64,000 nt of DNA, taken from contig JAUCSC010000001.1 of assembly GCA_030445265.1 (NCBI GenBank), positions 186,001-250,000 on the forward strand, read 5' to 3'. The notes beneath the pieces were generated by a model. The model searched no databases, had not been told where the DNA came from, and worked only from the letters and a program-made list of their open reading frames with translations. Shown piece after piece: positions 1 to 64,000 of the stretch. The stretch comes from Candidatus Saccharimonadota bacterium. Lineage in GTDB: Bacteria > Patescibacteriota > Saccharimonadia > Saccharimonadales > Saccharimonadaceae. Every line of letters begins with the position of its first letter. Position 1 is the stretch's first letter. Both the position numbers and the translations under genes were made by a program.

Positions 1-371
1 GATGTAGAGTCGGGGTTTGCTGTCGTTGCAGGTGTTTCCAGGATGAGGCCAGTTCCATTTCCGCCGACATTGAGAAATTGATAGGCTTGCTCATCGAGTC
101 CCTGCGGCGCAGCAGCAGCAATAAGGTTATATGACAGGAACCTTCGACTATGGATGACGTCTTTTTCCATGCGATTAAAGGAATCCTGTACATCACGCGA
201 GAGGGCATTAGCACTTCGTGTTGCCAGAACATCGCCAGTTACCGTGATGATTGCTGCTATGAATGCGGTGATTGCTAAAATGATAATTGGTGCAATAACG
301 AGCATCTCTACGAGAGTGAAGCCTCGATTTTTTCGTAACGCAGAATGTTTAGTTATTGATGAACGTGGCAT
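1..371 (-). CDS. Type IV prepilin-like protein (partial, runs off window start)
   Basis: Reading the minus strand from an ATG at 371 gives MPRSSITKHSALRKNRGF followed by TLVEMLVIAPIIILAIT, which is open to the window edge. This is a class III (prepilin peptidase) signal: basic leader, G/F cleavage site, glutamate at +5 of the mature protein, and a hydrophobic helix. The proline inside the helix is unusual for a major pilin and suits a minor pseudopilin. The start overlaps the end of the upstream pilin by 23 nt, so the genes are translationally coupled. It is absent from the ORF track because no stop lies within the window. The C-terminal domain is missing, so the pilin class is not assignable. 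Confidence 0.8.
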   Translation of the reverse strand, partial: MPRSSITKHSALRKNRGFTLVEMLVIAPIIILAITAFIAAIITVTGDVLATRSANALSRDVQDSFNRMEKDVIHSRRFLSYNLIAAAAPQGLDEQAYQFLNVGGNGTGLILETPATTANPDST

Positions 372-738
372 ATTTTACCGTTTCTATGGGTGAATTATAA
401 TTAACTGTTACTTCAAGCTTGGAAAGATTTGGTGTTTGGGCCAGTGATGGACATGATAGGACGACAGTGACGCTTATATTACTTATATTGTCGGTGTTTG
501 CGATCGCGGAGTTGGTTAGTGGTGTCTGCGCCGTGCATGGTTTCGAGGCGGTCGGTGTATAACGTTTTAGATAATCGTACGCGATGCTTGCTGCCTGTGA
601 TTGTCCTCGGGCTGTGCCACTATCTTGAACGATGATGCTATAAAGTTGATAGCCTGCCAGCAGGAAGATGGCAGCAACAAACAAGGTAATGAGAAGTTCG
701 ACGGCAGTGAAGCCAGCCTGGGTGGGTATAGCACTCAT
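349..738 (-). CDS. Type IV prepilin-like minor pilin, 129 aa
   Basis: The N-terminus is a short leader followed by AGFTAVELLITLFVAAIFLL, a prepilin peptidase site with Glu at +5 and a long hydrophobic alpha-helix. The remaining ~95 residues form a small soluble domain with two Cys (CTAQ and SCPS), which could form the C-terminal disulfide loop typical of pilins. It overlaps the upstream pilin gene by 4 nt and the downstream one by 23 nt, so three pilins form one operon. It probably acts as a minor pilin or pseudopilin in a type IV pilus or a competence-like filament. No assembly ATPase lies in this window. Confidence 0.85.
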   Translation of the reverse strand: MSAIPTQAGFTAVELLITLFVAAIFLLAGYQLYSIIVQDSGTARGQSQAASIAYDYLKRYTPTASKPCTAQTPLTNSAIANTDNISNISVTVVLSCPSLAQTPNLSKLEVTVNYNSPIETVKYATFINN

Positions 739-1247
739 TGGTTACGACTGATTTCCTGTTGAACGGTATTGTTTGCTTCCAGACGATAGTAAATATTAAA
801 TTTACGGCATTCTTCTGTAGTAAGCGTACATAAAGTGTTGTCACTCTTTAGCGCTTGGTAGACGTATTGGCTAATGGTCGGTTGGGGTGTGACGCCCGCG
901 GCTGTCTGGGTGGTATTGGTTGCCGCGACCATGGTGGCACCAATATCCGCTGCCCCGGGTGCTATTAAAGAACTTTCGTCGATATCTCGGAGAACCTGGA
1001 GAATATATGCATCGCCCTGACTGATGAACGAAGTGGGTGGATACTTGCCAGTTGTGGTCGTGCCTTCATTGCCGCCGGAATCATAGTATACATCTAAGCT
1101 ATTACTAATGGCTTGAACGTCGGCTATGCGTTCGCTGTCACGTGCCTTTACCTGAGTGTCGCTGAGGGTCACAATACCGAGCACCAGTAAAATACCCATC
1201 ACCGCGATAATGATGATGATTTCAACAATAGTAAACCCGCGCCGCAT
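735..1247 (-). CDS. Type IV prepilin-like protein, 170 aa
   Basis: This is the first gene of the pilin operon in the window. A very short leader MRRG is followed by FTIVEIIIIIAVMGILLVLG, a canonical prepilin N-terminal helix with Glu at +5. The motif KARDSERIADVQAISNSLDVYY matches the usual region after the helix in CPR and Gram-positive pilins, where a long helix packs on the sheet. The C-terminal half has a Cys pair near CTLTTEEC that could close a disulfide loop. Length fits a pilin subunit. The role as major or minor subunit is not determined. Confidence 0.88.
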   Translation of the reverse strand: MRRGFTIVEIIIIIAVMGILLVLGIVTLSDTQVKARDSERIADVQAISNSLDVYYDSGGNEGTTTTGKYPPTSFISQGDAYILQVLRDIDESSLIAPGAADIGATMVAATNTTQTAAGVTPQPTISQYVYQALKSDNTLCTLTTEECRKFNIYYRLEANNTVQQEISRNQ

Positions 1248-1287
1248 GCATATAGCATAAGGGGTTTAAGTCCAAATCGCAAGCTGT

Positions 1288-2307
1288 CTATAGTTCGAGT
1301 GGTTCTTGCTCGATTGGTATGCGGAACTTACCATAGACGGCGTCAACAATTTCTTGACGTGCAGCTGCAAGATCGGCGTAGCCAGTCGCCTCATGATTAA
1401 TAAGAACGAGGGCATTCTTGTCGTGTATACGCATGCCGTGCAAGACCTGGCCCTTGAAACCGGTTTGTTCGATCAGCCATCCGGTCGGGATTTTAAAGCG
1501 GCCGTCGCTCATCTCATAACTCGGAGCATCGGGATATTGTTTCTTGAGATCATGTAACTGCCAATCTTCGATGATCGCATTCTTAAAGAATGAACCGGCA
1601 TTTGGAAATTCGATCGGATTAGGTAGTTTGTCGCGCCGGATATCGATGACGGCGTCACGGACAACTTGCTGAGTAAAGATGGTCACTTTCCGTTCATCAA
1701 AATAACGCTGAAGCGCCTCGTAAAACGGGGGATTGGGCAGGTTCTTCGATAACTTTAAAGTGATCGATGTAATGATATAGCGACCAGTTTCAGCTTCCCG
1801 GAAAATGCTACTGCGATAGGCAAATTGGCAGTCGGCATTCTGCAGGGTAACGATCTGGCTGGTCGTGGTGTCGTATGCTTCGAGGGATACAAGGGTATCG
1901 GCCAGCTCCTGCCCGTAGGCACCGATATTCTGGACGGGTGCACCACCGGCCGTTCCCGGAATAGCCGACAGGGCTTCAATGCCAGATAAGTTCGAGACAA
2001 CGGTTCGTTCGACGACTTTATCCCAGTTTTCACCGGCACCAATTTTAATTGTCATTGAGTAAATGTCGTCAGCCAGGACTTCAAAACCAAGTATCTTGAT
2101 ATGGACGATGAGTCCGGCGAATCCTTCGTCACGCACAATCGTATTGCTGCCACCACCCAGGACAAAGATCGGCAAATGCTGTGCGTTGGCTGTCCGGTGA
2201 AGGGTCGCGACGTCTTCGGCAGTGTGCGCTTCAGCAAAATAGGCAGCCGACCCGCCAAGCCGCATCGTCGTGTAGTTTTTAAGCGGAACCTGCTGATGGA
2301 TATCCAT
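1288..2307 (-). CDS. murB: UDP-N-acetylenolpyruvoylglucosamine reductase MurB
   Basis: MurB reduces UDP-GlcNAc-enolpyruvate to UDP-MurNAc with NADPH and FAD in cytoplasmic peptidoglycan synthesis. Visible signatures are NYTTMRLGG, the FAD-binding FVLGGGSNTIV, GIEALSAIPGTAGGAPVQNIGAYG, and the serine-containing PNAGSFFKN near residue 240. Length (339 aa) fits the E. coli type with its extra YREE-like insertion loop (FAYRSSIFRE). The track start at 2316 overlaps a TATAAT box (2315-2320, minus strand). I therefore chose the ATG at 2307, 7 nt after the box, which gives a leaderless mRNA starting MDIHQQ. It is divergent from the tRNA-Arg gene. Confidence 0.96.
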   Translation of the reverse strand: MDIHQQVPLKNYTTMRLGGSAAYFAEAHTAEDVATLHRTANAQHLPIFVLGGGSNTIVRDEGFAGLIVHIKILGFEVLADDIYSMTIKIGAGENWDKVVERTVVSNLSGIEALSAIPGTAGGAPVQNIGAYGQELADTLVSLEAYDTTTSQIVTLQNADCQFAYRSSIFREAETGRYIITSITLKLSKNLPNPPFYEALQRYFDERKVTIFTQQVVRDAVIDIRRDKLPNPIEFPNAGSFFKNAIIEDWQLHDLKKQYPDAPSYEMSDGRFKIPTGWLIEQTGFKGQVLHGMRIHDKNALVLINHEATGYADLAAARQEIVDAVYGKFRIPIEQEPLEL

Positions 2308-2367
2308 GGCGCTCATTATAGCTTAGCTTCTCGTATCTATACTATAATTACTGACGGTATAACCTAT

Positions 2368-2444
2368 GCACCCGTAGCTCAGCTGGATAGAGCGTTGGTT
2401 TCCGGTACCAAAGGTCAGAGGTTCAAATCCTCTCGGGTGTACCA
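2368..2444 (+). tRNA. tRNA-Arg (anticodon CCG)
   Basis: A full cloverleaf is visible. The acceptor arm GCACCCG pairs with CGGGTGT, the anticodon stem TTGGT pairs with ACCAA around loop TTCCGGT, and the T arm is AGAGG-TTCAAAT-CCTCT. The 3' ACCA is encoded. The anticodon CCG reads CGG codons. A TATAAT box at 2343-2348 sits 19 nt upstream. Confidence 0.97.
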
Positions 2445-2477
2445 CGTTATGCTTACCATGCCATAAATGGTAGACTA

Positions 2478-2870
2478 ATGTATATGTCATTGTCTCGATC
2501 ACATCGTCGTATGGCGGAAAATGAAGCGATCTTCCGGCGTCTTAACCAGCAAGTACAGGCGGGATTTGATGAGATTAACGCCATCGCCGTCGAAGAGCGG
2601 GCCGCACCATACGGTGTAAGCCCCGACACATTACTCGAATTCTACTGTGAATGCTCTGACGAAAACTGCATTCAGCGCATATCGCTTACGGCCGATGAGT
2701 ACAACCGCGTACACGGAGAAGGTGACTTATTCACCGTCATACGAGGTCATGAGGTACTCGGTATAGAAGATGTTGTCTCAACAAATGGTAACTACAGTTT
2801 GGTGAGGAAGCATTTTGAGCCATCGATGGATGTAGATACGTTGCACAAGACCTCAATCGATAATAGCTAA
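2478..2870 (+). CDS. Conserved small Cys-rich hypothetical protein, 130 aa
   Basis: Function is not recognised. After a charged N-terminal helix (residues ~8-45) comes a compact conserved-looking core: [20 protein letters not shown], then [19 protein letters not shown] and [16 protein letters not shown]. The CxC-x4-C arrangement suggests a metal or disulfide site. From memory this core resembles short hypothetical proteins common in Actinobacteria, where the motif reads roughly F-C-E-C ... C ... H. That resemblance would fit gene exchange with an actinobacterial host but was not searched. It stands alone between two tRNA-Arg genes. The start could be ATG 2478 or ATG 2484. Confidence 0.75.
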
Positions 2871-2911
2871 TCTGACAAAGCTCCCTTACATCTGTTATAA
2901 TATGATTTCAC

Positions 2912-2988
2912 GCACCCGTAGCTCAGTGGATTAGAGCACTGGTCTTCGGAACCAGGTGTCGCAAGTTCGAATCTTGCCGGGTGTACCA
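2912..2988 (+). tRNA. tRNA-Arg (anticodon TCG)
   Basis: The acceptor GCACCCG pairs with CGGGTGT. The anticodon stem CTGGT pairs with ACCAG around loop CTTCGGA, giving anticodon TCG (CGN codons). The T-arm loop is TTCGAAT and ACCA is encoded. A TATAAT box (2896-2901) ends 10 nt before the mature 5' end. The gene ends just before a hairpin terminator. Confidence 0.97.
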
Positions 2989-2990
2989 AG

Positions 2991-3023
2991 AAAAATGACG
3001 TATTGAGAAATAGGTCATTTTTT
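2991..3023 (+). terminator. Rho-independent terminator after tRNA-Arg(TCG)
   Basis: AAAAATGAC pairs with GTCATTTTT across a 14-nt loop and runs into a T tract directly after the encoded CCA. Confidence 0.7.
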
Positions 3024-3064
3024 ATTGATCCTTTGCGGATCCATGAAAAGTCGAACCGGGCTGA

Positions 3065-3093
3065 TTGACATTTAATTACTCTTATGCTATAAT
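3065..3093 (+). promoter_or_regulatory. Consensus sigma-70-type promoter for tRNA-Lys
   Basis: TTGACA (3065-3070), a 17-nt spacer and TATAAT (3088-3093) match the consensus exactly. Transcription should start near 3100, leaving a ~69-nt 5' leader before tRNA-Lys. Confidence 0.85.
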
Positions 3094-3168
3094 AAAAGGA
3101 TAGGCTGTTGTCATCCTGGCGCTCTTGCATAAACAGGGGTAAACCACTACAATAGGCCAGTAAAATAT

Positions 3169-3245
3169 GGGCCAGTAGCTCAGCTGGTTAGAGCACCTGC
3201 CTCTTAAGCAGGGTGTCGAGGGTTCAAGTCCCTCCTGGCCCTCCA
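3169..3245 (+). tRNA. tRNA-Lys (anticodon CTT)
   Basis: The acceptor GGGCCAG pairs with CTGGCCC. The anticodon stem CCTGC pairs with GCAGG around loop CTCTTAA, giving CTT. The T arm is GAGGG-TTCAAGT-CCCTC. The 3' end is TCCA, with CCA encoded. Confidence 0.97.
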
Positions 3246-3247
3246 AA

Positions 3248-3293
3248 TAAAAAACGTCAACTGACTTTTCGCTACGGTTGGCGTTTTTTATTT
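3248..3293 (+). terminator. Rho-independent terminator after tRNA-Lys
   Basis: AAAAAACGTCAAC pairs, with one G-U, to GTTGGCGTTTTTT, which ends in a T run. It lies 2 nt after the tRNA CCA end. Confidence 0.85.
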
Positions 3294-3352
3294 GGAAGTA
3301 AAGATTTTTGAGTATCTCGATTGACGCTTTTTTTGTTTGGTATGATTGATAA

Positions 3353-3958
3353 ATGATCAGTACGCAGATCACAACGACGATAGGGAAGTCCAAGGATGTA
3401 TATTGTTTTTTGGCATTGTTATCGACAGATACTCAGCGGCAGCTCGCGTCGCTACTGGCGGAATTGTCCGCGGAATTAGGTGATGCTGCGTGGGTAATGC
3501 CGGCTGAAGCACTGCATATTACGCTATGCGAGATTGTTCAATTCAAAGATTATAGCCAAGATCCTCAAAAGATTTATGAGCAGCATTCAACGGAATACAT
3601 CCATCGCACGGCAGATATCATGGCCAAGTATGATCCTATTACGATTTCCTTCGATTTGCTTCACGTGAGTCCACAGGCAATTATCATCAAAGGGACTGAT
3701 AATGGTAGCTTCAATCAAATTCGTAAAGAACAAGTCGATTTGCTTCCGCTGCCTGCTGAAACCAAAATGCCTCCCGACATCATTCATAGTTCTATCGCCC
3801 GTTTTGTAAAAGAAGTTCCACTCGAGGATGTCGAAAGAATAGTGAAGAAGCACTCGATTAATATCCAAGAAACAGTCAGTGAGTTCAAACTTATTCATGG
3901 CTTAGTCTCACCGCTACTCAAGTATGAGGTAATTCAAAGCTATCCACTCGTCGAATAG
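3353..3958 (+). CDS. 2H phosphoesterase / LigT-like RNA ligase-cyclic phosphodiesterase family protein
   Basis: Two HxT/S-type motifs of the 2H superfamily are visible: HITLCEI near residue 63 and HSSIARF near residue 142. They are separated by ~80 residues, as in LigT/ThpR and related proteins. In this family the paired histidines cleave or ligate 2',3'-cyclic or 2'-5' phosphodiester bonds in RNA. At 201 aa the length is normal. The exact substrate cannot be told. A TATGAT box (3341-3346) ends 6 nt before the ATG, so the mRNA is probably leaderless. It is a single-gene unit convergent with the YihY gene. Confidence 0.75.
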   Translation: MISTQITTTIGKSKDVYCFLALLSTDTQRQLASLLAELSAELGDAAWVMPAEALHITLCEIVQFKDYSQDPQKIYEQHSTEYIHRTADIMAKYDPITISFDLLHVSPQAIIIKGTDNGSFNQIRKEQVDLLPLPAETKMPPDIIHSSIARFVKEVPLEDVERIVKKHSINIQETVSEFKLIHGLVSPLLKYEVIQSYPLVE

Positions 3959-4005
3959 TTGTTTCGAGGGCGCACCTTGTTCCGAACAGCGAACAACACG
4001 CGGTA

Positions 4006-4989
4006 CTAGGCGACCTCTTCTAATTTCTTGTTGACCTGCGCACCGAGCAGGACGATGAGGGCTGAAACGTTGAACCAAATCATGAGTACGATGATGCCAG
4101 CGAACACCCCATATGTTTTCGCGTAGTTGCCAAAACTTTGAACATAAATGAAAAAGAGGATCGTCGCAATGAGCCATAGTATGGTTGCGGCGGTGGCTCC
4201 CCAGCTCACCCACTGCCAATGTGGTGCGCTCCGATTTGGCCCGTAGCGGTATATGGTCGACAGAATAAGACTCACCAGGATGATAAGGATCGGCCAGCGC
4301 AGGAAAGGGAATAATATCACGATAATATCAGGAGCGCCCAGCTTTTCAAGGGCTTCGGCTTGAAGAATCAACAGCCCAAAAATAACAGCACCAGATAGCA
4401 ACACCACGATGCTCAAAAGAACGCTCGCCAGACGGAGCTTGATAAAGCCGCGGTCTTCGTTGACCTCGTAGGCTTTATTAGTGGCTCGCACGAGATTCTG
4501 GACCCCACCGGAGGTCGTCCATAGTAACGCGCCGACACTTATGATCGTGGCTATGCCAGCGACATGCTTCGGCGACGACGTTAGGGGACTGAGGACGGTC
4601 ACGAGCAGCTCGTGGAGCGTTGCCGGAAGAATAGCGCCAAGGTCATTAATCAGCGTCGCCAAGCTAGCCGGACTCGTCAGGAGGATGTATACGCTGGCAC
4701 TACCAAGGAGCACCGGAAAGAAGGAAAGCGTCGAATAATAGGCGAGAGCAGCGGCAGAACTGGCGAGGTCTTTATCCTTGAGCGCATTCTTTGTGCGCAG
4801 TAAGGCATCCTTCCAAGTGGCTTTTGATAGGTCGCTCGGCCCATCAACATCGTCATCGTCTGACGGTGCTTTCTTAGCCTTTTGGGGTGATGATTCGCGG
4901 GTTTTTTGGGTTGATAAGTTGCGGCTGGCTCTCGTAAGGAAGGTAATGATCCAGACAGCCCATGATGCGTATTTCAGTATTTTTCTCAC
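4006..4989 (-). CDS. YihY/BrkB family multi-pass inner membrane protein
   Basis: After a ~65-residue charged cytoplasmic N-terminus (KKAPSDDDDVDGPSDLSKAT), the family signature appears: WKDALLRTKNALKDKDLASSA, then ALAYYSTLSFFPVLL. Six hydrophobic segments follow. The conserved TTSGGVQNLVRATNKAYEV and WGATAATILWLIATILFFIY regions are typical of YihY. Function in the family is unsettled; it is no longer regarded as RNase BN. The GTG start is preceded by TACAGT (4996-5001) 6 nt away, which suggests a leaderless transcript. The acidic N-terminal extension is longer than in E. coli YihY. Confidence 0.88.
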   Translation of the reverse strand: MRKILKYASWAVWIITFLTRASRNLSTQKTRESSPQKAKKAPSDDDDVDGPSDLSKATWKDALLRTKNALKDKDLASSAAALAYYSTLSFFPVLLGSASVYILLTSPASLATLINDLGAILPATLHELLVTVLSPLTSSPKHVAGIATIISVGALLWTTSGGVQNLVRATNKAYEVNEDRGFIKLRLASVLLSIVVLLSGAVIFGLLILQAEALEKLGAPDIIVILFPFLRWPILIILVSLILSTIYRYGPNRSAPHWQWVSWGATAATILWLIATILFFIYVQSFGNYAKTYGVFAGIIVLMIWFNVSALIVLLGAQVNKKLEEVA

Positions 4990-5099
4990 AACCTTACTGT
5001 ACTGACATAAAACATGAAAACTATGAAATATCTTACACTGATGTACTACGCCCGCTGGTATATAATAGTACAGTTAAAGAAAAGTAGCAGGGGGTTAAT

Positions 5100-6296
5100 T
5101 TGACGAAGCCAAAGACAAGCGATCAGACGCTGTCGACACTCCAATTTACCCACGATAAGACATTAGTCGAGCTTGAGCACTACAAGCTCCTTGTCGAAAG
5201 CGTCCAAGATTACGCTATTTTCCTGCTCGATCCACAGGGCTATATTATTACCTGGAACAAGGGTGCCGAACGCAATAAAGGCTATAAAGCCCACGAAATC
5301 ATCGGGCAGCATTTTTCGAAATTTTATCAGCAACATGATATCGATGCCAAAAAACCAGAACGGGAACTCAAGCTCGCCAAACAGTATGGGCGAATTGAAG
5401 ATGAAGACTGGCGGGTACGCAAAGATGGTACGCGTTTTTGGGCAAACGTCATCATCACAGCACTTATTGATGAAACCGGCACGCTGGTCGGCTTTGCAAA
5501 GGTGACCCGGGATCTTACCGAACGTAAGCGTCAGGAAGATGAGCTGCGCCAGGCAAATACGCTCCTGCGTAAACAACAACGAGAACTTCAGGCATTGAAC
5601 GCGGCAAAAGATGAATTTATTTCGCTTGCTTCACACCAGCTACGGACGCCGGCGACGGCGGTTAAGCAACTGCTCGCGATGCTCAAAGAAGGTTTTTATG
5701 GTGAAATTCCAGAAACCCACCAGCCGATTATTGATAAAGCCTACGCCAGTAATGAACGGCAGATAGCCATCGTCAATAGCCTTTTGCAAGTGGCGCAACT
5801 GGACGCGGGTAAGGTAGTGCTCCGCAAGTCGCTGACCGATATGAATAAGATGTTACCGGATATCATTGAAGAACAGAAAGATACGCTAGAAAGCCGCAGA
5901 CAGACGATCACGTACGAAGGGCCTAAGGATAATCCGCATGTTAATGTCGACCCGAAGTACATTCGTATGGCCTTGGAAAACCTGATCGACAATGCCTCAA
6001 AATATACGTATGACTACGGTACGATTAGCGTCACTTCGACCGTTGAAAGTGGGCAGCTTAGCATCGAGATAAAAGATAGTGGTGTTGGTATCGCCAGCGA
6101 TGATCTAGCAACACTGTTTGGAAAGTTTAAGCGCATACCAAATGAGTTTTCTCAAAAAGTAACCGGAAGCGGCCTCGGACTCTACTGGGTGCAAGAAGTG
6201 GTCGCCCTGCACGGCGGAACGATCCATGTCATATCCGAGCTAAAAAAAGGGACGACATTTACCGTTAAGCTGCCGCTGGAAAAATCACATGCGTAA
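5100..6296 (+). CDS. PAS-domain sensor histidine kinase (cytosolic), 398 aa
   Basis: A two-component sensor without membrane segments. A PAS domain spans ~28-142 (VQDYAIFLLDPQGYIITWNK, WRVRKDGTRFWANV), followed by a coiled linker. The HisKA box has the phospho-acceptor His179 in FISLASHQLRTPATAV. The HATPase part has the N box ENLIDNASKYTYDYG, G1 DSGVGI and G2 GSGLGLYWV. The start is TTG at 5100 with a GGGGG SD-like run 5-6 nt upstream. It overlaps the following receiver gene by 8 nt, so the two are probably a cognate pair. The signal may be a soluble ligand or redox state bound by PAS; no cofactor can be assigned. Confidence 0.92.
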   Translation: MTKPKTSDQTLSTLQFTHDKTLVELEHYKLLVESVQDYAIFLLDPQGYIITWNKGAERNKGYKAHEIIGQHFSKFYQQHDIDAKKPERELKLAKQYGRIEDEDWRVRKDGTRFWANVIITALIDETGTLVGFAKVTRDLTERKRQEDELRQANTLLRKQQRELQALNAAKDEFISLASHQLRTPATAVKQLLAMLKEGFYGEIPETHQPIIDKAYASNERQIAIVNSLLQVAQLDAGKVVLRKSLTDMNKMLPDIIEEQKDTLESRRQTITYEGPKDNPHVNVDPKYIRMALENLIDNASKYTYDYGTISVTSTVESGQLSIEIKDSGVGIASDDLATLFGKFKRIPNEFSQKVTGSGLGLYWVQEVVALHGGTIHVISELKKGTTFTVKLPLEKSHA

Positions 6297-6657
6297 AATA
6301 CTGGTTGTGGAGGATGAAGAGATTTTGCGCGAGTCTTATGAGTTGTTACTCGCCACACAGCCGTACGACGTCCATACTGCTGAGCATGGCGCCATCGCTC
6401 TCGAAAGATGCCAGCAGACACAGTATGACTTAATCTTACTCGACCTGATGATGCCCGTTCTTGACGGCGTGGGCTTTCTGAAGGCGTTTATGCCACTGGC
6501 GCCGGAACATACGCGTGTCATCCTGATGACTAATCTCTCGTCGGGCCTCGAGTTGGAAGAAGCCTTAAAATTAGGTGCTGAGCGGAGCGTCCTGAAGGCT
6601 TCGATGGCTCCACGCGAGCTCTTATCACTCGTTCGTTATGAGCTCGAGGCGTCATGA
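6289..6657 (+). CDS. Single-domain response regulator (CheY-like)
   Basis: A stand-alone receiver of 122 aa: acidic pair VVEDEE near residues 8-11, phospho-acceptor Asp52 in LILLDLMMP, Thr in VILMTNLS, and the conserved Lys in SVLKASM. There is no output domain, so it must act by protein contact or as a phosphorelay intermediate. It overlaps the PAS kinase gene by 8 nt and is presumably its partner. Confidence 0.92.
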   Translation: MRKILVVEDEEILRESYELLLATQPYDVHTAEHGAIALERCQQTQYDLILLDLMMPVLDGVGFLKAFMPLAPEHTRVILMTNLSSGLELEEALKLGAERSVLKASMAPRELLSLVRYELEAS

Positions 6658-6736
6658 TGGGTACGAATGCTAATATGACTTCAACAGACGGGCGAAATGG
6701 GCGCAAAGAAGCTCTCATTCTGATAAGCTAATAGAG

Positions 6737-7555
6737 ATGAGAATTCTCGATGGGGCAGAACTTGCCGGATTTATCAAAGCACGTCAGATCACGCAGGTAC
6801 GGGCGCTTCGTCAGGCATGGCAGGTCAGTCCAAAGCTAGCTATCATTCAGACGATTAACGAGCCAGTTGTCGACATGTATGTCGGCTTAAAGCAGGCCTA
6901 TGGCGAGGACATATTAATCGATGTTGACGTCCATAAAGTCGAGCAAAGAGCGGTACGTGATTTGATCAAGCAATTAAATGAGGATGAGTTGGTGCATGGC
7001 ATTATTGTGCAGCTCCCACTGGCCGATCCCAGCCAGACGGATGAGGTGGTGAATCTTATTGCGCCTGAAAAAGATGTCGATGGGCTGGGTACTGACGCCA
7101 CGATGACGCCGGCGACGGCCTTGGCGATTGAATGGCTGCTGGCTGGCTACAACGTGACGCTTAAGGGCAGGCAACTGGCCATTGTTGGTAATGGCCGATT
7201 GGTCGGCGCACCGCTATACAAACTATGGAGCGGTATGGGCCTCGATGTCCGTGTCTATGATGATACGGTCGGTGATTTAACGCGTCCGCTACGTTCGGCT
7301 GAGGTTGTCGTTACCGCCACAGGCGTACCGGGTCTGATACGATCCGCCATGCTACGGCCCGGTGCAGTCGTTGTCGACGCTGGTACCTCTACTGAAAATG
7401 GCAAAATAGTGGGCGATACGGCCGCTGATGTGCGGGAACGTGACGACCTCATCATTACACCGATAAGAGGCGGCGTCGGGCCACTCACTGTCACGGCATT
7501 ATTTGATAATGTTATACAAGCGGCGCGCATTGTCGCCGACGCAAAACAACTCTAG
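6737..7555 (+). CDS. folD: Bifunctional methylenetetrahydrofolate dehydrogenase/cyclohydrolase FolD
   Basis: Interconverts 5,10-methylene-THF and 10-formyl-THF with NADP+. Catalytic YVGLK (Lys ~52) is present, as are QLPLADP, KDVDG, the Rossmann motif GNGRLVGAPL and the C-terminal PIRGGVGPLT. At 272 aa it is slightly shorter than the usual ~285. The N-terminal QLPLA replaces the common QLPLP, and GNGRLVG replaces GRSxxVG, both modest deviations. It is the only folate enzyme in the window. It ends 2 nt from the convergent receiver gene. Confidence 0.95.
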   Translation: MRILDGAELAGFIKARQITQVRALRQAWQVSPKLAIIQTINEPVVDMYVGLKQAYGEDILIDVDVHKVEQRAVRDLIKQLNEDELVHGIIVQLPLADPSQTDEVVNLIAPEKDVDGLGTDATMTPATALAIEWLLAGYNVTLKGRQLAIVGNGRLVGAPLYKLWSGMGLDVRVYDDTVGDLTRPLRSAEVVVTATGVPGLIRSAMLRPGAVVVDAGTSTENGKIVGDTAADVRERDDLIITPIRGGVGPLTVTALFDNVIQAARIVADAKQL

Positions 7556-7557
7556 TA

Positions 7558-7926
7558 TTATTGTCCGAGTGCTTCTTTGACGCGTTGGACGACTTGTCGG
7601 GGCGTCAGCTCTGCCTTAACGATGTAGCTGTGAATGCCGAGTCCGCGGATTTCTTTTGGAGATTCTTCTTCACCGAGATTGGTGAGGATGATAACTGGGA
7701 TGTCTTTGCCCCACGCGTTCTTTCGGATGACAGTCAAAGCTTCGGCGCCATTCATTTCGGGCATCTGTAAATCCATGAGAATAATATCTGGCTGGAACTC
7801 TTCAACCATGGCAACGCCACGCTTGCCATTGTTTGCCAGCTGGACATCGTAGCCATCGGCCTCGAACTTCATGCGGTACATTTGGTTGATGACAGGGTCG
7901 TCTTCGATGATGGCTATCTTGGTCAT
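7558..7926 (-). CDS. Single-domain response regulator (CheY-like)
   Basis: A 122-aa receiver without output domain: acidic pair IIEDDP, phospho-acceptor Asp52 in IILMDLQMP, switch Thr in VIILTNLGEEE, and Lys in SYIVKAE. The sequence resembles the 6289-6657 receiver in length and layout (TNL after the switch residue), suggesting paralogues. It is divergent from the SpeD-like/GNAT/kinase cluster and may receive phosphate from the two membrane kinases there, which lack an adjacent regulator. A consensus-spaced promoter lies immediately upstream and the mRNA is likely leaderless. Confidence 0.92.
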   Translation of the reverse strand: MTKIAIIEDDPVINQMYRMKFEADGYDVQLANNGKRGVAMVEEFQPDIILMDLQMPEMNGAEALTVIRKNAWGKDIPVIILTNLGEEESPKEIRGLGIHSYIVKAELTPRQVVQRVKEALGQ

Positions 7927-7932
7927 ACGCTA

Positions 7933-7961
7933 ATCATACGATAATCTCATCACCCTTTCAA
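7933..7961 (-). promoter_or_regulatory. Promoter of the 7558-7926 response regulator
   Basis: On the minus strand TTGAAA (7956-7961), a 17-nt spacer and TATGAT (7933-7938) precede the ATG (7924-7926) by only 6 nt, so the start codon falls at the expected transcription start. Confidence 0.8.
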
Positions 7962-8013
7962 GGTTATGCTATGATATCTGCAGTTTTATGCTATAGTAAC
8001 TTAAGTAAACACG

Positions 8014-8355
8014 ATGAAAGATTTAGCACCGACGATATATCGACAACGACTCGTTGTCGAAGGATACCCTAAGAAGGCTATTACTGATGAAGAAATTAAA
8101 AAGTTTCTTTCAGAGCTGTCGGTCGTGCTTGATATGAAGCAACTCATAGAACCTGTTACTCATCGAAGCGATATGTATGGCTGGGCTGGCTGGATACATT
8201 GGGAAACCTCAGGTGCTCATTTTTATGCATGGGAACAGCCTCTCCTGTTTTTTAGCGTAGACATCTATACATGTAAGGCATTCTCGCCACAGCAAGCGGC
8301 CGACTTTACCAAACAGTACTTTGAATGTGATAGCGTTGAGTACCAGGGTTTCTAA
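8014..8355 (+). CDS. S-adenosylmethionine decarboxylase (SpeD)-like protein, 113 aa
   Basis: Length and fold signature match prokaryotic AdoMet decarboxylase proenzyme. The core HWETSGAHFYAW followed by FFSVDIYTCKAF aligns with the family's ESHLSIHTW and VDVFTCG. Aligning on the Trp, the pyruvoyl-forming Ser is kept (Ser66), as is the catalytic Cys (Cys87). The preceding Glu becomes Thr and the processing His becomes Tyr71, so self-cleavage is uncertain. No spermidine synthase or arginine/ornithine decarboxylase is nearby. The stop overlaps the GNAT-like gene start (TAATG). TATAGT at 7992-7997 implies a ~10-nt leader with no SD. It could be a repurposed AdoMet-binding or AdoMet-converting enzyme. 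Confidence 0.7.
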   Translation: MKDLAPTIYRQRLVVEGYPKKAITDEEIKKFLSELSVVLDMKQLIEPVTHRSDMYGWAGWIHWETSGAHFYAWEQPLLFFSVDIYTCKAFSPQQAADFTKQYFECDSVEYQGF

Positions 8356-9173
8356 TGCTTGAACAGGACATATCCATACCGGAAAGTCTTGTGCCGCGAT
8401 ACGATCTATCGCACGTGGAAATAAAAAGTTTAACGAATGATTTGCTGGCGGAACGTTCAGAGTCTTTAGTAGCGCAGTCTCAAATAGTTATCTTTGAGGC
8501 CGGGAGCAATAGTGCATATACAAACATAGGCCGTTACATCGAACGTGTCGTGTTTGAAGAATCGTTTGGAAACGACACTCAGGAGATGGTCAGAGAGTAT
8601 GGCCCCTATGAAGCCGCATCGTTGTTCTTTATAGCAATAGATACGGCCGAGGCGGAGCCAGTAGGGGTGATTAGAATAATTGAGAATTCTCCTGCTGGTC
8701 TGAAGACGTTAAACGACGTACAGAATCCTCCATTCAGTATATCGTTTGATTCGGTCGTTAGCGCACATAGCATCGACGACATGGATAACGTATGGGACAT
8801 CGGTACTGCTGCGGTATTGCCTTGCTATAGGTTTTCTGACAAGGGAAGTCCCAGCTTGATGTTATATGCTAGTGGGATAAGGCAGGCAAATATACTAGGT
8901 ATTGAGCATGTCGTTTCTCTTGTGGATGATAAGGCGTATAGGAATATGACACAAAACATAGGTATACCTTTTCAGCCGCTCGCTGATGCCCTACCAGCGA
9001 GTTATCTCGGTTCGAAACTGAGCCATGCAGCGTACGGAAGAGTAGATGAGTTTATCCCTAGTATTATTGAAAAGATGAAGGCTACTGCAGATACGGGGCT
9101 TGGGAAGCGTATTTCACCTATAGTCATGAAGTACCTGTTCGAAGACAATACTATACCTACTCGTAATACGTAA
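8355..9173 (+). CDS. GNAT/LuxI-like acyltransferase-fold protein, 272 aa (tentative)
   Basis: No close family is recognised with certainty. A central stretch looks like an N-acyltransferase fold: FFIAIDTAEAEPVGVIRII (beta strands with the usual G-x-x-R-I), then VWDIGTAAVLPCYR, and a helix after it (SLMLYASGIRQANILGI). This pattern, with W-[ED]-x-[GS] followed by a buried strand, recalls GNAT enzymes of the autoinducer-synthase/N-acyl amino acid synthase type. There is no signal peptide or membrane segment. It overlaps the SpeD-like gene by 1 nt and is followed 43 nt later by two sensor kinases. The context suggests synthesis of a small molecule. Confidence 0.5.
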   Translation: MLEQDISIPESLVPRYDLSHVEIKSLTNDLLAERSESLVAQSQIVIFEAGSNSAYTNIGRYIERVVFEESFGNDTQEMVREYGPYEAASLFFIAIDTAEAEPVGVIRIIENSPAGLKTLNDVQNPPFSISFDSVVSAHSIDDMDNVWDIGTAAVLPCYRFSDKGSPSLMLYASGIRQANILGIEHVVSLVDDKAYRNMTQNIGIPFQPLADALPASYLGSKLSHAAYGRVDEFIPSIIEKMKATADTGLGKRISPIVMKYLFEDNTIPTRNT

Positions 9174-9216
9174 GACTTTACTGTAAAAAGTATTACGCTT
9201 ACGCTACACTGTTATC

Positions 9217-11388
9217 GTGGACATTATCATTTTAGTCGCGACCTGTGTTATTAATTTTGCTCTTGGCGCGATTATTTTAATGCAGGATCCCAGAAATAAT
9301 TATCTCCGTGCCTTTGCTCTCATAAGTGGTCTGACATGCTTTTGGAGTATCTCGAATTATGTGACTGAACTATCTCTCGCAGATATAGCAGTTAACGGTA
9401 TTGCAAACAACCTCGCATTTATCACCGGCTACTGTGTGATGTTGGCCGCGGTCCTATTTACGTATCTGTTTCCTGTACAGCGCAGAGTAAAAACATACGA
9501 AGTATTTATTATCAGTATAGTCAGCTTAATTGTGATAGCCATGTCATCCACGCCCCTCATCGCTGGTACCGTCACAGAAAATACGGACGGAATCTTACAG
9601 TTCTCGAACGGACCTTGGCTATGGTTATATATCGTTAGCTTTATATCACTCTTAGCTATTATTGCTCGTAATTCGCTTTTCTCAGTCGGGCACCTGCAGA
9701 AAAGCCAGAAAACACAAGCTTGGCTCGTTTTCATGGCATTTTTTACTGGCGGTATGATCGGGCTTCTCTTTAATATCATATTGCCTATATTTATGGAGAG
9801 TTGGCATACCACACGATACGGCCCACCGATAGGATCGCTCGCTCTTGTTGGAATAATTGTATACGCCATATCAAAACACCGGCTTTTTGATATACGACTG
9901 GTCGTTGTCCGCTCAGCAACCTACGTGCTGACTATCGGGACGTTAGCGGCCCTCTACTTCTTGATTGCATATAGCGTTTCATCGCTCCTCTTTAGTCCGG
10001 ACACGCCGTTAGTCTCGCAGAGCCCAGTCAGCATAGGGCTGGCGCTCGTACTGGCTTTATTGTTTCAGCCAATAAAGCGGTTTTTTGATAAATTGACGAA
10101 CAAGGTTTTCTATAGGGATAATTACAGTACCGATGAATTCTTCGCAAGGTTAAATCGGAAACTGTCGTCAACGACTGACTTACGGGGGCTGCTCAAAACA
10201 GTTTCAGCTGAAATAAGTACGACGCTAAAAGCCTCACAAGGTTACTTTTTTATATATACTGCCCATGGCCATTATGTTTCGGTTGGTACAGTCGACCATA
10301 CTCATCTCCCAAAATTAGACGCTATTGAACTGGACAAGTATGTTTCAAAAACTCAGGCCACGATCATTACGTTAGATGCACCGGCTACGCCTCAGCTGGT
10401 ACATAGGATAATGATAAGTCACAAAGCAGAGTTAATCTTACCTCTCGTGATGGATAAGGGAATCCTAGGCTACCTACTGCTCGGAGAACATCGAGTCTCA
10501 AAATTTGTGCAACGTGATATAAAAGTACTGGAAACGATAGCCGACGAACTCGTGATCGCGATTCAGAATGCACTTTCAGTCGAACAAATAAAAGATATTA
10601 ACGCGCATTTGCAGCAGCGTATTGATCATGCGACAAAAGACCTTCGATCGAGTAATGCTCAACTTCGTCGACTTGATGAAGCGAAAGACGAATTTATCAG
10701 CATGGCCTCGCACCAGCTGCGGACACCGCTGACTGGTGTAAAGGGCTACATTAGTATGGTCATGGATGGCGATGCCGGTGAGGTCACTGACTCTCAAAAG
10801 CACCTCCTCAACGAAGCATTCATCAGTAGTGAACGCATGGTGCGTTTAATCAACGATTTCCTCAATGTGTCGCGCCTGCAGACGGGCAAATTTACCTTAG
10901 ATACAAAGCCAACCGATCTTTCAAAGGTGGTGACAGAAGAATTAAATAGCTTGCAGCCAAATGCATCTCCCCGCGGGCTTTCCTTCAATTTTACGCAGCC
11001 TACGACCTTCCCAACGCTTAACTTTGATGAGGCAAAGATACGCCAGGTTATTATGAACTTTGCCGACAATGCCCTCTATTACTCGCGTGAGGATACCATC
11101 ATCGATGTATCACTCGCCATTGAGAATGATGAAGTAATCTTTAAAGTCAAAGATAAGGGCATCGGCGTGCCAAAATCAGAACAAGCCCGACTGTTCAATA
11201 AGTTCTTCCGGGCGACCAATGCGCGCCGGCAGCGCCCTGACGGAACAGGCGTGGGGCTTTTCCTGGCAAAGAAAGTCGTGACCGCTCACCACGGCGATGT
11301 CATCTTCGAGTCCGAAGAAGGAAAAGGGAGCACCTTTGGCTTTCGTATTCCGGTTCATGAGGTGCAGCTCGCGGGAGAGAGCGAGTGA
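9217..11388 (+). CDS. Membrane sensor histidine kinase (7TM N-terminus, GAF, HisKA, HATPase), 723 aa
   Basis: The N-terminal ~240 residues hold seven to eight hydrophobic segments like the HisKA_7TM sensor module, ending in a juxtamembrane YAISKHRLFDIRLVVVRS motif. A GAF-like domain follows (~310-460), then a coiled coil. HisKA carries FISMASHQLRTPLTGVKGYI, and HATPase carries N box NFADNALYYS and G boxes KDKGIGVP and PDGTGVGLFLAKKVV. GTG start at 9217, with TACACT upstream. The stop overlaps the start of the next kinase (TGATG). The sensor module suggests a membrane-soluble or extracellular ligand. Confidence 0.9.
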   Translation: MDIIILVATCVINFALGAIILMQDPRNNYLRAFALISGLTCFWSISNYVTELSLADIAVNGIANNLAFITGYCVMLAAVLFTYLFPVQRRVKTYEVFIISIVSLIVIAMSSTPLIAGTVTENTDGILQFSNGPWLWLYIVSFISLLAIIARNSLFSVGHLQKSQKTQAWLVFMAFFTGGMIGLLFNIILPIFMESWHTTRYGPPIGSLALVGIIVYAISKHRLFDIRLVVVRSATYVLTIGTLAALYFLIAYSVSSLLFSPDTPLVSQSPVSIGLALVLALLFQPIKRFFDKLTNKVFYRDNYSTDEFFARLNRKLSSTTDLRGLLKTVSAEISTTLKASQGYFFIYTAHGHYVSVGTVDHTHLPKLDAIELDKYVSKTQATIITLDAPATPQLVHRIMISHKAELILPLVMDKGILGYLLLGEHRVSKFVQRDIKVLETIADELVIAIQNALSVEQIKDINAHLQQRIDHATKDLRSSNAQLRRLDEAKDEFISMASHQLRTPLTGVKGYISMVMDGDAGEVTDSQKHLLNEAFISSERMVRLINDFLNVSRLQTGKFTLDTKPTDLSKVVTEELNSLQPNASPRGLSFNFTQPTTFPTLNFDEAKIRQVIMNFADNALYYSREDTIIDVSLAIENDEVIFKVKDKGIGVPKSEQARLFNKFFRATNARRQRPDGTGVGLFLAKKVVTAHHGDVIFESEEGKGSTFGFRIPVHEVQLAGESE

Positions 11389-13649
11389 TGGAATACTTAA
11401 ATTCTATTGCAAGTTACCTGCCGCTCGTTGGAGGAATCTTCCTGCTGCTTCTGGCTATTGCCATCCTAGCCAGTGGAAAGTTTGACCGATACCGAGCACA
11501 TTTTAGCTATTTCATTGCGGCAACCGCAGTATGGTCCGGCGTCATCAGCTTCTTTATGATGTCGAATAACGAAATGGTAGCCCATGGTTTGATCGTCACG
11601 TATTACGTCGCCGCCTTGGTGGTTGGTTATGGTATGTTGCTGTTCGCACGAAGTATACCGGTCAAAGACGGTAAGAGACGCCGCTATACATTCCTCATGG
11701 ACTTCCTGCTTAGTCTTCCTGCTACATTAACGACCATTTGGATCGTTTTTACCGATGGATTTATTAATAAGCTGCTCGTGACAGAAGAAGCAAATCTGGT
11801 TGAGCTGTCGTTGCCGCTCTATCTCTTTTACTGCGCAGTTTTCGGGGGATATGTCATCGCTGCGATGTATATCATGCGGTCGAAGTACCGCGCGGCGCAG
11901 CGCTCGAGTACGAGACTTTTGCGACAGCGTCTCCGGCTGGTGGCTGGGGCGATTATCTTTGGTATGTCGTTCGCCGCTGTCTTCAACTTGATATTACCAG
12001 TCCTGGGTATATATAAATTTATCTGGATCGGGCCGCTGGGCATTATTCCATCGGTCATAGCCTTTTGGTATGCCATCATTCGGCATGGCCTGTTTGATGT
12101 ACGGCTGATTCTTTCCCGAACCATTACCCATTTCTTCCTCCTCACCAGCTTGATCGGTATTTATGCTGTCCTCGTCTATGCAATCGGCCATTTCATTATC
12201 AATGACTCGCAACCAGTCATCGTACGAGAATCAGTCAATATTATTAGTGCCGTGATCTTAGCCTTTAGCTTCAAGCCACTACAAAAGCTTTTTGATCGAC
12301 TGACGTTCCGTCTTTTCTTTCGGCATGACTACTCAGTAACAGCCGTCCAGCAGGTAATAAATAAGATCGTGGCAGAAGAGACGAGCCTCGAGAAGCTAAA
12401 TCGACGCACGCTCGATATTCTCCAGGCGGTACTAAACCCGCTCTATATTCGGCTTTTCGTGTTCCGCGAAGACAAGACCTACGAGTATCACCATGGCATG
12501 GCGCGACTCAAACATAATGTCAAAGAAAGCCAGGTCCATTTCGCTCAGCTGGTTGCCGTCCATGACAAAGTGTTGTTTACGCAAGATGATTTTATCGAAA
12601 CGATCGATAGCGATAAGGCCCTGATATCGATGGCCCATGAAGGCGATGTCGATGTTGCTTTGCAGCTGAAGGTACAGGGTGAACGGGTTGGCCTGCTGCT
12701 GCTTGGTACGAAGCGAAATCTTGCGGCCTACACTAAGCAGGACTATCGCTTGCTCACCTTGACCGGAGAAGAAATTGCCCTGGCTATCCAAAACGCAATG
12801 CGGCTCGGGCAAATCGAAGACCTCAATCAGAACCTTCAGCACCGTATCGTTGAAGCAACGAAGGAACTTCGTTCATCCAACCGTAGCCTCAAGGCGCTGG
12901 ACGACACTAAAGACGAATTCATCAGTATGGCGTCGCACCAGCTTCGAACGCCGCTGACGAGTGTCAAGGGGTACCTCAGCATGGTACTTGATGGTGACCT
13001 TGGAGTAATCTCGCCGTCGCAGAAACAAGTGCTGACGGAAGCATTTACGAGTAGTGAGCGGATGGTGCATTTGATCAACGACTTCTTGAATGTTTCACGT
13101 CTGCAAACGGGCAAGTTTATGATCGATCAAAGTGAGGTAAATCTCGCAAAAATGCTCCAGCAGGAAGTCGAAGGACTTCATACCTTCGCTGGTTCCCGCC
13201 AGATTAAACTGGAATACCATAAGCCAGCCACCTTCCCCCTTCTCATGATTGACGAAGGCAAGCTCCGACAGGTCGTGATGAACTTTATTGATAATGCCGT
13301 CTATTACTCACTGCCCGGAGGCACAATCCAGATAGAGCTGAAGATCAACCGCGGCAGGGCCATTGTGACGATCAGGGATCATGGTATCGGCGTGCCAAAA
13401 GCTGAGCAAGATCAGCTTTTCAGCAAGTTCTTCCGCGCGACCAATGCCCGTCGGCAGCGTCCAGACGGCACGGGTGTCGGACTGTTCCTCGCCAAGAAGG
13501 TTATAATGGCGCATCACGGCGACGTCGTGTTCTCTTCGGAAGAAGGCAAGGGGAGTGTCTTTGGCTTTAGCTTACCAATCGAGGAATTACGCACCAGAAA
13601 TGATGCTGATAAACTCGATAATCAGCCAGACGATAACGCTAAGCACTAG
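11388..13649 (+). CDS. Membrane sensor histidine kinase, paralogue of the preceding gene, ~753 aa
   Basis: Same architecture as its upstream neighbour: 7TM module (~1-240), eighth segment, GAF-like domain, and HisKA with FISMASHQLRTPLTSVKGYL. The HATPase ends in DHGIGVPKAEQDQLF and PDGTGVGLFLAKKVI. The kinase cores of the two proteins are nearly identical, while the sensor parts diverge, which points to tandem duplication followed by sensor change. The track start is GTG 11385; ATG 11388, overlapping the upstream TGA, is equally good. No receiver gene follows. The C-terminus ends in a hydrophilic tail (NDADKLDNQPDDNAKH). Confidence 0.9.
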   Translation: MEYLNSIASYLPLVGGIFLLLLAIAILASGKFDRYRAHFSYFIAATAVWSGVISFFMMSNNEMVAHGLIVTYYVAALVVGYGMLLFARSIPVKDGKRRRYTFLMDFLLSLPATLTTIWIVFTDGFINKLLVTEEANLVELSLPLYLFYCAVFGGYVIAAMYIMRSKYRAAQRSSTRLLRQRLRLVAGAIIFGMSFAAVFNLILPVLGIYKFIWIGPLGIIPSVIAFWYAIIRHGLFDVRLILSRTITHFFLLTSLIGIYAVLVYAIGHFIINDSQPVIVRESVNIISAVILAFSFKPLQKLFDRLTFRLFFRHDYSVTAVQQVINKIVAEETSLEKLNRRTLDILQAVLNPLYIRLFVFREDKTYEYHHGMARLKHNVKESQVHFAQLVAVHDKVLFTQDDFIETIDSDKALISMAHEGDVDVALQLKVQGERVGLLLLGTKRNLAAYTKQDYRLLTLTGEEIALAIQNAMRLGQIEDLNQNLQHRIVEATKELRSSNRSLKALDDTKDEFISMASHQLRTPLTSVKGYLSMVLDGDLGVISPSQKQVLTEAFTSSERMVHLINDFLNVSRLQTGKFMIDQSEVNLAKMLQQEVEGLHTFAGSRQIKLEYHKPATFPLLMIDEGKLRQVVMNFIDNAVYYSLPGGTIQIELKINRGRAIVTIRDHGIGVPKAEQDQLFSKFFRATNARRQRPDGTGVGLFLAKKVIMAHHGDVVFSSEEGKGSVFGFSLPIEELRTRNDADKLDNQPDDNAKH

Positions 13650-13808
13650 TACAGCGATGCCGACTGGCTTCGCAATTCGTTTTCGCTCAAACCACCATTG
13701 ACCGAGCGAGCTGCGATTTGCAGCCGAGATGTGCGTCACGGTCGGACGGAGCTTAGCCGCCCCGGCCCCGCTGTACTGCTTGTTGCGCTTCTTCTTGTGT
13801 TTCGCCAT
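13587..13808 (-). CDS. Small single-span membrane protein, 73 aa
   Basis: A basic N-terminus MAKHKKKRNKQYSGAG is followed by a ~25-residue linker and one C-terminal transmembrane helix (VGIAVLVLSVIVWLIIEFIS). No enzymatic motif is present. The basic head looks made to contact nucleic acid, ribosome or phospholipid. Its 3' end overlaps the convergent kinase gene by 63 nt. I recall similar short K/R-rich anchored proteins from Saccharibacteria genomes, but this is unverified and the function is unknown. Confidence 0.7.
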   Translation of the reverse strand: MAKHKKKRNKQYSGAGAAKLRPTVTHISAANRSSLGQWWFERKRIAKPVGIAVLVLSVIVWLIIEFISIISGA

Positions 13809-13824
13809 AACTACTTTCAGTATA

Positions 13825-13856
13825 ACAAAAACAGCCCCTGATTAAATCAGGGGCTG
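13825..13856 (-). terminator. Rho-independent terminator of the LPXTG surface protein gene
   Basis: AGCCCCTGATT pairs perfectly with AATCAGGGGCT. On the minus strand it is followed by a T-rich run (GTTTTTG). It lies 45 nt after the stop of the surface protein. Confidence 0.85.
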
Positions 13857-13899
13857 AATTTATGGTCTGAATCGCTTCAGAAAAGGAGCGGTCAGACTC

Positions 13900-15234
13900 T
13901 TAGCGGCCCATCAGAGCACGGCGGCTCGTGATGTAGTAACCGAGGCTTGCAACAATCGATCCTGCACCGAGGAAGCTGAGGACGGCTTCACCTGCACCAG
14001 TCGTTGGAAGTTCTGAAGGTGTTTCAGTCTTCACTGGAGTGGTAGGCTTTGTAGGTGTTGTAGGGGTCGTTGGAGTGACAGGTGTTTCCTTACAGTAAGG
14101 GCTGTTCTTCGGGAGGTTTTCCTTACCCTTGACAGCACATTTCTCGACTGGGGTCTCACACTTTTTCGTCACGACAATTTCAGCGGTGTCTTCTTTTGAA
14201 CCGACACCGGTCGTTGCTTTAGCAGTGTTAACCAACTTGTTCGTGCCACAGGCAGCGAGTTTGTCGTTAGCAGCTACTTGAGCAGTGAACTTAAGGTAGG
14301 CATCACCACCACCGAGGAATCCACCAATGTTCATACCGCCAGCAGTAATGCCGTCAGCAGTTTGCTTGGTGCCTGCAGAGTTGTGGAGGTAAGTACTACC
14401 AGCAACATATGTCATGCCAGTAGGAAGTACGTCTTTGATCACAACGTCTTTAAGCTGTGCACCACCAGTGTTCTTAAAGTAGATTTGGTAATCAACCTTT
14501 GAACCAGGAGTGGTAGTGACGCTTTCTTTGAAGGTCTTATCTGTTGAACCGTTAAGGCGTACAGTCTTCTGAACGTCAAAGTCAGATGTTAACGCTTTGA
14601 CCTTGAAGGTAACAAAGCCATCATACTTGAAACAGCCAGGAATCTTACCGTCAAGCTTGTCGTATCCGAGCTTTGCACCAGTACTAACGACGCTGTCACC
14701 GAGGGGTGTACCACTCGTGAAAACCTTATTGGTGTACTGGGCAGAACCTTCGAGGTAGTCGAGCTGGAAGTTTGAGGTGCTGTTGAAGACAGCTTGGTCC
14801 CAAACTTGCTTTGGGTCTGCATTACTTGACGCTAGGTAGCCATCAACCTGGATACGCTTTGCGCTTTGTGATGGAACGTTGAACTTTGCTGTGACGTCTT
14901 CGGCAACAAGGTTCAGGTTTGCTGAGGCGTTGTTGTGGACGTACATACGGACGTAGTATTCTTTACCGTTCTGAACGGTAATATCATCTGTCCAGCCGCC
15001 AGCATTGGTGTTGGCAGCATCTTTGATGGTAACGAAGTTTCGTTCGTCGCCGTAGTTAGGGTTGTTTGTGATTGAGTTGAACGTGACCTTTGTAGCCGGG
15101 TGTTCAATGGTATAGGTATCGCGACTTGGTCCCCAAGCAAAAACAGCTGCAGGTACGATGATTGCGGCAGCAACCATGGCAACAACGGCGTTAAGCTTTG
15201 GAGCACGTCGCAAAAGTGACGTTACTGTCTTCAT
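13900..15234 (-). CDS. LPXTG-anchored DUF11-type surface protein, 444 aa
   Basis: Secreted and probably wall-anchored. A signal peptide covers ~1-33 (LNAVVAMVAAAIIVPAAVFA). A middle beta-rich region follows. A DUF11-like repeat sits at ~240-350 (VDYQIYFKNTGGAQLKDVVI, DVLPTGMTYVAGSTYL). Then comes a TP repeat linker (TPTTPTTPTKPTTP) and a sortase signal LPTTGAGE with hydrophobic helix and basic tail SRRALMGR. A strong SD (AAAGGAGAA) lies before ATG 15234, unlike the leaderless neighbours. No sortase is encoded in the window. It is likely a surface-layer or adhesion protein for contact with host cells. Confidence 0.88.
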   Translation of the reverse strand: MKTVTSLLRRAPKLNAVVAMVAAAIIVPAAVFAWGPSRDTYTIEHPATKVTFNSITNNPNYGDERNFVTIKDAANTNAGGWTDDITVQNGKEYYVRMYVHNNASANLNLVAEDVTAKFNVPSQSAKRIQVDGYLASSNADPKQVWDQAVFNSTSNFQLDYLEGSAQYTNKVFTSGTPLGDSVVSTGAKLGYDKLDGKIPGCFKYDGFVTFKVKALTSDFDVQKTVRLNGSTDKTFKESVTTTPGSKVDYQIYFKNTGGAQLKDVVIKDVLPTGMTYVAGSTYLHNSAGTKQTADGITAGGMNIGGFLGGGDAYLKFTAQVAANDKLAACGTNKLVNTAKATTGVGSKEDTAEIVVTKKCETPVEKCAVKGKENLPKNSPYCKETPVTPTTPTTPTKPTTPVKTETPSELPTTGAGEAVLSFLGAGSIVASLGYYITSRRALMGR

Positions 15235-15467
15235 GACAATTCTCCTTTTGATTCATCTCGCAGATAGAATCAATTACTTATTTAATTAATACGATTGTTG
15301 AAGCCGATTTTTTAACCGCCGACAAATCAGATCATTACAACAGGTGCATGTCCGAGTAGTAATCCATAAAGGATCAGGACTCATACGTACCGCCTCGAAC
15401 CGTGAACACAAATGTGCTCAAACAGGAGAAGGTAATAACTTTGCTACATCATTGTGATGAACCGAGC

Positions 15468-15497
15468 GAGAGGGGTGGCGGTGAAGCCACCCCTCTC
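15468..15497 (-). terminator. Strong hairpin closing the minus-strand arm of the G+C-rich island
   Basis: GAGAGGGGTGGC pairs perfectly with GCCACCCCTCTC around a 6-nt loop, 16 nt after the stop of the 15513 gene. There is no T tract, as in many actinobacterial terminators. The ~230 nt between this hairpin and the start of the LPXTG gene hold that gene's SD and an A+T-rich presumed promoter region, with no convincing ORF. Confidence 0.75.
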
Positions 15498-15512
15498 TGG
15501 GGAGATCAGGTA

Positions 15513-16583
15513 CTACCAGCCTTGGTCCACCGGAGTGGACTCGGTCTGTTCCTGATTCTCGGTCACTGTGCCCGCACCGGACTCGTCGGACTCCTGTACG
15601 GATTCCTCGTGAGACTGCTCGGTCTGCTGGTTCTGCTGCTGGGCAGCTTCTTCAGCCTTCTGAGCATCCTGTTGAGGATCCTGCTGGTAGCCCTTCGAAT
15701 CGGTCGCGCCGTCGTTGGTGTTGACGGAGTGTTGCGGGTTGGGCTCGTCCTTGATCCAGTCGGGAACCGCGGGGTTCTGCGACGTGCTCTCGGACGGCTT
15801 CTTCGGGACGGTCGTCGGTGTGGGCGTGGGCGTCGGCTTCGGCTGTTCCGTCGTCTTGGTAGGCGTCGGAGTAGGCGTGGGCTTCGGCTTGCAGTCCTCC
15901 TGGCACTCGGCCTTCGGAACGTCCGGTACCGGCTTGATCCAGTTGTTCTGTGCGCCGCAGTCCAGGCGCAGCTTGACGACCTTGCCTTCGAGGTGTGTGA
16001 ACACCACGTTGGTTCCGTCGTGAAGCGTCTTGCCCTGCTTGGTGAGAACACCGCCGTGATCATCGGATTCCATGTACAGCGTCGGCGTGCCGGCGGGGAC
16101 ATCTTCGATGGTCACGGTTGAGGCGTCCTCGAAGGACTCCATCTCCTTGACAACCGAACCCCAGAGGGCACGGTCATCGATCAGCTCCTTGGTGAAGGCG
16201 TCGATCTCGGAGTAGGCGACCTTGCGATCGGTCAGTCCGGCAGCCGACCAGTCCGCGTAGTGCGCGGCGGTCAGAGCCGGATCGGCCTTGCCGTCCTCAC
16301 CACACGAGCGGCGCTCGTGCAGTTCGGCACGGATCTCGTCCGCGTCTTCCGACTTGATTGCTGGCCCGAAGGCCAGCGGTGAGTCCTTGTCCCCGTGAAG
16401 GGAGTAGAAGTACACCTTGCAGTCTTCGGAGGTGGACGATCCGCCGTCACCGGTGGTGTCGTCATCGGCGTTGGCGTTGCCGCTTGTGCCGATGGCGACT
16501 GACGTGAGGCCCACGCCAGCGACTACGACTGCTGCTGCGAGCAGGAGCAGTCCGCTAGCCGTTCTTTTTCTTCCGATGGCCAT
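15513..16583 (-). CDS. Secreted proline/threonine-repeat protein of unknown function, 356 aa
   Basis: Function not recognised. A signal peptide with Ala-rich core and an ANA-D cleavage site covers ~1-40. A folded-looking domain follows (~55-225) containing three or four Cys (EDCKVYFY, RRSCGED, LRLDCGAQNNW, AECQEDC), which would suit disulfides outside the cell. Two KPTPTPTPT repeats follow (~235-260), then a Q/E-rich low-complexity tail. An extended SD (GGAAGGAGG) sits 7 nt upstream of the ATG. G+C and third-position C/G use are far above the flanking genes and look actinobacterial. It lies 15 nt downstream of the 16599 gene in the same operon. Confidence 0.8.
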   Translation of the reverse strand: MAIGRKRTASGLLLLAAAVVVAGVGLTSVAIGTSGNANADDDTTGDGGSSTSEDCKVYFYSLHGDKDSPLAFGPAIKSEDADEIRAELHERRSCGEDGKADPALTAAHYADWSAAGLTDRKVAYSEIDAFTKELIDDRALWGSVVKEMESFEDASTVTIEDVPAGTPTLYMESDDHGGVLTKQGKTLHDGTNVVFTHLEGKVVKLRLDCGAQNNWIKPVPDVPKAECQEDCKPKPTPTPTPTKTTEQPKPTPTPTPTTVPKKPSESTSQNPAVPDWIKDEPNPQHSVNTNDGATDSKGYQQDPQQDAQKAEEAAQQQNQQTEQSHEESVQESDESGAGTVTENQEQTESTPVDQGW

Positions 16584-16598
16584 GTGGCCACCTCCTTC

Positions 16599-17576
16599 CT
16601 AGGACGTCCGGCGAGCTTGAGAGCTCACCGGGGTAGGGGTGGTCGCAACCGGCGTCGATGACGCCTGCTGCGGGAGAGGCCTGGTAGGGGCTTCGTCCGA
16701 TGTAGTAGTCGCCGACGTTGCTTCGGTCTGCTTCCGCGGTACGAAGAGTACCAGGAGAGCGGCCGTGACGAGGAAGGCGACGACGCTGAGCCAGAGGGAG
16801 ACCCACGCAGGATCATCGTGGAGCGAGATGTTGATGCTCGTTCCCGGGATCTTGAGCGTGGAGTCGGGCAGTCTGACGACCAGACGAACGAAGATGTAGA
16901 CCAGTACTCCGATGAGTAGGGCGATGGCCCATACCCACCAGGGCGGCGGAGAATCCGTCGTCGTGGTGCGCTGAACTCGCTTGATGCCCGTTTCGACCTT
17001 CTGCAGCCGAACTTCGTGGTCCAGGACCATGGGCCTGATCTCGGTCATCTGTTGTTCGAGAGTCGAAACCCTCTGCTGCAGTTCGCCCGAGAAGGCCTCC
17101 ATTTCACTGCCAACTTGGCGGATCGTGGCGGCGGCTTCCGCCTTCTTCACCGGGTCGGTAGTGCCGTTGTAGGCATCACCGGCGATGAGGAACTCCCTAC
17201 GGAGCTCCTCGAGACGCGCCTTGGCCGTGGTGGCCGCGGACTGGTCTTCGTCGCTGGGGAGGAAGATGGTCGTGCCGGCTGCTTCGCGCTCGAGGCGGTT
17301 GGCCTCGAGGTTCGTGAGCTCGTTGATCAGCGCGGTGGAGGCCTTGAGGAACGCGGCGAACCGCGCGGCTTCGAGGTTGACTCCCTCCTTGCTGTTCGGG
17401 CGAACGTCCTTGCGGGGTTCGCTGGGCAGCACCGGTGGCGTTGAGGGCGTGGTGGTCGCAGGTGTCTGCGGCCTTCTTGTCCTCTGCCTCGACTTGGCGG
17501 GCTGAACCGGTAGTGCTACCGATCCTTGCCGCGTCGTCGTTTCCGTCTTTTTCGTATCAGTGACTGTGGTGGACAT
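16599..17576 (-). CDS. Two-span membrane protein with coiled coil, unknown function, 325 aa
   Basis: A disordered T/P-rich N-terminus (~1-65) precedes a long helical and coiled-coil part (~70-200; LEQQMTEIRPMVLDHEVRLQKVET). Then come two membrane helices, WWVWAIALLIGVLVYIFVRL (~212-232) and LWLSVVAFLVTAALLVLFV (~262-280), and a T/P-rich C-terminus. Both ends are therefore on the same side. The layout resembles scaffold or tether proteins, but no family is recognised. SD GGAGGAAGG precedes the ATG. It shares G+C-rich codon use with its operon partner and is driven by the promoter at 17844-17872 through a ~265-nt structured leader. Confidence 0.8.
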   Translation of the reverse strand: MSTTVTDTKKTETTTRQGSVALPVQPAKSRQRTRRPQTPATTTPSTPPVLPSEPRKDVRPNSKEGVNLEAARFAAFLKASTALINELTNLEANRLEREAAGTTIFLPSDEDQSAATTAKARLEELRREFLIAGDAYNGTTDPVKKAEAAATIRQVGSEMEAFSGELQQRVSTLEQQMTEIRPMVLDHEVRLQKVETGIKRVQRTTTTDSPPPWWVWAIALLIGVLVYIFVRLVVRLPDSTLKIPGTSINISLHDDPAWVSLWLSVVAFLVTAALLVLFVPRKQTEATSATTTSDEAPTRPLPQQASSTPVATTPTPVSSQARRTS

Positions 17577-17643
17577 TGACTTTTCCTTCCTCCGAGGGAG
17601 TGTTGCGATAGCGGATGCTATGGATAACTGTCCCGCGGGTCGG

Positions 17644-17699
17644 GATCAGTAACTCGGTTAACCACCCTTGTTATATCTTGATTAACCAGGTTACTGATC
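17644..17699 (-). promoter_or_regulatory. Long hairpin in the 5' leader of the minus-strand island operon
   Basis: GATCAGTAAC (17644-17653) pairs perfectly with GTTACTGATC (17690-17699). The stem continues with a T-G pair, one mismatch, and GGTTAA/TTAACC, giving ~17 paired positions around a ~20-nt loop. It lies inside the transcribed leader, ~70 nt before the 17576 start codon. Candidate attenuator, operator or RNA element. Confidence 0.55.
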
Positions 17700-17843
17700 T
17701 CGCGGAAAAGTGAATGTCTCGTGTGTAGCAAAGTGCGTGTAGACGTGCTAAAAGAGCACATCAGGACATGCACTGTAATGATCTGACTTGTCAATGCACC
17801 TCTCTCGAATGGGGTCCTCACACCACGTCCGATTGATAGTATT

Positions 17844-17872
17844 AATGTATCACAAAAGTGCTAAAAAGTCAA
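17844..17872 (-). promoter_or_regulatory. Promoter of the minus-strand island operon
   Basis: On the minus strand TTGACT (17867-17872), a 17-nt spacer and TACATT (17844-17849). It reads into a ~265-nt leader before the 17576 ATG. The A+T-rich gap between the two divergent promoters (17873-17969) holds no ORF. Confidence 0.75.
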
Positions 17873-17969
17873 TACTTTACATCATATAGCAACCAAAACC
17901 ACAAGCGCTTTCTAACAACCACCAGATATAGCGTTATAAACGTGCCGACACCCCTATATTGTCATAAAT

Positions 17970-17998
17970 TTGACATGAATGCCGATAAGGTATATATT
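17970..17998 (+). promoter_or_regulatory. Promoter of the plus-strand island arm
   Basis: TTGACA (17970-17975), a 17-nt spacer and TATATT (17993-17998). Because the ORF-track ATG at 17979 lies inside this promoter, translation must begin downstream, which supports the TTG start at 18060. Confidence 0.75.
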
Positions 17999-18059
17999 CC
18001 ACAGTTATTGCAGCCAGGAACGGGTCTTGGATAACTGCAACTGCGAAAGGGGGAGTGAC

Positions 18060-18401
18060 TTGTCAAAGTCACTCGACAAAGAAGTGTTCGAGATCGACCC
18101 CACCATGACGGTGTGGTTCGACCGCGAGCGCATCATACTCGGCTACGAAGCCGAGGAACTGCACAAGAGGGACGCTCAGCAGGCGCTCCTGGAGGAGACC
18201 TGCGACAAGCTCGGTGGTGAGAAGGTACCCGACCTGCTCATCTACCTGCTCGAGCAGAAGGTGTCGATCCAGCACGTGATCGCGCCGATCAAGCGGTACA
18301 ACGGCTACGTCTACCGGGTGTCACTCCTCTTCTGCATGAAGCGGCTCAAGGTCACGACGCCGGCCACTGTGGCCGCGTTCCTGACTCCTGCGGGAGTCTA
18401 G
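18060..18401 (+). CDS. G+C-rich orphan protein, 113 aa
   Basis: Function not recognised. I set the start at TTG 18060 (MSKSLDKEVFEIDP): a GGGGGAG SD ends 5 nt upstream, and the longer track ORF begins within the promoter. The protein is soluble and mixed alpha/beta: FEIDPTMTVWFDRERIILGY (beta), a helical middle ending LIYLLEQKVSIQHVIAPI, then RYNGYVYRVSLLFCMKRLKV and a hydrophobic end. Codons strongly prefer C/G at third positions (CTG, CTC, GTG, AAG), unlike the flanking core genes. It is followed directly by two hairpin terminators, so it is a one-gene unit. Confidence 0.65.
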   Translation: MSKSLDKEVFEIDPTMTVWFDRERIILGYEAEELHKRDAQQALLEETCDKLGGEKVPDLLIYLLEQKVSIQHVIAPIKRYNGYVYRVSLLFCMKRLKVTTPATVAAFLTPAGV

Positions 18402-18418
18402 ACCAGCCCACGATCAAA

Positions 18419-18465
18419 GGTGGGGCGAGACAAGTTGAAGCTTCGGCCTCCTCTCTCGCCCCACC
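18419..18465 (+). terminator. Long-stem hairpin after the 18060 gene
   Basis: GGTGGGGCGAGA pairs perfectly with TCTCGCCCCACC over 12 bp. The enclosed sequence (AAGCTTCGGC) contains a smaller hairpin. No T tract follows, as with the island's other end hairpin. Confidence 0.75.
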
Positions 18466-18474
18466 CGGAGCAAC

Positions 18475-18507
18475 ATCATACTCACCCGCACGAGTATGAT
18501 TTTTTTA
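18475..18507 (+). terminator. Rho-independent terminator
   Basis: ATCATACTC pairs with GAGTATGAT and is followed by seven T. It forms a second, canonical terminator separating the two plus-strand genes of the island. Confidence 0.85.
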
Positions 18508-18536
18508 TTGACTTTACGTCGTACTCACTTTATAAA
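18508..18536 (+). promoter_or_regulatory. Promoter of the 18608-19057 gene
   Basis: TTGACT (18508-18513), a 17-nt spacer and TATAAA (18531-18536), placed directly after the terminator. The leader to the ATG is ~65 nt. Confidence 0.8.
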
Positions 18537-18607
18537 AAGGGCAGTAGAAGCGATTTGTCAGCGCTTTTGCATATCCCAATCCAATCAACCACCGAGAGGA
18601 TGGTCGT

Positions 18608-19057
18608 ATGACCATTAACGGATCATCACGAACCCGATCGAAGAACAAGAAAGGAAAAGGAAACACCAGCAGCGGCACAAGGCGCATTCCTGCCAAGGCG
18701 ATTCGACTGGCTGTCGACGTGCTCGCCGAGCACCTCAAGGCAACCGAGTGCGTCGTCCACGCCACCCGCGACACGCTGATTCGGCACCTGGCTGGCATGT
18801 TCCGCACCGTGCGGGGCATCGGCAGGGACTTCCGCGAGAAGATCATCACCCTTCGCCTCGCACTCGTGCAGATGCGGAAGGCTGATGAAGTCGCGTGGGC
18901 CGAGACCATCGACGGGCAAGCACTCCTGCTACAGGGCCCCAAGCCGCGCCAACTGCAGCCGAGGAAGGAACCGAGCAACATGCACGCCAAGAGGCGTACG
19001 CGTTCGTTCGTAAACAACCCCGGGCGACCGCGGACCGTGGTGATGTCCGCAGCATGA
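18608..19057 (+). CDS. Basic G+C-rich orphan protein, 149 aa
   Basis: Function not recognised. A disordered basic N-terminus (SSRTRSKNKKGKGNTSSGTR) is followed by a helical domain (~30-110: AIRLAVDVLAEHLKATECVV, then TLIRHLAGMFRTVRGIG and REKIITLRLALVQMRKADEV) and a second basic tail (KPRQLQPRKE ... KRRTRSF). The charge pattern suggests nucleic-acid binding, for example a small DNA-associated or RNA-binding protein. It has its own promoter and an SD-like GAGAGGA 8 nt before the ATG. Codon use is actinobacterial-like, as in the rest of the island. A 13-bp inverted repeat follows its stop. Confidence 0.7.
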   Translation: MTINGSSRTRSKNKKGKGNTSSGTRRIPAKAIRLAVDVLAEHLKATECVVHATRDTLIRHLAGMFRTVRGIGRDFREKIITLRLALVQMRKADEVAWAETIDGQALLLQGPKPRQLQPRKEPSNMHAKRRTRSFVNNPGRPRTVVMSAA

Positions 19058-19064
19058 CTTCCTT

Positions 19065-19137
19065 CGGTGGAGAACGTTAGAAGCGTAGATGAGAAGCCAG
19101 ATCACGGTGACTCTCCTACCCCTCACGTTCTCCGCCG
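19065..19137 (+). other. Inverted repeat / hairpin downstream of the 18608 gene
   Basis: CGGTGGAGAACGT (19065-19077) pairs with ACGTTCTCCGCCG (19125-19137) with a single G-U, across a 47-nt loop. Its place right after a stop fits a terminator or 3' stabiliser. It also marks the right end of the G+C-rich sequence. Confidence 0.5.
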
Positions 19138-19168
19138 AGGCATTCCCATTTACGCACTCGACGTCCTC

Positions 19169-19297
19169 TGGTCAACAGGGAAGTTTTTTGTTACAATCAT
19201 TCAAGTCCGAGGATCACGGTCCCGTCTCGCAGAGACGCGGACCGCTCAATTCGGAAAGGGAATTGAGCAAGCTGCATTACCTTTCACTCATCTACAC
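19169..19297 (+). promoter_or_regulatory. tRNA-Glu promoter and structured 5' leader
   Basis: TACAAT (19192-19197) with a weak -35 (TGGTCA, ~19169). The ~95-nt leader contains two stable hairpins: CGGTCC/GGACCG stacked on CGTCTC/GAGACG (19217-19244), and CTCAATTC/GAATTGAG (19245-19267). The first starts with CACGGTCCCGTC, a 12-nt copy of the tRNA-Glu 5' end, and is preceded by GGATCAC, as found at the tRNA 3' end. It may be a remnant of a duplicated or broken tRNA gene. Confidence 0.5.
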
Positions 19298-19372
19298 GGT
19301 CCCGTCGTCTAGCGGTTAGGACACCAGGTTTTCATCCTGGCAATCGGAGTTCGATTCTCCGCGGGATCACCA
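19298..19372 (+). tRNA. tRNA-Glu (anticodon TTC)
   Basis: The acceptor GGTCCCG pairs with CGGGATC. The anticodon stem CCAGG pairs with CCTGG around loop TTTTCAT, giving TTC. The T arm is CGGAG-TTCGATT-CTCCG. ACCA is encoded. Confidence 0.96.
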
Positions 19373-19380
19373 CGAAAATA

Positions 19381-19406
19381 GCTCACCATCATAGGTGGGC
19401 TTTTTT
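19381..19406 (+). terminator. Rho-independent terminator after tRNA-Glu
   Basis: GCTCACC pairs with GGTGGGC (one T-G) and is followed by six T, 8 nt after the tRNA end. Confidence 0.88.
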
Positions 19407-19430
19407 CGTCGAAGTACTTGTCGAAATAAA

Positions 19431-19949
19431 TTACGGGAGCGGCGTTGCAGGCGGGTCAACAGGCACCGGAGGGATAACTATTGGATCATCGGCTGGTGGA
19501 TCGGCCGGAGGCGTGGGATCAGGAGTAGGCGTTGGGGTTGGCTCTGGGGCTGGTGTGGGTGCTGGGGTTGGCTGCGTCGGTGTCGACGTAGAGCCGGTCG
19601 AGGTAGATGGAGAAGTCGAAGCTTTAGGAGCGGCGGTCCATGTCGGGCTCGATGTAGCCGGTGTCGTAGATCCACTATTTGTCATGGAGTCGGCGGCAGT
19701 AGCTGGACTTTGCGTAAACTCGCCTGGCGTAGAAGTGGCCGTACTTGCACCTTGAACTGAGCCAGCGCTGTCCTTACTCGATGAAGGAGTGGTCGCGGAG
19801 GGGTTCGATGATGAAGTAGTATTATCCTTGGTAAGGCCTAATACATTTAACATGGTAAGCATACTAAAGAAGCCAACTATGAACACGGTCATACCAGTAA
19901 TTGCCACTCGATTCTGACGCAGGGGGATACCTTTGAGGTATGTTTTCAT
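19431..19949 (-). CDS. Membrane-anchored Ser/Thr/Pro-rich surface protein, 172 aa
   Basis: The track ORF starts upstream at 20027, but AAGGAGAT followed by ATTGTC and ATG 19949 (MKTYLKGIPL) is clearly the start. The same SD-spacer arrangement precedes the LPXTG gene. One membrane helix (~20-42: ITGMTVFIVGFFSMLTMLNV) is followed by a low-complexity S/T segment and a PTPTPDPTPPADPP-type repeat to the end. It is probably an N-terminally anchored exported stalk or glycosylation substrate. There is no folded domain or sortase motif. It is convergent with tRNA-Glu and divergent from pyk. Confidence 0.75.
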   Translation of the reverse strand: MKTYLKGIPLRQNRVAITGMTVFIVGFFSMLTMLNVLGLTKDNTTSSSNPSATTPSSSKDSAGSVQGASTATSTPGEFTQSPATAADSMTNSGSTTPATSSPTWTAAPKASTSPSTSTGSTSTPTQPTPAPTPAPEPTPTPTPDPTPPADPPADDPIVIPPVPVDPPATPLP

Positions 19950-20100
19950 GACAATGATCTCCTTATTTCTTGCTTCATTATAGTCGTACGGATCAAATAT
20001 AACTGTAAGATAAGTCACACATGACATAGATTAGCGCACTCTGCGATAATATGTCAGTTCTGATCGGTACTTAGCGCAAAAAGTGATACAATTATCAGTT

Positions 20101-21516
20101 ATGGGAATCATCTTCAAACGGACAAAAATTCTGGCTACGGTCGGACCTGCAACAAACACACCAGAAAAAATCGAACAACTTATCATTGCTGGGGTAAATG
20201 GCTTCCGGCTAAACTTTAGTCATGGTGATTACGCTGAGCGTGAAGAGCAAATCAAATGGATCAGGGAGGCAAGTCGAAAAATCGGTAAACCAGTCGCCGT
20301 TCTCCAAGACCTCCAAGGGCCAAAGATCCGATTAGGGAGCTTGAAAGAAAATACGCCAGTTAAAAAAGGCGATGTATTGACGCTTGATTTTGCCGCTGAG
20401 CATGATGGTTTGACACTGCCTGTGCAATACAACCTCGCTGAAAAGGTGAAACCTGGTGAACCGATATATATCTTTGATGGTAAGATTCGCACGACTGTCC
20501 TTGAGGTCAGCTCCGAAACTGCTGTGAGATTACGGGTTGAAAACGACGGTATGTTGATGAGCAAGAAGGGTATCAATCTACCGGAAACAGACTTCGCCGG
20601 TGATATCTTGACGCCGAAAGATTTGAAGGATATTGAATTTGGCCTGACGCAGGATATTGATTACGTTGCGCTCAGTTTTGTCCAAAGCCCTGATGATATT
20701 AATAATCTTCGTCAAATCCTCGTGGCGGGTGGCTCATCGGCGCAAATTATCGCTAAGGTTGAAACAAAAGCTGCAGTTGCTGACGGTGTCATGGAAGAGA
20801 TTGTTAAAGCCAGCGACGGGGTGATGGTCGCTCGTGGTGACTTGGCGGTCGAGGCGGGTGCTGAGATCGTGCCAATCGTGCAGCGGCGGTTGATTGCCCT
20901 TTGCCGCAAACACAGTACGTTAAGTATCGTTGCGACACAGATGATGGCGAGCATGGTGGACAGCCCTGAGCCGACTCGCGCAGAAGTCAGTGATGTGGCT
21001 AACGCCGTTATTCAAGGCGCCGATACGGTCATGTTGTCTGATGAAACGGCCAACGGTTCTTATCCGCTTGAGACAGTCGCGGCGATGAAGCGAGTCATAC
21101 TTTATACGCAAGATAATGTACCGGTCGCACGCCTTGAAGATCATATGGCAGCCGAACACACACAGCGCGATGCGATCAGTTCTGCCGCTGTCTCGCTTGC
21201 CGAACAGCTGAACGTCGATGCCATTATTGCCGAGACCAAGTCGGGCGCGACTGCGGCGTCGATGGCCGCTCACCGGCCTAACTTACCGATTATTAGTGTG
21301 ACGAGCGATATGCGTTCAGCACAGCAACTCGGTCTGAGTTATGCGAACCGCAGTTATGTTCGGCCCGATGGTGATGTGGCAGGCCTTGATTTGGCCCGTG
21401 AGCTAAAAGCCAGCGGCTTATTCGGTGAAGGGCCAGCCACGGTCATTATCGTCAGCGGCCGACAGCCTGGAATCGCCGGAACAACTGACACAATCAAAGT
21501 TCGCATGCTAGAATAA
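20101..21516 (+). CDS. pyk: Pyruvate kinase
   Basis: Converts phosphoenolpyruvate and ADP to pyruvate and ATP. Visible motifs: KILATVGPATNTPEKIEQL, NFSHGDY, LQDLQGPKIRLG, the active-site segment IIAKVETKAAVADG (catalytic Lys/Glu), MVARGDLAVE, and MLSDETANGSYP. The C-terminal regulatory domain runs from ~350 on. The track start GTG 20083 overlaps a TACAAT box (20087-20092), so I chose ATG 20101, 8 nt after it, giving a leaderless mRNA. At 471 aa the size is usual. It heads a pyk-pgk-tpiA glycolytic run with 19 nt to pgk. Confidence 0.97.
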   Translation: MGIIFKRTKILATVGPATNTPEKIEQLIIAGVNGFRLNFSHGDYAEREEQIKWIREASRKIGKPVAVLQDLQGPKIRLGSLKENTPVKKGDVLTLDFAAEHDGLTLPVQYNLAEKVKPGEPIYIFDGKIRTTVLEVSSETAVRLRVENDGMLMSKKGINLPETDFAGDILTPKDLKDIEFGLTQDIDYVALSFVQSPDDINNLRQILVAGGSSAQIIAKVETKAAVADGVMEEIVKASDGVMVARGDLAVEAGAEIVPIVQRRLIALCRKHSTLSIVATQMMASMVDSPEPTRAEVSDVANAVIQGADTVMLSDETANGSYPLETVAAMKRVILYTQDNVPVARLEDHMAAEHTQRDAISSAAVSLAEQLNVDAIIAETKSGATAASMAAHRPNLPIISVTSDMRSAQQLGLSYANRSYVRPDGDVAGLDLARELKASGLFGEGPATVIIVSGRQPGIAGTTDTIKVRMLE

Positions 21517-21535
21517 TGCTAGAAAGGGTGGGACC

Positions 21536-22759
21536 GTGAGCTTCTATAAACAAACAATTCGGGACGTTCCGCTAGACGGCAAAACTGTACTGGTCCGGGC
21601 GGATTATAATGTACCGCTGGATGAGGATAATCACATTAGTGACGATCTCCGTATCCGTGCGAGTCTGCCAACGCTAGAGTACTTGATCAAGCGTGGCTGC
21701 AAGATCGTTATCATAAGCCACCTGGGACGTCCTGAGGGGCGTGACGCGGCTTTGAGCTTGCAACAAGTCAGTGAACGCCTAGCTGTCCTGCTGGGCCGAA
21801 ACGTTGATTTTATTGACCAAACGATTGGTGACAAAGTCCGCCAGTTGGTGAAGAGAGCCCCAAGCTCAAGTATTATTCTTTTAGAAAACCTTCGCTACTA
21901 CGCTGAAGAAGAAGCAAATAATACTGATTTTGCTAAACAAATTGCGGAAGATAGTGGCGCAAGGTACTTTATCCAAGATGGGTTTGGCGTTGTTCACAGA
22001 GCGCATGCCAGTACTGATGCAATTACCGCATATCTGCCAAGTGTTGCGGGACTATTGCTTGAGACAGAGTACACTCGAATCACTGAAGCTATGGAGCGCC
22101 CAAAACGTCCCCTCATTGCAGTGATGGGTGGTGCCAAGGTCAGTGACAAGATCGGTATTATAGAACGATTCGTCGAAGTAGCGGATACGATCATTATCGG
22201 TGGCGCGATGGCTAACACATTCTTGGCTTATAAAGGCTTCTCCCTCGGGGCAAGCAAATTAGAGACCGATCAAAATGATACGATCAAAGCCATTTATGCA
22301 GCGGCAGAAAAGAAAGTCGGGCACAAGGTCGACGAGTTTATTGTCCTGCCGACCGATGTCGCTGTTTCAACGAGCATTAGCCACCTCAGCCGGCGTAAGA
22401 ATGTGCCCATTAACGATGTTGATAACGACGAAATCGCCCTCGATATTGGTGATGCGACCATTGAAACTATGACAAAGCTGATCGCTGATGCCGGGACGGT
22501 TGTGTGGAATGGCACTCTCGGGTACGCAGAGCTTAGCGAATTTGCCCACGGGTCGGCTCGCTTATCGTTATCGCTAGCCGTACAATCGGCGACGACATCG
22601 ATTATTGGAGGTGGCGACACGGCCGACTTTGTCCTGAAATGGGATGCTCAAGAAGGCCGCAGTTTTACCCATGTATCCACTGGTGGGGGCGCAAGTCTTG
22701 AACTGATGGCAGGTAAGAAACTCCCTGGTATCGAATGTTTGCTTGACGTACGTAAATAG
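21536..22759 (+). CDS. pgk: Phosphoglycerate kinase
   Basis: Transfers phosphate from 1,3-bisphosphoglycerate to ADP. N-domain: VLVRADYNVPLD and ISHLGRPEG for substrate binding. Helix and C-domain: VMGGAKVSDKI, WNGTLGYAE (usual WNGPxG[VM]FE, here Thr and Tyr), and the nucleotide loop GGGDTADFV followed by HVSTGGGASLELMAG. GTG start with AAAGGGTGGG upstream. It lies 19 nt after pyk in the same operon. Length of 407 aa is usual. Confidence 0.97.
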   Translation: MSFYKQTIRDVPLDGKTVLVRADYNVPLDEDNHISDDLRIRASLPTLEYLIKRGCKIVIISHLGRPEGRDAALSLQQVSERLAVLLGRNVDFIDQTIGDKVRQLVKRAPSSSIILLENLRYYAEEEANNTDFAKQIAEDSGARYFIQDGFGVVHRAHASTDAITAYLPSVAGLLLETEYTRITEAMERPKRPLIAVMGGAKVSDKIGIIERFVEVADTIIIGGAMANTFLAYKGFSLGASKLETDQNDTIKAIYAAAEKKVGHKVDEFIVLPTDVAVSTSISHLSRRKNVPINDVDNDEIALDIGDATIETMTKLIADAGTVVWNGTLGYAELSEFAHGSARLSLSLAVQSATTSIIGGGDTADFVLKWDAQEGRSFTHVSTGGGASLELMAGKKLPGIECLLDVRK

Positions 22760-22796
22760 AGTACACTAAAAAAAATAACCATAAGCGAAAAACCTC

Positions 22797-23582
22797 ATGT
22801 CACGCGACAAAAAAATTATCATCGGCAACTTTAAAATGAACCTCAACGTCCATGAGTCGAGTTTGTATCTTCATACACTCGCAGGGATGGTCAAGCCACG
22901 GCGAAATGTCGAGGTCGTACTCGCGCCAACGACACTTGCTATCCAGTCTCTCAGCTTGCAGGTTAGCCACCGACAGTTCAAATTGGCGGCACAAAATTTC
23001 TATTGGCGTGATCACGGCCCCTACACGGGTGAAGTGTCGGCAACGATGCTCCGGGGCATTGTTAAATACGGGCTGGTTGGCCATTCTGAACGGCGCCATG
23101 TATTTCACGAAAGTGATAAGGATATCCGCGACAAGGTCCAAGCCGCAATCCGTAACGGCATTCGTCCCGTCCTGTGTATTGGCGAGACGGCCGCAGAACG
23201 AGCCGACGGCGAGACTCAGCACGCCCTTCACGACCAGTTGGTTGGCGGTCTCGCTAATGTAACGAGTGACGAGCTTGAGCAGGTCATCATCGCCTACGAA
23301 CCCGTCTGGGCAATAGGTACTGGCCAAAATGCCGTACCGAGTGATGTCACCGCCGCTATACAGGCTATTAGAAACCACATTAGCCATTTGTATGGTAAGC
23401 CAGCCGCAGAATTCGCCCAGGTGCTCTATGGCGGTAGCGTCACGGCAAGTACGGCAGCAGATTACTTAGCCCTACCTGATGTAGACGGCTTGCTCGTCGG
23501 CGGCGCCAGTCTTGATGCGCACGCGTTTACGCAGATTATTGAATTGGCACATCAGAGCGGGAGCGGAGAAGAAGAGTTGTGA
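22797..23582 (+). CDS. tpiA: Triosephosphate isomerase
   Basis: Interconverts DHAP and glyceraldehyde-3-phosphate. Active-site residues are visible: Lys in IGNFKMN (~13), His in VGHSERR (~96), Glu in AYEPVWAIGTG (~170), and the phosphate loops LYGGSVTA and GLLVGGASL. The 261 aa fit a full TIM barrel. It follows pgk by 37 nt, and its stop overlaps the next gene's GTG by 4 nt. GAPDH, needed between tpiA and pgk, is not in this window. Confidence 0.97.
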   Translation: MSRDKKIIIGNFKMNLNVHESSLYLHTLAGMVKPRRNVEVVLAPTTLAIQSLSLQVSHRQFKLAAQNFYWRDHGPYTGEVSATMLRGIVKYGLVGHSERRHVFHESDKDIRDKVQAAIRNGIRPVLCIGETAAERADGETQHALHDQLVGGLANVTSDELEQVIIAYEPVWAIGTGQNAVPSDVTAAIQAIRNHISHLYGKPAAEFAQVLYGGSVTASTAADYLALPDVDGLLVGGASLDAHAFTQIIELAHQSGSGEEEL

Positions 23583-24535
23583 GCGACCTCGATTATGATG
23601 AACTCGATCGGGCCGTTTCATCAGTTCTGAGTGATGCTCCGTCCGAGCCAACAAAGGAAGAGCAGCCAGTAGTGATGCCGACGACCCAGCCGCCTACTCC
23701 TCCACAAGTCAGCCCAGTATCTAGCCCTGTTGCGGCTCAGCCGTCGCCGGCAGTACGGCGTAGCAATGGTCGGTTTATGGATATGGTCCAGCCAGCAGGA
23801 GTGCGTCGAGCACCGCTTGTTGAGCCACGTGACGCTGGGTCAGCGACTCCCTCGAGCACGCTAAGTGGAGATGGAACCTATCTTGACTCTGCCTCACAAG
23901 GGATGCGTACCCAAGGCCGCCCATCGATTGACGGCTTTACGAGCACGCCGACTGCCCAGCCGTCACCCAGCGCGACCATACAAATACCAAGCGAAGCTGA
24001 CACGAGAATAGCCGAGCAGCTGAGCGCTAGTACTGGTGGTGACCAGCCGTTGGTCACACCTTTTTTGCGTGATCAAAAGGTTGACAAGCGTCCACTGGGA
24101 TCATTCGCGTCGGCTGATGACAATAGTGAGTCAAATGATGTTCGACCAAGTCTTGATAGTCCCGAACGGTCATTCAGCGATGAAGGTGATCGACCGATTG
24201 GTAAAGATACCCCGCTGCCTGCGGAGTTGCAAGATGACCTCTTGAAGCTCGAGGCTGAAGAAGCACCGACGACCGAAATTCCTCATGAGCCAGAGACCGC
24301 CAGCAGTCCTGCTGGAGCGCCCGCCATGACATCTATCCATCAGCAATACCAGGAAAAAGCTTCTGAGGATGCTCCAACCGGCGCTATCTTTGATACCGAA
24401 GCGTACCACAAGCCACTGGCTCATCCAGCTAAGAAGAAACCAGGCTATCTCATGATTTTATATATCGTCGGTTTATTAGTAGTTGGGGCCGGTGCTGGAG
24501 CGGGTGTGTACTTCTTTATCCTGCCTTTGCTCTAG
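23579..24535 (+). CDS. Disordered Pro/Ser/Glu-rich protein with C-terminal membrane anchor, 318 aa
   Basis: No family recognised. About 280 residues are low-complexity (TTQPPTPPQVSPVSSPVAAQ; acidic runs such as ELQDDLLKLEAEEAPTTEIP). One C-terminal helix follows after a basic KKKPG (YLMILYIVGLLVVGAGAGAG). The bulk is probably cytoplasmic, with a tail anchor, since there is no signal peptide. It is coupled to tpiA through a GTGA overlap. It may be a membrane-associated scaffold. The overall sequence is easily divergent, so homology will be hard to detect. Confidence 0.75.
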   Translation: MSDLDYDELDRAVSSVLSDAPSEPTKEEQPVVMPTTQPPTPPQVSPVSSPVAAQPSPAVRRSNGRFMDMVQPAGVRRAPLVEPRDAGSATPSSTLSGDGTYLDSASQGMRTQGRPSIDGFTSTPTAQPSPSATIQIPSEADTRIAEQLSASTGGDQPLVTPFLRDQKVDKRPLGSFASADDNSESNDVRPSLDSPERSFSDEGDRPIGKDTPLPAELQDDLLKLEAEEAPTTEIPHEPETASSPAGAPAMTSIHQQYQEKASEDAPTGAIFDTEAYHKPLAHPAKKKPGYLMILYIVGLLVVGAGAGAGVYFFILPLL

Positions 24536-24562
24536 GTCGCTACTCCGTTATAATAAGAGTTA

Positions 24563-26665
24563 ATGAATTTACTTGAGGGACTCAACCCGGCGCAAGCTGA
24601 GGCAGTTCGGACGACGTCCGGGCCGGTTCTTATTCTGGCGGGCGCAGGGAGCGGTAAGACGAAAACATTAACGCACCGGATTGCGTACTTGATTGCTGAG
24701 CAGTCAATATGGCCGAGCGAGATTCTTGCCGTTACCTTCACCAATAAAGCCGCGAGAGAAATGCGCGAGCGACTTGGCTCATTACTCGGCCAAAATAGCC
24801 GCGATCGATCTTTCATGCCATGGATGGGCACTTTTCACGGTATTTGCGTGCGACTGCTTCGTCAGGACGGCGACCGCATCGGCATTCCAAAGAACTATGT
24901 CATTTACGATGAAGATGATCGCCAGTCACTCATCAAGCAGTCTATGAAGCAGCTGTCTATCAACGACAAAGAAGTCCGACCCCAAGCAGTCAGCAGTATT
25001 ATATCTAATGCAAAAAATGAATTACAAAGCCCGGCTGACTTTGCGGCCACCGCCCGCTATCCATACCAGCAAGCCGTTGCTAAGCTTTACGAGCGTTATG
25101 AATCATTGAAATCCAAAGCGAAGGCGCTTGATTTTGATGACCTCCTCCTTGAGGCCGTGCGACTGCTCCGGGAGCAACCAGAGGTACGTACAAGATGGCG
25201 TTCGCACTTCAAGCATATATTGATTGACGAGTATCAAGACACGAATGCGGCACAGTATGAGATGGTGAAACTATTGATCAACCAGGACCGCAACCTCTGC
25301 GTAGTCGGTGATGACTGGCAGTCGATTTATAGCTGGCGCGGAGCAGATTTTACTAACATCCTCAATTTCGAGCGGGATTTCCCTGGATCTAAGGTTATTA
25401 AACTGGAGCAAAATTATCGGAGTACCGGACATATTCTCGAGGCGGCGCATAACGTTATTTCTAAAAACGAACAGCGGACTGACAAAAAACTTTGGACTGA
25501 CGTCGGGCAGGGATCACCGGTTCAAATCCACGGTGTGTATGATGAAGCGGAAGAAGCTCGACTGGTTGCAGAGAGGATTGCCACGCACGTGACGATGCAG
25601 GCACGTCACTACGGTGACTTTGCCGTGCTGTATCGAACTAATGCCCAGAGCTACACGCTCGAGCGCGCCTTTTTACAGCAGCGGATTCCCTACCAAATTG
25701 TCGGTGGCGTTCGGTTCTATGACCGCAAGGAAATCAAAGACATTGTTGCCTATCTGAAGTTGCTCTATCAGCCGAATGATCGGATGAGCTTTAGTCGAAT
25801 TGTTAACGTCCCGACGAGGGGTATTGGTGCGGTGAGCCTCGAAAAATTCTTGACATGGCAGGCGGGTACTGATGATGACATCCTGACGGCGCTTCTTAAG
25901 GCAGGTCCAGCGGCGATCGTCAGCGGTAAGGCAAAACAGTCACTCGGCATCTTGGGCGAGAAACTCATTAAACTGCAAGCAATGCTTGTAGACCAGACTC
26001 CGGTGCATATTATTGAACAAGTCGTGGCAGTCATGGGTTATAGAGACTATATTCTTGACGGCACACCTCAGGCAGAAGACCGGGAAGCCAATATTGGCGC
26101 CCTGTTGTCGGATGCCGCCAACTTCTCAGCACTCAGCGATTTCCTCGAAGAGGTTGCGCTCATGTCGAGCGCCGATACGGGGAGCGAAGGCGAAAAGGTG
26201 ACGCTGATGACGCTTCACGCAGCAAAAGGACTCGAATTTCCGGTCGTCTTTATGGTGGGGCTGGAGGAAGGCATCTTACCGCATGCCCGAGTATTTGAAG
26301 CTGGACAGTCTGAACTCGAAGAAGAGCGGCGGCTTTGTTACGTCGGTATGACAAGAGCGAGAGAAGAGCTCCACATTAGCTACGCTGCAAGCCGTCTCCA
26401 ATTTGGGCAGCGCAGCTATAATCAAATGTCTCGGTTTATCGGTGATATGGGTACGGGAGTCGCTGCGACGGACCAGCCAGCCTATGTCCGGGATGAGGAG
26501 CCGTTTTACCAAGAGGAATTCTTTGAAATGGGGGACCGGGTGCGGTCGTCGGCGTTTGGAACAGGCGAAATTATCGAAGTCGATGGCCTTGCGGTGACGA
26601 TCCAATTTGATAGCGGACAGCGTAAAAAATTGAACGCTGAATATGCTCGTTTAGAGCGGCTCTAG
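24563..26665 (+). CDS. UvrD/PcrA-type superfamily 1 DNA helicase
   Basis: A 3'-5' ATP-driven helicase for excision and mismatch repair or replication restart. Q motif: LNPAQAEAVRTTSGPVLILA. Walker A: GAGSGKTKTL. Walker B: ILIDEYQDTNAAQY. Motif III: VVGDDWQSIYSWRGAD. Motif IV: LEQNYRSTGHILEAA. Motifs V/VI: TLMTLHAAKGLEFPVVF and LCYVGMTRAREELHISYA. The C-terminal ~50 residues form a Tudor-like tail (FEMGDRVRSSAFGTGEIIEV) as in PcrA. TATAAT (24549-24554) ends 8 nt before the ATG, so the mRNA is leaderless. At 700 aa it is typical. uvrA and uvrC occur later in the window. Confidence 0.95.
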   Translation: MNLLEGLNPAQAEAVRTTSGPVLILAGAGSGKTKTLTHRIAYLIAEQSIWPSEILAVTFTNKAAREMRERLGSLLGQNSRDRSFMPWMGTFHGICVRLLRQDGDRIGIPKNYVIYDEDDRQSLIKQSMKQLSINDKEVRPQAVSSIISNAKNELQSPADFAATARYPYQQAVAKLYERYESLKSKAKALDFDDLLLEAVRLLREQPEVRTRWRSHFKHILIDEYQDTNAAQYEMVKLLINQDRNLCVVGDDWQSIYSWRGADFTNILNFERDFPGSKVIKLEQNYRSTGHILEAAHNVISKNEQRTDKKLWTDVGQGSPVQIHGVYDEAEEARLVAERIATHVTMQARHYGDFAVLYRTNAQSYTLERAFLQQRIPYQIVGGVRFYDRKEIKDIVAYLKLLYQPNDRMSFSRIVNVPTRGIGAVSLEKFLTWQAGTDDDILTALLKAGPAAIVSGKAKQSLGILGEKLIKLQAMLVDQTPVHIIEQVVAVMGYRDYILDGTPQAEDREANIGALLSDAANFSALSDFLEEVALMSSADTGSEGEKVTLMTLHAAKGLEFPVVFMVGLEEGILPHARVFEAGQSELEEERRLCYVGMTRAREELHISYAASRLQFGQRSYNQMSRFIGDMGTGVAATDQPAYVRDEEPFYQEEFFEMGDRVRSSAFGTGEIIEVDGLAVTIQFDSGQRKKLNAEYARLERL

Positions 26666-26735
26666 GAGCCCGCCCGCTTTACCAAAAGCGTCATTTTTGG
26701 TACAATTAAAGGAGCGCACCGAGGTGCGTTTATCC

Positions 26736-27929
26736 ATGAAGAGTCTTATACATCGTCGATCGTTTTTTACACCCTTTGGGGTAATCAGCTTAGTATCTTT
26801 ATTAGCCCTTATCGGGTTTTTTTTCGTTGTTATTGATAAAGCGAATGCAATAAGTGATCAGCAGACCCGCGGCCGGTTATTAACTGTCCATGACCGCGGT
26901 GACGAAACAGTTATTCTCAGTGAAGCCAAGACGATTGGCGAGGCACTGAAGGAAGCGGACATCATGCTTGATGACAAAGACGTTGTTGAGCCAGCGGCTA
27001 ATGAAACGCTGGTTGCTCCAGAATATAGTGTGAATATTTACCGCGCACGGCCCGTTGTCGTCATTGATGGTGCGACAAAGCAAAAAGTGCTGACTGCTCA
27101 TCAAAGCGCTGAACAGATCGTTGCCGATGCTGGCGTGCAATTATATCCAGAAGATAACACGCTGCTTGCGCGATCGGATGACATCATAGCCGACGGAGTT
27201 GGTTTGCAACTGACGGTCGACCGAGCGGTGCCACTCAAGTTACGGCTGCATGGAACTGATACTGACATACGAACGCAAGGCGAAACCGTGAAAGCCATGC
27301 TTCATGAGAAGGGAATCGTACTCGGCACATCAGATGGCGTCAGCCCGAGCCTCGACACGACTATTACCAGCGGCATGGAAGTACGGGTCTGGCGTGAGGG
27401 TATACAGACCGTGACGGCCGATGAAGATATTTCCTTTGGTGTCAAACAAATCCAGGACGCCGACCACGAAGTCGGTTACAAAGAAGTTCAAACACCTGGT
27501 CAGAATGGTAAACGATCAGTCACATACGAGATCAATATTCAAAATGGCCTAGAAATAAGCCGACATGAAATAACTAGTCTCGTCACCGTTACACCAGTCG
27601 AGCAAGTAGAAATCATTGGAACAAAATCGAAAGTAATGACCTATACGGGCGGTGGTTCGAAGACTGAGTGGTTGTCGGCATCTAATATTCCGGCCGGAAG
27701 TTGGGGCGCAGCCGATTATATCGTATCGCATGAAAGCGGCTGGAATCCCAACGCCGTCAACCCATCATCGGGTGCTTGTGGCTTGGCTCAAGCCTTACCA
27801 TGTAGTAAGGTTCCTGGTAACCCATATAACCCGATAGACTCATTGAACTGGATGAACAGCTACGTCATGGGGCGCTATGGAAGCTGGGAGAATGCGGTTG
27901 CTTTCAAGCAGTCTCGCGGCTGGTACTAA
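26736..27929 (+). CDS. G5/DUF348 cell-wall protein with C-terminal transglycosylase-like domain, 397 aa
   Basis: The track start at 26697 overlaps a TACAAT box; ATG 26736 (MKSLIHRRSF) is the likely start. One N-terminal helix (ISLVSLLALIGFFFVVIDKA) exports or anchors it. DUF348-like ubiquitin-fold repeats follow (~40-220: TIGEALKEADIMLDDKDVVE, TVKAMLHEKGIVLGTSDGV). A G5 domain is at ~225-300. A lysozyme/Rpf-like catalytic domain ends the protein: AADYIVSHESGWNPNAVNPS with candidate Glu in HESGWNP, and GACGLAQALPCSKV. This is the layout of Rpf/YabE-type muralytic enzymes. It likely remodels own or host peptidoglycan. Confidence 0.88.
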   Translation: MKSLIHRRSFFTPFGVISLVSLLALIGFFFVVIDKANAISDQQTRGRLLTVHDRGDETVILSEAKTIGEALKEADIMLDDKDVVEPAANETLVAPEYSVNIYRARPVVVIDGATKQKVLTAHQSAEQIVADAGVQLYPEDNTLLARSDDIIADGVGLQLTVDRAVPLKLRLHGTDTDIRTQGETVKAMLHEKGIVLGTSDGVSPSLDTTITSGMEVRVWREGIQTVTADEDISFGVKQIQDADHEVGYKEVQTPGQNGKRSVTYEINIQNGLEISRHEITSLVTVTPVEQVEIIGTKSKVMTYTGGGSKTEWLSASNIPAGSWGAADYIVSHESGWNPNAVNPSSGACGLAQALPCSKVPGNPYNPIDSLNWMNSYVMGRYGSWENAVAFKQSRGWY

Positions 27930-27931
27930 AA

Positions 27932-28732
27932 GTGAGCGCTCCAAAAAAATCACTCGGGCAACATTGGCTGACTGACCGAGATGTGCTCAAATCGATTGCT
28001 GATTTGGCGCAGTTATCAGCTGATGATACGGTGCTTGAAATCGGTCCTGGCCTCGGAACGTTAACCAGCGAACTCCTGCGCCAAGCAAAGGCTGTCGTAG
28101 CTGTCGAGCTTGATACAGAACTCGCTCGCAAACTGCCAGCTCAATTTCCCGGTAAAGACCTCACCGTCATCAATGAAGACATTCTAACGTTTGACCTTAC
28201 TCAACTGCCGGCAGGCTACATCGTGATAGCAAATGTACCGTACTATATCACCGCAAAAATTGTACGTTTGCTTATGACGGCGCAGCATAAACCCCAGACG
28301 ACGGTACTGCTTGTCCAAAAAGAAGTTGCCGAGCGGCTCGCGGCCAAGCCGGGTGATATGAGTATCTTAGCGGTCAGTGCACAGCTGTATGCCGACGTCA
28401 CCCTCGGTCCCGTTGTGCCAGCGGCATTATTTACCCCACCGCCTAAAGTCGACAGCCAGGTTGTTGTCCTGCGAACAAAATCCTCGCCGATTATTGACCA
28501 AGCAGATGAAAAACTTTTCTTTCGACTCATGAAAGCCGGTTTTTCTGCCAAACGGAAAAAACTGAGGAGTAGCCTTGCGGGAGGACTCCATATCGATAAA
28601 GACAAAGCAGAACAACTGCTCCAGGCCGCATCGATCGATTCCGACAATCGTGCCGAGCAATTATCCATCGATGAATGGCTCCGTTTGTTATCGTGCGCTA
28701 AGAAGGACGGATACCTTAGCATCACACATTAA
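27932..28732 (+). CDS. rsmA: 16S rRNA dimethyladenosine transferase RsmA/KsgA
   Basis: Dimethylates the two adjacent adenosines in helix 45 of 16S rRNA using AdoMet. KKSLGQHWLTD is at the N-terminus, the AdoMet loop is VLEIGPGLGTLT, the acidic strand is VVAVELDTELA, the catalytic motif is NVPYYITAKIV, and the C-terminal helical domain carries FSAKRKKLRSSL. GTG start 2 nt after the upstream stop. At 266 aa it is normal in size. Confidence 0.97.
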   Translation: MSAPKKSLGQHWLTDRDVLKSIADLAQLSADDTVLEIGPGLGTLTSELLRQAKAVVAVELDTELARKLPAQFPGKDLTVINEDILTFDLTQLPAGYIVIANVPYYITAKIVRLLMTAQHKPQTTVLLVQKEVAERLAAKPGDMSILAVSAQLYADVTLGPVVPAALFTPPPKVDSQVVVLRTKSSPIIDQADEKLFFRLMKAGFSAKRKKLRSSLAGGLHIDKDKAEQLLQAASIDSDNRAEQLSIDEWLRLLSCAKKDGYLSITH

Positions 28733-28765
28733 TCATGACTAGTGTTATCTGTTACAATGTAGTGA

Positions 28766-30253
28766 ATGGATAAAAAACTGTATATAGCCACTGCTATTCC
28801 GTATGTTAACGGTGTACCCCACATCGGTAATGCGCTTGATTATCTTCTGGCTGACATATGGACACGCTATCAAAAGCAGAATGGACGCGAAGTGCGCTTC
28901 CAGGTTGGAACCGATGAGCACGGTAATAAAATCGCTGCTAAGGCCGCAGAGGCCGGCCTTGACCCACAAGCTTTTACTGATCAAATGTTCGTCAATTTTG
29001 AGCAGCTCATGAGGAAAGTCGGAGCCAGTTATACGGATTTCGTTCGTACAACCGATCCACACCACGTTTCCTCTGTGCAATACATATGGCAAAAGCTCCT
29101 GCCGTATATTTACAAAGGGTCGTACCAAGGCTGGTACTGTGTTGGTCATGAAGCGTTCTTTACCGATAAAGAAGTTCAGGCCACGGGCGGTGTTTGTCCC
29201 GACCACCAGACCCCATATCAGCAGGTGAGCGAAGATAACTATTACTTCAAAACGAGCGCCTTCACTGACCAGATAAAAACAGCTCTCCAGGATGGAACAA
29301 TGGAGATTGTACCTGAATTTCGTAAAAAAGAATTTTTGGAGCTTATTAAGGACGGACTATCTGACGTCAGTGTGTCGCGTCCGAAGAAACATTTGACCTG
29401 GGGCGTGCCCGTACCGGGCGATTCAGAGCAAATTATGTACGTCTGGATTGATGCGTTGGCTAATTACATCACGGTCATCGGCTATCCTGATCGGGAAGAG
29501 GAATGGAAATCGTTCTGGCCGGCCGATGTTCAAGTTATCGGTAAAGATATTCTTCGTTTTCATGCCGGCATCTGGCCGGCGATGCTGCTCGGTATTGGCC
29601 TTGCTTTACCAAAGAAGCTGTTAGTTCACGGCTTTGTGAACGTCAGCGGAGCAAAAATGAGCAAAACAGTTGGTAATGTCGTCGACCCCAATGAGATTAT
29701 CGACAACTATGGCCTCGATGCCTTTCGTTACTATTTCGCGCGGCATATCCCCACCCTCGACGACGGCGACTTTACCTGGGAAAAATTTGAAACAGCCTAC
29801 AATAGCGAGCTTGGCAACGACCTCGGTAATCTTATCCAGCGCGTTGCTAGTATGGTCATAAAATACCAAGCGGGTGTCATCGGCGAAGCGCCGCAAGGCG
29901 AGCACGATGCAACGCTTTACCATAAAGCAATTGAAGAGCTCAAATTCAACGAAGCGATCGACGAAGTATGGACAATGATTCGCAGCCTGAATCAGTACAT
30001 TGATAATGTCAAACCATGGGAAATTGCCAAACATGTCGGCAAGGACGCAGAAGCCGAAGGTCATCTTGGTGAAGTGTTAGCATATGCATCGACCGCATTG
30101 CTCCAAATAGGGGATTTATTGGTGCCATTCCTTCCCGACACGGCGGCGGCCATTCACAGTATCTTTGAGAATGGGGTCATTACCGCATCCGACGGTGTAT
30201 TGTTTCCAAAAAAGTACCTCCATACTCCTGATCCCCGTGTGAAAGCTGCCTAA
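28766..30253 (+). CDS. metG: Methionyl-tRNA synthetase
   Basis: Class I synthetase charging tRNA-Met. HIGH box: PYVNGVPHIGNALDYLLADI. Catalytic domain: FQVGTDEHGNKIA. The connective domain retains few Cys (GGVCPD). Further motifs are the WIDALANYITVIG region and KMSKT in SGAKMSKTVGNVVDP. The C-terminal helical anticodon domain includes FNEAIDEVWTMIRSLNQYID. At 495 aa it lacks the C-terminal dimerising EMAP-like domain, as in many short bacterial forms. TACAAT (28753-28758) is 7 nt before ATG, so the mRNA is leaderless. It is followed 1 nt later by tatD. Confidence 0.96.
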   Translation: MDKKLYIATAIPYVNGVPHIGNALDYLLADIWTRYQKQNGREVRFQVGTDEHGNKIAAKAAEAGLDPQAFTDQMFVNFEQLMRKVGASYTDFVRTTDPHHVSSVQYIWQKLLPYIYKGSYQGWYCVGHEAFFTDKEVQATGGVCPDHQTPYQQVSEDNYYFKTSAFTDQIKTALQDGTMEIVPEFRKKEFLELIKDGLSDVSVSRPKKHLTWGVPVPGDSEQIMYVWIDALANYITVIGYPDREEEWKSFWPADVQVIGKDILRFHAGIWPAMLLGIGLALPKKLLVHGFVNVSGAKMSKTVGNVVDPNEIIDNYGLDAFRYYFARHIPTLDDGDFTWEKFETAYNSELGNDLGNLIQRVASMVIKYQAGVIGEAPQGEHDATLYHKAIEELKFNEAIDEVWTMIRSLNQYIDNVKPWEIAKHVGKDAEAEGHLGEVLAYASTALLQIGDLLVPFLPDTAAAIHSIFENGVITASDGVLFPKKYLHTPDPRVKAA

Positions 30254-30254
30254 T

Positions 30255-31016
30255 ATGCTCATTGACACTCATTGCCATATTCACGAGGCGTCGTATCCTC
30301 TTGATTTAGCGGATATTCTCATGCGGGCCAGCGCGGCCGGTGTGGCAAAAATGATTTGTGTTGGTACCAGCAGTCAAGACTCAAAAGAAGCGGTGGAAAT
30401 TGCCGATAAACACCAGGTACTGTATGCGGCAGTTGGCATTCATCCGCATGAGAGTCAGGGTGGGTACGACACTATAGCCGAGCTCCTGGAGCAGGGGCCA
30501 ACCGAGCGGACCGTGGCTGTCGGAGAGATTGGGCTGGACTATTTTTATACGCACAGTAGTCGTGAGCAGCAGATTGCGGCGCTCGAGGGACAATTACAGT
30601 TAGCCCATGATCATAATTTGCCAGTGATCTTCCATGTCAGAGAAGCCTTTGATGATTTTTGGCCGATTTATGATAATTTTCATCCCCGCGGCGTTCTCCA
30701 TAGCTTTACTGACTCTCAGCAAAACGCCGACGCTGCTATGGGTAGAGGGCTTTTTATTGGGGTCAATGGCATCTCCACCTTTACGAGAGATGAGAGGCAG
30801 CGGTCAATGTTTGCGGGATTGCCGCTTGACTCGCTCCTGCTTGAAACAGATGCGCCCTTCTTGACGCCTGTGCCATTACGTGGTACTATAAACGAGCCAG
30901 CGTTAGTGGAGAAAGTTGCAGAGTTTCACGCCAACCTCCGTCGCATCACGATAGAGGAAGTGGCACTTCGCACTACCACCAATGCTCACGCGTTATTTAC
31001 GCGCCTAAATACTTAA
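30255..31016 (+). CDS. tatD: TatD family metal-dependent hydrolase/DNase
   Basis: A TIM-barrel metal hydrolase with metal ligands DTHCHIHEA at the N-terminus, Glu in VAVGEIGLDYFY, His in PVIFHVREAFDDF, HSFTDSQQ, and Asp in LLETDAPFLTP. Family members act as 3'-5' exonucleases or D-aminoacyl-tRNA deacylases. The pairing with metG (1-nt gap) is a widespread bacterial arrangement. The 253 aa fit. Confidence 0.93.
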   Translation: MLIDTHCHIHEASYPLDLADILMRASAAGVAKMICVGTSSQDSKEAVEIADKHQVLYAAVGIHPHESQGGYDTIAELLEQGPTERTVAVGEIGLDYFYTHSSREQQIAALEGQLQLAHDHNLPVIFHVREAFDDFWPIYDNFHPRGVLHSFTDSQQNADAAMGRGLFIGVNGISTFTRDERQRSMFAGLPLDSLLLETDAPFLTPVPLRGTINEPALVEKVAEFHANLRRITIEEVALRTTTNAHALFTRLNT

Positions 31017-31041
31017 ATAGCAGCTCTAAGGAGTTTTCGGT

Positions 31042-31791
31042 ATGTCACCACAACAGAACGATTTTCCACACCTGTCCGACGATGAGTCGATTTTTCAGTT
31101 GACCGACAACGATGAAGCTGCATTTCAGCAGGACTATTCAGATTACTTGAGCGGGTCAGTGCCCGAACAATCAACGCTCACGAGCCACAGCAACACGCTT
31201 ACTTCTGAGCAAATGAATGAATCATACGGTGTTGAATCAAGAGGACCGCGTGAACGCCTTCCGCTGAATGAGGCCACCGCAGAACTTAATGAGATAGGAA
31301 AAAACGTCATGAAAATGCGCTTGCATGAGATTGACGAACGACAAGTTGCTACTATTGTCGGCTCTGCATTCAGTCCAAAAGCGCTCCTGCGTAAAGTCGG
31401 TGAAATGGTATCACCACCAACGCTGAAAGTATCAACTGACGCATTCTACAATCGCCTTGTTGATCAAGAGAGCAAAATCGGTAGTGACGTTTTTGCTGAA
31501 AAAAGTCGCGGAGCGGTTGAACGTCGATTCTTTTATGAAAATAATAATGAGTGGTTCTTTAGGGAGGTCAGTACCCATAACGGGAAGTCGCGCCGCATTA
31601 CCATTCATTACCAAATTACTCCTGATGCTATCATGAAGAATACGCAGGACACCTTAGATGATGAACGGGTTCGTTTCGGAACGCTCGGTGAGGATGAAAC
31701 TAGGCGTTTGCTCGGTGCGGCTACTCTTTATCAGCAGCGAATCGCCAAACAGGTATATCACCATAAGAGTGATTACGACCTGACGGCATAG
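31042..31791 (+). CDS. Hypothetical protein, 249 aa
   Basis: No family recognised. Residues 1-85 are acidic and probably disordered. The rest is a soluble mixed domain: a helix LNEIGKNVMKMRLHEIDERQ, then SPKALLRKVGEMVSPPTLKV, and a beta section RRFFYENNNEWFFREVSTHN followed by RRITIHYQITPDAI. There are no Cys, no membrane span and no signal peptide. The SD AAGGAG lies 9 nt before the ATG, although it follows tatD by only 25 nt. The beta section may be a binding domain. Confidence 0.75.
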   Translation: MSPQQNDFPHLSDDESIFQLTDNDEAAFQQDYSDYLSGSVPEQSTLTSHSNTLTSEQMNESYGVESRGPRERLPLNEATAELNEIGKNVMKMRLHEIDERQVATIVGSAFSPKALLRKVGEMVSPPTLKVSTDAFYNRLVDQESKIGSDVFAEKSRGAVERRFFYENNNEWFFREVSTHNGKSRRITIHYQITPDAIMKNTQDTLDDERVRFGTLGEDETRRLLGAATLYQQRIAKQVYHHKSDYDLTA

Positions 31792-31808
31792 TTGCTATAA
31801 TAAAAAGA

Positions 31809-32960
31809 GTGAACAATCAGATTTATTTAGACCATGCTGCCGCTACGCCCATGGATGAGCGGGTTATTACCGCTATGCTGCCGTATTTTCAGGTAGCTTT
31901 TTTTAATCCGTCGAGTCCTTATGCGCCTGCCGTAGCCGTCCGCCGTGCCTATGAAGCGGCGAAAGAGTCAATCGCTCGCCAGATTGGCGGCAAAGCTGAT
32001 GAACTCGTTATGACGGCTGGAGCGACGGAATCAGTCAATCTTGCGATTCATCAAGCGGCTGGCCATGTCATTGTGGCTGCTACTGAACACCACAGTGTCC
32101 TGCGGGCGGCACAAACTAAAGACCATACCATTCTCGATGTCGACGAACATGGCCGTGTGTCACTGGACCATTTGCGGCGAGCAATACGGCCAGACACTGA
32201 ATTAATCAGTATCGCACTCGCCAATAACGAGATAGGGACGATTCAGCCGCTCCGTGACATCGCGGCAATGATAAAAGAGATTCGAATCGAACGACGAGCA
32301 CAGGGGAATAGCACGCGCCTCCTGCTCCATAGCGATGCCTCTCAAGGCGTCGGACAGTTGGATATTCACGTCGCCCGACTGGGTGTGGATTTGTTAACTC
32401 TCAATGCAGCAAAAATGTACGGGCCAAAACAAGTCGGACTTCTCTGGGCGTCAAGCCAGGTGGTCCTCCGCCCCCTCCTGGCTGGCGGTGGACAAGAGCA
32501 CGGCGTTCGGAGTGGTACGGAAAACGTGGCCGGAGTCATCGGATTTGAACGAGCTTTGACTCTCGTGAGCGACCGACGGGAATCTGAAGTGCAGCGCCTT
32601 GAAACTCTGAAGGAAGCCATGAGGAAAGAGCTGACTGCCGCTTTCCCCGATGCAGTGCTCTCGGGACATCCCAAGCATCAATTAGCGGGTCACCTGCATA
32701 TCTCGTTTGCCCATCTTGACGCCGAGCGAGTGCTGTTTGCGTTGGAGAGTCGGGGAGTTCTGGTGGCAACGGGGAGTGCCTGCGCGGCGAATAAAGGGAC
32801 AAGATCACATGTCCTCGAAGCGATCGGTATGTCACCTGAAGTGGCCGACGGGAGTCTGAGGATTACTTTTGGTCATCTTTCGAGTAGTGAAAATACGGCA
32901 CTTGCCTCACGAGCCATTATTGAAGAAGTAAAGCGTGAATACGAAAGGATGCACCGATAG
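31809..32960 (+). CDS. Cysteine desulfurase (IscS/NifS family)
   Basis: A PLP enzyme releasing sulfur from cysteine as an enzyme-bound persulfide. Motifs: YLDHAAATPMDERVITAML, AGATESVNLAIH, AATEHHSVL, HSDASQGVG, the PLP Lys region LLTLNAAKMYGPKQVGLLW, and the active-site Cys loop GVLVATGSACAANKGTRSHV. Start is GTG, 7 nt after TATAAT (31796-31801), so leaderless. mnmA lies two genes downstream, so it most likely donates sulfur for tRNA 2-thiouridine. No IscU-type scaffold is visible here. Confidence 0.95.
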   Translation: MNNQIYLDHAAATPMDERVITAMLPYFQVAFFNPSSPYAPAVAVRRAYEAAKESIARQIGGKADELVMTAGATESVNLAIHQAAGHVIVAATEHHSVLRAAQTKDHTILDVDEHGRVSLDHLRRAIRPDTELISIALANNEIGTIQPLRDIAAMIKEIRIERRAQGNSTRLLLHSDASQGVGQLDIHVARLGVDLLTLNAAKMYGPKQVGLLWASSQVVLRPLLAGGGQEHGVRSGTENVAGVIGFERALTLVSDRRESEVQRLETLKEAMRKELTAAFPDAVLSGHPKHQLAGHLHISFAHLDAERVLFALESRGVLVATGSACAANKGTRSHVLEAIGMSPEVADGSLRITFGHLSSSENTALASRAIIEEVKREYERMHR

Positions 32961-33562
32961 TGCGGTGGCTACTACTGATCCCGGTAACGGTCATTGGCTT
33001 CTTGATTGCGATTACCATCTACTTGCAGCCCAATGATTTTATCGGCTGTCAGGAAACACCGAGTGCGCAGGGGCATTGCCAAAAGACTGATGCAATTGTT
33101 GCGGTGAGCGGTGGTGATACCAATGCGCGCACTGATGAAGCGATTAAGCTCTATAAGAACGGCTGGGCGAAGCTCTTGGTATTTTCAGGTGCGGCTCAGG
33201 ATAAAACGGGACCAAGTAATGCGGCCGCCATGCGCGCAAGGGCCATCTCGGCCGGCGTACCCGGTGATGTTATCTTTATTGAAGAAGAGTCAGCCACGAC
33301 CCAGGAAAACGCTCGTAACACCCAGGACCTCCTCCAGAGTCAGGGGGCTAGCACGGTTATTCTCGTTACCTCAGGCTATCATCAGCGCCGCACCAGCCTG
33401 GAGTTTCATAAGACTGCCGGTGACCTCACGGTGCGTGATCATCCGCTTCTTAGTGATGACGATTGGTCGTTCTGGTGGTGGCTTACCCCCCGGGGGTGGT
33501 GGCTAGCGGGCGGCGAGATAGTCAAAATTGTTATCTTTTACTTTTCTGGAGATGTTTCGTGA
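32960..33562 (+). CDS. YdcF/SanA-like DUF218 membrane-anchored protein, 200 aa
   Basis: One N-terminal helix (LLLIPVTVIGFLIAITIYL) is followed by an extracytoplasmic DUF218 domain: DAIVAVSGGDTNARTDEAIKLY, LLVFSGAAQDKTGPSNAAAM, FIEEESATTQENARNT, and TVILVTSGYHQRRTSLEF. Family members (ElyC, SanA, YdcF) are linked to envelope integrity and peptidoglycan precursor metabolism. It overlaps the cysteine desulfurase stop by 1 nt (TAGTG) and mnmA by 4 nt. Confidence 0.87.
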   Translation: MRWLLLIPVTVIGFLIAITIYLQPNDFIGCQETPSAQGHCQKTDAIVAVSGGDTNARTDEAIKLYKNGWAKLLVFSGAAQDKTGPSNAAAMRARAISAGVPGDVIFIEEESATTQENARNTQDLLQSQGASTVILVTSGYHQRRTSLEFHKTAGDLTVRDHPLLSDDDWSFWWWLTPRGWWLAGGEIVKIVIFYFSGDVS

Positions 33563-34596
33563 GCAAGGTATACGTTGGAATGAGCGGCGGGGTAGACTCT
33601 TCGCTGACAGCGGCCCTACTCGTCGAACAAGGCTATGATGTCACCGGCGTCTATATGAAGAACTGGACACAGGACCTCCCCGGCATGAAGTGCCCTTGGG
33701 CGGATGATCTTGCTGATGCAAAACGAGTTGCCGTCCAGCTTGGCATCGACTTTAAGGTATTTGACTTTGAAACCGAGTATAAACAAAAAGTGGTCAACTA
33801 CATGATCGACGAGTACCAAAAAGGTCGTACGCCAAATCCTGATATTATGTGCAACCAGGAAGTGAAGTTCAAACTGTTTCTTGAGGCAGCCCTGGATGAC
33901 GGCGCCGACTATATTGCGACAGGGCATTATGCCAGTGTTGAGAATGGTCAGCTTAAAATGGCAAAGGATGCCAACAAGGACCAGACCTATTTCTTGTACC
34001 GTGTCACGGGCGATGCGTTAACGAAAACATTATTTCCACTCGGTGGCTATACGAAGCCAGATGTCCGAGAGATGGCTAAGGCGCGTGGTCTGTATACGGC
34101 CGACAAGAAAGACAGCCAAGGGATCTGCTTTGTTGGCCAGATCGGCATCCGCGACTTTCTTAGCCAGTATGTCGAGCAAGTGCCAGGGGACGTTATCGAT
34201 AGGGTGAGCGGGAAAATACTCGGCCGCCACGACGGTGCTATCTTTTATACCCTCGGGCAGCGTCACGGGCTTGATATTGGCGGGGGCCTTCCCTATTACG
34301 TCGTTGGTAAAGATATGGCCAAGAACGAGGTCTACGTGACGACCGACCTTAATGATGAGAATCTATGGAAAGAGGAGATTCGACTTTCAGCACTTCACTG
34401 GATAAATGAAGCGCCAGCGGAAGGTATGTACGATATCAGGGTTAGGCATCGATCGCGCCTGATACGCGCAGGTCTCGTTTACGATAACGATAAGCTGGTG
34501 CTCAAGCTGGATGACGCCGAGCGGGCCGTCACTCCGGGACAATCGGTTGTTATTTATGATAAAGAGGTTTGTATTGGCGGCGGAATCGTCATATAG
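33559..34596 (+). CDS. mnmA: tRNA-specific 2-thiouridylase MnmA
   Basis: Adenylates and thiolates U34 of tRNA Lys/Glu/Gln. The PP-loop is VGMSGGVDSSLTAALL near the N-terminus. Other motifs are YMKNW, the catalytic Cys in PNPDIMCNQEVKF, ATGHYAS, KDQTYFLYR, and the second Cys in KKDSQGICFVGQ. The track ORF begins 32 codons too early inside the DUF218 gene; GTG 33559 overlaps its stop by 4 nt and has GGAG upstream. The product is 345 aa, normal. It forms a functional pair with the cysteine desulfurase two genes upstream. Confidence 0.96.
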   Translation: MSKVYVGMSGGVDSSLTAALLVEQGYDVTGVYMKNWTQDLPGMKCPWADDLADAKRVAVQLGIDFKVFDFETEYKQKVVNYMIDEYQKGRTPNPDIMCNQEVKFKLFLEAALDDGADYIATGHYASVENGQLKMAKDANKDQTYFLYRVTGDALTKTLFPLGGYTKPDVREMAKARGLYTADKKDSQGICFVGQIGIRDFLSQYVEQVPGDVIDRVSGKILGRHDGAIFYTLGQRHGLDIGGGLPYYVVGKDMAKNEVYVTTDLNDENLWKEEIRLSALHWINEAPAEGMYDIRVRHRSRLIRAGLVYDNDKLVLKLDDAERAVTPGQSVVIYDKEVCIGGGIVI

Positions 34597-34624
34597 TTGA
34601 TATAAATGGTATATAAGGTGGGTT

Positions 34625-35047
34625 ATGAAAAATAAAAGCGCAGGTTTTACTATTGTTGAGCTTCTCATAGTGATTGTTGTTATTGGTATTTTGGCTGCCA
34701 TAACAATAGTCGCGTATAACGGCATACAAGGACGAGCACGAGATAGCAGGGTGGACGGTGACGTTAGGTTAGTAAAGACGGCACTTGAGATGTACAAAGC
34801 TGACAACGGATTTTATCCTTCAATAGGCAGTGACAACAGCGGCTACGATGTAAGCTTACTCGGCCCCGTTCTGACCCCGAATTATATTCGCACCATGCCG
34901 TCTAATCCAGGACTATTACAATATGTGCGGGGCGGTGCAGGTAGCAACTCCTATGGCATCTATATGGATTACGAATCAAAGCCTGATTGTAAGACTGGTC
35001 AGAATATCGCCGTGGGCTGGTGGGGCGTTGGCTTGCCTACCTGTTAG
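34625..35047 (+). CDS. Type IV prepilin, 140 aa
   Basis: A short leader MKNKSAG is cleaved before FTIVELLIVIVVIGILAAIT, with Glu at +5. The rest matches the short Gram-positive/CPR pilins: YNGIQGRARDSRVDGDVRLV, KTALEMYKADNGFYPS, and two Cys near the C-terminus (KPDCKTGQ, GLPTC) that could close the disulfide loop. It sits alone between mnmA and alaS, away from the 0-1.2 kb pilin operon, so it may be a major subunit expressed on its own. Confidence 0.9.
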   Translation: MKNKSAGFTIVELLIVIVVIGILAAITIVAYNGIQGRARDSRVDGDVRLVKTALEMYKADNGFYPSIGSDNSGYDVSLLGPVLTPNYIRTMPSNPGLLQYVRGGAGSNSYGIYMDYESKPDCKTGQNIAVGWWGVGLPTC

Positions 35048-35077
35048 CCAGTAAAAATTCTGATATAATAACACCCA

Positions 35078-36958
35078 ATGAATGCCCAAGATATCCGCAA
35101 CTCTTACTTAGAGTTTTTCAAACAACGCGAACACGCCATTATTCCGCGCGCAAAGCTTATTCCTTATAACGACCCGACAACGCTTTTTACCGGGAGTGGC
35201 ATGCAGCCACTGCTCCCGTATCTTTTAGGTGAGCCGCACGGCGAAGGAGTGCGCCTAGCAGATAGCCAAACGTGCCTGCGAGCTCAGGATATTGAAGACG
35301 TCGGCGATAACCGTCACACGACCTTCTTTGAGATGCTTGGCAACTGGAGCTTGGGAGATTACTTCAAGGAACAACAAATCCGTTGGTTCTTCGAATTTTT
35401 AACGGATGTCGTCGGACTGGATCCGCAGAAAATTTACGTCACCGCTTTTATCGGCGATGCAGCTCATGGTATTCCGCGCGATGATGAGGCGGCTAATATT
35501 TGGCAAAAAGTATTTGAAGAAAGAGGCATTGAAGCAAGGATCGTCGAAGTCGGCAGCCAAGCCGATGGTGACGTCCGAGGTATTAATCCCGGCGAGCGAA
35601 TCTTTTTCTATGATGACGGCGAAAACTGGTGGAGCCGCGGTGGGGGACTCGATAAGACGCCGATCGGCGATCCTTGCGGCCCAGACAGCGAAGTCTTTTA
35701 TGATTTTGGCCCACAGTACCACGATGCTAGTTTTGGCAACGCGCATCCAGCCAGTGATAGTGGACAATTCATGGAAATCGGTAACCAGGTCTTTATGCAG
35801 TACCGTCGTAATGATGACGGCAGCTTCACGCCGCTGGAAAAAAAGAATGTCGACTTTGGTGGCGGCTTGGAACGTATCGCGGCTGCCCGTATCGATAGCC
35901 CTGACGTCTTCAAGATAAGTCTCCTCTGGCCAATTATTGTGAAGTTGCAGAATCTGAGCGGTAAACCGTATGACAGCCATACGGAGAGTATGCGTGTCAT
36001 CGCTGATCATTTGCGTGCGGCGACGTTCCTCGCGGTCGATGGTGTCAAGCCGGCCAATAAGGAACAGGGCTATGTCATGCGCCGACTGATTCGCCGTGCT
36101 GTCCGCTTTGCCTTTGATCTGGGTATTGAGCAAAACTTCCTACCCGAAATCGTGCCGGTCATAGCTGACCTCTACCACCTAGACTATCCAGAAGTGGCCG
36201 AGCGGCGCGATGAAATTATCGAAACGTTAGTCAAGGAAGAAAAGGTCTTCCGGCAGACACTCCGGAAGGGTCTAGGTGAAATGACCAAGCTGAAAGCAGA
36301 TGGACTGAGTGGGCTAGATATCTTTAAGCTTTATGATACGTATGGTTTCCCGGTTGAGCTCTCAACAGAGGAAGCATTTCGCCAAGATATTGTCCTGAGT
36401 GAAAACTGGCGGACGGAATTTGACGAACACATGAAGGCTCAGCGGGAGCGTTCGCAGACAGCAGCCAAGGGGACGTTCAAGGGCGGTCTTGGCGGGCAGA
36501 CGCTGCAGCACAAGAAATATCACACGGCGACACATCTGATGTACGCCGCGCTCCGTCAGGTCGTCGGCGACCACGTGACCCAGCATGGCAGTAATATCAC
36601 CGAAGAGCGGCTCCGGTTTGATTTTAATCATTCCGATAAGGTGACGCCCGAGCAGCTTTCGGAAATTGAGAAGCTGGTCAATGAATGGATACGTGCCGAT
36701 TTGCCTGTCTCCTACAGCGAATACCCCACGGCCGAAGCATTCGACATGGGGGCGATTGGTGCATTTGGCGATAAATACGGCGAAACGGTTAAAGTCTATC
36801 AAATGGGCGAGCATGATCACCGCGTTAGCTTTGAGATCTGCGGTGGGCCTCATGTTGACCACACTGGTCAGTTGGCTGAAGATGGCAAGGTCTTCAAGAT
36901 TACGAAGGAAGAATCCTCAAGCGCTGGCATCCGGCGCATCAAAGCCGTACTTATTTAG
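35078..36958 (+). CDS. alaS: Alanyl-tRNA synthetase, reduced form (626 aa)
   Basis: Class II synthetase. Motif 1-3 regions are visible: YNDPTTLFTGSGMQPLLPYL, HTTFFEMLGNWSLGDYF, and VDFGGGLERIAAA. The tRNA-recognition helices include KPANKEQGYVMRRLIRRAVR. The editing site is present as HTATHLMYAAL (residue ~482) and CGGPHVDHTG (~588). Normal bacterial AlaRS is ~870 aa. Here the beta-barrel between the recognition and editing domains is reduced to a ~20-residue linker (KGTFKGGLGGQTLQHKKY), and the C-Ala domain is absent. TATAAT (35064-35069) ends 8 nt before the ATG, so leaderless. Confidence 0.95.
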   Translation: MNAQDIRNSYLEFFKQREHAIIPRAKLIPYNDPTTLFTGSGMQPLLPYLLGEPHGEGVRLADSQTCLRAQDIEDVGDNRHTTFFEMLGNWSLGDYFKEQQIRWFFEFLTDVVGLDPQKIYVTAFIGDAAHGIPRDDEAANIWQKVFEERGIEARIVEVGSQADGDVRGINPGERIFFYDDGENWWSRGGGLDKTPIGDPCGPDSEVFYDFGPQYHDASFGNAHPASDSGQFMEIGNQVFMQYRRNDDGSFTPLEKKNVDFGGGLERIAAARIDSPDVFKISLLWPIIVKLQNLSGKPYDSHTESMRVIADHLRAATFLAVDGVKPANKEQGYVMRRLIRRAVRFAFDLGIEQNFLPEIVPVIADLYHLDYPEVAERRDEIIETLVKEEKVFRQTLRKGLGEMTKLKADGLSGLDIFKLYDTYGFPVELSTEEAFRQDIVLSENWRTEFDEHMKAQRERSQTAAKGTFKGGLGGQTLQHKKYHTATHLMYAALRQVVGDHVTQHGSNITEERLRFDFNHSDKVTPEQLSEIEKLVNEWIRADLPVSYSEYPTAEAFDMGAIGAFGDKYGETVKVYQMGEHDHRVSFEICGGPHVDHTGQLAEDGKVFKITKEESSSAGIRRIKAVLI

Positions 36959-37853
36959 CGATAGCGTTTCGAACGGCAATTATTTCTTGCAGGTTCGAGA
37001 GCCAGCTTTGGTATGAATCTCGTGTAATTGGGAACGCTTCGAGTCGCGAATCATATATCGTTTCACCAAATACAGCGGCATCCGGGTCAGTCTTGTATAC
37101 CTGCTTATATTGACGAACAACCGGCTTATTGTCGATTCCAGATACGGTTTCAAGCGTGACGTCAACGTGACTTTTGTATGAAGTGGGCACTTCGGTTGAT
37201 GTCGGTAAAAAGGTCGCGAAACTCTCAGGGTAGAGAATAATTGAAGTCGTCAAACTCCTTTTTTGGATTACCTCAAAAGAATTGGGCCGCAGTGCTTCTT
37301 CGTTCATTAATGTGGCCATCTGCCCTGCGTGTGCATCGAGTGCAAAAGGTATATCGAGGCGTTCAAGCAGGTGCCAACCACGTGTTTGTGCGAGAAGTTC
37401 CGCGCGCCAGAGGGTATAAGCGTGCGTGTTTTGAGGCGGTATGGTATCTATGTTGAATCCCGTTAGCATGCGTGATGTCGTTTCATCATCCATAGCCTCT
37501 GAGGCGGCTCTAAAAGTTTTCCCGCGAATCTCAATTAAGGGAGTGTATCCAATAGAATCTGTCCGGATGAGTTGAGCTGTTCCTTCAACGCCACGGATCG
37601 GAAAGGAAAGTTTATCAAGAACGAGCTGCTTAGATAGTTCGTCGTAACCTAATTCGAGTTTTGCGCCTGAGTCGTTATTGAGTTCACTGCCAAAAAAAGC
37701 CTCAAGCTCGTTGCGCGTTAAATTTGAAGCGGGGACACCTTCCAGTGTGAGGTGATAGCCTGGTCCCGGTTGTAGGTTTCTCGTTGCAAATTCAAGCGTC
37801 TCCGAAAGTCGGCGGTTGCTATATGTCTCATTCTTATCAACGATTCTTTCCAT
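36951..37853 (-). CDS. Hypothetical soluble protein, 300 aa
   Basis: No family recognised. There is no signal peptide or membrane span. It is predicted as mixed alpha/beta, with an N-terminal segment of alternating strands (GYHLTLEGVPASNLTRNELE), a helix around AYTLWRAELLAQTRGWHLLE, and a C-terminal strand-rich part (SHVDVTLETVSGIDNKPVVR). Its 3' end overlaps alaS by 8 nt. TATAAT (37863-37868, minus) lies 9 nt before ATG, so leaderless. Codon use looks like the core genome. Confidence 0.75.
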   Translation of the reverse strand: MERIVDKNETYSNRRLSETLEFATRNLQPGPGYHLTLEGVPASNLTRNELEAFFGSELNNDSGAKLELGYDELSKQLVLDKLSFPIRGVEGTAQLIRTDSIGYTPLIEIRGKTFRAASEAMDDETTSRMLTGFNIDTIPPQNTHAYTLWRAELLAQTRGWHLLERLDIPFALDAHAGQMATLMNEEALRPNSFEVIQKRSLTTSIILYPESFATFLPTSTEVPTSYKSHVDVTLETVSGIDNKPVVRQYKQVYKTDPDAAVFGETIYDSRLEAFPITRDSYQSWLSNLQEIIAVRNAIAK

Positions 37854-37934
37854 ATATTTAATATTATATCACACTTATGAATAAAAAGCAATGATTTCCT
37901 CTATAAGCACTACTGGTATATAATTGAAGCAATT

Positions 37935-39200
37935 ATGATACTCGACAAACTACGCTTCCGAGGTAAAGCCGCAGCATCGGACGATTACATCGTCGCCCTC
38001 GATATCGGTACTGAATTTGTAAAAGCACTTATCGCCAAGCTGGATGATGAGGAGCTTAAAATCGTTGGTGTTGGTCGGGCTCGTCAAGAGGTGAGCGACA
38101 TGCACTCCGGTGCCATTGCAGATATTTCCGGTGTCGTGCGCAACTGTGAAGAAGCGCTGAGTGAAGCGGAAGATCAAGCTGGCTTGCAGGCAAAACGAGT
38201 CGTTATCGGTATCGCCGGCGAACTGGTCAAGGGTGTAACTGATACGATCCGTTACCGCCGCCCGCAGCCAGATCGCCCACTGAATACAGCTGAAATGGAA
38301 TTTATCATTGAAAAAGTGCAAGAACGAGCTCAGGCGAAGGCGCAAAAGCAAATTGCGCTCGAAACCGGTAATGAAGACGTTGAGGTCAAGCTCGTCAACA
38401 GTGCCCTTGTCGGCATCCATATCGACGGCTACAAGGTAAGCAATCCTATCGGCTTTCAGGGCCGGGATGTCGCCGTCCAGATCTATACGGCGTTTGCTCC
38501 TATGGTCCACATCGGCGCGCTGGAACGTGTCGCCGATGAGCTGTCACTTGAACTCATGGCGGTCGCGGCCGAGCCATTCGCCGTCAGCCGCAGTGTTCTC
38601 GGGAGCGATGCCAATAGCACATTCACGGCTATCTTGGCTGACGTTGGCGGTGGCACGACCGATATAGCCGTGGTGAATGATGGTGGCGTCGAAGGCACGA
38701 AGATGTTTGGCATCGGTGGCCGTAGCTTTACCCAGACGATCGCGAGCGAGATGAATCTTTCCTATGCTGATGCCGAAAAGCTGAAGGTTAATATTGGCCA
38801 TGCCCAAATCAAGGCGTCTGTCGACAAAGACGTCAACGATGCCATTGATAAGACACTGGAAGTATGGCTGGCTGGCGTTGAGCTAGCGCTGAGTGAATTT
38901 GATTCAGTCGACCACTTGCCGAACCGCATTCTGCTCTGTGGCGGTGGGGCGAGTCTTGATAAGATCGTTGAAGCCCTCCAGACAGAAAACTGGCACAAGG
39001 ATTTGCCGTTTACCAAGAAACCGACCGTTCATCACATCAATCCGTCGGAAGTGATCGGGATTTCCGATACGACTGGCGATGTGAATGACCATACTTTCAT
39101 CACCGCGATGGGACTGCTGAGGGTTGGCTATGATACAATTATCGGTAGTGGAGAAGGCGACACCATAAAAGAAAAACTTAATCGGATTCTCAGAATTTGA
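37935..39200 (+). CDS. FtsA-like actin-fold ATPase, 421 aa
   Basis: Actin/Hsp70 fold: phosphate-1 loop YIVALDIGTEFVKALIA, the 1C/SHS2 region with VVIGIAGELVKGVT and PIGFQGRDVAVQIYTAFAP as in FtsA, phosphate-2 LADVGGGTTDIAVV, and the adenosine motif ILLCGGGASLDKIVE. It lacks a clear C-terminal amphipathic membrane helix, though KEKLNRILRI could be a short one. PilM is an alternative, but the 1C subdomain favours FtsA. TATAAT is 10 nt before ATG, so leaderless. Its partner is the adjacent membrane protein, which may provide membrane attachment. Confidence 0.82.
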   Translation: MILDKLRFRGKAAASDDYIVALDIGTEFVKALIAKLDDEELKIVGVGRARQEVSDMHSGAIADISGVVRNCEEALSEAEDQAGLQAKRVVIGIAGELVKGVTDTIRYRRPQPDRPLNTAEMEFIIEKVQERAQAKAQKQIALETGNEDVEVKLVNSALVGIHIDGYKVSNPIGFQGRDVAVQIYTAFAPMVHIGALERVADELSLELMAVAAEPFAVSRSVLGSDANSTFTAILADVGGGTTDIAVVNDGGVEGTKMFGIGGRSFTQTIASEMNLSYADAEKLKVNIGHAQIKASVDKDVNDAIDKTLEVWLAGVELALSEFDSVDHLPNRILLCGGGASLDKIVEALQTENWHKDLPFTKKPTVHHINPSEVIGISDTTGDVNDHTFITAMGLLRVGYDTIIGSGEGDTIKEKLNRILRI

Positions 39201-39202
39201 CC

Positions 39203-40834
39203 ATGAATAAAGACGTCATATACATCGATGTCGAAGACGATATCACGGCAATAATCGGTAAGGTTAAAGCCTCAAAAGAAAAGATCGTCGCTATTGTACC
39301 GCCGCGCCGCGCCGGTGTACTTCAAAGTGCCGTTAATCTACACCTTTTGCAGCGCATGGCCAAGACCGACAAGAAACACCTCGTTATCATTACGCACAAC
39401 CAAGCATTAATGAGCTTGGCTGCCGCGGCGCAAATTCCTGTTGCGAAGAATCTTCAAAGCAAACCTGAGATTGCCGCCGCGCCCGTTTCCGACGACGACG
39501 CGGATGACGATATTATTGATGGTGCACAGCTGCCAGTCGGCGATCTCGCGAGGACTGCTGACAACGCTTCAAAAGATAATGACGAAATCGATAGTGGATC
39601 AGCCGCTCTATCTACTCGGCACATCCGTGTGACGGGTGCAGGTACCGCTGCTGCGTCCGCTGGTGCTACGGCGAAGAAGTCGACTGGTAGCAAGATTAAA
39701 ATTCCAAACTTCGATAGTTTCCGAAAAAAACTTTTTCTTGGTATCTCAGCAGCAGCCCTGCTTATTGGTATCCTGATTTGGGCTATCTGGTTCGCTCCTG
39801 CCGCCAAGGTTATTATTACCGCCCAGACATCTTCAATACCCGTCTCATCGACCGTTGAATTAGCTCCCGCAGGCAGTAGTGATAATGACCGGCTGCCGTC
39901 TGTTAGCAAGCAAAGCAAAAAGGATGAAACGATTGAGTTTAACGCGACCGGGCAAAAAGATCTGGGGACAGCGGCCACCGGTACGGTAAAGTTTTCAACC
40001 AATTCTATCAATGCTCTGGGGACAACAATCCCGGCTGGCACGCGGCTGACGACGAGTTCAGACCTTGTCTTTACCACCGATGAGGCCGTGACAATAACGA
40101 TCAGTAATTATACGGGTGCTAATGTTGGCATTACTGCCGCGGCAGGCGGAACGGATTATAACGGTGAGAGTGGGGCAGTCAGTGGCGCGCCAAGTAATAT
40201 TCAGGCAAGTTTAGTGGGGCAAACCAGTGGTGGAACGAGTCGGATAGTTAAAGTTGTTTCACAGGATGATATCGATCGAGCAAGCGGTGATATCATTGGC
40301 CGATCGACTCTCGATCAGAAAAAAGCACTCATCAAAGAATTTGACGGTTCGGTAAAGGTTATTGACTCCAGCTTTACCTCGGAGCGTGGGACGCCTGTCT
40401 CGGCACCTACCGTGGGTCAAGAAGCTCCTGCGAGCGGCAAAGCAACCCTCACCGTCCCGACAACGTACACTATGACAGGAGTCGCGAAAAAAGATCTCGA
40501 AACCTTCTTAACGGATGCGCTCAATACGCAGATTCTGAATAAGAATGAGCGACGTATCTACGACACAGGTATTAACTCTGCTAAGCTCAGCGATTACGTT
40601 AAGCAGGGCGAGAAGGCAAGTGTAACGGTCGGCGCAACCGGTAAGCTAGGACCAAAAATCGATGAAAGCCAAGTCAAAGAGCAGGTAAAAGGCAAAATCT
40701 TCGGCGATGTTCAAGCCAGCCTCGAGAATATTGAAGGTGTAGAGAATGTCGACATAAAGTTCTCGTACTTCTGGGTACGGACGGTGCCGAATAATACTGA
40801 TAAGATTGACATTGAATTTAAGCTGAATGAGTAG
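39203..40834 (+). CDS. Single-span membrane protein with baseplate-J/gp47-like extracytoplasmic domain
   Basis: Cytoplasmic N-domain ~1-90 (VIYIDVEDDITAIIGKVKAS, KHLVIITHNQALMSLAAAA) has a Rossmann-like pattern. An acidic linker follows, then one membrane helix (~185-207: LFLGISAAALLIGILIWAIW). The external part has the baseplate-J-like hallmark GTVKFSTNSINALGTTIPAG and TRLTTSSDLVFTTDEAVTI. The resemblance to phage baseplate proteins is structural and is widely annotated in CPR. Start is ATG 39203 (or TTG 39197, overlapping the FtsA-like stop). The pairing with an actin-like ATPase suggests an envelope-spanning complex. Confidence 0.78.
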   Translation: MNKDVIYIDVEDDITAIIGKVKASKEKIVAIVPPRRAGVLQSAVNLHLLQRMAKTDKKHLVIITHNQALMSLAAAAQIPVAKNLQSKPEIAAAPVSDDDADDDIIDGAQLPVGDLARTADNASKDNDEIDSGSAALSTRHIRVTGAGTAAASAGATAKKSTGSKIKIPNFDSFRKKLFLGISAAALLIGILIWAIWFAPAAKVIITAQTSSIPVSSTVELAPAGSSDNDRLPSVSKQSKKDETIEFNATGQKDLGTAATGTVKFSTNSINALGTTIPAGTRLTTSSDLVFTTDEAVTITISNYTGANVGITAAAGGTDYNGESGAVSGAPSNIQASLVGQTSGGTSRIVKVVSQDDIDRASGDIIGRSTLDQKKALIKEFDGSVKVIDSSFTSERGTPVSAPTVGQEAPASGKATLTVPTTYTMTGVAKKDLETFLTDALNTQILNKNERRIYDTGINSAKLSDYVKQGEKASVTVGATGKLGPKIDESQVKEQVKGKIFGDVQASLENIEGVENVDIKFSYFWVRTVPNNTDKIDIEFKLNE

Positions 40835-41234
40835 CGGACCCTATCTCGGACTGGATGTGGGCGAAAAGCGGATTGGCGTCGCGCTTGCCGATGATGCAGT
40901 GCGGATTGCCGTGCCCTACGATACGATCGTGGTGGATGGAGGCGAACGTCAGGCCATCGAGGAACTTATCATCTCGCACGCCATCAAAACAGTAATCGTC
41001 GGTTATCCGCGGAACCAATCGGGTGACCCGACGGCCCAGACGGCGTATGTCGAGCGTTTCACTGCACAGATTGATCTCGGGGGCGCTGAGCTCGTATTCC
41101 AGGATGAGTCACTCACCAGCGTGGCGGCCGAAGAACGGCTGAAGTCTCAAAATCGACCATACCGAAAAGGCGAAATTGATGCTATGGCTGCAGCGATTAT
41201 CGTGCAAGACTATCTGGAGAGTCACCGTGCTTAG
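40827..41234 (+). CDS. ruvX: RuvX/YqgF family Holliday junction resolvase-like nuclease
   Basis: An RNase H-fold nuclease: YLGLDVGEKRIGVAL (first Asp), VIVGYPRNQSGDPTAQT, FQDESLTSVAAEERL, and KGEIDAMAAAIIVQDYL (last Asp). The family processes 16S rRNA ends and is essential in many bacteria. Length 135 aa is normal. It overlaps the gpJ-like gene by 8 nt and mltG by 8 nt. The ruvX-mltG neighbourhood is common in bacteria. Confidence 0.93.
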   Translation: MSSGPYLGLDVGEKRIGVALADDAVRIAVPYDTIVVDGGERQAIEELIISHAIKTVIVGYPRNQSGDPTAQTAYVERFTAQIDLGGAELVFQDESLTSVAAEERLKSQNRPYRKGEIDAMAAAIIVQDYLESHRA

Positions 41235-42345
41235 GCAACTCTTACGAGCTCCCGAACCTGAGAAAAAGCTCGAAGCACCAGAGCCGGTCGACCTCCTTAA
41301 TGCCACCAACCCTGCGCCCCGCAGGCGACCTTCAAAACTTACATTAATCATGACAATTATTCTCTGTACTATCGGTATTGGCAGTCTCGTCGCCGCGGTC
41401 ATATGGTACAAAACGCAGTTAAGCCCGGCTCAAAAAGGCAGCCAGCAGTTGATCAGTGTGACGGTCGACAAAGGTATGACGCCGAGCCGTATCGCTCAGC
41501 GGCTTGCTGAAAAAAAGATTATCCGGAGTGCAGCTGCGTTTGACTGGTATACGCGCATCTCTGGAACGCGCGATAAGCTTCAGGCAGGGTCTTACCGGCT
41601 ATCTCCGAGCGATTCGACCCCGACTATCGTCAAGCATCTCATGAACGGTAATATTGATGAATTTAATATTACCTTCCTGCCCGGAGGAACACTCGAAGAG
41701 CACCGTCAGGTCCTCGTTAAGGCGGGTTATAGCGAAGCCGAGGTCGATGCTGGCCTCGCGGCTCAGTATGATTCACCGGCGCTTGCTACCAAGCCAGCTG
41801 GGGCAGACCTTGAAGGCTATATTTATGGTGAGACGTATCGGTTTTCGAGTGGTGCAAGCGTCCAAGATATTATTAGCCGTACGCTTGACGAGTTAAGCTC
41901 GGTGATTCAAACAAACAATCTCGTCGCTCAATATGAAGCTCAGGGACTAACCTTGTATGAAGGCATAACGCTCGCCTCTATTATTCAACGCGAGGTACCG
42001 AGCGCCGGTGATCAAAAACAGGTCGCTCAGGTCTTTTTTAAACGTCTCAATAATGGCACCGTCCTTGGATCTGACGTTACCTATCAATATATTGCCGATA
42101 AGCTGGGTATCGCACGTGACGTCAACCTTGATTCACCCTACAATACGCGCCGCTATCCTGGTTTGCCTCCTGGGCCGATCTCGAGCCCTGGCCTTGGCGC
42201 GCTTCTGGCGGTCGGTGCACCAGCGGGCGGGGACTATGTCTACTTTCTGAGCGGTGATGATGACGTGACGTACTTTGCTCGGACACTCGAGGAGCATGAA
42301 CAAAATATTCACCAGCACTGTCAAATTAAGTGCAGTACGCTATAA
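41227..42345 (+). CDS. mltG: Endolytic murein transglycosylase MltG
   Basis: The track start (41176) runs into ruvX; GTG 41227 (MLRQLLRAPE) overlaps the ruvX stop by 8 nt and gives 372 aa. A membrane helix at ~40-62 (LIMTIILCTIGIGSLVAAVI) is followed by a LysM-like region (VTVDKGMTPSRIAQRLAEKK) and the YceG domain. Catalytic Glu lies in LASIIQREVPSAGD; NTRRYPGLPPGPISSPGLGA and VYFLSGDDDVTYFARTLEEH are also present. It cleaves nascent glycan strands to set chain length. Confidence 0.95.
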   Translation: MLRQLLRAPEPEKKLEAPEPVDLLNATNPAPRRRPSKLTLIMTIILCTIGIGSLVAAVIWYKTQLSPAQKGSQQLISVTVDKGMTPSRIAQRLAEKKIIRSAAAFDWYTRISGTRDKLQAGSYRLSPSDSTPTIVKHLMNGNIDEFNITFLPGGTLEEHRQVLVKAGYSEAEVDAGLAAQYDSPALATKPAGADLEGYIYGETYRFSSGASVQDIISRTLDELSSVIQTNNLVAQYEAQGLTLYEGITLASIIQREVPSAGDQKQVAQVFFKRLNNGTVLGSDVTYQYIADKLGIARDVNLDSPYNTRRYPGLPPGPISSPGLGALLAVGAPAGGDYVYFLSGDDDVTYFARTLEEHEQNIHQHCQIKCSTL

Positions 42346-42375
42346 CTTGACAAAAGTGCCTATTTATAAAATAAA

Positions 42376-42404
42376 TTGACACTAAAAGCAATAGCTGGTA
42401 AAAT
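42376..42404 (+). promoter_or_regulatory. Promoter of the LysM-CHAP gene
   Basis: TTGACA (42376-42381), a 17-nt spacer and TAAAAT (42399-42404). A second TTGACA lies at the end of mltG (~42348) but with poor spacing. Confidence 0.75.
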
Positions 42405-42411
42405 TGTTACA

Positions 42412-42608
42412 GCGCATTATGATCTGTCCTTAATACGGAAATATCCGTATCTGCGAGTGGGAAATCAGTCATACATGAGCCTGCCATAAATGTCGCACGG
42501 GTATCAGAGCAACGATATTAATAAATAACAGGTCGACACGTACCCCTTTCTCACGCAAGTAGAAGTAAGACAAATTAAGGTAGAAGCCCTTGTAGTAATA
42601 CGAGCGGC
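42412..42608 (+). promoter_or_regulatory. Long 5' leader upstream of a cell-wall hydrolase (possible regulatory RNA)
   Basis: About 200 nt are transcribed before the first possible start codons. It contains a perfect hairpin, ATACGGA-AATA-TCCGTAT (42433-42450), and weaker pairings such as CGGGTA with TACCC. Hydrolase genes with LysM/CHAP domains often carry riboswitch leaders (for example c-di-AMP sensing ydaO), but I could not match a known consensus. It holds no ORF of its own apart from the upstream extension of the hydrolase frame. Confidence 0.4.
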
Positions 42609-42671
42609 AGGAGAACGATTATTCGTAATCAGATCACGACGAGCCATGCTCATCAAGGATCGACTGCAGCA

Positions 42672-43799
42672 TTGCAGCAAACGGCACACCGACGCAAAAA
42701 AGCGAAGGGCATGCCAAAGACCTCAACAATTGCCATTTATGCCAGCGCTTTTGTCCTCTTGGTAGTTTTAGTAGCCATCGGCTACCGACCACCCCAAGAA
42801 GCAGCAAAAGTCGCTACCGTTACGAACACCGAAACTGCCGCCGCCCTTGAACCAACTTCGGTTAATGAGGTTGTTGCAACGACTGTTGCCGCCAACGTTG
42901 CACAAGCAACGAATCTTTCGATTGCCGATAGGGTGTCTGATATGTCAGTCTCTGCCCAAATCAAGAATGAACTTGAGCAATCTGACGACGCCGCAATCTC
43001 CAAGCCAGATATTGTCCAACCTTCCGCCAGCAGTGATGCTATTACTAGCTACGCTGTTATTGCTGGTGACACGACTGATTCAGTTGCCGCCAAGTTCCGT
43101 ATTTCAAAGCAGACATTGAAGTGGGCAAACAACCTCACGTCAGACAATTTGATCGTCGGAACGCAACTGGCTGTCCCATCAACTAACGGTGTCTTATATA
43201 CCGTTAAGGCGAGTGATACGATAGAATCGCTGGCAAAGAAGTACAATTCAGATGCCACCAGGATCGTGACCGTTAACAACCTTGAACTTTCTGGTTTACA
43301 GGCTGGCGGGAAGATTATCCTTCCAGAAGGTGTCTTACCTGAAACGGAACGTCCAGGCTACGTGCCTCCTGCCCCAGTTTACGTCGCACCAACCATTACC
43401 TATGCGAGTGGCGGAATTGGTGGAGACGTCAGGTTCCTGTACTGGAACACACGAGCCACTTCATCTGGTAACACCATGTCATGGGGTAACTGTACATGGT
43501 ATGCATGGGAACGTCGCCAAGATATCGGCCGTCCATTACCGTACAACACACGCCTCGGTAACGCTGCTGAGTGGGCATACTCACTGTCCCGTCTTGGATA
43601 CCAAGTCGTCTACGGTGTCCCTGCAGTGGGATCAATCATGCAAAATGGTGGTGGTCTCGGACACGTCGCCATCGTCGAATCGATTGCGCCGAATGGTGAT
43701 ATCACCGTGACAGAGATGAACTACGGTAGCTGGTACAATGGTGTTGACCAACGTACAATCTCGGCCGGTCAAGCCGCCGCCTACAACTACATCTACTAA
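42672..43799 (+). CDS. LysM-CHAP peptidoglycan hydrolase, 375 aa
   Basis: Exported by an N-terminal helix (STIAIYASAFVLLVVLVAIG). Two LysM repeats follow: SYAVIAGDTTDSVAAKFRIS (~125-170) and LYTVKASDTIESLAKKYNSD (~175-220). A CHAP domain ends the protein, with catalytic Cys in SWGNCTWYAW and His in GLGHVAIVE. CHAP enzymes act as amidases or endopeptidases on stem peptides. The start is uncertain: TTG 42672 has no SD, ATG 42711 is possible, and the frame is open upstream to an AGGAG (42609-42613) followed 7 nt later by ATT 42621. Controls daughter-cell separation or host-wall contact. Confidence 0.88.
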   Translation: MQQTAHRRKKAKGMPKTSTIAIYASAFVLLVVLVAIGYRPPQEAAKVATVTNTETAAALEPTSVNEVVATTVAANVAQATNLSIADRVSDMSVSAQIKNELEQSDDAAISKPDIVQPSASSDAITSYAVIAGDTTDSVAAKFRISKQTLKWANNLTSDNLIVGTQLAVPSTNGVLYTVKASDTIESLAKKYNSDATRIVTVNNLELSGLQAGGKIILPEGVLPETERPGYVPPAPVYVAPTITYASGGIGGDVRFLYWNTRATSSGNTMSWGNCTWYAWERRQDIGRPLPYNTRLGNAAEWAYSLSRLGYQVVYGVPAVGSIMQNGGGLGHVAIVESIAPNGDITVTEMNYGSWYNGVDQRTISAGQAAAYNYIY

Positions 43800-43818
43800 T
43801 CAATCGGCCTAAATATAA

Positions 43819-45168
<1,350 letters not shown>

Positions 45169-45189
45169 CAACAAACGTACAAAAAACTA

Positions 45190-45218
45190 TTGACAAATAT
45201 CAACGGAAGTGGTATAAT
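45190..45218 (+). promoter_or_regulatory. Perfect consensus promoter of the structured RNA unit
   Basis: TTGACA (45190-45195), exactly 17 nt, TATAAT (45213-45218). It is one of the two strongest promoters in the window and lies 22 nt after the obgE stop. It does not serve a leaderless protein gene. Confidence 0.9.
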
Positions 45219-45224
45219 ACATTT

Positions 45225-45701
45225 TATACTCACGATTGAGCCATTGCTTACGCTGGGTTACATTAACAAGTTGGATAAGCACATGCGATTGCTGTGGTTT
45301 ATAGTGCATCTCTTCGGAGGTGTCTTCGAAACTGCAGCAATCACTTACCGAGTGATGATGTAGGAGGGCACGGTGCCCTCACTAGTCGGAAGGCTAGAAA
45401 CAGGAAGGTAAGACCATTGCGTCCCATGACTCGCTCCACCAGCCCGCCGCTGTACTCCTCCTCCTCCATCATCGCGAGCAACGTGACCCCCACATCGATC
45501 GGCCGCGCCGGCCTCGCCGCGCACACGGCCTGACGTCGCCGGCTTCAGCCGCAGTGATCAGCTCTGCTGAACAGCTGTGCTGGCCTGAAGCCTGACGTCA
45601 TGGGTAGTACGCCTGGCGGGAGTGAGTTTTACTCCCGCCAGGTCTGCCGACTTATCCAACTTGTTATATAAATTACTTATCCGCCATTACGGCGTTTTTT
45701 T
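45225..45701 (+). ncRNA. Candidate large structured RNA, ~475 nt, family unknown
   Basis: An independent unit with perfect promoter and terminator and no long ORF. The ends pair: TAACAAGTTGGATAAG (45264-45279) with CTTATCCAACTTGTTA (45651-45666), 16 bp with no mismatch. Inside, in order: GATTGCTG/CAGCAATC (45287/45335) enclosing CATCTC-TTCG-GAGGTG, a UUCG tetraloop hairpin (45307-45322); ATCACT/AGTGAT (45340-45356, competing for 3 nt); GAGGGCA/TGCCCTC (45364-45380); CTAGTC-GGAA-GGCTAG, a GNRA tetraloop (45382-45397). Then a 38-codon ORF region. Then TGACGTC..GGCTTCAG/CTGAAGCC..GACGTCA (45531-45600) and CCTGGCGGGAGT/ACTCCCGCCAGG (45612-45642). It lacks the sequence hallmarks of tmRNA, RNase P RNA, SRP RNA and 6S RNA that I know. 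G+C is far above neighbours in the centre. Confidence 0.65.
45417..45533 (+). CDS. Possible small peptide (38 aa) encoded inside the structured RNA
   Basis: An AGGAAGG SD (45402-45408) sits 8 nt before TTG 45417, which opens a frame reading LRPMTRSTSPPLYSSSSIIA and ending GRAGLAAHTA at TGA 45531. An internal ATG at 45426 is also possible. The stop codon is part of the TGACGTC stem of the next hairpin. Codons are strongly C/G-ending. The frame also stays open upstream, so an accidental ORF in G+C-rich RNA is possible. No homologue is recognised, and it has no membrane helix or signal. Confidence 0.35.
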   Translation: MRPMTRSTSPPLYSSSSIIASNVTPTSIGRAGLAAHTA

Positions 45702-45702
45702 G
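45682..45702 (+). terminator. Terminator of the structured RNA unit
   Basis: CGCC pairs with GGCG around loop ATTAC, followed by seven T. It is 15 nt after the closing stem and just before the sbcB -10 box. Confidence 0.8.
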
Positions 45703-45728
45703 TGTCTAAAATCGTATAATAAGAACCA

Positions 45729-47144
45729 ATGGCACAAACGCTTTTCTTTTATGACCTGGAAACCACCGGCTTTAGTCCCCGCGAAGACCGCATTATGCAG
45801 TTTGCCGGTCAACGAACAGATCTTGAGCTGAATCCGATAGGCGAGCCCTATAATGTGCTGGTAAAGCTCAATGACGATACCTTGCCGAGTCCCGAGGCGC
45901 TGATGGTGACTCATATTACTCCCCAGCAAACAACGATGGATGGCTACACCGAAGCAGAATTTGCACAATTGATCTGTGATGACATCTGCCAGCAAGACAC
46001 AACAATGATTGGGTTTAATAATATTCACTTTGACGACGAATTTATTCGACACTTGTTATGGAGAAACTTTCGCGAGCCATATGAATGGTGCTGGAAAGAT
46101 GGTCGCTCACGCTGGGATTTGCTTGACGTCGTACGAATGACGCGCGCGCTGCGTCCGGAGGGCATCGAGTGGCCAGTGGTTGATGGTAAGGCCGTCAACA
46201 AACTAGAACTGATCACGAAGCAGAACGGCATTGATCATTTTAAGGCTCATGATGCGCTCAGCGATGTCGAGGCACTGATCGCCGTCACCGGTTTAATCAA
46301 GAGTCATCAGCCGCAACTCTACGACTACCTCTTTAAGATACGCGATAAGAATGAAGTTAAAAAATTAGTCAATCTCGATCATAAGCAGCCATTTGTCTAC
46401 GTCAGCGGCCGCTATGAACAGGAATATCAAAAGGCGACGGTTGCTTTTCCGCTAACCACCGGCCTGAATGGTACGGTGATTGTCTATGATCTTCGCTATG
46501 ACCCGACGCCTTTTTTCGATATGACGGCGGCCGAGCTTAAGAAACGACTGTATGCACCTTGGGATGAACGGCAAAAAGACAGTTTCATTGCCATCCCGGT
46601 TAAAGAACTGCATTACAATAAAGTACCGGCCGTTGCTCCCGTCGGCGTACTCGAGCAGCAAGATGGCTGGCATAAAATCAGTCTCGACGAAGCGACAATT
46701 TCACGGCATATGTCATTATTATTAACGCGTCCTGATTTTGCTGAGAATATTCGTTCTGTCATGCAGGACAAAACCTTGTACCCACCCAATAGTTCACCGG
46801 AAGCGCAGCTATATGACGGGTTCTTAAATGACGTCGATCGCATGCGAGTTGCTAAAGTGCCCTCACTCGGCGAACAGGAGTTGGCCGATTATCACCCACA
46901 GTTCAATGATGAGCGACTGAGCGAGCTACTGCTTCACTACAAGGCTCGTAATTATCCACGCAGTTTGAGCGAGGATGACGTGGCCAAGTGGGAGGCGTGG
47001 CGACGAGCGCGGCTACAGCGGCAGCTACCTGGCTATATCAAGTCTATTCAAAAGATTGCGAGCGAGAAGCAGGATGATGAATCACAGTTCATTCTTCAAG
47101 AACTCCAGCTCTGGGCTGAGAGTATTATACCCGTTGACGACTAA
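45729..47144 (+). CDS. sbcB: Exodeoxyribonuclease I (SbcB-like)
   Basis: A 3'-5' ssDNA exonuclease with DEDDh active site: FFYDLETTGFSPREDRIMQFAG (Asp/Glu), IGFNNIHFDDEFIRHLLWRN, and AHDALSDVEALIAVTGLI (His/Asp). The ExoI-specific C-terminal region is present (LLHYKARNYPRSLSEDDVAK, with the SH3-like middle). 471 aa is close to E. coli ExoI (475). TATAAT (45715-45720) ends 8 nt before ATG, so leaderless. Full-length ExoI is unusual outside Gammaproteobacteria, but here it is intact. Probable role in recombination and mismatch repair. Confidence 0.93.
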   Translation: MAQTLFFYDLETTGFSPREDRIMQFAGQRTDLELNPIGEPYNVLVKLNDDTLPSPEALMVTHITPQQTTMDGYTEAEFAQLICDDICQQDTTMIGFNNIHFDDEFIRHLLWRNFREPYEWCWKDGRSRWDLLDVVRMTRALRPEGIEWPVVDGKAVNKLELITKQNGIDHFKAHDALSDVEALIAVTGLIKSHQPQLYDYLFKIRDKNEVKKLVNLDHKQPFVYVSGRYEQEYQKATVAFPLTTGLNGTVIVYDLRYDPTPFFDMTAAELKKRLYAPWDERQKDSFIAIPVKELHYNKVPAVAPVGVLEQQDGWHKISLDEATISRHMSLLLTRPDFAENIRSVMQDKTLYPPNSSPEAQLYDGFLNDVDRMRVAKVPSLGEQELADYHPQFNDERLSELLLHYKARNYPRSLSEDDVAKWEAWRRARLQRQLPGYIKSIQKIASEKQDDESQFILQELQLWAESIIPVDD

Positions 47145-47445
47145 CGGGATTGAGCTTGACCGAGAGTGACGCAACTTTTTGTACGATAAGCTGAAGGCTC
47201 AGAGGAGCGGTTAAAGTGAGCTGGAAGAGGCGACGCTGAACCGGCGCGTACAGGCGACCAAGTAGCAAGCCGAGCAGTAAGGTCCACCAAGAGAGCATTG
47301 TCGGGGCGCTCAGGGTAATATGGCTCCCCGGTACGACGCCAGCAATCAAGAACGCACTCAAATGCGTCCAGACATGGAGGCTGTCCAGAATGAGTGAGAA
47401 CGAAAAGGCCGTCAAAAAGATGGCAAAAATATATTGGTATCGCAT
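47125..47445 (-). CDS. Small membrane protein, 106 aa
   Basis: No family recognised. Two or three hydrophobic segments: YIFAIFLTAFSFSLILDSLH, LSAFLIAGVVPGSHITL, and LSWWTLLLGLLLGRLY, then a basic amphipathic C-terminus. The track start at 47469 lies in the promoter; ATG 47445 (MRYQYIF) has GAGG 4 nt upstream and gives 106 aa. A TTGACT and TACAAA pair lies upstream on the minus strand. The 3' end overlaps sbcB by 20 nt. Confidence 0.7.
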   Translation of the reverse strand: MRYQYIFAIFLTAFSFSLILDSLHVWTHLSAFLIAGVVPGSHITLSAPTMLSWWTLLLGLLLGRLYAPVQRRLFQLTLTAPLSLQLIVQKVASLSVKLNPVSRQRV

Positions 47446-47556
47446 AGTTCCTCTATTTGTATGAAACATTACCAGAAAAAGTCAATATATGCAACCATAA
47501 TCGCGATGATATGTATACTGGTAAAAAGAGCTGAAAAAGCGTATAATTAAGCGGAT

Positions 47557-50370
47557 ATGGCAGAGGTACTTCGGGTTGTTGGTGCACGGGAGCACAATCT
47601 TAAAAATATTAGCGTGGACATTCCACGCGATAAATTAGTCGTCATTACTGGACTGTCTGGTTCTGGTAAGTCATCCCTTGCTTTTGACACGATCTACGCC
47701 GAAGGACAACGACGGTATGTTGAGAGTTTATCAAGTTATGCGCGGCAATTCTTAGGTTTGATGGAGAAGCCGGATGTCGACCAAATTGATGGTCTGAGTC
47801 CAGCTATTAGTATCGACCAAAAGTCGACCAGCCGAAACCCGCGGAGTACCGTCGCGACGGTGACAGAAATCTACGATTATCTGCGTCTGCTTTTTGCGCG
47901 CATCGGCGTACCGCACTGCCCCGTTTGTGGCAAGCCCGTCACGCGCCGGACGCCAGAATCAATCATTGATGAAGTCATGAAGCTGCCGACTGGTGCCCGT
48001 CTCATGCTCCTGGCACCGATCGTGAAAAGCAAGAAAGGTGAATTTGCGCATATTCCTGAGCAGTATCGTCGGTTAGGATTTGCCCGTGTCCGAGTAGATG
48101 GCGTCGTCTACTCGCTGGATGAATTCCCCGAGCTTGATAAAAAGTATAAGCATAGTATTGAAGTAGTTATCGACCGTGTGGTGATGGCCGATGATATCCG
48201 AAGTCGCGTCGCCCAGTCTATCGAGCAAGCCCTTGATCTGGCGGGTGGCGTCGTCGAGGTGCTCGATGTTGATAGCGACTCTGTTCACGTCTTCAGTCAG
48301 CGCTACGCCTGTATCGATCATCCGCTGGAAGAAATCCCCGAGCTTGAGCCGCGGCTCTTTAGCTTTAATGCGCCTCAAGGTGCTTGCCCGACGTGTACCG
48401 GACTCGGCAGCCGCCTGGAAGTTGACCCAGATCTCGTCTTTAATCCGAATCTGACACTCGCAGAGGGTGCTATCAGGCCCTACAACCGCGTTAATAGTGA
48501 CGCCTGGTATATGAAGCGATTAGCAGCGGTTGCTGATCGACAGGGCTTTAGTCTGCGTGTGCCAGTCAAAGAGCTGAGTGAAGAAAATATTGCGAAGGTT
48601 CTCTATGGCACCGGCAACGATATGTATAAAATCTCGCTTGGTGGTGGCCGGAGCTACGATTCAACCTATGAAGGTGTCATTCCGAACCTAGAGCGACGTC
48701 ACAAAGAAACCGATAGTGATTTCATGCGCAAGGATATTGAGCGCTTCATGCGTGAGCGAGAATGTCACGTCTGCAAAGGCACGCGCCTGAAGCCAGTCGT
48801 TTTGGCGGTAACCGTCCACGGCCTTAATATTATGGACATTTGTAATCTTGGCGTCGATGCTGCCCTTGATCTGTTTGAAAATAATCTCGAATTAACTGAC
48901 CAAGAGCAGTTTATCGCTGCCCAAATTTTCAAGGAGATAAAATCTCGTCTCGGCTTTATGAATAACGTTGGATTGAATTACCTCGAACTGTCTCGAGCAG
49001 CTAATACGCTGTCCGGGGGCGAAGCTCAGCGTATTCGGCTGGCAACACAAATCGGGTCAGGGCTGCAGGGCGTCTTATACGTGCTGGATGAGCCGTCGAT
49101 TGGTCTTCACCAGCGTGATAACGACCGCTTGATTGCCACCCTTAAGCATCTTCGTGATTTAGGTAATACCGTTTTAGTTGTTGAACACGACGAAGACACC
49201 ATCCGCCAAGCCGACTACTTGCTCGATATCGGTCCTGGGGCCGGTGTTGCCGGTGGTGAGGTGGTAGCGTATGGTACGCCAGAGGAAGTTGCCAAAGACC
49301 CAAATAGTATTACAGGCCGTTACCTGAGCGGCGCAGAAAAAATCGACGTACCTAAAAAACGTCGAACAATCGTGAAGGATCGCCAGCTGGTTATTCGTGG
49401 AGCACGTGAGAATAATCTTAAAAATATTGACGTTGCATTCCCACTCGGCGTGATGACGGTTGTCAGCGGCGTTAGTGGTAGTGGTAAATCGACACTCGTG
49501 AACGATATTCTCGCCAAAGAGCTGTCGGCTCGACTCCACCGTGCCCATGATGTGCCGGGTGCCCATGAAAACATCGAAGGAATCAATTTGCTCGACAAAG
49601 CAATTATCATTGATCAGTCGGCAATCGGCCGAACCCCTCGCTCCAACCCCGCAACGTATACGGGGGTATTCACGCCGATTAGGGAACTTTTTGCCAGCAC
49701 TCCCGAAGCGAACATCCGCGGCTACAAAGCTGGCCGGTTTAGCTTCAACGTCAAAGGCGGTCGGTGTGAGAATTGCCAAGGTGACGGTGTCATTAAAATT
49801 GAAATGCACTTCCTGCCAGATGTTTACGTAACCTGCGATGTCTGTAAGGGGAAGCGATACAACCGCGAAGCTCTCGAAATTAAGTACAAGGATGCCACGA
49901 TTAGTGACGTCCTTGATATGACCGTTGAGCAAGCGGCTGAATTCTTTGCTAATATCCCAACCATCGCCCGTAAGCTCGACACGCTCGTGGAAGTAGGTCT
50001 TGGGTATATTCACCTCGGCCAGCCAGCGACGACCTTTAGTGGTGGTGAGGCACAGCGCATCAAGCTGGCGAGCGAACTATCGCGGCGTTCAACTGGTAAG
50101 ACGCTGTATATTCTCGATGAACCGACGACTGGCCTTCACAGTGCTGACGTCAAGCGACTACTCGCTATCTTGCAGAAATTGGTCACCGGCGGTAATAGCA
50201 TGGTGATTATTGAACACAACCTCGATGTGATCAAGACGGCAGACCATGTTATCGATATGGGACCAGAAGGCGGACTTGGTGGCGGAATGATTGTGGCTAC
50301 GGGCACACCGGAAGACATTACGAAAGTTGCCGAGTCGTTTACCGGCAAATACTTGAAAACGTTGCTTTAG
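47557..50370 (+). CDS. uvrA: Excinuclease ABC subunit A
   Basis: Damage-recognition ATPase of nucleotide excision repair. The N-terminal ATPase has Walker [21 protein letters not shown], zinc Cys CPVCGKPV, and the signature [16 protein letters not shown] with [18 protein letters not shown]. The second ATPase has [16 protein letters not shown], the zinc finger CENCQGDG and [10 protein letters not shown], and [15 protein letters not shown] with [13 protein letters not shown]. 937 aa is full length. TATAAT (47542-47547) ends 9 nt before ATG, so leaderless. uvrC is 2.5 kb downstream; uvrB is not in the window. Confidence 0.98.
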
Positions 50371-51041
50371 CGTTTTTTGCCAAAGATAAGATTGAACTGA
50401 CGGCGGGTCGCTGAAACAAGTGCGGCACGGTTTTTCTTATCTTTTAAGATGTGAATTACCGGCGGTAAGACGGAGATTAATATGATGAGAGCAATGATTG
50501 GTAGCAGAATATGATCAATCTCAAGACCGAGCTGTTCAAAGAGGCCACCAAGCGCATAGCCGGCGTAGGTCAGGCCGACGGACCACAAGAAACCGCCCAC
50601 GAGGTTGTAGCTGAGAAAACGCCGGTAGTTCATTTTGCCGACACCCGCAACGATCGGGGCAAAGGTCCGCACGATAGGAATAAAGCGGGCAATGATGACT
50701 GTTTTGCCACCATGCTTGTCGTAGAAGTCCTGGGCGCGCTGGACATACTCTTTACGGAAAAGACGGGCATCGGGTTTTGCAAAAATGCGAGGTCCAGCCT
50801 TGCGGCCAAAGGCATAGCCAACGCTATCGCCCAGCACGGCAGCCAGGAAGATAACGAGAACCGCGACGTGCAAGTTCACATGGAGGACGCCGCTGTGGAT
50901 GAGAAAACCGGTCGCAAAGAGTAGGCTGTCGCCGGGAAGAAAAAAACCAAAGAGCAGGCCAGATTCGGCAAAGATCACAAGGGCGACGCCAAAAATGCTT
51001 GCCCATACGATGAAATCGAGTAGATTAATGCCAGGAATCAT
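50367..51041 (-). CDS. DedA family inner membrane protein, 224 aa
   Basis: Five or six hydrophobic segments with the DedA signature: [20 protein letters not shown], the [13 protein letters not shown] motif, [30 protein letters not shown] (conserved Arg in FIPIVRTF), and [20 protein letters not shown]. DedA proteins act as undecaprenyl-phosphate or phospholipid flippases and support proton-motive force. TAGAAT lies 9 nt before the ATG, suggesting a leaderless message. The 3' end overlaps uvrA by 4 nt. Confidence 0.92.
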
Positions 51042-51147
51042 ATGTTCTTTATTCTATCACGGATCACTTCAGCAGTAAGGTGTGGTATAATTATTAAATA
51101 ATATTTCCGTAAAAGTATCCAGGTCCAAACGGAGAAAGAGGAGAGAG

Positions 51148-51918
51148 ATGGGAGATAAGATCACTTTAAAGTTGACCGTGCGCGAATTGCACGGCAAGAA
51201 AGTACGGCAGCTTCGCCACGAAGGTATCGTACCCGCTATTGTGTACGGATCAGAAACCGAGCCGATTAGCGTACAAGCTTCGTATAGCGAAGTAGAACGA
51301 GTGTGGCGTCACGCGGGCAAGCATACACCCGTGCAATTAACTATTGATACGAAGAAGCATATTGCCATGATTAAAGACGTTGACTATGAACCGTCTAAGC
51401 ATCGTATCCGTCACATTTCCTTCCACGCCGTGAAGGCCAACGAGCCGGTTGTTGCCGTGGTGCCGATTCGGTTAGTCGGTGAAGGTGAGAGCGAAGCCGA
51501 GCGGGCTGGACTGGTTGTCCTTCAATCACTCGAAAGCATCGAAGTGCGCGCGCTACCGATGGAGCTACCAGAGGCGCTCGAAGTGTCAATCCTTGGATTG
51601 AAAGTAGCGGGTGACCATATTACTCTTGGTGATATTACTATTCCAGAGAACGTTGAACTCGTGGAGCATAAATCTGGCCACAGTGATCAAGACGATGAGG
51701 ACGCGCCTCAGCTGACCGATCTAACGGTCGCAACAGTCTATGAGCCATCAGCTCTCCAGGCGGCCAATGAAGCAGCCGGCGGTGACGCTGAAGATGAGTC
51801 GGAGGTCGAAGCAGAACACGGCGAAGACACTGACCAGGGCGCCCAGTCTAGTGAAGACCAACCTGGCGGTAAGGGTCAGGATGATCCGAAGCAGTCAAAC
51901 GCTGACGCCAATAAATAA
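51148..51918 (+). CDS. rplY: Ribosomal protein bL25 (CTC form), 256 aa
   Basis: Binds 5S rRNA in the large subunit. The N-terminal L25 domain includes LTVRELHGKKVRQLRHEGIV, PAIVYGSE, KHTPVQLTIDTKKHIAMIKD and VDYEPSKHRIRHISFHAV. The TL5/CTC C-terminal beta domain follows (~95-195: VPIRLVGEGESEAERAGLVV, HITLGDITIPENVELV). A ~60-residue acidic tail ends the protein. Unlike neighbours it has TATAAT with a ~60-nt leader and an AGGAGAG-type SD, so translation is SD-dependent. Confidence 0.94.
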   Translation: MGDKITLKLTVRELHGKKVRQLRHEGIVPAIVYGSETEPISVQASYSEVERVWRHAGKHTPVQLTIDTKKHIAMIKDVDYEPSKHRIRHISFHAVKANEPVVAVVPIRLVGEGESEAERAGLVVLQSLESIEVRALPMELPEALEVSILGLKVAGDHITLGDITIPENVELVEHKSGHSDQDDEDAPQLTDLTVATVYEPSALQAANEAAGGDAEDESEVEAEHGEDTDQGAQSSEDQPGGKGQDDPKQSNADANK

Positions 51919-51934
51919 GCGCATCAACGCCAAA

Positions 51935-51964
51935 GAAAGCTCCCGCACTCCGGGAGCTTTCTTG
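51935..51964 (+). terminator. Rho-independent terminator after rplY
   Basis: GAAAGCTCCCG pairs with CGGGAGCTTTC, followed by TTG; 17 nt after the stop. Confidence 0.85.
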
Positions 51965-52010
51965 TAGGCGGCTATCAGTGCTGATGGTAAAAATGGTATA
52001 ATATACTCCG

Positions 52011-52910
52011 ATGCAAAAAATTCTTCTTTATTATAAATTCACGCCGATTAAAGATCCGGAAGTTGTTAAGCTGTGGCAAAAAACATTGACTGAGCACCTT
52101 GGTCTGCGGGGGCGGATTTTGATTTCACCGCATGGTCTTAATGGCACGGTTGGCGGCGAAATGGACGATTTGAAGGAATATATTAAACAAACAAAGTTAT
52201 TCCCTGGCTTCAAGGACATTGTTTTTAAGTGGAGCGATGGCTCGAATGAACATTTTCCTCGTATGAATGTAAAAGTCCGCCCCGAAATTGTTGCCTTTGA
52301 TGCGGCCGATGAGTTACGGGTAGACGAGTCCGGTGTCGTCGGAGGCGGTGTTCATTTGAAGCCGACCGAGGTACATAAATTAGTCGAAGAACGGGGCGAT
52401 GAAGTCGTTTTCTTTGATGGTCGTAATGCGCATGAAGCGGCTATTGGTAAATTCAAGAATGCCGTTGTGCCAAATACGCACACCAGCCGTGATTTCATCA
52501 AGGAACTAGAGAGTGGCAAGTACGACGATCTGAAAGATAAGCCAATCGTGACCTATTGTACAGGCGGTATTCGCTGTGAGATTCTCAGCTCATTAATGAA
52601 AAATCGCGGTTTTCAGGAAGTGTATCAGATCGAAGGCGGCATCGTGAAATATGGCGAAGTATACGGCGACGACGGACTTTGGGAAGGAAGCCTCAGGGTA
52701 TTCGATGATCGCATGACGGTCGATTTCTCAGACCATGCCGTCACGATTGGACACTGTAGCCACTGTAATGGTCCTACCGACAATTACGAAAATTGTGCAT
52801 ACGCCAACTGTAACGACCTTGTCCTTATCTGTCTGGGTTGCAAACAAAACCCGGAACTTTTGTACCACAGTGAAGCCTGCCGTAATGCGGCTATGCCAAG
52901 CGCAGTATAA
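52011..52910 (+). CDS. trhO: tRNA uridine(34) hydroxylase TrhO (rhodanese family)
   Basis: The N-terminal YceA domain ([36 protein letters not shown]) precedes a rhodanese domain with [13 protein letters not shown] and the active-site Cys loop [10 protein letters not shown] (Cys ~185). A C-terminal Cys-rich region follows ([30 protein letters not shown]), which could bind zinc. TrhO makes 5-hydroxyuridine at tRNA position 34 using prephenate/O2-dependent chemistry. 299 aa is normal. TATAAT (51997-52002) is 8 nt before ATG, so leaderless. Confidence 0.93.
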
Positions 52911-52917
52911 TAATAGT

Positions 52918-54402
52918 GTGAACAGCAAGCTTGAAGCCAAATTGAAGACGTTGCCACGGTCTCCCGGGGTTTATTTTCATAAGTCCCAATCCGGAGAAAT
53001 TATTTATGTCGGCAAGGCAGCCGTACTGAGAAATCGGGTTCGGCAATATTTTCAGTCGACCAGAGATATGGACGTCAAGACACGCGCTCTTGTCGCCGAG
53101 ATTGCTGATACTGACTGGACCGAAACGGAAAGTGAGCTCGACGCGCTATTTCTCGAATCGGAAATGGTGAAGCGCTACATGCCGCGTTTTAATATTTTGC
53201 TCCGTGACGATAAATCACAAACTTTTGTGCGCATAGACATGAAAAGTGACTGGCCGACCGTCTCTTTCACGCGCAATCCGGCGGATGACGGCGCCAATTA
53301 TTATGGGCCATACTACAATGGGCTTGCTGTCAAAAAGGCGCTGCGTTACCTGAGGAAAGTATTCCCATACTATACAAAACCGCCCCAGCCAGGTAAGCGG
53401 TTGGATCTCGATTTTCATCTTGGACTTAGCCCTTCTCCCAATACACAGCCGGATGCTTATAAAGCGAGCTTAAGACAATTAGTACGTTATATTGAGGGTG
53501 GTCGGCAGAAGATCGTACGCGAGCTCGAGTCGCACATGCATACGGCGGCAAAGCAGCAAGAATTTGAGCTGGCCGCAAATTACCGCAACAAACTACGGCT
53601 ATTAAAAGAATTGCAGCAACGCATTATGTTCGGCGACAGAGAATTTCTCGATATCAGTAAGGACCAAGCTTTATCTGATCTGATGGATCTACTGAGTCTG
53701 CCTAAAATACCATCCCGAATCGAAGGCTATGACATCAGTCATATGGGCGGTACAAACGTCGTAGCAAGTATGGTCGTCTTTAGCAATGGGGTGAGTGATC
53801 GGGCCAACTATCGTAAGTTTAAGACAAAGATCGAGCACAACAATGATTTCTACAATATGAAAGAGACGCTTCTTCGCCGGCTTAGTGAAAAAAATATCAA
53901 AGCGTGGGGTGTGCCGGACCTGATCTTAATTGATGGTGGAAAGGGCCAGCTCGATGCCGCACTTCAGGCTCGCGACGAGCGAGGCCTAACCATACCTTTC
54001 ATTGGAATCGCCAAGCGCGAAGAGCAGATCGTCATCAAGCATGGTATTTCACGCGTCACATTAAACAAAGAAAAGCTCGAGCAATTATCGGGTTACCGTA
54101 CATCCAGCGATGAATTTACGCTCGTTAATCTGCCTCATTCAACCCACGTTATTAAGCTCCTGCAACGGATTCGCGATGAGTCGCATCGCTTTGCGGTCAG
54201 TTACCACAGCGTCCTTAAGCGATCAGGGCAAACCAGCAGCAGTCTCGAAGATGTTCCGGGTATTGGACCGGCCACCCGTAAAAAATTAATTAAACGATTC
54301 GGCAGTCTGCGCGGTGTTAAAGCGGCAACGCTTGATGAGCTGACGTCAGTCATTGGCGGCGCTAAGGCCGAGGTCGTTCGGAGCTATTTGCAAACGTCTT
54401 AA
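52918..54402 (+). CDS. uvrC: Excinuclease ABC subunit C
   Basis: Dual-incision nuclease of excision repair. The GIY-YIG domain is at the N-terminus (PGVYFHKSQSGEIIYVGKA, LRNRVRQYF), then the UVR motif (AKQQEFELAANYRNKLRLLK), the RNase H-like nuclease (IEGYDISHMGGTNVVASMVV; LILIDGGKGQLDAAL), and a C-terminal helix-hairpin-helix (LEDVPGIGPATRKKLIKRFG). The track start lies inside trhO; GTG 52918 (MNSKLEAK) follows a TATAAT that spans the trhO stop. 494 aa is short compared with ~600, mainly in the middle, but all catalytic parts are there. Confidence 0.95.
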   Translation: MNSKLEAKLKTLPRSPGVYFHKSQSGEIIYVGKAAVLRNRVRQYFQSTRDMDVKTRALVAEIADTDWTETESELDALFLESEMVKRYMPRFNILLRDDKSQTFVRIDMKSDWPTVSFTRNPADDGANYYGPYYNGLAVKKALRYLRKVFPYYTKPPQPGKRLDLDFHLGLSPSPNTQPDAYKASLRQLVRYIEGGRQKIVRELESHMHTAAKQQEFELAANYRNKLRLLKELQQRIMFGDREFLDISKDQALSDLMDLLSLPKIPSRIEGYDISHMGGTNVVASMVVFSNGVSDRANYRKFKTKIEHNNDFYNMKETLLRRLSEKNIKAWGVPDLILIDGGKGQLDAALQARDERGLTIPFIGIAKREEQIVIKHGISRVTLNKEKLEQLSGYRTSSDEFTLVNLPHSTHVIKLLQRIRDESHRFAVSYHSVLKRSGQTSSSLEDVPGIGPATRKKLIKRFGSLRGVKAATLDELTSVIGGAKAEVVRSYLQTS

Positions 54403-54449
54403 TGCATATGCTATAGTGCTGGTGAAAGTAGCGCAAAAACAATCATAGG

Positions 54450-55469
54450 ATGATGAAACAAAAAAAACCCGGCTTTACGATTATCGAACTCGTTGTTGTC
54501 ATAGCAATCATCGGTATCTTAGTGGTGATTTCAATTGTGTCATATGGTGCCTGGAACAAATCAACCGTTATAAAACAGGTAAAAAGCGATCTCCAGACTG
54601 CAGTCTCGGCAATGGAAGATGCACGCAACTTCGATAATCTTTATCCAGATAGCATTCCAGACAATGTGAAGGTTAGCAAAGATGTGAGAATTACCGGTGG
54701 AAGCTTCAACAGCGGTCGGGAATACTGTATTGAAGCTCGCAGCACCAAATATGCCGATGTTATATTTTACGTACAGAGTACAGACAATATAGTGCAACAA
54801 GGAACTAAGTGCCCAACTTACACTGGCCTTGTGAGGTGGTGGCCGCTGAATGGTAACATTAACGAAATGGCTGGTACGGGATCAGTCGGGACAGCTTTTG
54901 GTGGCGCAGCTCCAACCACAGGACAAAGCGGTGCCGTCAACGGCGCATATAACTTCGATGGAGTTGATGACTACCTAGACGTCACAACACCTGGCGACGG
55001 TTGGCCGTACGCTGCTGGATCGTTGAGTATATGGGTTAAGCTAATTGCGAAGACAGGTAATGAGCACCACAGCTTTTTGTATACGGGAGATCCGGCCGAA
55101 GACGGATGCTCGGGACATCCATCTATCATTCTTTCGAGCTGCGGACTAGTCCTTCAAGCGCAAACGAACGATAGGACTGTTATTAACTTCTCGAATTACA
55201 CCGCATGGACAAATAATTTGTGGCATCACCTGGTAGGCACGTGGGATTCGAAAACAGGTGTCGCAACCATGTATGTTGATGGAGCGTTCAATCGCAGTCA
55301 AAACTTTTCGTTCATCCCATATCTCAGTCAGGATGTACAATTTATCGGACGGCCGGGAAATAGGGGAACTGCTCGTTATACGAAAGGTGTGCTTGATGAT
55401 GCGCGAGTCTATGATCGTGCTATCAGCCTTGCCGAAGTACAGGCATTGTACGCAGCCGGCGCTCAGTAG
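54450..55469 (+). CDS. Prepilin fused to a LamG/concanavalin-like domain, 339 aa
   Basis: The N-terminus is a prepilin: KKPGFTIIELVVVIAIIGIL with Glu at +5, then a pilin-like alpha segment (KQVKSDLQTAVSAMEDARNF) and a small domain with two Cys. From residue ~125 a LamG/pentraxin jelly-roll follows: LVRWWPLNGNINEMAGTGS, YNFDGVDDYLDV, SLSIWVKLIA, WHHLVGTWDSKTGVATMYVD, and LDDARVYDRAISLAEVQALY. Such domains bind glycans or proteins with Ca2+. The fusion is suited to a tip adhesin on a type IV pilus. It sits alone after uvrC. Confidence 0.9.
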   Translation: MMKQKKPGFTIIELVVVIAIIGILVVISIVSYGAWNKSTVIKQVKSDLQTAVSAMEDARNFDNLYPDSIPDNVKVSKDVRITGGSFNSGREYCIEARSTKYADVIFYVQSTDNIVQQGTKCPTYTGLVRWWPLNGNINEMAGTGSVGTAFGGAAPTTGQSGAVNGAYNFDGVDDYLDVTTPGDGWPYAAGSLSIWVKLIAKTGNEHHSFLYTGDPAEDGCSGHPSIILSSCGLVLQAQTNDRTVINFSNYTAWTNNLWHHLVGTWDSKTGVATMYVDGAFNRSQNFSFIPYLSQDVQFIGRPGNRGTARYTKGVLDDARVYDRAISLAEVQALYAAGAQ

Positions 55470-55505
55470 ACGCTTTCGGGTGCACCCGCGTATAATTAAT
55501 GCTTA

Positions 55506-56711
55506 ATGACACCAATTTTCTTTCGGCAAAACCGCACGAACTTGATGAACACTGTTGGCGCCGCACTTGTGGTGCTCTCGGCGTACACCACGACGCAGCG
55601 CAGTAATGACATGGCGCATGTCTTTGACCAGGAAGCAAACTTTTGGTGGCTAACCGGCATTGAAGCGCCTGATTGGCGACTAATTATCGACGGTAAAACG
55701 CAAAAGTCTTGGTTGGTTGCTCCGAGAGTTGAGTCGCATGTAGAATTATTTGACGGCAGTCTTGCTCATGATGAAGCAAAAGCGGTCAGTGGCGTCGACG
55801 GAGTCGTTTCTCGTGAGGAAGCGGCTGAACTGTTGTTTAAGCTGGCTCGGCAGCACGACGTTGTGTTTGGTCTTGATGCGCCACCGTTTAAGGAATACGT
55901 GCCGTTTACGCTAAATCCCGCGCCAGCGACGTTATGGCGTGAGCTTAAAAAAACGTTCCAAACGACAAAATCCTGTCGCCGCGAGCTCGCACGGCTTCGC
56001 GCCATCAAGCAGCTACCTGAGATTGAAATGATTAAGCAAGCCGTCGAACTCACCACTGGGGCATTTACCGATATCTATGCTCAGATTGACACGTTCACCC
56101 ATGAGTATGAAGTTGAAGCTGCATTTACGTACGCTTTTCAACACAAGGGAGCAACGCATGCTTACGACCCGATTGTGGCGAGCGGTGCTCATGCTTGCAC
56201 TCTTCACTACATCGAAAATCGGGCTCGCATCGACGATACGTCGATGATGCTTCTTGATGTAGGCGCACGGATAGGCGGCTATGCGGCCGATATTACTCGG
56301 ACCTATGCTCGATCTCGCACGAGCCAACGCGGGCGCGATATACATCATGCTGTTGAATTGGCACACGCAGACATTATTGCGCTCCTCCGACCGGGTTTGT
56401 CAGTCAAAGAGTATAGTGAAAAAGTTGATTCGATCATGAAGCAGGCACTCATCGATCTCGGCCTTATTCATTCGGCAGGAGACGCGAAAGGCTACCGGAA
56501 ATACTTCCCGCACGCTATTAGTCACGGTCTGGGCATCGATGTGCACGATAGTCTTGGCAACCCGGAAGTATTTGTGCCTGGTATGGTGCTGACCGTCGAG
56601 CCAGGGATATATATTCCAGAAGAAGGAATTGGCGTGCGACTCGAAGATGACATCTTAATCACCGAAACTGCACATCACAATTTGAGCGCCAGGCTTCCGT
56701 CGAGCCTATGA
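55506..56711 (+). CDS. pepP: Xaa-Pro aminopeptidase, M24B family
   Basis: A pita-bread metallopeptidase cleaving N-terminal Xaa-Pro bonds. N-domain 1-165 with SNDMAHVFDQEANFWWLTGI. Catalytic domain metal ligands: Asp in LLDVGARIGGY and ADITRTY, His in ISHGLGIDVHDSLG, Glu in LTVEPGIYIPEEGIG, and Glu in GVRLEDDILIT. 401 aa is usual. TATAAT (55491-55496) is 9 nt before ATG, so leaderless. Probably scavenges peptides imported with the oligopeptide-binding protein nearby. Confidence 0.94.
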   Translation: MTPIFFRQNRTNLMNTVGAALVVLSAYTTTQRSNDMAHVFDQEANFWWLTGIEAPDWRLIIDGKTQKSWLVAPRVESHVELFDGSLAHDEAKAVSGVDGVVSREEAAELLFKLARQHDVVFGLDAPPFKEYVPFTLNPAPATLWRELKKTFQTTKSCRRELARLRAIKQLPEIEMIKQAVELTTGAFTDIYAQIDTFTHEYEVEAAFTYAFQHKGATHAYDPIVASGAHACTLHYIENRARIDDTSMMLLDVGARIGGYAADITRTYARSRTSQRGRDIHHAVELAHADIIALLRPGLSVKEYSEKVDSIMKQALIDLGLIHSAGDAKGYRKYFPHAISHGLGIDVHDSLGNPEVFVPGMVLTVEPGIYIPEEGIGVRLEDDILITETAHHNLSARLPSSL

Positions 56712-56728
56712 TATAATTGAGAGAGTTT

Positions 56729-57124
56729 ATGAAGCGTCAATTCCTTGTATTTTTAGTTCGTTGGCTCCTTAATTCATTTGGGCTTTGGGTTGCCGTCCGG
56801 CTGCTTGGTACCGGCTACGATAATTTCGACGTAACGCTCGGCCTTGGGGGCTTCTTACTGGCTGGACTGATATTCTCTTTCGTAAACAGCATCTTGAAAC
56901 CAATTGCCGTGGTCTTTTCGCTCCCAGCAATTTTACTGAGTCTTGGCCTTTTTATGCTGGTGGTCAACGGCGTGATGGTTTATCTGTCGCTCGCGATAGC
57001 GCCTGGTATTAAGATGACCTTTCTGAACTCAATCCTTACAGGAATGCTGCTCAGTTTGATAAACTACATAGTAAGTGCAGCTTTAGAGCTCCGTCCACGA
57101 AAATCATTAGGAGAGATACAATGA
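56729..57124 (+). CDS. YvlD-type membrane protein (phage holin family 4 superfamily), 131 aa
   Basis: Four hydrophobic segments: FLVFLVRWLLNSFGLWVAVR, LGGFLLAGLIFSFVNSILKP, LPAILLSLGLFMLVVNGVMV, and ILTGMLLSLINYIVSAALEL. The NSILKP and N-G/S motifs match the YvlD/PF04020-type family, which in Gram-positives is linked to envelope stress and is not a true lysis holin. I start at ATG 56729, 11 nt after TATAAT (56712-56717); the track's TTG 56717 overlaps the box. It overlaps secG by 4 nt. Confidence 0.85.
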   Translation: MKRQFLVFLVRWLLNSFGLWVAVRLLGTGYDNFDVTLGLGGFLLAGLIFSFVNSILKPIAVVFSLPAILLSLGLFMLVVNGVMVYLSLAIAPGIKMTFLNSILTGMLLSLINYIVSAALELRPRKSLGEIQ

Positions 57125-57354
57125 ATATTGATGCTATTTTACAAATTGTGACTGTCGGTTCGGCGATTCTATTAATCCTCGCGATATTATTGCAGCAGAG
57201 GGGCGCGACGCTCGGTGCTGGATTTGGTAGTTCCGGTGAACTATATACGACGCGGCGTGGTGTTGATAAAAACTTGTTTGAAGCAACCGTTGTCCTAGCT
57301 GTTATTTTCGTATTATCGATTTTGGCTGGACTTCTCTTGCCGGCATTCAACTAA
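57121..57354 (+). CDS. secG: Preprotein translocase subunit SecG
   Basis: A small two-helix component of the SecYEG channel: ILQIVTVGSAILLILAILLQ, the conserved cytoplasmic loop QQRGATLGAGFGSSGELYTT with RRGVDKNLFEATVVLAV, and a second helix to the C-terminus. 77 aa is usual. It is coupled by a 4-nt overlap to the YvlD-like gene and lies 11 nt before the solute-binding protein. Confidence 0.94.
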   Translation: MNIDAILQIVTVGSAILLILAILLQQRGATLGAGFGSSGELYTTRRGVDKNLFEATVVLAVIFVLSILAGLLLPAFN

Positions 57355-57365
57355 TAAGGAGCACT

Positions 57366-59159
57366 ATGGCTGATAGGCAACCTGGCGGATGGAGACGACT
57401 GCCAAAAATGAGCTTTAATTCCAAAGATCTTTCTCGTCGCATGAAGCGGATGGAGGGGATTACTACTCGTCATGCTCATCGCTTCGTGGTGAAGCGGTGG
57501 AGTAGTGTACGAGACGTGCGTCGGCATATTACGATATGGGTGCTCGTTGTCGGACTACTGATTGCTGCCAGCGGTCTTCAGCTGCTTTGGTACAAACATG
57601 GCTATCAAACCGTCGCCGCAGCTGAATCTGGTACCTATGCCGAAGCGGTGATTGGCCCGATTGATACCCTCAATCCACTCTTCGCCTCTACGGCAGCTGA
57701 AGAATCCGCCCGCACACTCCTTTTTTCACAGTTGCTTCGTTACGATAGGAGTGGTCATTTAAATGATGATGTTGCATCGAGCGTCACGATTAATGAAACT
57801 CAAAACGTCTACACGGTAAATCTGCGTAAGGATGTCTCTTGGCATGACGGTCGGCCGTTGACCGCCCGGGACGTCGTGTATACGGTATCATTGCTTCAAA
57901 ACCCAGCCGTACGAACGAATATTACCGGATGGAACGGTATTAAAATTGAGCAAATTGATGAATACACCGTCATGTTTACACTACCCGGAGCCTACGCTGC
58001 CTTTCGCCACGCGCTTACTTTCCCGATTGTGCCAGAACATCTTCTCGGTAAAGTCGATCCGACGGCTATTCGAGAGAATGCCTTTAGTCGTTCGCCAGTG
58101 GGGAGCGGGGCATTTGTGTTCCGTTCGACGCAAGACGTTGATCAAGTGGCTCAGCGGCAGATTATATATCTTGCACGTAACGCGGACTATTACCTCGGTG
58201 CCCCGAAGATTGAGCGGTTCCAGCTGCATGTCTATGGCACCCATAACGATGTCGTTAAAGCGCTTAATACCAGTGAAGTGAACGCCGCCAGCGGGCTGTA
58301 TGCGACAGAAGCAGCGTCGGTGCATACGGATCGTTATGCGATCACGACTAAGCCGATACAATCTGGCGTCTACGCCCTGCTGAATACCCAGAGCCCACTG
58401 CTCGCCAATCAAGCCATTCGTAAAGCACTCCAGGTCGGTACAAATACGTCGGCTATCCGGAATGCGCTCGGTGATTCGGTCAAGCGGCTCGACCTGCCGT
58501 TTCTGGAAGGGCAGTTAACTGGTGATGTACCGTCGGCGCCCGCTTTTGATCAAGCTGCTGCAAAAAAGATGCTCGATGACGCCGGTTGGGTGATGAGTGG
58601 TGGCATTAGAAAGAAAGACGCCCAGGAGCTTCGTTTGGATATTGTTACGGTCAAGAATAGTGATTTCGAGAAGGTGTTAGGGCAACTCACCAAGCAGTGG
58701 AGTGAACTTGGTATTGGGACCACGACGCACATTGTTGATCCAACCGACGTGACGCAAAATTTCGTCAAAGATGTGCTCCAGGGACGTAGTTTTGACGTGC
58801 TGCTCTACCAGCTCGATATCGGCGGCGACCCTGATGTATACGCTTACTGGCATTCGTCGCAAGCATCGTCACGGGGACTCAATTTCTCCAACTATTCTAA
58901 TGCAATCAGTGATGACACATTGGCGAGTGCTCGTTCCCGTATTGAACCTGAGCTCCGAAATGCCAAGTATCTGACATTCGCTCGCCAGTGGCTTGGAGAT
59001 GTGCCCGCCATCGGCCTCTATCAGTCAGCCCTCTTCTATGCCAGCGGCAATAACATCCACAATATCGAAAGTGGTACGCGCCTGGTCAATGCGACCGATC
59101 GCTATGCAAATGTCCAGTATTGGTCAGTCAATCAAAAGCCGGTCTACACGACGCCATAA
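57366..59159 (+). CDS. Oligopeptide ABC transporter substrate-binding protein (SBP_bac_5 family), 597 aa
   Basis: A ~55-residue basic cytoplasmic N-terminus precedes one membrane helix (ITIWVLVVGLLIAASGLQLL) that anchors it; no lipobox Cys is seen. The family-5 binding domain follows: AVIGPIDTLNPLFASTAAEE, LFSQLLRYDRSGHLNDDVAS, VYTVNLRKDVSWHDGRPLTA, DVVYTVSLLQNP, PVGSGAFVF, and ALQVGTNTSAIRNAL. It probably captures peptides at the outer face. No permease or ATPase gene is adjacent; it may act as an orphan receptor with a distant transporter. GGAGC lies 6 nt upstream of the ATG. Confidence 0.9.
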   Translation: MADRQPGGWRRLPKMSFNSKDLSRRMKRMEGITTRHAHRFVVKRWSSVRDVRRHITIWVLVVGLLIAASGLQLLWYKHGYQTVAAAESGTYAEAVIGPIDTLNPLFASTAAEESARTLLFSQLLRYDRSGHLNDDVASSVTINETQNVYTVNLRKDVSWHDGRPLTARDVVYTVSLLQNPAVRTNITGWNGIKIEQIDEYTVMFTLPGAYAAFRHALTFPIVPEHLLGKVDPTAIRENAFSRSPVGSGAFVFRSTQDVDQVAQRQIIYLARNADYYLGAPKIERFQLHVYGTHNDVVKALNTSEVNAASGLYATEAASVHTDRYAITTKPIQSGVYALLNTQSPLLANQAIRKALQVGTNTSAIRNALGDSVKRLDLPFLEGQLTGDVPSAPAFDQAAAKKMLDDAGWVMSGGIRKKDAQELRLDIVTVKNSDFEKVLGQLTKQWSELGIGTTTHIVDPTDVTQNFVKDVLQGRSFDVLLYQLDIGGDPDVYAYWHSSQASSRGLNFSNYSNAISDDTLASARSRIEPELRNAKYLTFARQWLGDVPAIGLYQSALFYASGNNIHNIESGTRLVNATDRYANVQYWSVNQKPVYTTP

Positions 59160-59173
59160 AGAACCAATAAAAA

Positions 59174-59200
59174 AACCGATCATAACGATCGGTTCTTTTA
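59174..59200. terminator. Bidirectional terminator between the binding-protein gene and tRNA-Leu
   Basis: AACCGATC pairs with GATCGGTT around loop ATAAC. A-rich and T-rich sides allow it to stop both the plus-strand binding-protein mRNA and the minus-strand tRNA transcript. Confidence 0.88.
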
Positions 59201-59201
59201 T

Positions 59202-59288
59202 TGGTGCGCGCGAGAGGACTTGAACCTCCACGTCCTTGCGAACACTAGCACCTCAAGCTAGCCTGTCTACCAATTCCAGCACGCGCGC
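59202..59288 (-). tRNA. tRNA-Leu (anticodon GAG)
   Basis: A class II tRNA of 87 nt. The acceptor GCGCGCG pairs with CGCGCGC. The anticodon stem CTAGC pairs with GCTAG around loop TTGAGGT, giving GAG (CUC/CUU codons). There is a long variable arm (GTTCGCAAGGAC region) and the T loop is TTCAAGT. ACCA is encoded. Confidence 0.95.
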
Positions 59289-59306
59289 CCGTATTGTTAA
59301 AGAAAT

Positions 59307-59326
59307 CAACTACCGGTCGGTAGTTG
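59307..59326 (-). other. Perfect hairpin between tRNA-Val and tRNA-Leu
   Basis: CAACTACCG pairs with CGGTAGTTG. On the minus strand it follows tRNA-Val and is trailed by ATTTCTTT, so it may be a weak terminator or a processing site in a Val-Leu precursor. Confidence 0.55.
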
Positions 59327-59331
59327 TCTCA

Positions 59332-59408
59332 TGGTGGGCGCTGAGGGGCTCGAACCCCCGACCCTCTCGGTGTAAACGAGATGCTCTAGCCAACTGAGCT
59401 AAGCGCCC
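59332..59408 (-). tRNA. tRNA-Val (anticodon TAC)
   Basis: The acceptor GGGCGCT pairs with AGCGCCC. The anticodon stem TCTCG pairs with CGAGA around loop TTTACAC, giving TAC. The T loop is TTCGAGC and ACCA is encoded. A TATAAT box (59421-59426, minus) is 12 nt upstream. tRNA-Leu follows 43 nt downstream and is probably cotranscribed. Confidence 0.96.
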
Positions 59409-59529
59409 TTACCTCACGAGATTATATACTACAACCCTTCTGGAATCAAGCTGCAAGGTGTTGCTTGAGGTTTCGATAGATAAATGTTACTATAGTGTTA
59501 AGGAACCCGTGTAATACGGGACATTTTTT

Positions 59530-61350
59530 ATGAAAGATCCAAACTTTATCCGCAATGTTGCGATTATCGCCCATGTCGACCACGGAAAGACGACATTGGT
59601 TGATGGGCTCTTAAAACAGAGCAATACTTTCCGTTCAAATCAGGCAGAAATGGAACAGTCATTAATCATGGATAGTGGCGACCAGGAGCACGAGCGTGGT
59701 ATCACGATCACGGCCAAGCAGACGTCGATTTATTACGATGACTACAAAATTAATATTATCGATACACCGGGACACGCCGATTTCTCCGGCGAAGTTGAAC
59801 GCACGCTCAATATGGCTGACGGCGTTCTGTTGATTGTCGATGCGCAGGAAGGTCCAATGCCACAGACAAAGTTTGTGCTATCAAAAGCCCTCGAGCTTGG
59901 CCTCAAGCCAGTCGTCGTTATCAATAAGATCGACAAGCCATCCCGGCGGATTGATGAAGTGATCGATGAAGTTTCTGAGCTATTCTTGGAGCTGGCTGTT
60001 GATGACAGTCAGCTGCACTATCCCGTCTACTACGCCATTGGTCGTGAGGGAAAGGCGTGGAATGAACTGCCAGATAACCCTGCTGTACATACCGACCTGA
60101 CACCCATCTTTCAGGCTATCATTAATGATATTCCAGCGCCGACTGTTCAAGTCGATGCACCGTATCAGATGCTCGTTACATCGCTGCAGTACGATAGCTT
60201 CCTTGGGAAATATGCAATCGGTCGAATCAGCCGTGGTCAATTAAAGAAATCAACTCAAGTTGTACTTATTAAGCGTGATGGGACAGTCGTGAACGGAAAA
60301 ATCGACAAATTGTTCGGCTACCGCGGGCTTAACCGTGAGGAAATCGATGAAGCGGGTGCCGGTGACATCGTTGCGATTACGGGTATTTCTGAAGCTCATA
60401 TCGGTGAAACGATTGCTGATAAAGAAAACCCTGAGGCGCTACCCGTTATTGATATTGAAGCACCAACAATCAGTATGTACCTTGGTCCAAATACTAGTCC
60501 GCTCAAGGGCCGCGAAGCCAAATACAACACAAGCCGCCAAATTGGTGATCGTTTGAAGCAAGAGCTTGAAACAAACGTGTCGCTTCGTGTGCAAGAAGAA
60601 GGTATCGGTTTCATTGTTTCTGGACGTGGTGAACTCCACCTGTCCGTCCTGATCGAGACGCTTCGCCGCGAAGATTTTGAATTTGAAGTTGGACGACCAC
60701 AGGCTGTTACCATCGAAGAAGACGGTATCGTCAAAGAACCTGTCGAAGAACTATTGATTGAAGTATCAGCTGAATTCCTCGGCGCTGTTAGCCAAGAGCT
60801 TGGTACGCGCCGCGCCGCGCCTATCAAACAGGAGCAGACCAGCAGTGGGACGACCCGTTCGACATACATTATTCCAACGCGGGCAATGATTGGTCTTCGT
60901 AACTTGCTTCTGACGGCCACTAAAGGAACGGTTATCATGAATAGCCTTCCTCACGGTTATCAGCCACTGGGTGCAAAGCTGCAGCAGTCTCGTAATGGTG
61001 CTTTGGTTGCTACCGAAGCCGGCGTGACAACAGCATATGCGCTAGACGCCGCTGCTGCTCGTGGTGAGCTTTTTGTCGGCCCAGGCACAACTGTTTACCA
61101 GGGTATGGTTGTTGGGCTCTATAACCGCCAGGGTGACCTCGATCTTAATGTTTGCCGCGGCAAGCAACTAACAAATATGCGTAGTTCATCCAGCGATGGT
61201 ACGATTCAATTGACGCCATTTACCGATCTTAGTCTCGAGCAATCGATTGATTTCATCGAAGACGACGAATTACTTGAAGTAACACCAAAAAGCCTGCGTC
61301 TCCGCAAGCGATTCCTTGATCCAAATCAGCGTAAGCGCGCCGCAAAATAA
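59530..61350 (+). CDS. typA: Ribosome-associated GTPase TypA/BipA
   Basis: A translational GTPase of the EF-G family. G1: [19 protein letters not shown]2: [11 protein letters not shown]3: [11 protein letters not shown]4: [12 protein letters not shown]. Domain II contains [17 protein letters not shown]. The BipA-specific C-terminal domain includes [36 protein letters not shown] and [16 protein letters not shown]. 606 aa is usual. A short leader holds the hairpin CCCGT-GTAAT-ACGGG (~59505-59519) just before the ATG; a TATAGT box lies upstream. It aids ribosome assembly under stress. Confidence 0.96.
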
Positions 61351-61398
61351 ACATAAAGACATTGAGGCCAGTGGGTGGTCACGCTATACTAGCTATAG

Positions 61399-62997
61399 AT
61401 GGTAGTAAAAACAAATATCCCGGCTGACAAACTAAAAACCGCCCTAGTCATAACCGTCGGGCGTTTAATCAAGCAGTCCAAAGGCCCTGATGAATTACTC
61501 GGTGACCTTTTTACCGAGGTACAGAAACGGCGAGTATACGGCGATGGTAAGACGTTTGCGGACCTGGTCCCGATAGGCCGTATCAAGACCATCCAAGACG
61601 ATTACAAGCTTGAACGGCACGACCCTGAATTTGATATACGTGAATTTGTTTCGAGGCACTTTTATGATCTTTCAACAACGATTCATAATAAAGCGCCCTT
61701 CCACGCCGATCATCGACGTAGTACGGGATCGCACATTACCCATTTATGGGAACATCTTGAACGCAGAAATCGCTTGAACCGCGGCTCCTTGATTGCATTG
61801 CCTCATAAGTACATCGTCCCCGGCGGACGTTTCAATGAACAATTTTATTGGGACAGCTACTTCATTATGCTTGGCCTGGCGGCCGATAAACGATGGCATG
61901 CTATTGAAAGTATGATGAAAAATTACGCGTTTATGATCGGCAAGTTTGGATTTATCCCGACCGCAAATCGAACATATTTTCTGAGCCGGTCGCAGCCACC
62001 TTTTTTTAGCTACATGATTGAACTACTGGCGACGCATCGGGGCAGGCGTACATATATTGAATACCTGCCTTCATTACTCGAAGAATATCGTTTTTGGATG
62101 CGCGGAAAAACGAAATTAAAGCAAACCGAGCACAATGCCTATCGGCGGGTTGTTCAGATGGAAGACGGCACGCTCCTGAACCGCTACTATGACAATAAAG
62201 CGACGCCTCGCCCGGAGTCGCTCGATGAGGATACCGCTGCAGCCGACGAATCAGCCGAGCGTCAAGCTGACCGGATGTACCTGCATCTCAGGGCCGCAGC
62301 TGAATCTGGATGGGACTTTAGCTCACGTTGGTTTGCCGACCAGACCGACATCAAGACTATCCATACGGCCGATATCATCCCCGTGGATCTGAACTGCCTG
62401 CTTTATCATCAAGAGCTACTTCTGGCGCGCATGCACCGCCGTCTGCTGCGTCCGCTGACCGCACGTCGCTTCAAAAAAAAGGCCGAGCGTCGCAAGGCTG
62501 CTATTCTGAAATATTGTTGGGATGACAAGGAAAAGTTCTTTACCGATTATAACTTTCATCATCAAAGCAGTACCAAGCGTATGACGCTGGCGGCTGTCTT
62601 TCCGCTCTATGAAGGCATTGCTACCGATGAACAGGCGGCACATGTTGCAAAGCGGCTCAAGAAAGACTTTCTCAAGAAGGGTGGTCTCGTGACGACCCTC
62701 ATCAATAATGGTCAGCAATGGGATGGTCCAAATGGCTGGGCACCGCTTCAATGGGTAGCTATCCAGGGACTCCGCCGCTATGGCTATCATGAACTTGCCA
62801 ATGACATAAAAGCGCGCTGGCTCCAGCTCAATGACGGGGTATACGACAAACATTATAAATTGATCGAGAAGTATGATGTAACATCATCGAGCGGACTCGG
62901 TGGGGGTGGTGAGTATCCACTCCAAGACGGTTTTGGCTGGACGAACGGTGTCTATAAAGCTCTTCAGTATGAAGAATCGTTAGAACTTCGTAAGTAG
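61399..62997 (+). CDS. Trehalase, glycoside hydrolase family 37, cytoplasmic
   Basis: Cleaves alpha,alpha-trehalose to two glucose. GH37 signatures are clear: PGGRFNEQFYWDSYF (signature 1), QQWDGPNGWAPLQWVA (signature 2), catalytic Asp in ESGWDFSSRWF, and the Gly-rich GGGGEYPLQDGFGWTNG with the likely catalytic Glu. There is no signal peptide, so the enzyme acts in the cytoplasm, as TreF does. 532 aa fits. TATACT (61385-61390) is 8 nt before ATG, so leaderless. It supplies glucose to the glycolytic genes in the window, with trehalose perhaps taken from an actinobacterial host. Confidence 0.93.
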   Translation: MVVKTNIPADKLKTALVITVGRLIKQSKGPDELLGDLFTEVQKRRVYGDGKTFADLVPIGRIKTIQDDYKLERHDPEFDIREFVSRHFYDLSTTIHNKAPFHADHRRSTGSHITHLWEHLERRNRLNRGSLIALPHKYIVPGGRFNEQFYWDSYFIMLGLAADKRWHAIESMMKNYAFMIGKFGFIPTANRTYFLSRSQPPFFSYMIELLATHRGRRTYIEYLPSLLEEYRFWMRGKTKLKQTEHNAYRRVVQMEDGTLLNRYYDNKATPRPESLDEDTAAADESAERQADRMYLHLRAAAESGWDFSSRWFADQTDIKTIHTADIIPVDLNCLLYHQELLLARMHRRLLRPLTARRFKKKAERRKAAILKYCWDDKEKFFTDYNFHHQSSTKRMTLAAVFPLYEGIATDEQAAHVAKRLKKDFLKKGGLVTTLINNGQQWDGPNGWAPLQWVAIQGLRRYGYHELANDIKARWLQLNDGVYDKHYKLIEKYDVTSSSGLGGGGEYPLQDGFGWTNGVYKALQYEESLELRK

Positions 62998-63006
62998 GCG
63001 ACGGTA

Positions 63007-63870
63007 TCAGTCTAAATAGCGTGAATTATACTGTGGGCGAGATGGTGCGTACGTACTGCGCGCGGCGTCTAACACCAAGGCAGACAGGCCAAACAACCAG
63101 AAGATAGCTGTCATGATTCCTATGAGGATCAGAACGGTTTGCATACTCGTTGAATAGGGCTGCTCAATAGGAGTCGTTTTACGTAACTCTGGTTTCTGGG
63201 CAATGGCAATCCGGTGAATGATGACGGTTACTGATAATGCAGTGAAGGCAAGGATGGTAACGGCTCCAATAATTCTAAAATAGAGCGGAGCAATGAAAGA
63301 CGCATCAGGAGAAATTATCCAAGGCACCAACAAAACGGCGAGGAGTATGATGAGTACCGAAGACGTGAGGACAAGGTTTTTTGTCAGATCATGTTGAATC
63401 GTAAGCCGCCTGACGGCAGCGAGTAAGTAAGCCGTACCGATAGCTAGGATATAGACCAGGAATGCTTTCCAAGCACCTTCATTACCGATTAATCCCCATG
63501 TGCCTAGTGTCGCCGTAAACATGTTAGCGATAGTAGCTGCGAGCACGGTCGTAGGAAGAATAGACTTGCCGAGTTGGTTGTGTCGATCGCTTGAAACAAG
63601 GCCCAAAACAAGCAAGCTATGGGTCACAAATATAACGGTCGTCCATAGTGCTTTTTGAACGACTGAATTAAACTCTCCAATGAGAATGGCCGTGACTGAA
63701 ATGAGCGCGGACAGTATGAGCCCGCCGACGAGTACATACAAGAAGGCCAGTTTTAGCTTTCCTATTTTGGCGTCTACCGGTTTTTGTATGGCTGGTTCAT
63801 TATTTACCACAGCGTGAGTGGTAGAAGGATCGTGTTTTTGTTCTGTAGAGTGAGGGGTTGGTTCTTCCAT
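63007..63870 (-). CDS. Polytopic membrane protein of unknown function, 287 aa
   Basis: No family recognised. An acidic-polar N-terminus (~1-40) precedes seven hydrophobic segments: LAFLYVLVGGLILSALISVT, ALWTTVIFVTHSLLVLGLVS, ILPTTVLAATIANMFTATLG, AFLVYILAIGTAYLLAAV, LVLTSSVLIILLAVLLVPWI, IIGAVTILAFTALSVTVII and VLILIGIMTAIFWLFGLSAL. No catalytic motif is seen. A TATAAT is followed by a leader with SD AAGGAG before the ATG, so it belongs to the SD-led minority. Convergent with the trehalase gene. Confidence 0.75.
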   Translation of the reverse strand: MEEPTPHSTEQKHDPSTTHAVVNNEPAIQKPVDAKIGKLKLAFLYVLVGGLILSALISVTAILIGEFNSVVQKALWTTVIFVTHSLLVLGLVSSDRHNQLGKSILPTTVLAATIANMFTATLGTWGLIGNEGAWKAFLVYILAIGTAYLLAAVRRLTIQHDLTKNLVLTSSVLIILLAVLLVPWIISPDASFIAPLYFRIIGAVTILAFTALSVTVIIHRIAIAQKPELRKTTPIEQPYSTSMQTVLILIGIMTAIFWLFGLSALVLDAARSTYAPSRPQYNSRYLD

Positions 63871-63930
63871 GCGAGACTCCTTAGTATTGTAAGGAGATTA
63901 TAGCACGGGCGTCAAAGTTCATGCGTTTAA

Positions 63931-64000
63931 TTAGCGCTGGTCAAGTAATTCGAGACGACGCTTCATGAGGTAGACACCGACGCTAGAGTCCCATAGTCTT
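63931..64000 (-). CDS. Partial C-terminus of an unidentified protein
   Basis: On the minus strand a frame enters from the window edge and reads LWDSSVGVYLMKRRLELLDQ then R and TAA at 63931-63933. It is basic and probably helical. Only 22 residues are visible, so no function can be given. It lies upstream of, and on the same strand as, the 63007 membrane protein, with a TATAAT between. Confidence 0.4.
   Translation of the reverse strand, partial: RLWDSSVGVYLMKRRLELLDQR

Follow-up and report, generated by a model that had tools for sequence, protein, structure and literature searches.

Positions 8014–11388 of the window (the whole stretch of 64,000 nucleotides of Candidatus Saccharimonadota DNA analysed here) probably represent an allele of a small-molecule signalling cassette that is open to exchange. 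Comparisons among related genomes show that the genes predicted to make the signal are swapped as one unit with the sensing part of a membrane histidine kinase. Such a joint exchange is as expected if the kinase detects a molecule made by the enzymes.

Organization of the locus

All open reading frames of the region 8014–13649 were confirmed at the coordinates first assigned to them. The plus strand carries genes for a SpeD-like protein of 113 aa (8014–8355), an AHL-synthase-like acyltransferase of GNAT fold with 272 aa (8355–9173), and two kinases, HK1 (9217–11388) and HK2 (11388–13649). As originally predicted, the first two genes overlap by 1 nt, the TAA stop and the ATG sharing one base (TAATG), and they are translationally coupled. 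The ATG at 11388 is a possible start of HK2 and overlaps the stop of HK1 by one base (TGATG). To the left lies a single-domain receiver of 122 aa (7558–7926, minus strand; PF00072), separated from the cassette by a divergent intergenic region (7927–8013, no strand). A FolD-like gene on the plus strand (6737–7555) and, on the other side, a minus-strand gene for a DUF11-type surface protein with an LPXTG-like C-terminus (13900–15234) are the fixed flanks of the locus in relatives.

Co-variation of slot enzymes and sensor

Relatives share a common chromosomal site with the order FolD, receiver, slot, kinase. The contents of the slot differ: SpeD with acyltransferase, other LuxI-like enzymes, fusions of an acyltransferase with ThiF, a PLP decarboxylase, or proteins resembling methyltransferases. 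The PLP decarboxylase, an enzyme of the ornithine/arginine decarboxylase type, occupies the slot in two genomes (G020 and G062). No isoprenyl transferase was found among the slot proteins scanned.

When the kinases of these loci were compared, identity of the sensor was 0.37 within slot types and 0.17 between them, whereas that of the kinase core was 0.676 and 0.679, respectively. The permutation p for co-variation of sensor and slot was 5e-5, and the result was stable with any one type left out. By BLAST, the best match belonged to the same slot type for 27/29 sensors and for 10/27 kinases. Synthesis genes and sensor co-vary while the kinase core is conserved, which is the pattern of a specificity cassette. 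Two exceptions were observed: the type F sensors L186 and L187 are not mutual best matches, and one genome (G013) has a multi-TM kinase but no slot gene.

Joint replacement could be followed between two close relatives, G014 and G015. Their DNA is 88% identical up to the start of the receiver and 90% identical again from about residue 446 of the kinase; slot, sensor and GAF are unalignable. The kinase core is 97% identical and the sensor 17%. As the similarity ends at the start codon of the receiver, the intergenic region between receiver and cassette was exchanged too. Where the slot is empty, the sensor is lost or truncated, the kinases having 0, 0 and 1 TM helix (G005, G002 and G032, respectively).

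HK1 and HK2 each matched HisKA, HATPase_c and GAF in Pfam. In the AF2 model of HK1 (pLDDT 80), additional hydrophobic helices come after seven long ones at the N-terminus; seven N-terminal TM helices (sensor, residues ~1–225) precede HisKA and HATPase_c, with GAF in between, as in a 7TM kinase. Neither HK1 nor HK2 matched PF16927 (HisKA_7TM). When the HK1 sensor was searched with Foldseek, the only matches were weak ones to 7TM receptors in general (best E 1.7e-3, TM 0.3–0.5), which we did not take as kinship. Given the co-variation, the synthase is likely paired with the sensor of HK1. HK1 would be the cognate sensor of the cassette, with the product of the enzyme as its predicted ligand.

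The original prediction had joined twin kinases and a divergent receiver to the small genes in one synthesis-and-sensing system. That proposal stands for the GNAT fold, the SpeD–GNAT pair and the co-varying HK1 sensor, but not for HK2 and the receiver. Both kinase genes are real here, but HK2, a tandem paralogue of HK1, is peculiar to this genome, relatives having one kinase. Its sensor falls outside the type of the cassette and is weakly closest to type D, and HK2 was rejected as a member of the module. The receiver was present in 49/61 genomes searched, with or without the cassette, and is therefore a fixed left neighbour of the slot; it was likewise rejected as a cassette member.

The arrangement is comparable to ComQXPA of Bacillus, in which signal genes and the N-terminal membrane sensor are variable, the cytoplasmic kinase domain is conserved, and close relatives have distinct communication types (PMC4008528). 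The ComQXPA types arise by variation within one set of genes, and a modified peptide is the signal (PMC4008528). The slot described here, in contrast, holds non-homologous enzymes (PLP decarboxylase, methyltransferase-like proteins, acyltransferases with SpeD or ThiF) before one kinase core, and is a specificity cassette akin to the ComQXPA pherotypes with enzymes of unrelated chemistry. Where ComQXPA has a peptide pheromone with an isoprenyl transferase, the slot of the window carries SpeD-like and acyltransferase genes.

Pairing of the SpeD-like and acyltransferase genes

In a genome-wide scan, the GNAT gene lay directly after SpeD in 75/80 loci of Saccharibacteria and Actinomycetota, and in 67 loci its start fell within −7 to +16 nt of the stop of SpeD. 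The two form a fixed pair in both groups. The neighbour of the pair is a 7TM histidine kinase in Saccharibacteria and in one Mycolicibacterium. The small genes and the kinase, predicted to belong together, did not come apart in Saccharibacteria, where GNAT and 7TM kinase are kept together. Most Actinomycetota loci, however, lack the kinase and have in its place a membrane GGDEF-EAL protein (in many of them) or nothing recognisable; the Actinoplanes and Cryobacterium loci had no recognisable sensor adjacent to the pair. A 7TM kinase for every holder of the pair was accordingly rejected.

GNAT with an adjacent kinase was also found without the SpeD-like gene in three genomes, and SpeD is thus not required for the GNAT–kinase pairing. 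One of these (G051) belongs to the same family of bacteria and the others (G076 and G080) to two further families. These cases, and 7TM kinases that adjoin ordinary LuxI-like enzymes (also in PMC7567580), would agree with a reading in which SpeD is an incidental neighbour and the acyltransferase simply a synthase of AHL or N-acyl amino acids. We consider this improbable, since SpeD and GNAT frames overlap or touch across two phyla, even where the kinase is gone, and conservation is far higher in SpeD (64–77%) than in GNAT (about 40%).

Saccharibacteria are epibionts of Actinomycetota. Presence of the pair in the latter, along with the very different chemistries of the slot enzymes, might mean that these enzymes modify or degrade a foreign-made ligand, such as that of an actinobacterial host, which the sensor detects in eavesdropping or quenching. 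AHL synthases and FeeM act in biosynthesis, and the pair in Actinomycetota again often adjoins a sensor-type protein; both points argue against such a role, to which we give a small chance. Synthesis of a signal by the slot enzymes is the reading adopted below.

The SpeD-like protein

The SpeD-like protein scored 43.6 bits against Pfam AdoMet_dc (PF02675; cut-off 25), placing it in that family, and 20.2 bits against the bona fide AdoMetDC equivalog TIGR03330, below the cut-off of 75.65. In AdoMetDC class 1b, Ser63, His68 and Cys83 serve self-processing and catalysis, and His68 of the T. maritima enzyme is required for pyruvoyl formation (PMC10407285). When aligned to A. aeolicus SpeD (2iii), the protein retained the pyruvoyl Ser63 and Cys83, but had Tyr for His at position 68, Ala at position 55, and Thr preceding the Ser. 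SG, Y and YTCK were invariant in 13/13 aligned sequences of the family, so that the Ser63/His68/Cys83 set is broken by an invariant Tyr. The earlier claim of a kept Ser and Cys with changed processing Glu and His is borne out for Ser63, Cys83 and the His68 position. An alternative gap placement could match His69 of the protein to His68, but the Ser–His spacing would then be 3, not 5.

SpeD homologues without spermidine synthase and with changed function are widespread in CPR, where they act as L-ornithine and L-arginine decarboxylases (PMC10407285). The family described here resembles them in lacking spermidine synthase, but those enzymes are reported to keep Ser63, His68 and Cys83, whereas this family has Tyr68 and is coupled to an acyltransferase. 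In the genome of the window (77.6% complete), MetK was found and Spermine_synt_N (PF17284) was not matched, while controls were; the predicted absence of a polyamine partner agrees with this. A divergent SpeD relative adjoins MetK and a protein resembling nicotianamine synthase; to judge by its family, the latter uses the same portion of SAM. Together with the PLP decarboxylase in the slot of G020 and G062, this hints at a recurring decarboxylase theme.

We tentatively propose that the acceptor for acylation is a decarboxylated compound provided by the SpeD-like protein. The best guess for its product would be decarboxylated SAM, or another pyruvoyl-decarboxylated amine. Alternatively, the module stands but the protein is no decarboxylase, forms no pyruvoyl, and instead binds, carries or regulates the acyltransferase as its partner. 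The family-wide presence of Tyr in place of His68 and Ala in place of Ser55, the retention of His68 in canonical-type SpeD homologues of other Patescibacteria, and the strict one-to-one coupling with GNAT are in line with this. We regard it as somewhat unlikely, given that Ser63 and Cys83 are invariant and that relatives standing alone or beside SAM-using enzymes without GNAT suggest a catalytic role of its own.

The acyltransferase

By sequence, the acyltransferase gave a weak match to TIGR03694, the exosortase-associated acyltransferase family (E 4.6e-4). A phmmer search against PDB sequences gave nothing useful for either small protein, and the A2 profile search likewise. The AF2 model of the acyltransferase (pLDDT 90) found BjaI, RpaI, FeeM and LasI as best Foldseek/VIA structure matches. 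The likeness to these proteins in fold (Z 15–17: RpaI 16.8, LasI and FeeM 15.7, BjaI 15.3) goes with an identity of 11–15%. Comparison with a LuxI-like set by hhalign gave E 3e-17. The predicted kinship of this gene to AHL synthases was upheld by the structure comparison and hhalign, and the protein matched acyltransferases. Against the model, the AHL synthases do not outscore FeeM or a plain GNAT (5jph), which reach equal values, and the fold alone therefore leaves the reaction undecided. The modelled fold is AHL-synthase-like; an AHL is a candidate product only.

The conserved charged residues of LuxI are Arg/Asp in the region of the N-terminal helix, Asp/Asp, the Arg of GxxR, and E-x-S-R. 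These positions are partly changed: in the hhalign alignment Arg107 is retained, Glu86 stands for Asp and Asp148 for Glu, and Gly-Thr replaces the Ser-Arg of ExSR, as judged also from conservation.

The weak TIGR03694 match, the polyamine acetyltransferases among the lower fold matches and the nearby LPXTG surface protein could point to an operon for polyamine or cell-surface modification (SpeG-like acetylation, or exosortase/sortase-associated acylation), with the kinases answering envelope stress. This is very improbable. AHL synthases rank above polyamine acetyltransferases in fold, LPXTG-type surface proteins are no fixed neighbour of the pair in Actinomycetota, and co-variation of the sensor domain would not be expected; the polyamine operon was rejected as no spermidine synthase domain was found in the 77.6% complete genome.

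Genes for LuxI-like acyltransferases that adjoin a membrane sensor kinase have already been reported for 18 cases in Patescibacteria (PMC7567580). The main text of that study makes no mention of a SpeD-like partner, and nothing was found in it about slot polymorphism or sensor co-variation; the acyltransferase of the window differs in lying below Pfam's Autoind_synth detection (no PF00765 match at E up to 1). Relatives reached through the acyltransferase profile do pass PF00765 (L126, 40.6 bits; L127, 43.2 bits; cut-off 24). Profile A2 reached proteins in other Patescibacteria, several of which pass the Autoind_synth and/or FeeM cut-offs and adjoin a 7TM kinase; the two kinases scanned matched PF16927 (48 and 58 bits, cut-off 28.6).

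Discussion

The following mechanism explains the results best. The acyltransferase would move an acyl group onto an amine or SAM-derived acceptor, giving a diffusible or membrane-permeable signal that may act between cells. The 7TM domain of HK1 would bind this signal and control the kinase core, which probably hands the phosphate to the conserved divergent receiver. Enzyme genes and sensor half are inherited and swapped jointly before the conserved kinase core, as for pherotypes.

In Vibrio, small-molecule synthases adjoin multi-pass membrane histidine kinases in LuxM/LuxN and CqsA/CqsS. The likeness is in arrangement; these systems have no accessory decarboxylase-like gene and are not known to form an exchange cassette. 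No earlier report of SpeD paired with LuxI-type synthases was found in open-licence literature, where absence is no proof of novelty; a 2026 survey of LuxI in Actinomycetota makes no mention of SpeD, Actinoplanes or GGDEF (PMC13136126).

A bolder, rather unlikely proposal is that non-homologous synthases traded with their own sensor half into one fixed locus before a conserved kinase core form a new signalling class. In that proposal, the allele of the window would make an acylated decarboxylated-SAM derivative (e.g., an N-acyl-3-aminopropyl compound), a new chemical class common to Saccharibacteria and the Actinomycetota, which include their hosts.

The locus may be seen as a natural collection of matched enzyme–sensor pairs. 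With the receptor for each product next door, products would be findable by which extract activates which sensor. Among the Actinomycetota with the SpeD–acyltransferase pair are cultivable ones (Actinoplanes, Blastococcus, Cryobacterium), so that its chemistry is testable in culture; a membrane c-di-GMP enzyme is often its neighbour. Neofunctionalisation of SpeD, with arginine and ornithine decarboxylases known, may acquire a further, third branch. Despite their very small genomes and a life on other bacteria, Saccharibacteria keep a polymorphic locus that resembles a private communication channel.

Slot type and sensor type vary together

The receiver and FolD form a constant left flank among genomes of the window's family, and the receiver was found in 49 of the 61 genomes searched, regardless of what comes after it. 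One HK1-family kinase (HK1 being the first of the window's two membrane sensor kinases) stands beyond the variable slot, and after it comes a surface protein encoded on the opposite strand. The slot itself holds quite different genes. Type A is a SpeD-like gene with an acyltransferase gene (window, G015, G006, G133, G139, G156); G051, with the acyltransferase and no SpeD, was also counted here. Type B is an enzyme of 290–420 residues (G014, G023, G016, G004) that hhalign matched to the LuxI-like set with E 9e-16. Type C is an acyltransferase-ThiF fusion (G011, G003), and at loci L182 and L192 the two are joined in one 550-aa protein. Type D is a methyltransferase-like protein family (G001, G009, G007, G012, G021). 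Type E is a PLP ornithine/arginine-decarboxylase-type enzyme (G020, plus a 412-aa protein; also G062), while in type F (G028, G084) an AMP-binding-like enzyme is accompanied by ThiF and a nitroreductase-like protein, the latter supported by Pfam in G028 only. The slot is empty in G013, G005, G002, and G032. Types E, F, and the empty slot have few members each; the genomes compared are mostly metagenome assemblies, and the window's own is 77.6% complete. A PLP ornithine/arginine/DAP-decarboxylase-type enzyme occupies the slot at L180:1344–3712 and L181:1870–3051; the 412-aa protein overlapping that of L180 gave no Pfam match.

Slot types were recorded ahead of the comparison of 21 kinases. For the sensor, the N-terminal 7TM part (HK1 residues 1–225), identity was 0.37 within slot types versus 0.17 between them; for the kinase core (residues 485–715) the values were 0.676 and 0.679. 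The excess of the sensor over the core-predicted value was reached in none of 20,000 label permutations, and dropping any single slot type left this outcome unchanged. Along the kinase, the within/between difference waned past residue ~225. By BLAST on a larger set, the best match was of the same slot type for 27 of 29 sensors, both mismatches being the type F pair, and for 10 of 27 kinase cores. At profile sensitivity, no SpeD-like gene was found in G051, G076, or G080. The sensor of G051 is clearly of type A though the SpeD-like gene is absent, and hence sensor type tracks the acyltransferase rather than SpeD. Three of the four empty-slot kinases lack the 7TM part (0, 0, and 1 TM helix; L134, L141, L149).

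The exchange is displayed directly by G014 (type B) and G015 (type A). Their DNA is 88% identical up to the receiver start codon, shows no identity over slot, sensor, and GAF, and is again 90% identical from kinase residue ~446. The two kinases share 97% of the core and 17% of the sensor.

The locus in the window

The source genome is a single contig of 645,641 bases, and its close relatives include records titled Candidatus Saccharibacteria. The ORF coordinates of the original prediction all agreed on re-reading. From the left end, the locus has FolD (6737–7555), the divergent single-domain receiver (7558–7926, minus strand), the SpeD-like gene (8014–8355), the acyltransferase gene (8355–9173), which overlaps it at TAATG, HK1 (9217–11388), and, directly after it, HK2 (11388–13649). 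HK2 is absent from relatives and its sensor is weakly nearest to type D; it may be a resident kinase, pushed aside by the cassette. An LPXTG-type DUF11 surface protein (13900–15234, strand opposite to the cassette) is the fixed right flank in most loci read, and might be a regulated target. Just upstream of FolD, 5100–6657 holds another PAS-domain histidine kinase and receiver pair; therefore, three kinases and two receivers lie inside 8.6 kb.

The acyltransferase and the SpeD-like protein

At the sequence level, the acyltransferase has next to no match. Its AlphaFold model, built from a 12-relative alignment (pLDDT 90), gave AHL synthases and FeeM as top structural matches. The profile search reached other Patescibacteria, several proteins exceeding the Pfam Autoind_synth and/or FeeM cut-offs, and hhalign to their LuxI-like set gave E 3e-17. 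Since LuxI positions are retained only in part, the protein is classed as AHL-synthase-like rather than as an established LuxI. At five loci of other Patescibacteria (L122, L123, L125, L126, L128), a ThiF/E1-like adenylyltransferase and a FeeM/LuxI-like acyltransferase lie side by side, with a 7TM histidine kinase after the latter.

The SpeD-like protein is clearly in the AdoMet decarboxylase superfamily (43.6 bits) and falls outside the bona fide AdoMet decarboxylase equivalog model. Aligned to A. aeolicus SpeD, it retains Ser63 and Cys83 and has Tyr at position 68. SG, Y71, and YTCK did not vary across 13 relatives, and essentially all SpeD-like sequences of 80 further loci had the same pattern (deviants: L115, with YACK, and L045, with Ile preceding Ser). 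Canonical-type homologues of other Patescibacteria, from the same profile search, retain Ser63-x4-His68. Because His68 is changed, a partner protein that is not processed competes seriously with an active decarboxylase as the explanation. At L028:3514–7412 (G301), a SpeD-like gene without acyltransferase faces an opposite-strand gene (6169–7074) that by eye looks like DUF2156/LPG-synthase proteins; the locus also encodes a soluble kinase and, separately, a membrane protein of 280 aa. At L035:4734–7159 (G227), a divergent SpeD homologue adjoins a protein resembling nicotianamine synthase (PF03059, 3e-20), as well as a MetK-like gene.

Spread of the pair

The SpeD-like protein occurs in 14 of ~290 Saccharimonadia-class genomes, 10 of these carriers (window included) being at least 64% identical. 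Scanning genome contigs gave 162 relatives; the 80 retained came mostly from Saccharibacteria and Actinomycetota (Actinoplanes and kin, Blastococcus, Modestobacter, Cryobacterium, Mycolicibacterium sphagni). In 75 of the 80 loci, SpeD is followed immediately by the acyltransferase gene; in 67, the latter's start codon falls between −7 and +16 nt relative to the SpeD stop codon. 7TM kinases accompany the pair in Saccharibacteria and M. sphagni. At 32 actinobacterial loci, in three arrangements, a membrane protein of GGDEF-EAL, GGDEF, or EAL type lies within 1 kb (e.g., L056 4461–6836), possibly a c-di-GMP output of the same signal. In the SpeD tree (113 columns), Cryobacterium is nested inside Saccharibacteria; the placement carries starred support and favours horizontal transfer. 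An isolate contig of M. sphagni (L044:7007–10422) carries the whole SpeD-acyltransferase-7TM kinase cassette of Saccharibacteria type, with a type A sensor; this cassette has likely passed between phyla.

Proposed function

If the enzyme product were the ligand of the kinase, enzyme and kinase membrane half would be expected to be exchanged jointly. Because they are, we read 8014–11388, from sequence comparison, as a candidate signal synthesis and sensing cassette. The acyltransferase product would be the ligand of the adjoining kinase, and the SpeD-like protein may feed or tune that product. Our best guess, set against a non-processed partner, is that it supplies a decarboxylated acceptor, because known AHL synthases bind SAM with this acyltransferase fold, because the divergent SpeD relative adjoins MetK-like and nicotianamine-synthase-like proteins (the latter, by family, presumably using the same part of SAM), and because an unrelated decarboxylase takes this slot in both G020 and G062.

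A 2020 survey described 18 CPR LuxI homologues adjoining sensor kinases (PMC7567580). Our search of open-licence literature found no account of the SpeD partner, the variable slot, or slot-sensor co-variation. The principle is already known; its realisation through non-homologous small-molecule enzymes is a new form of it.
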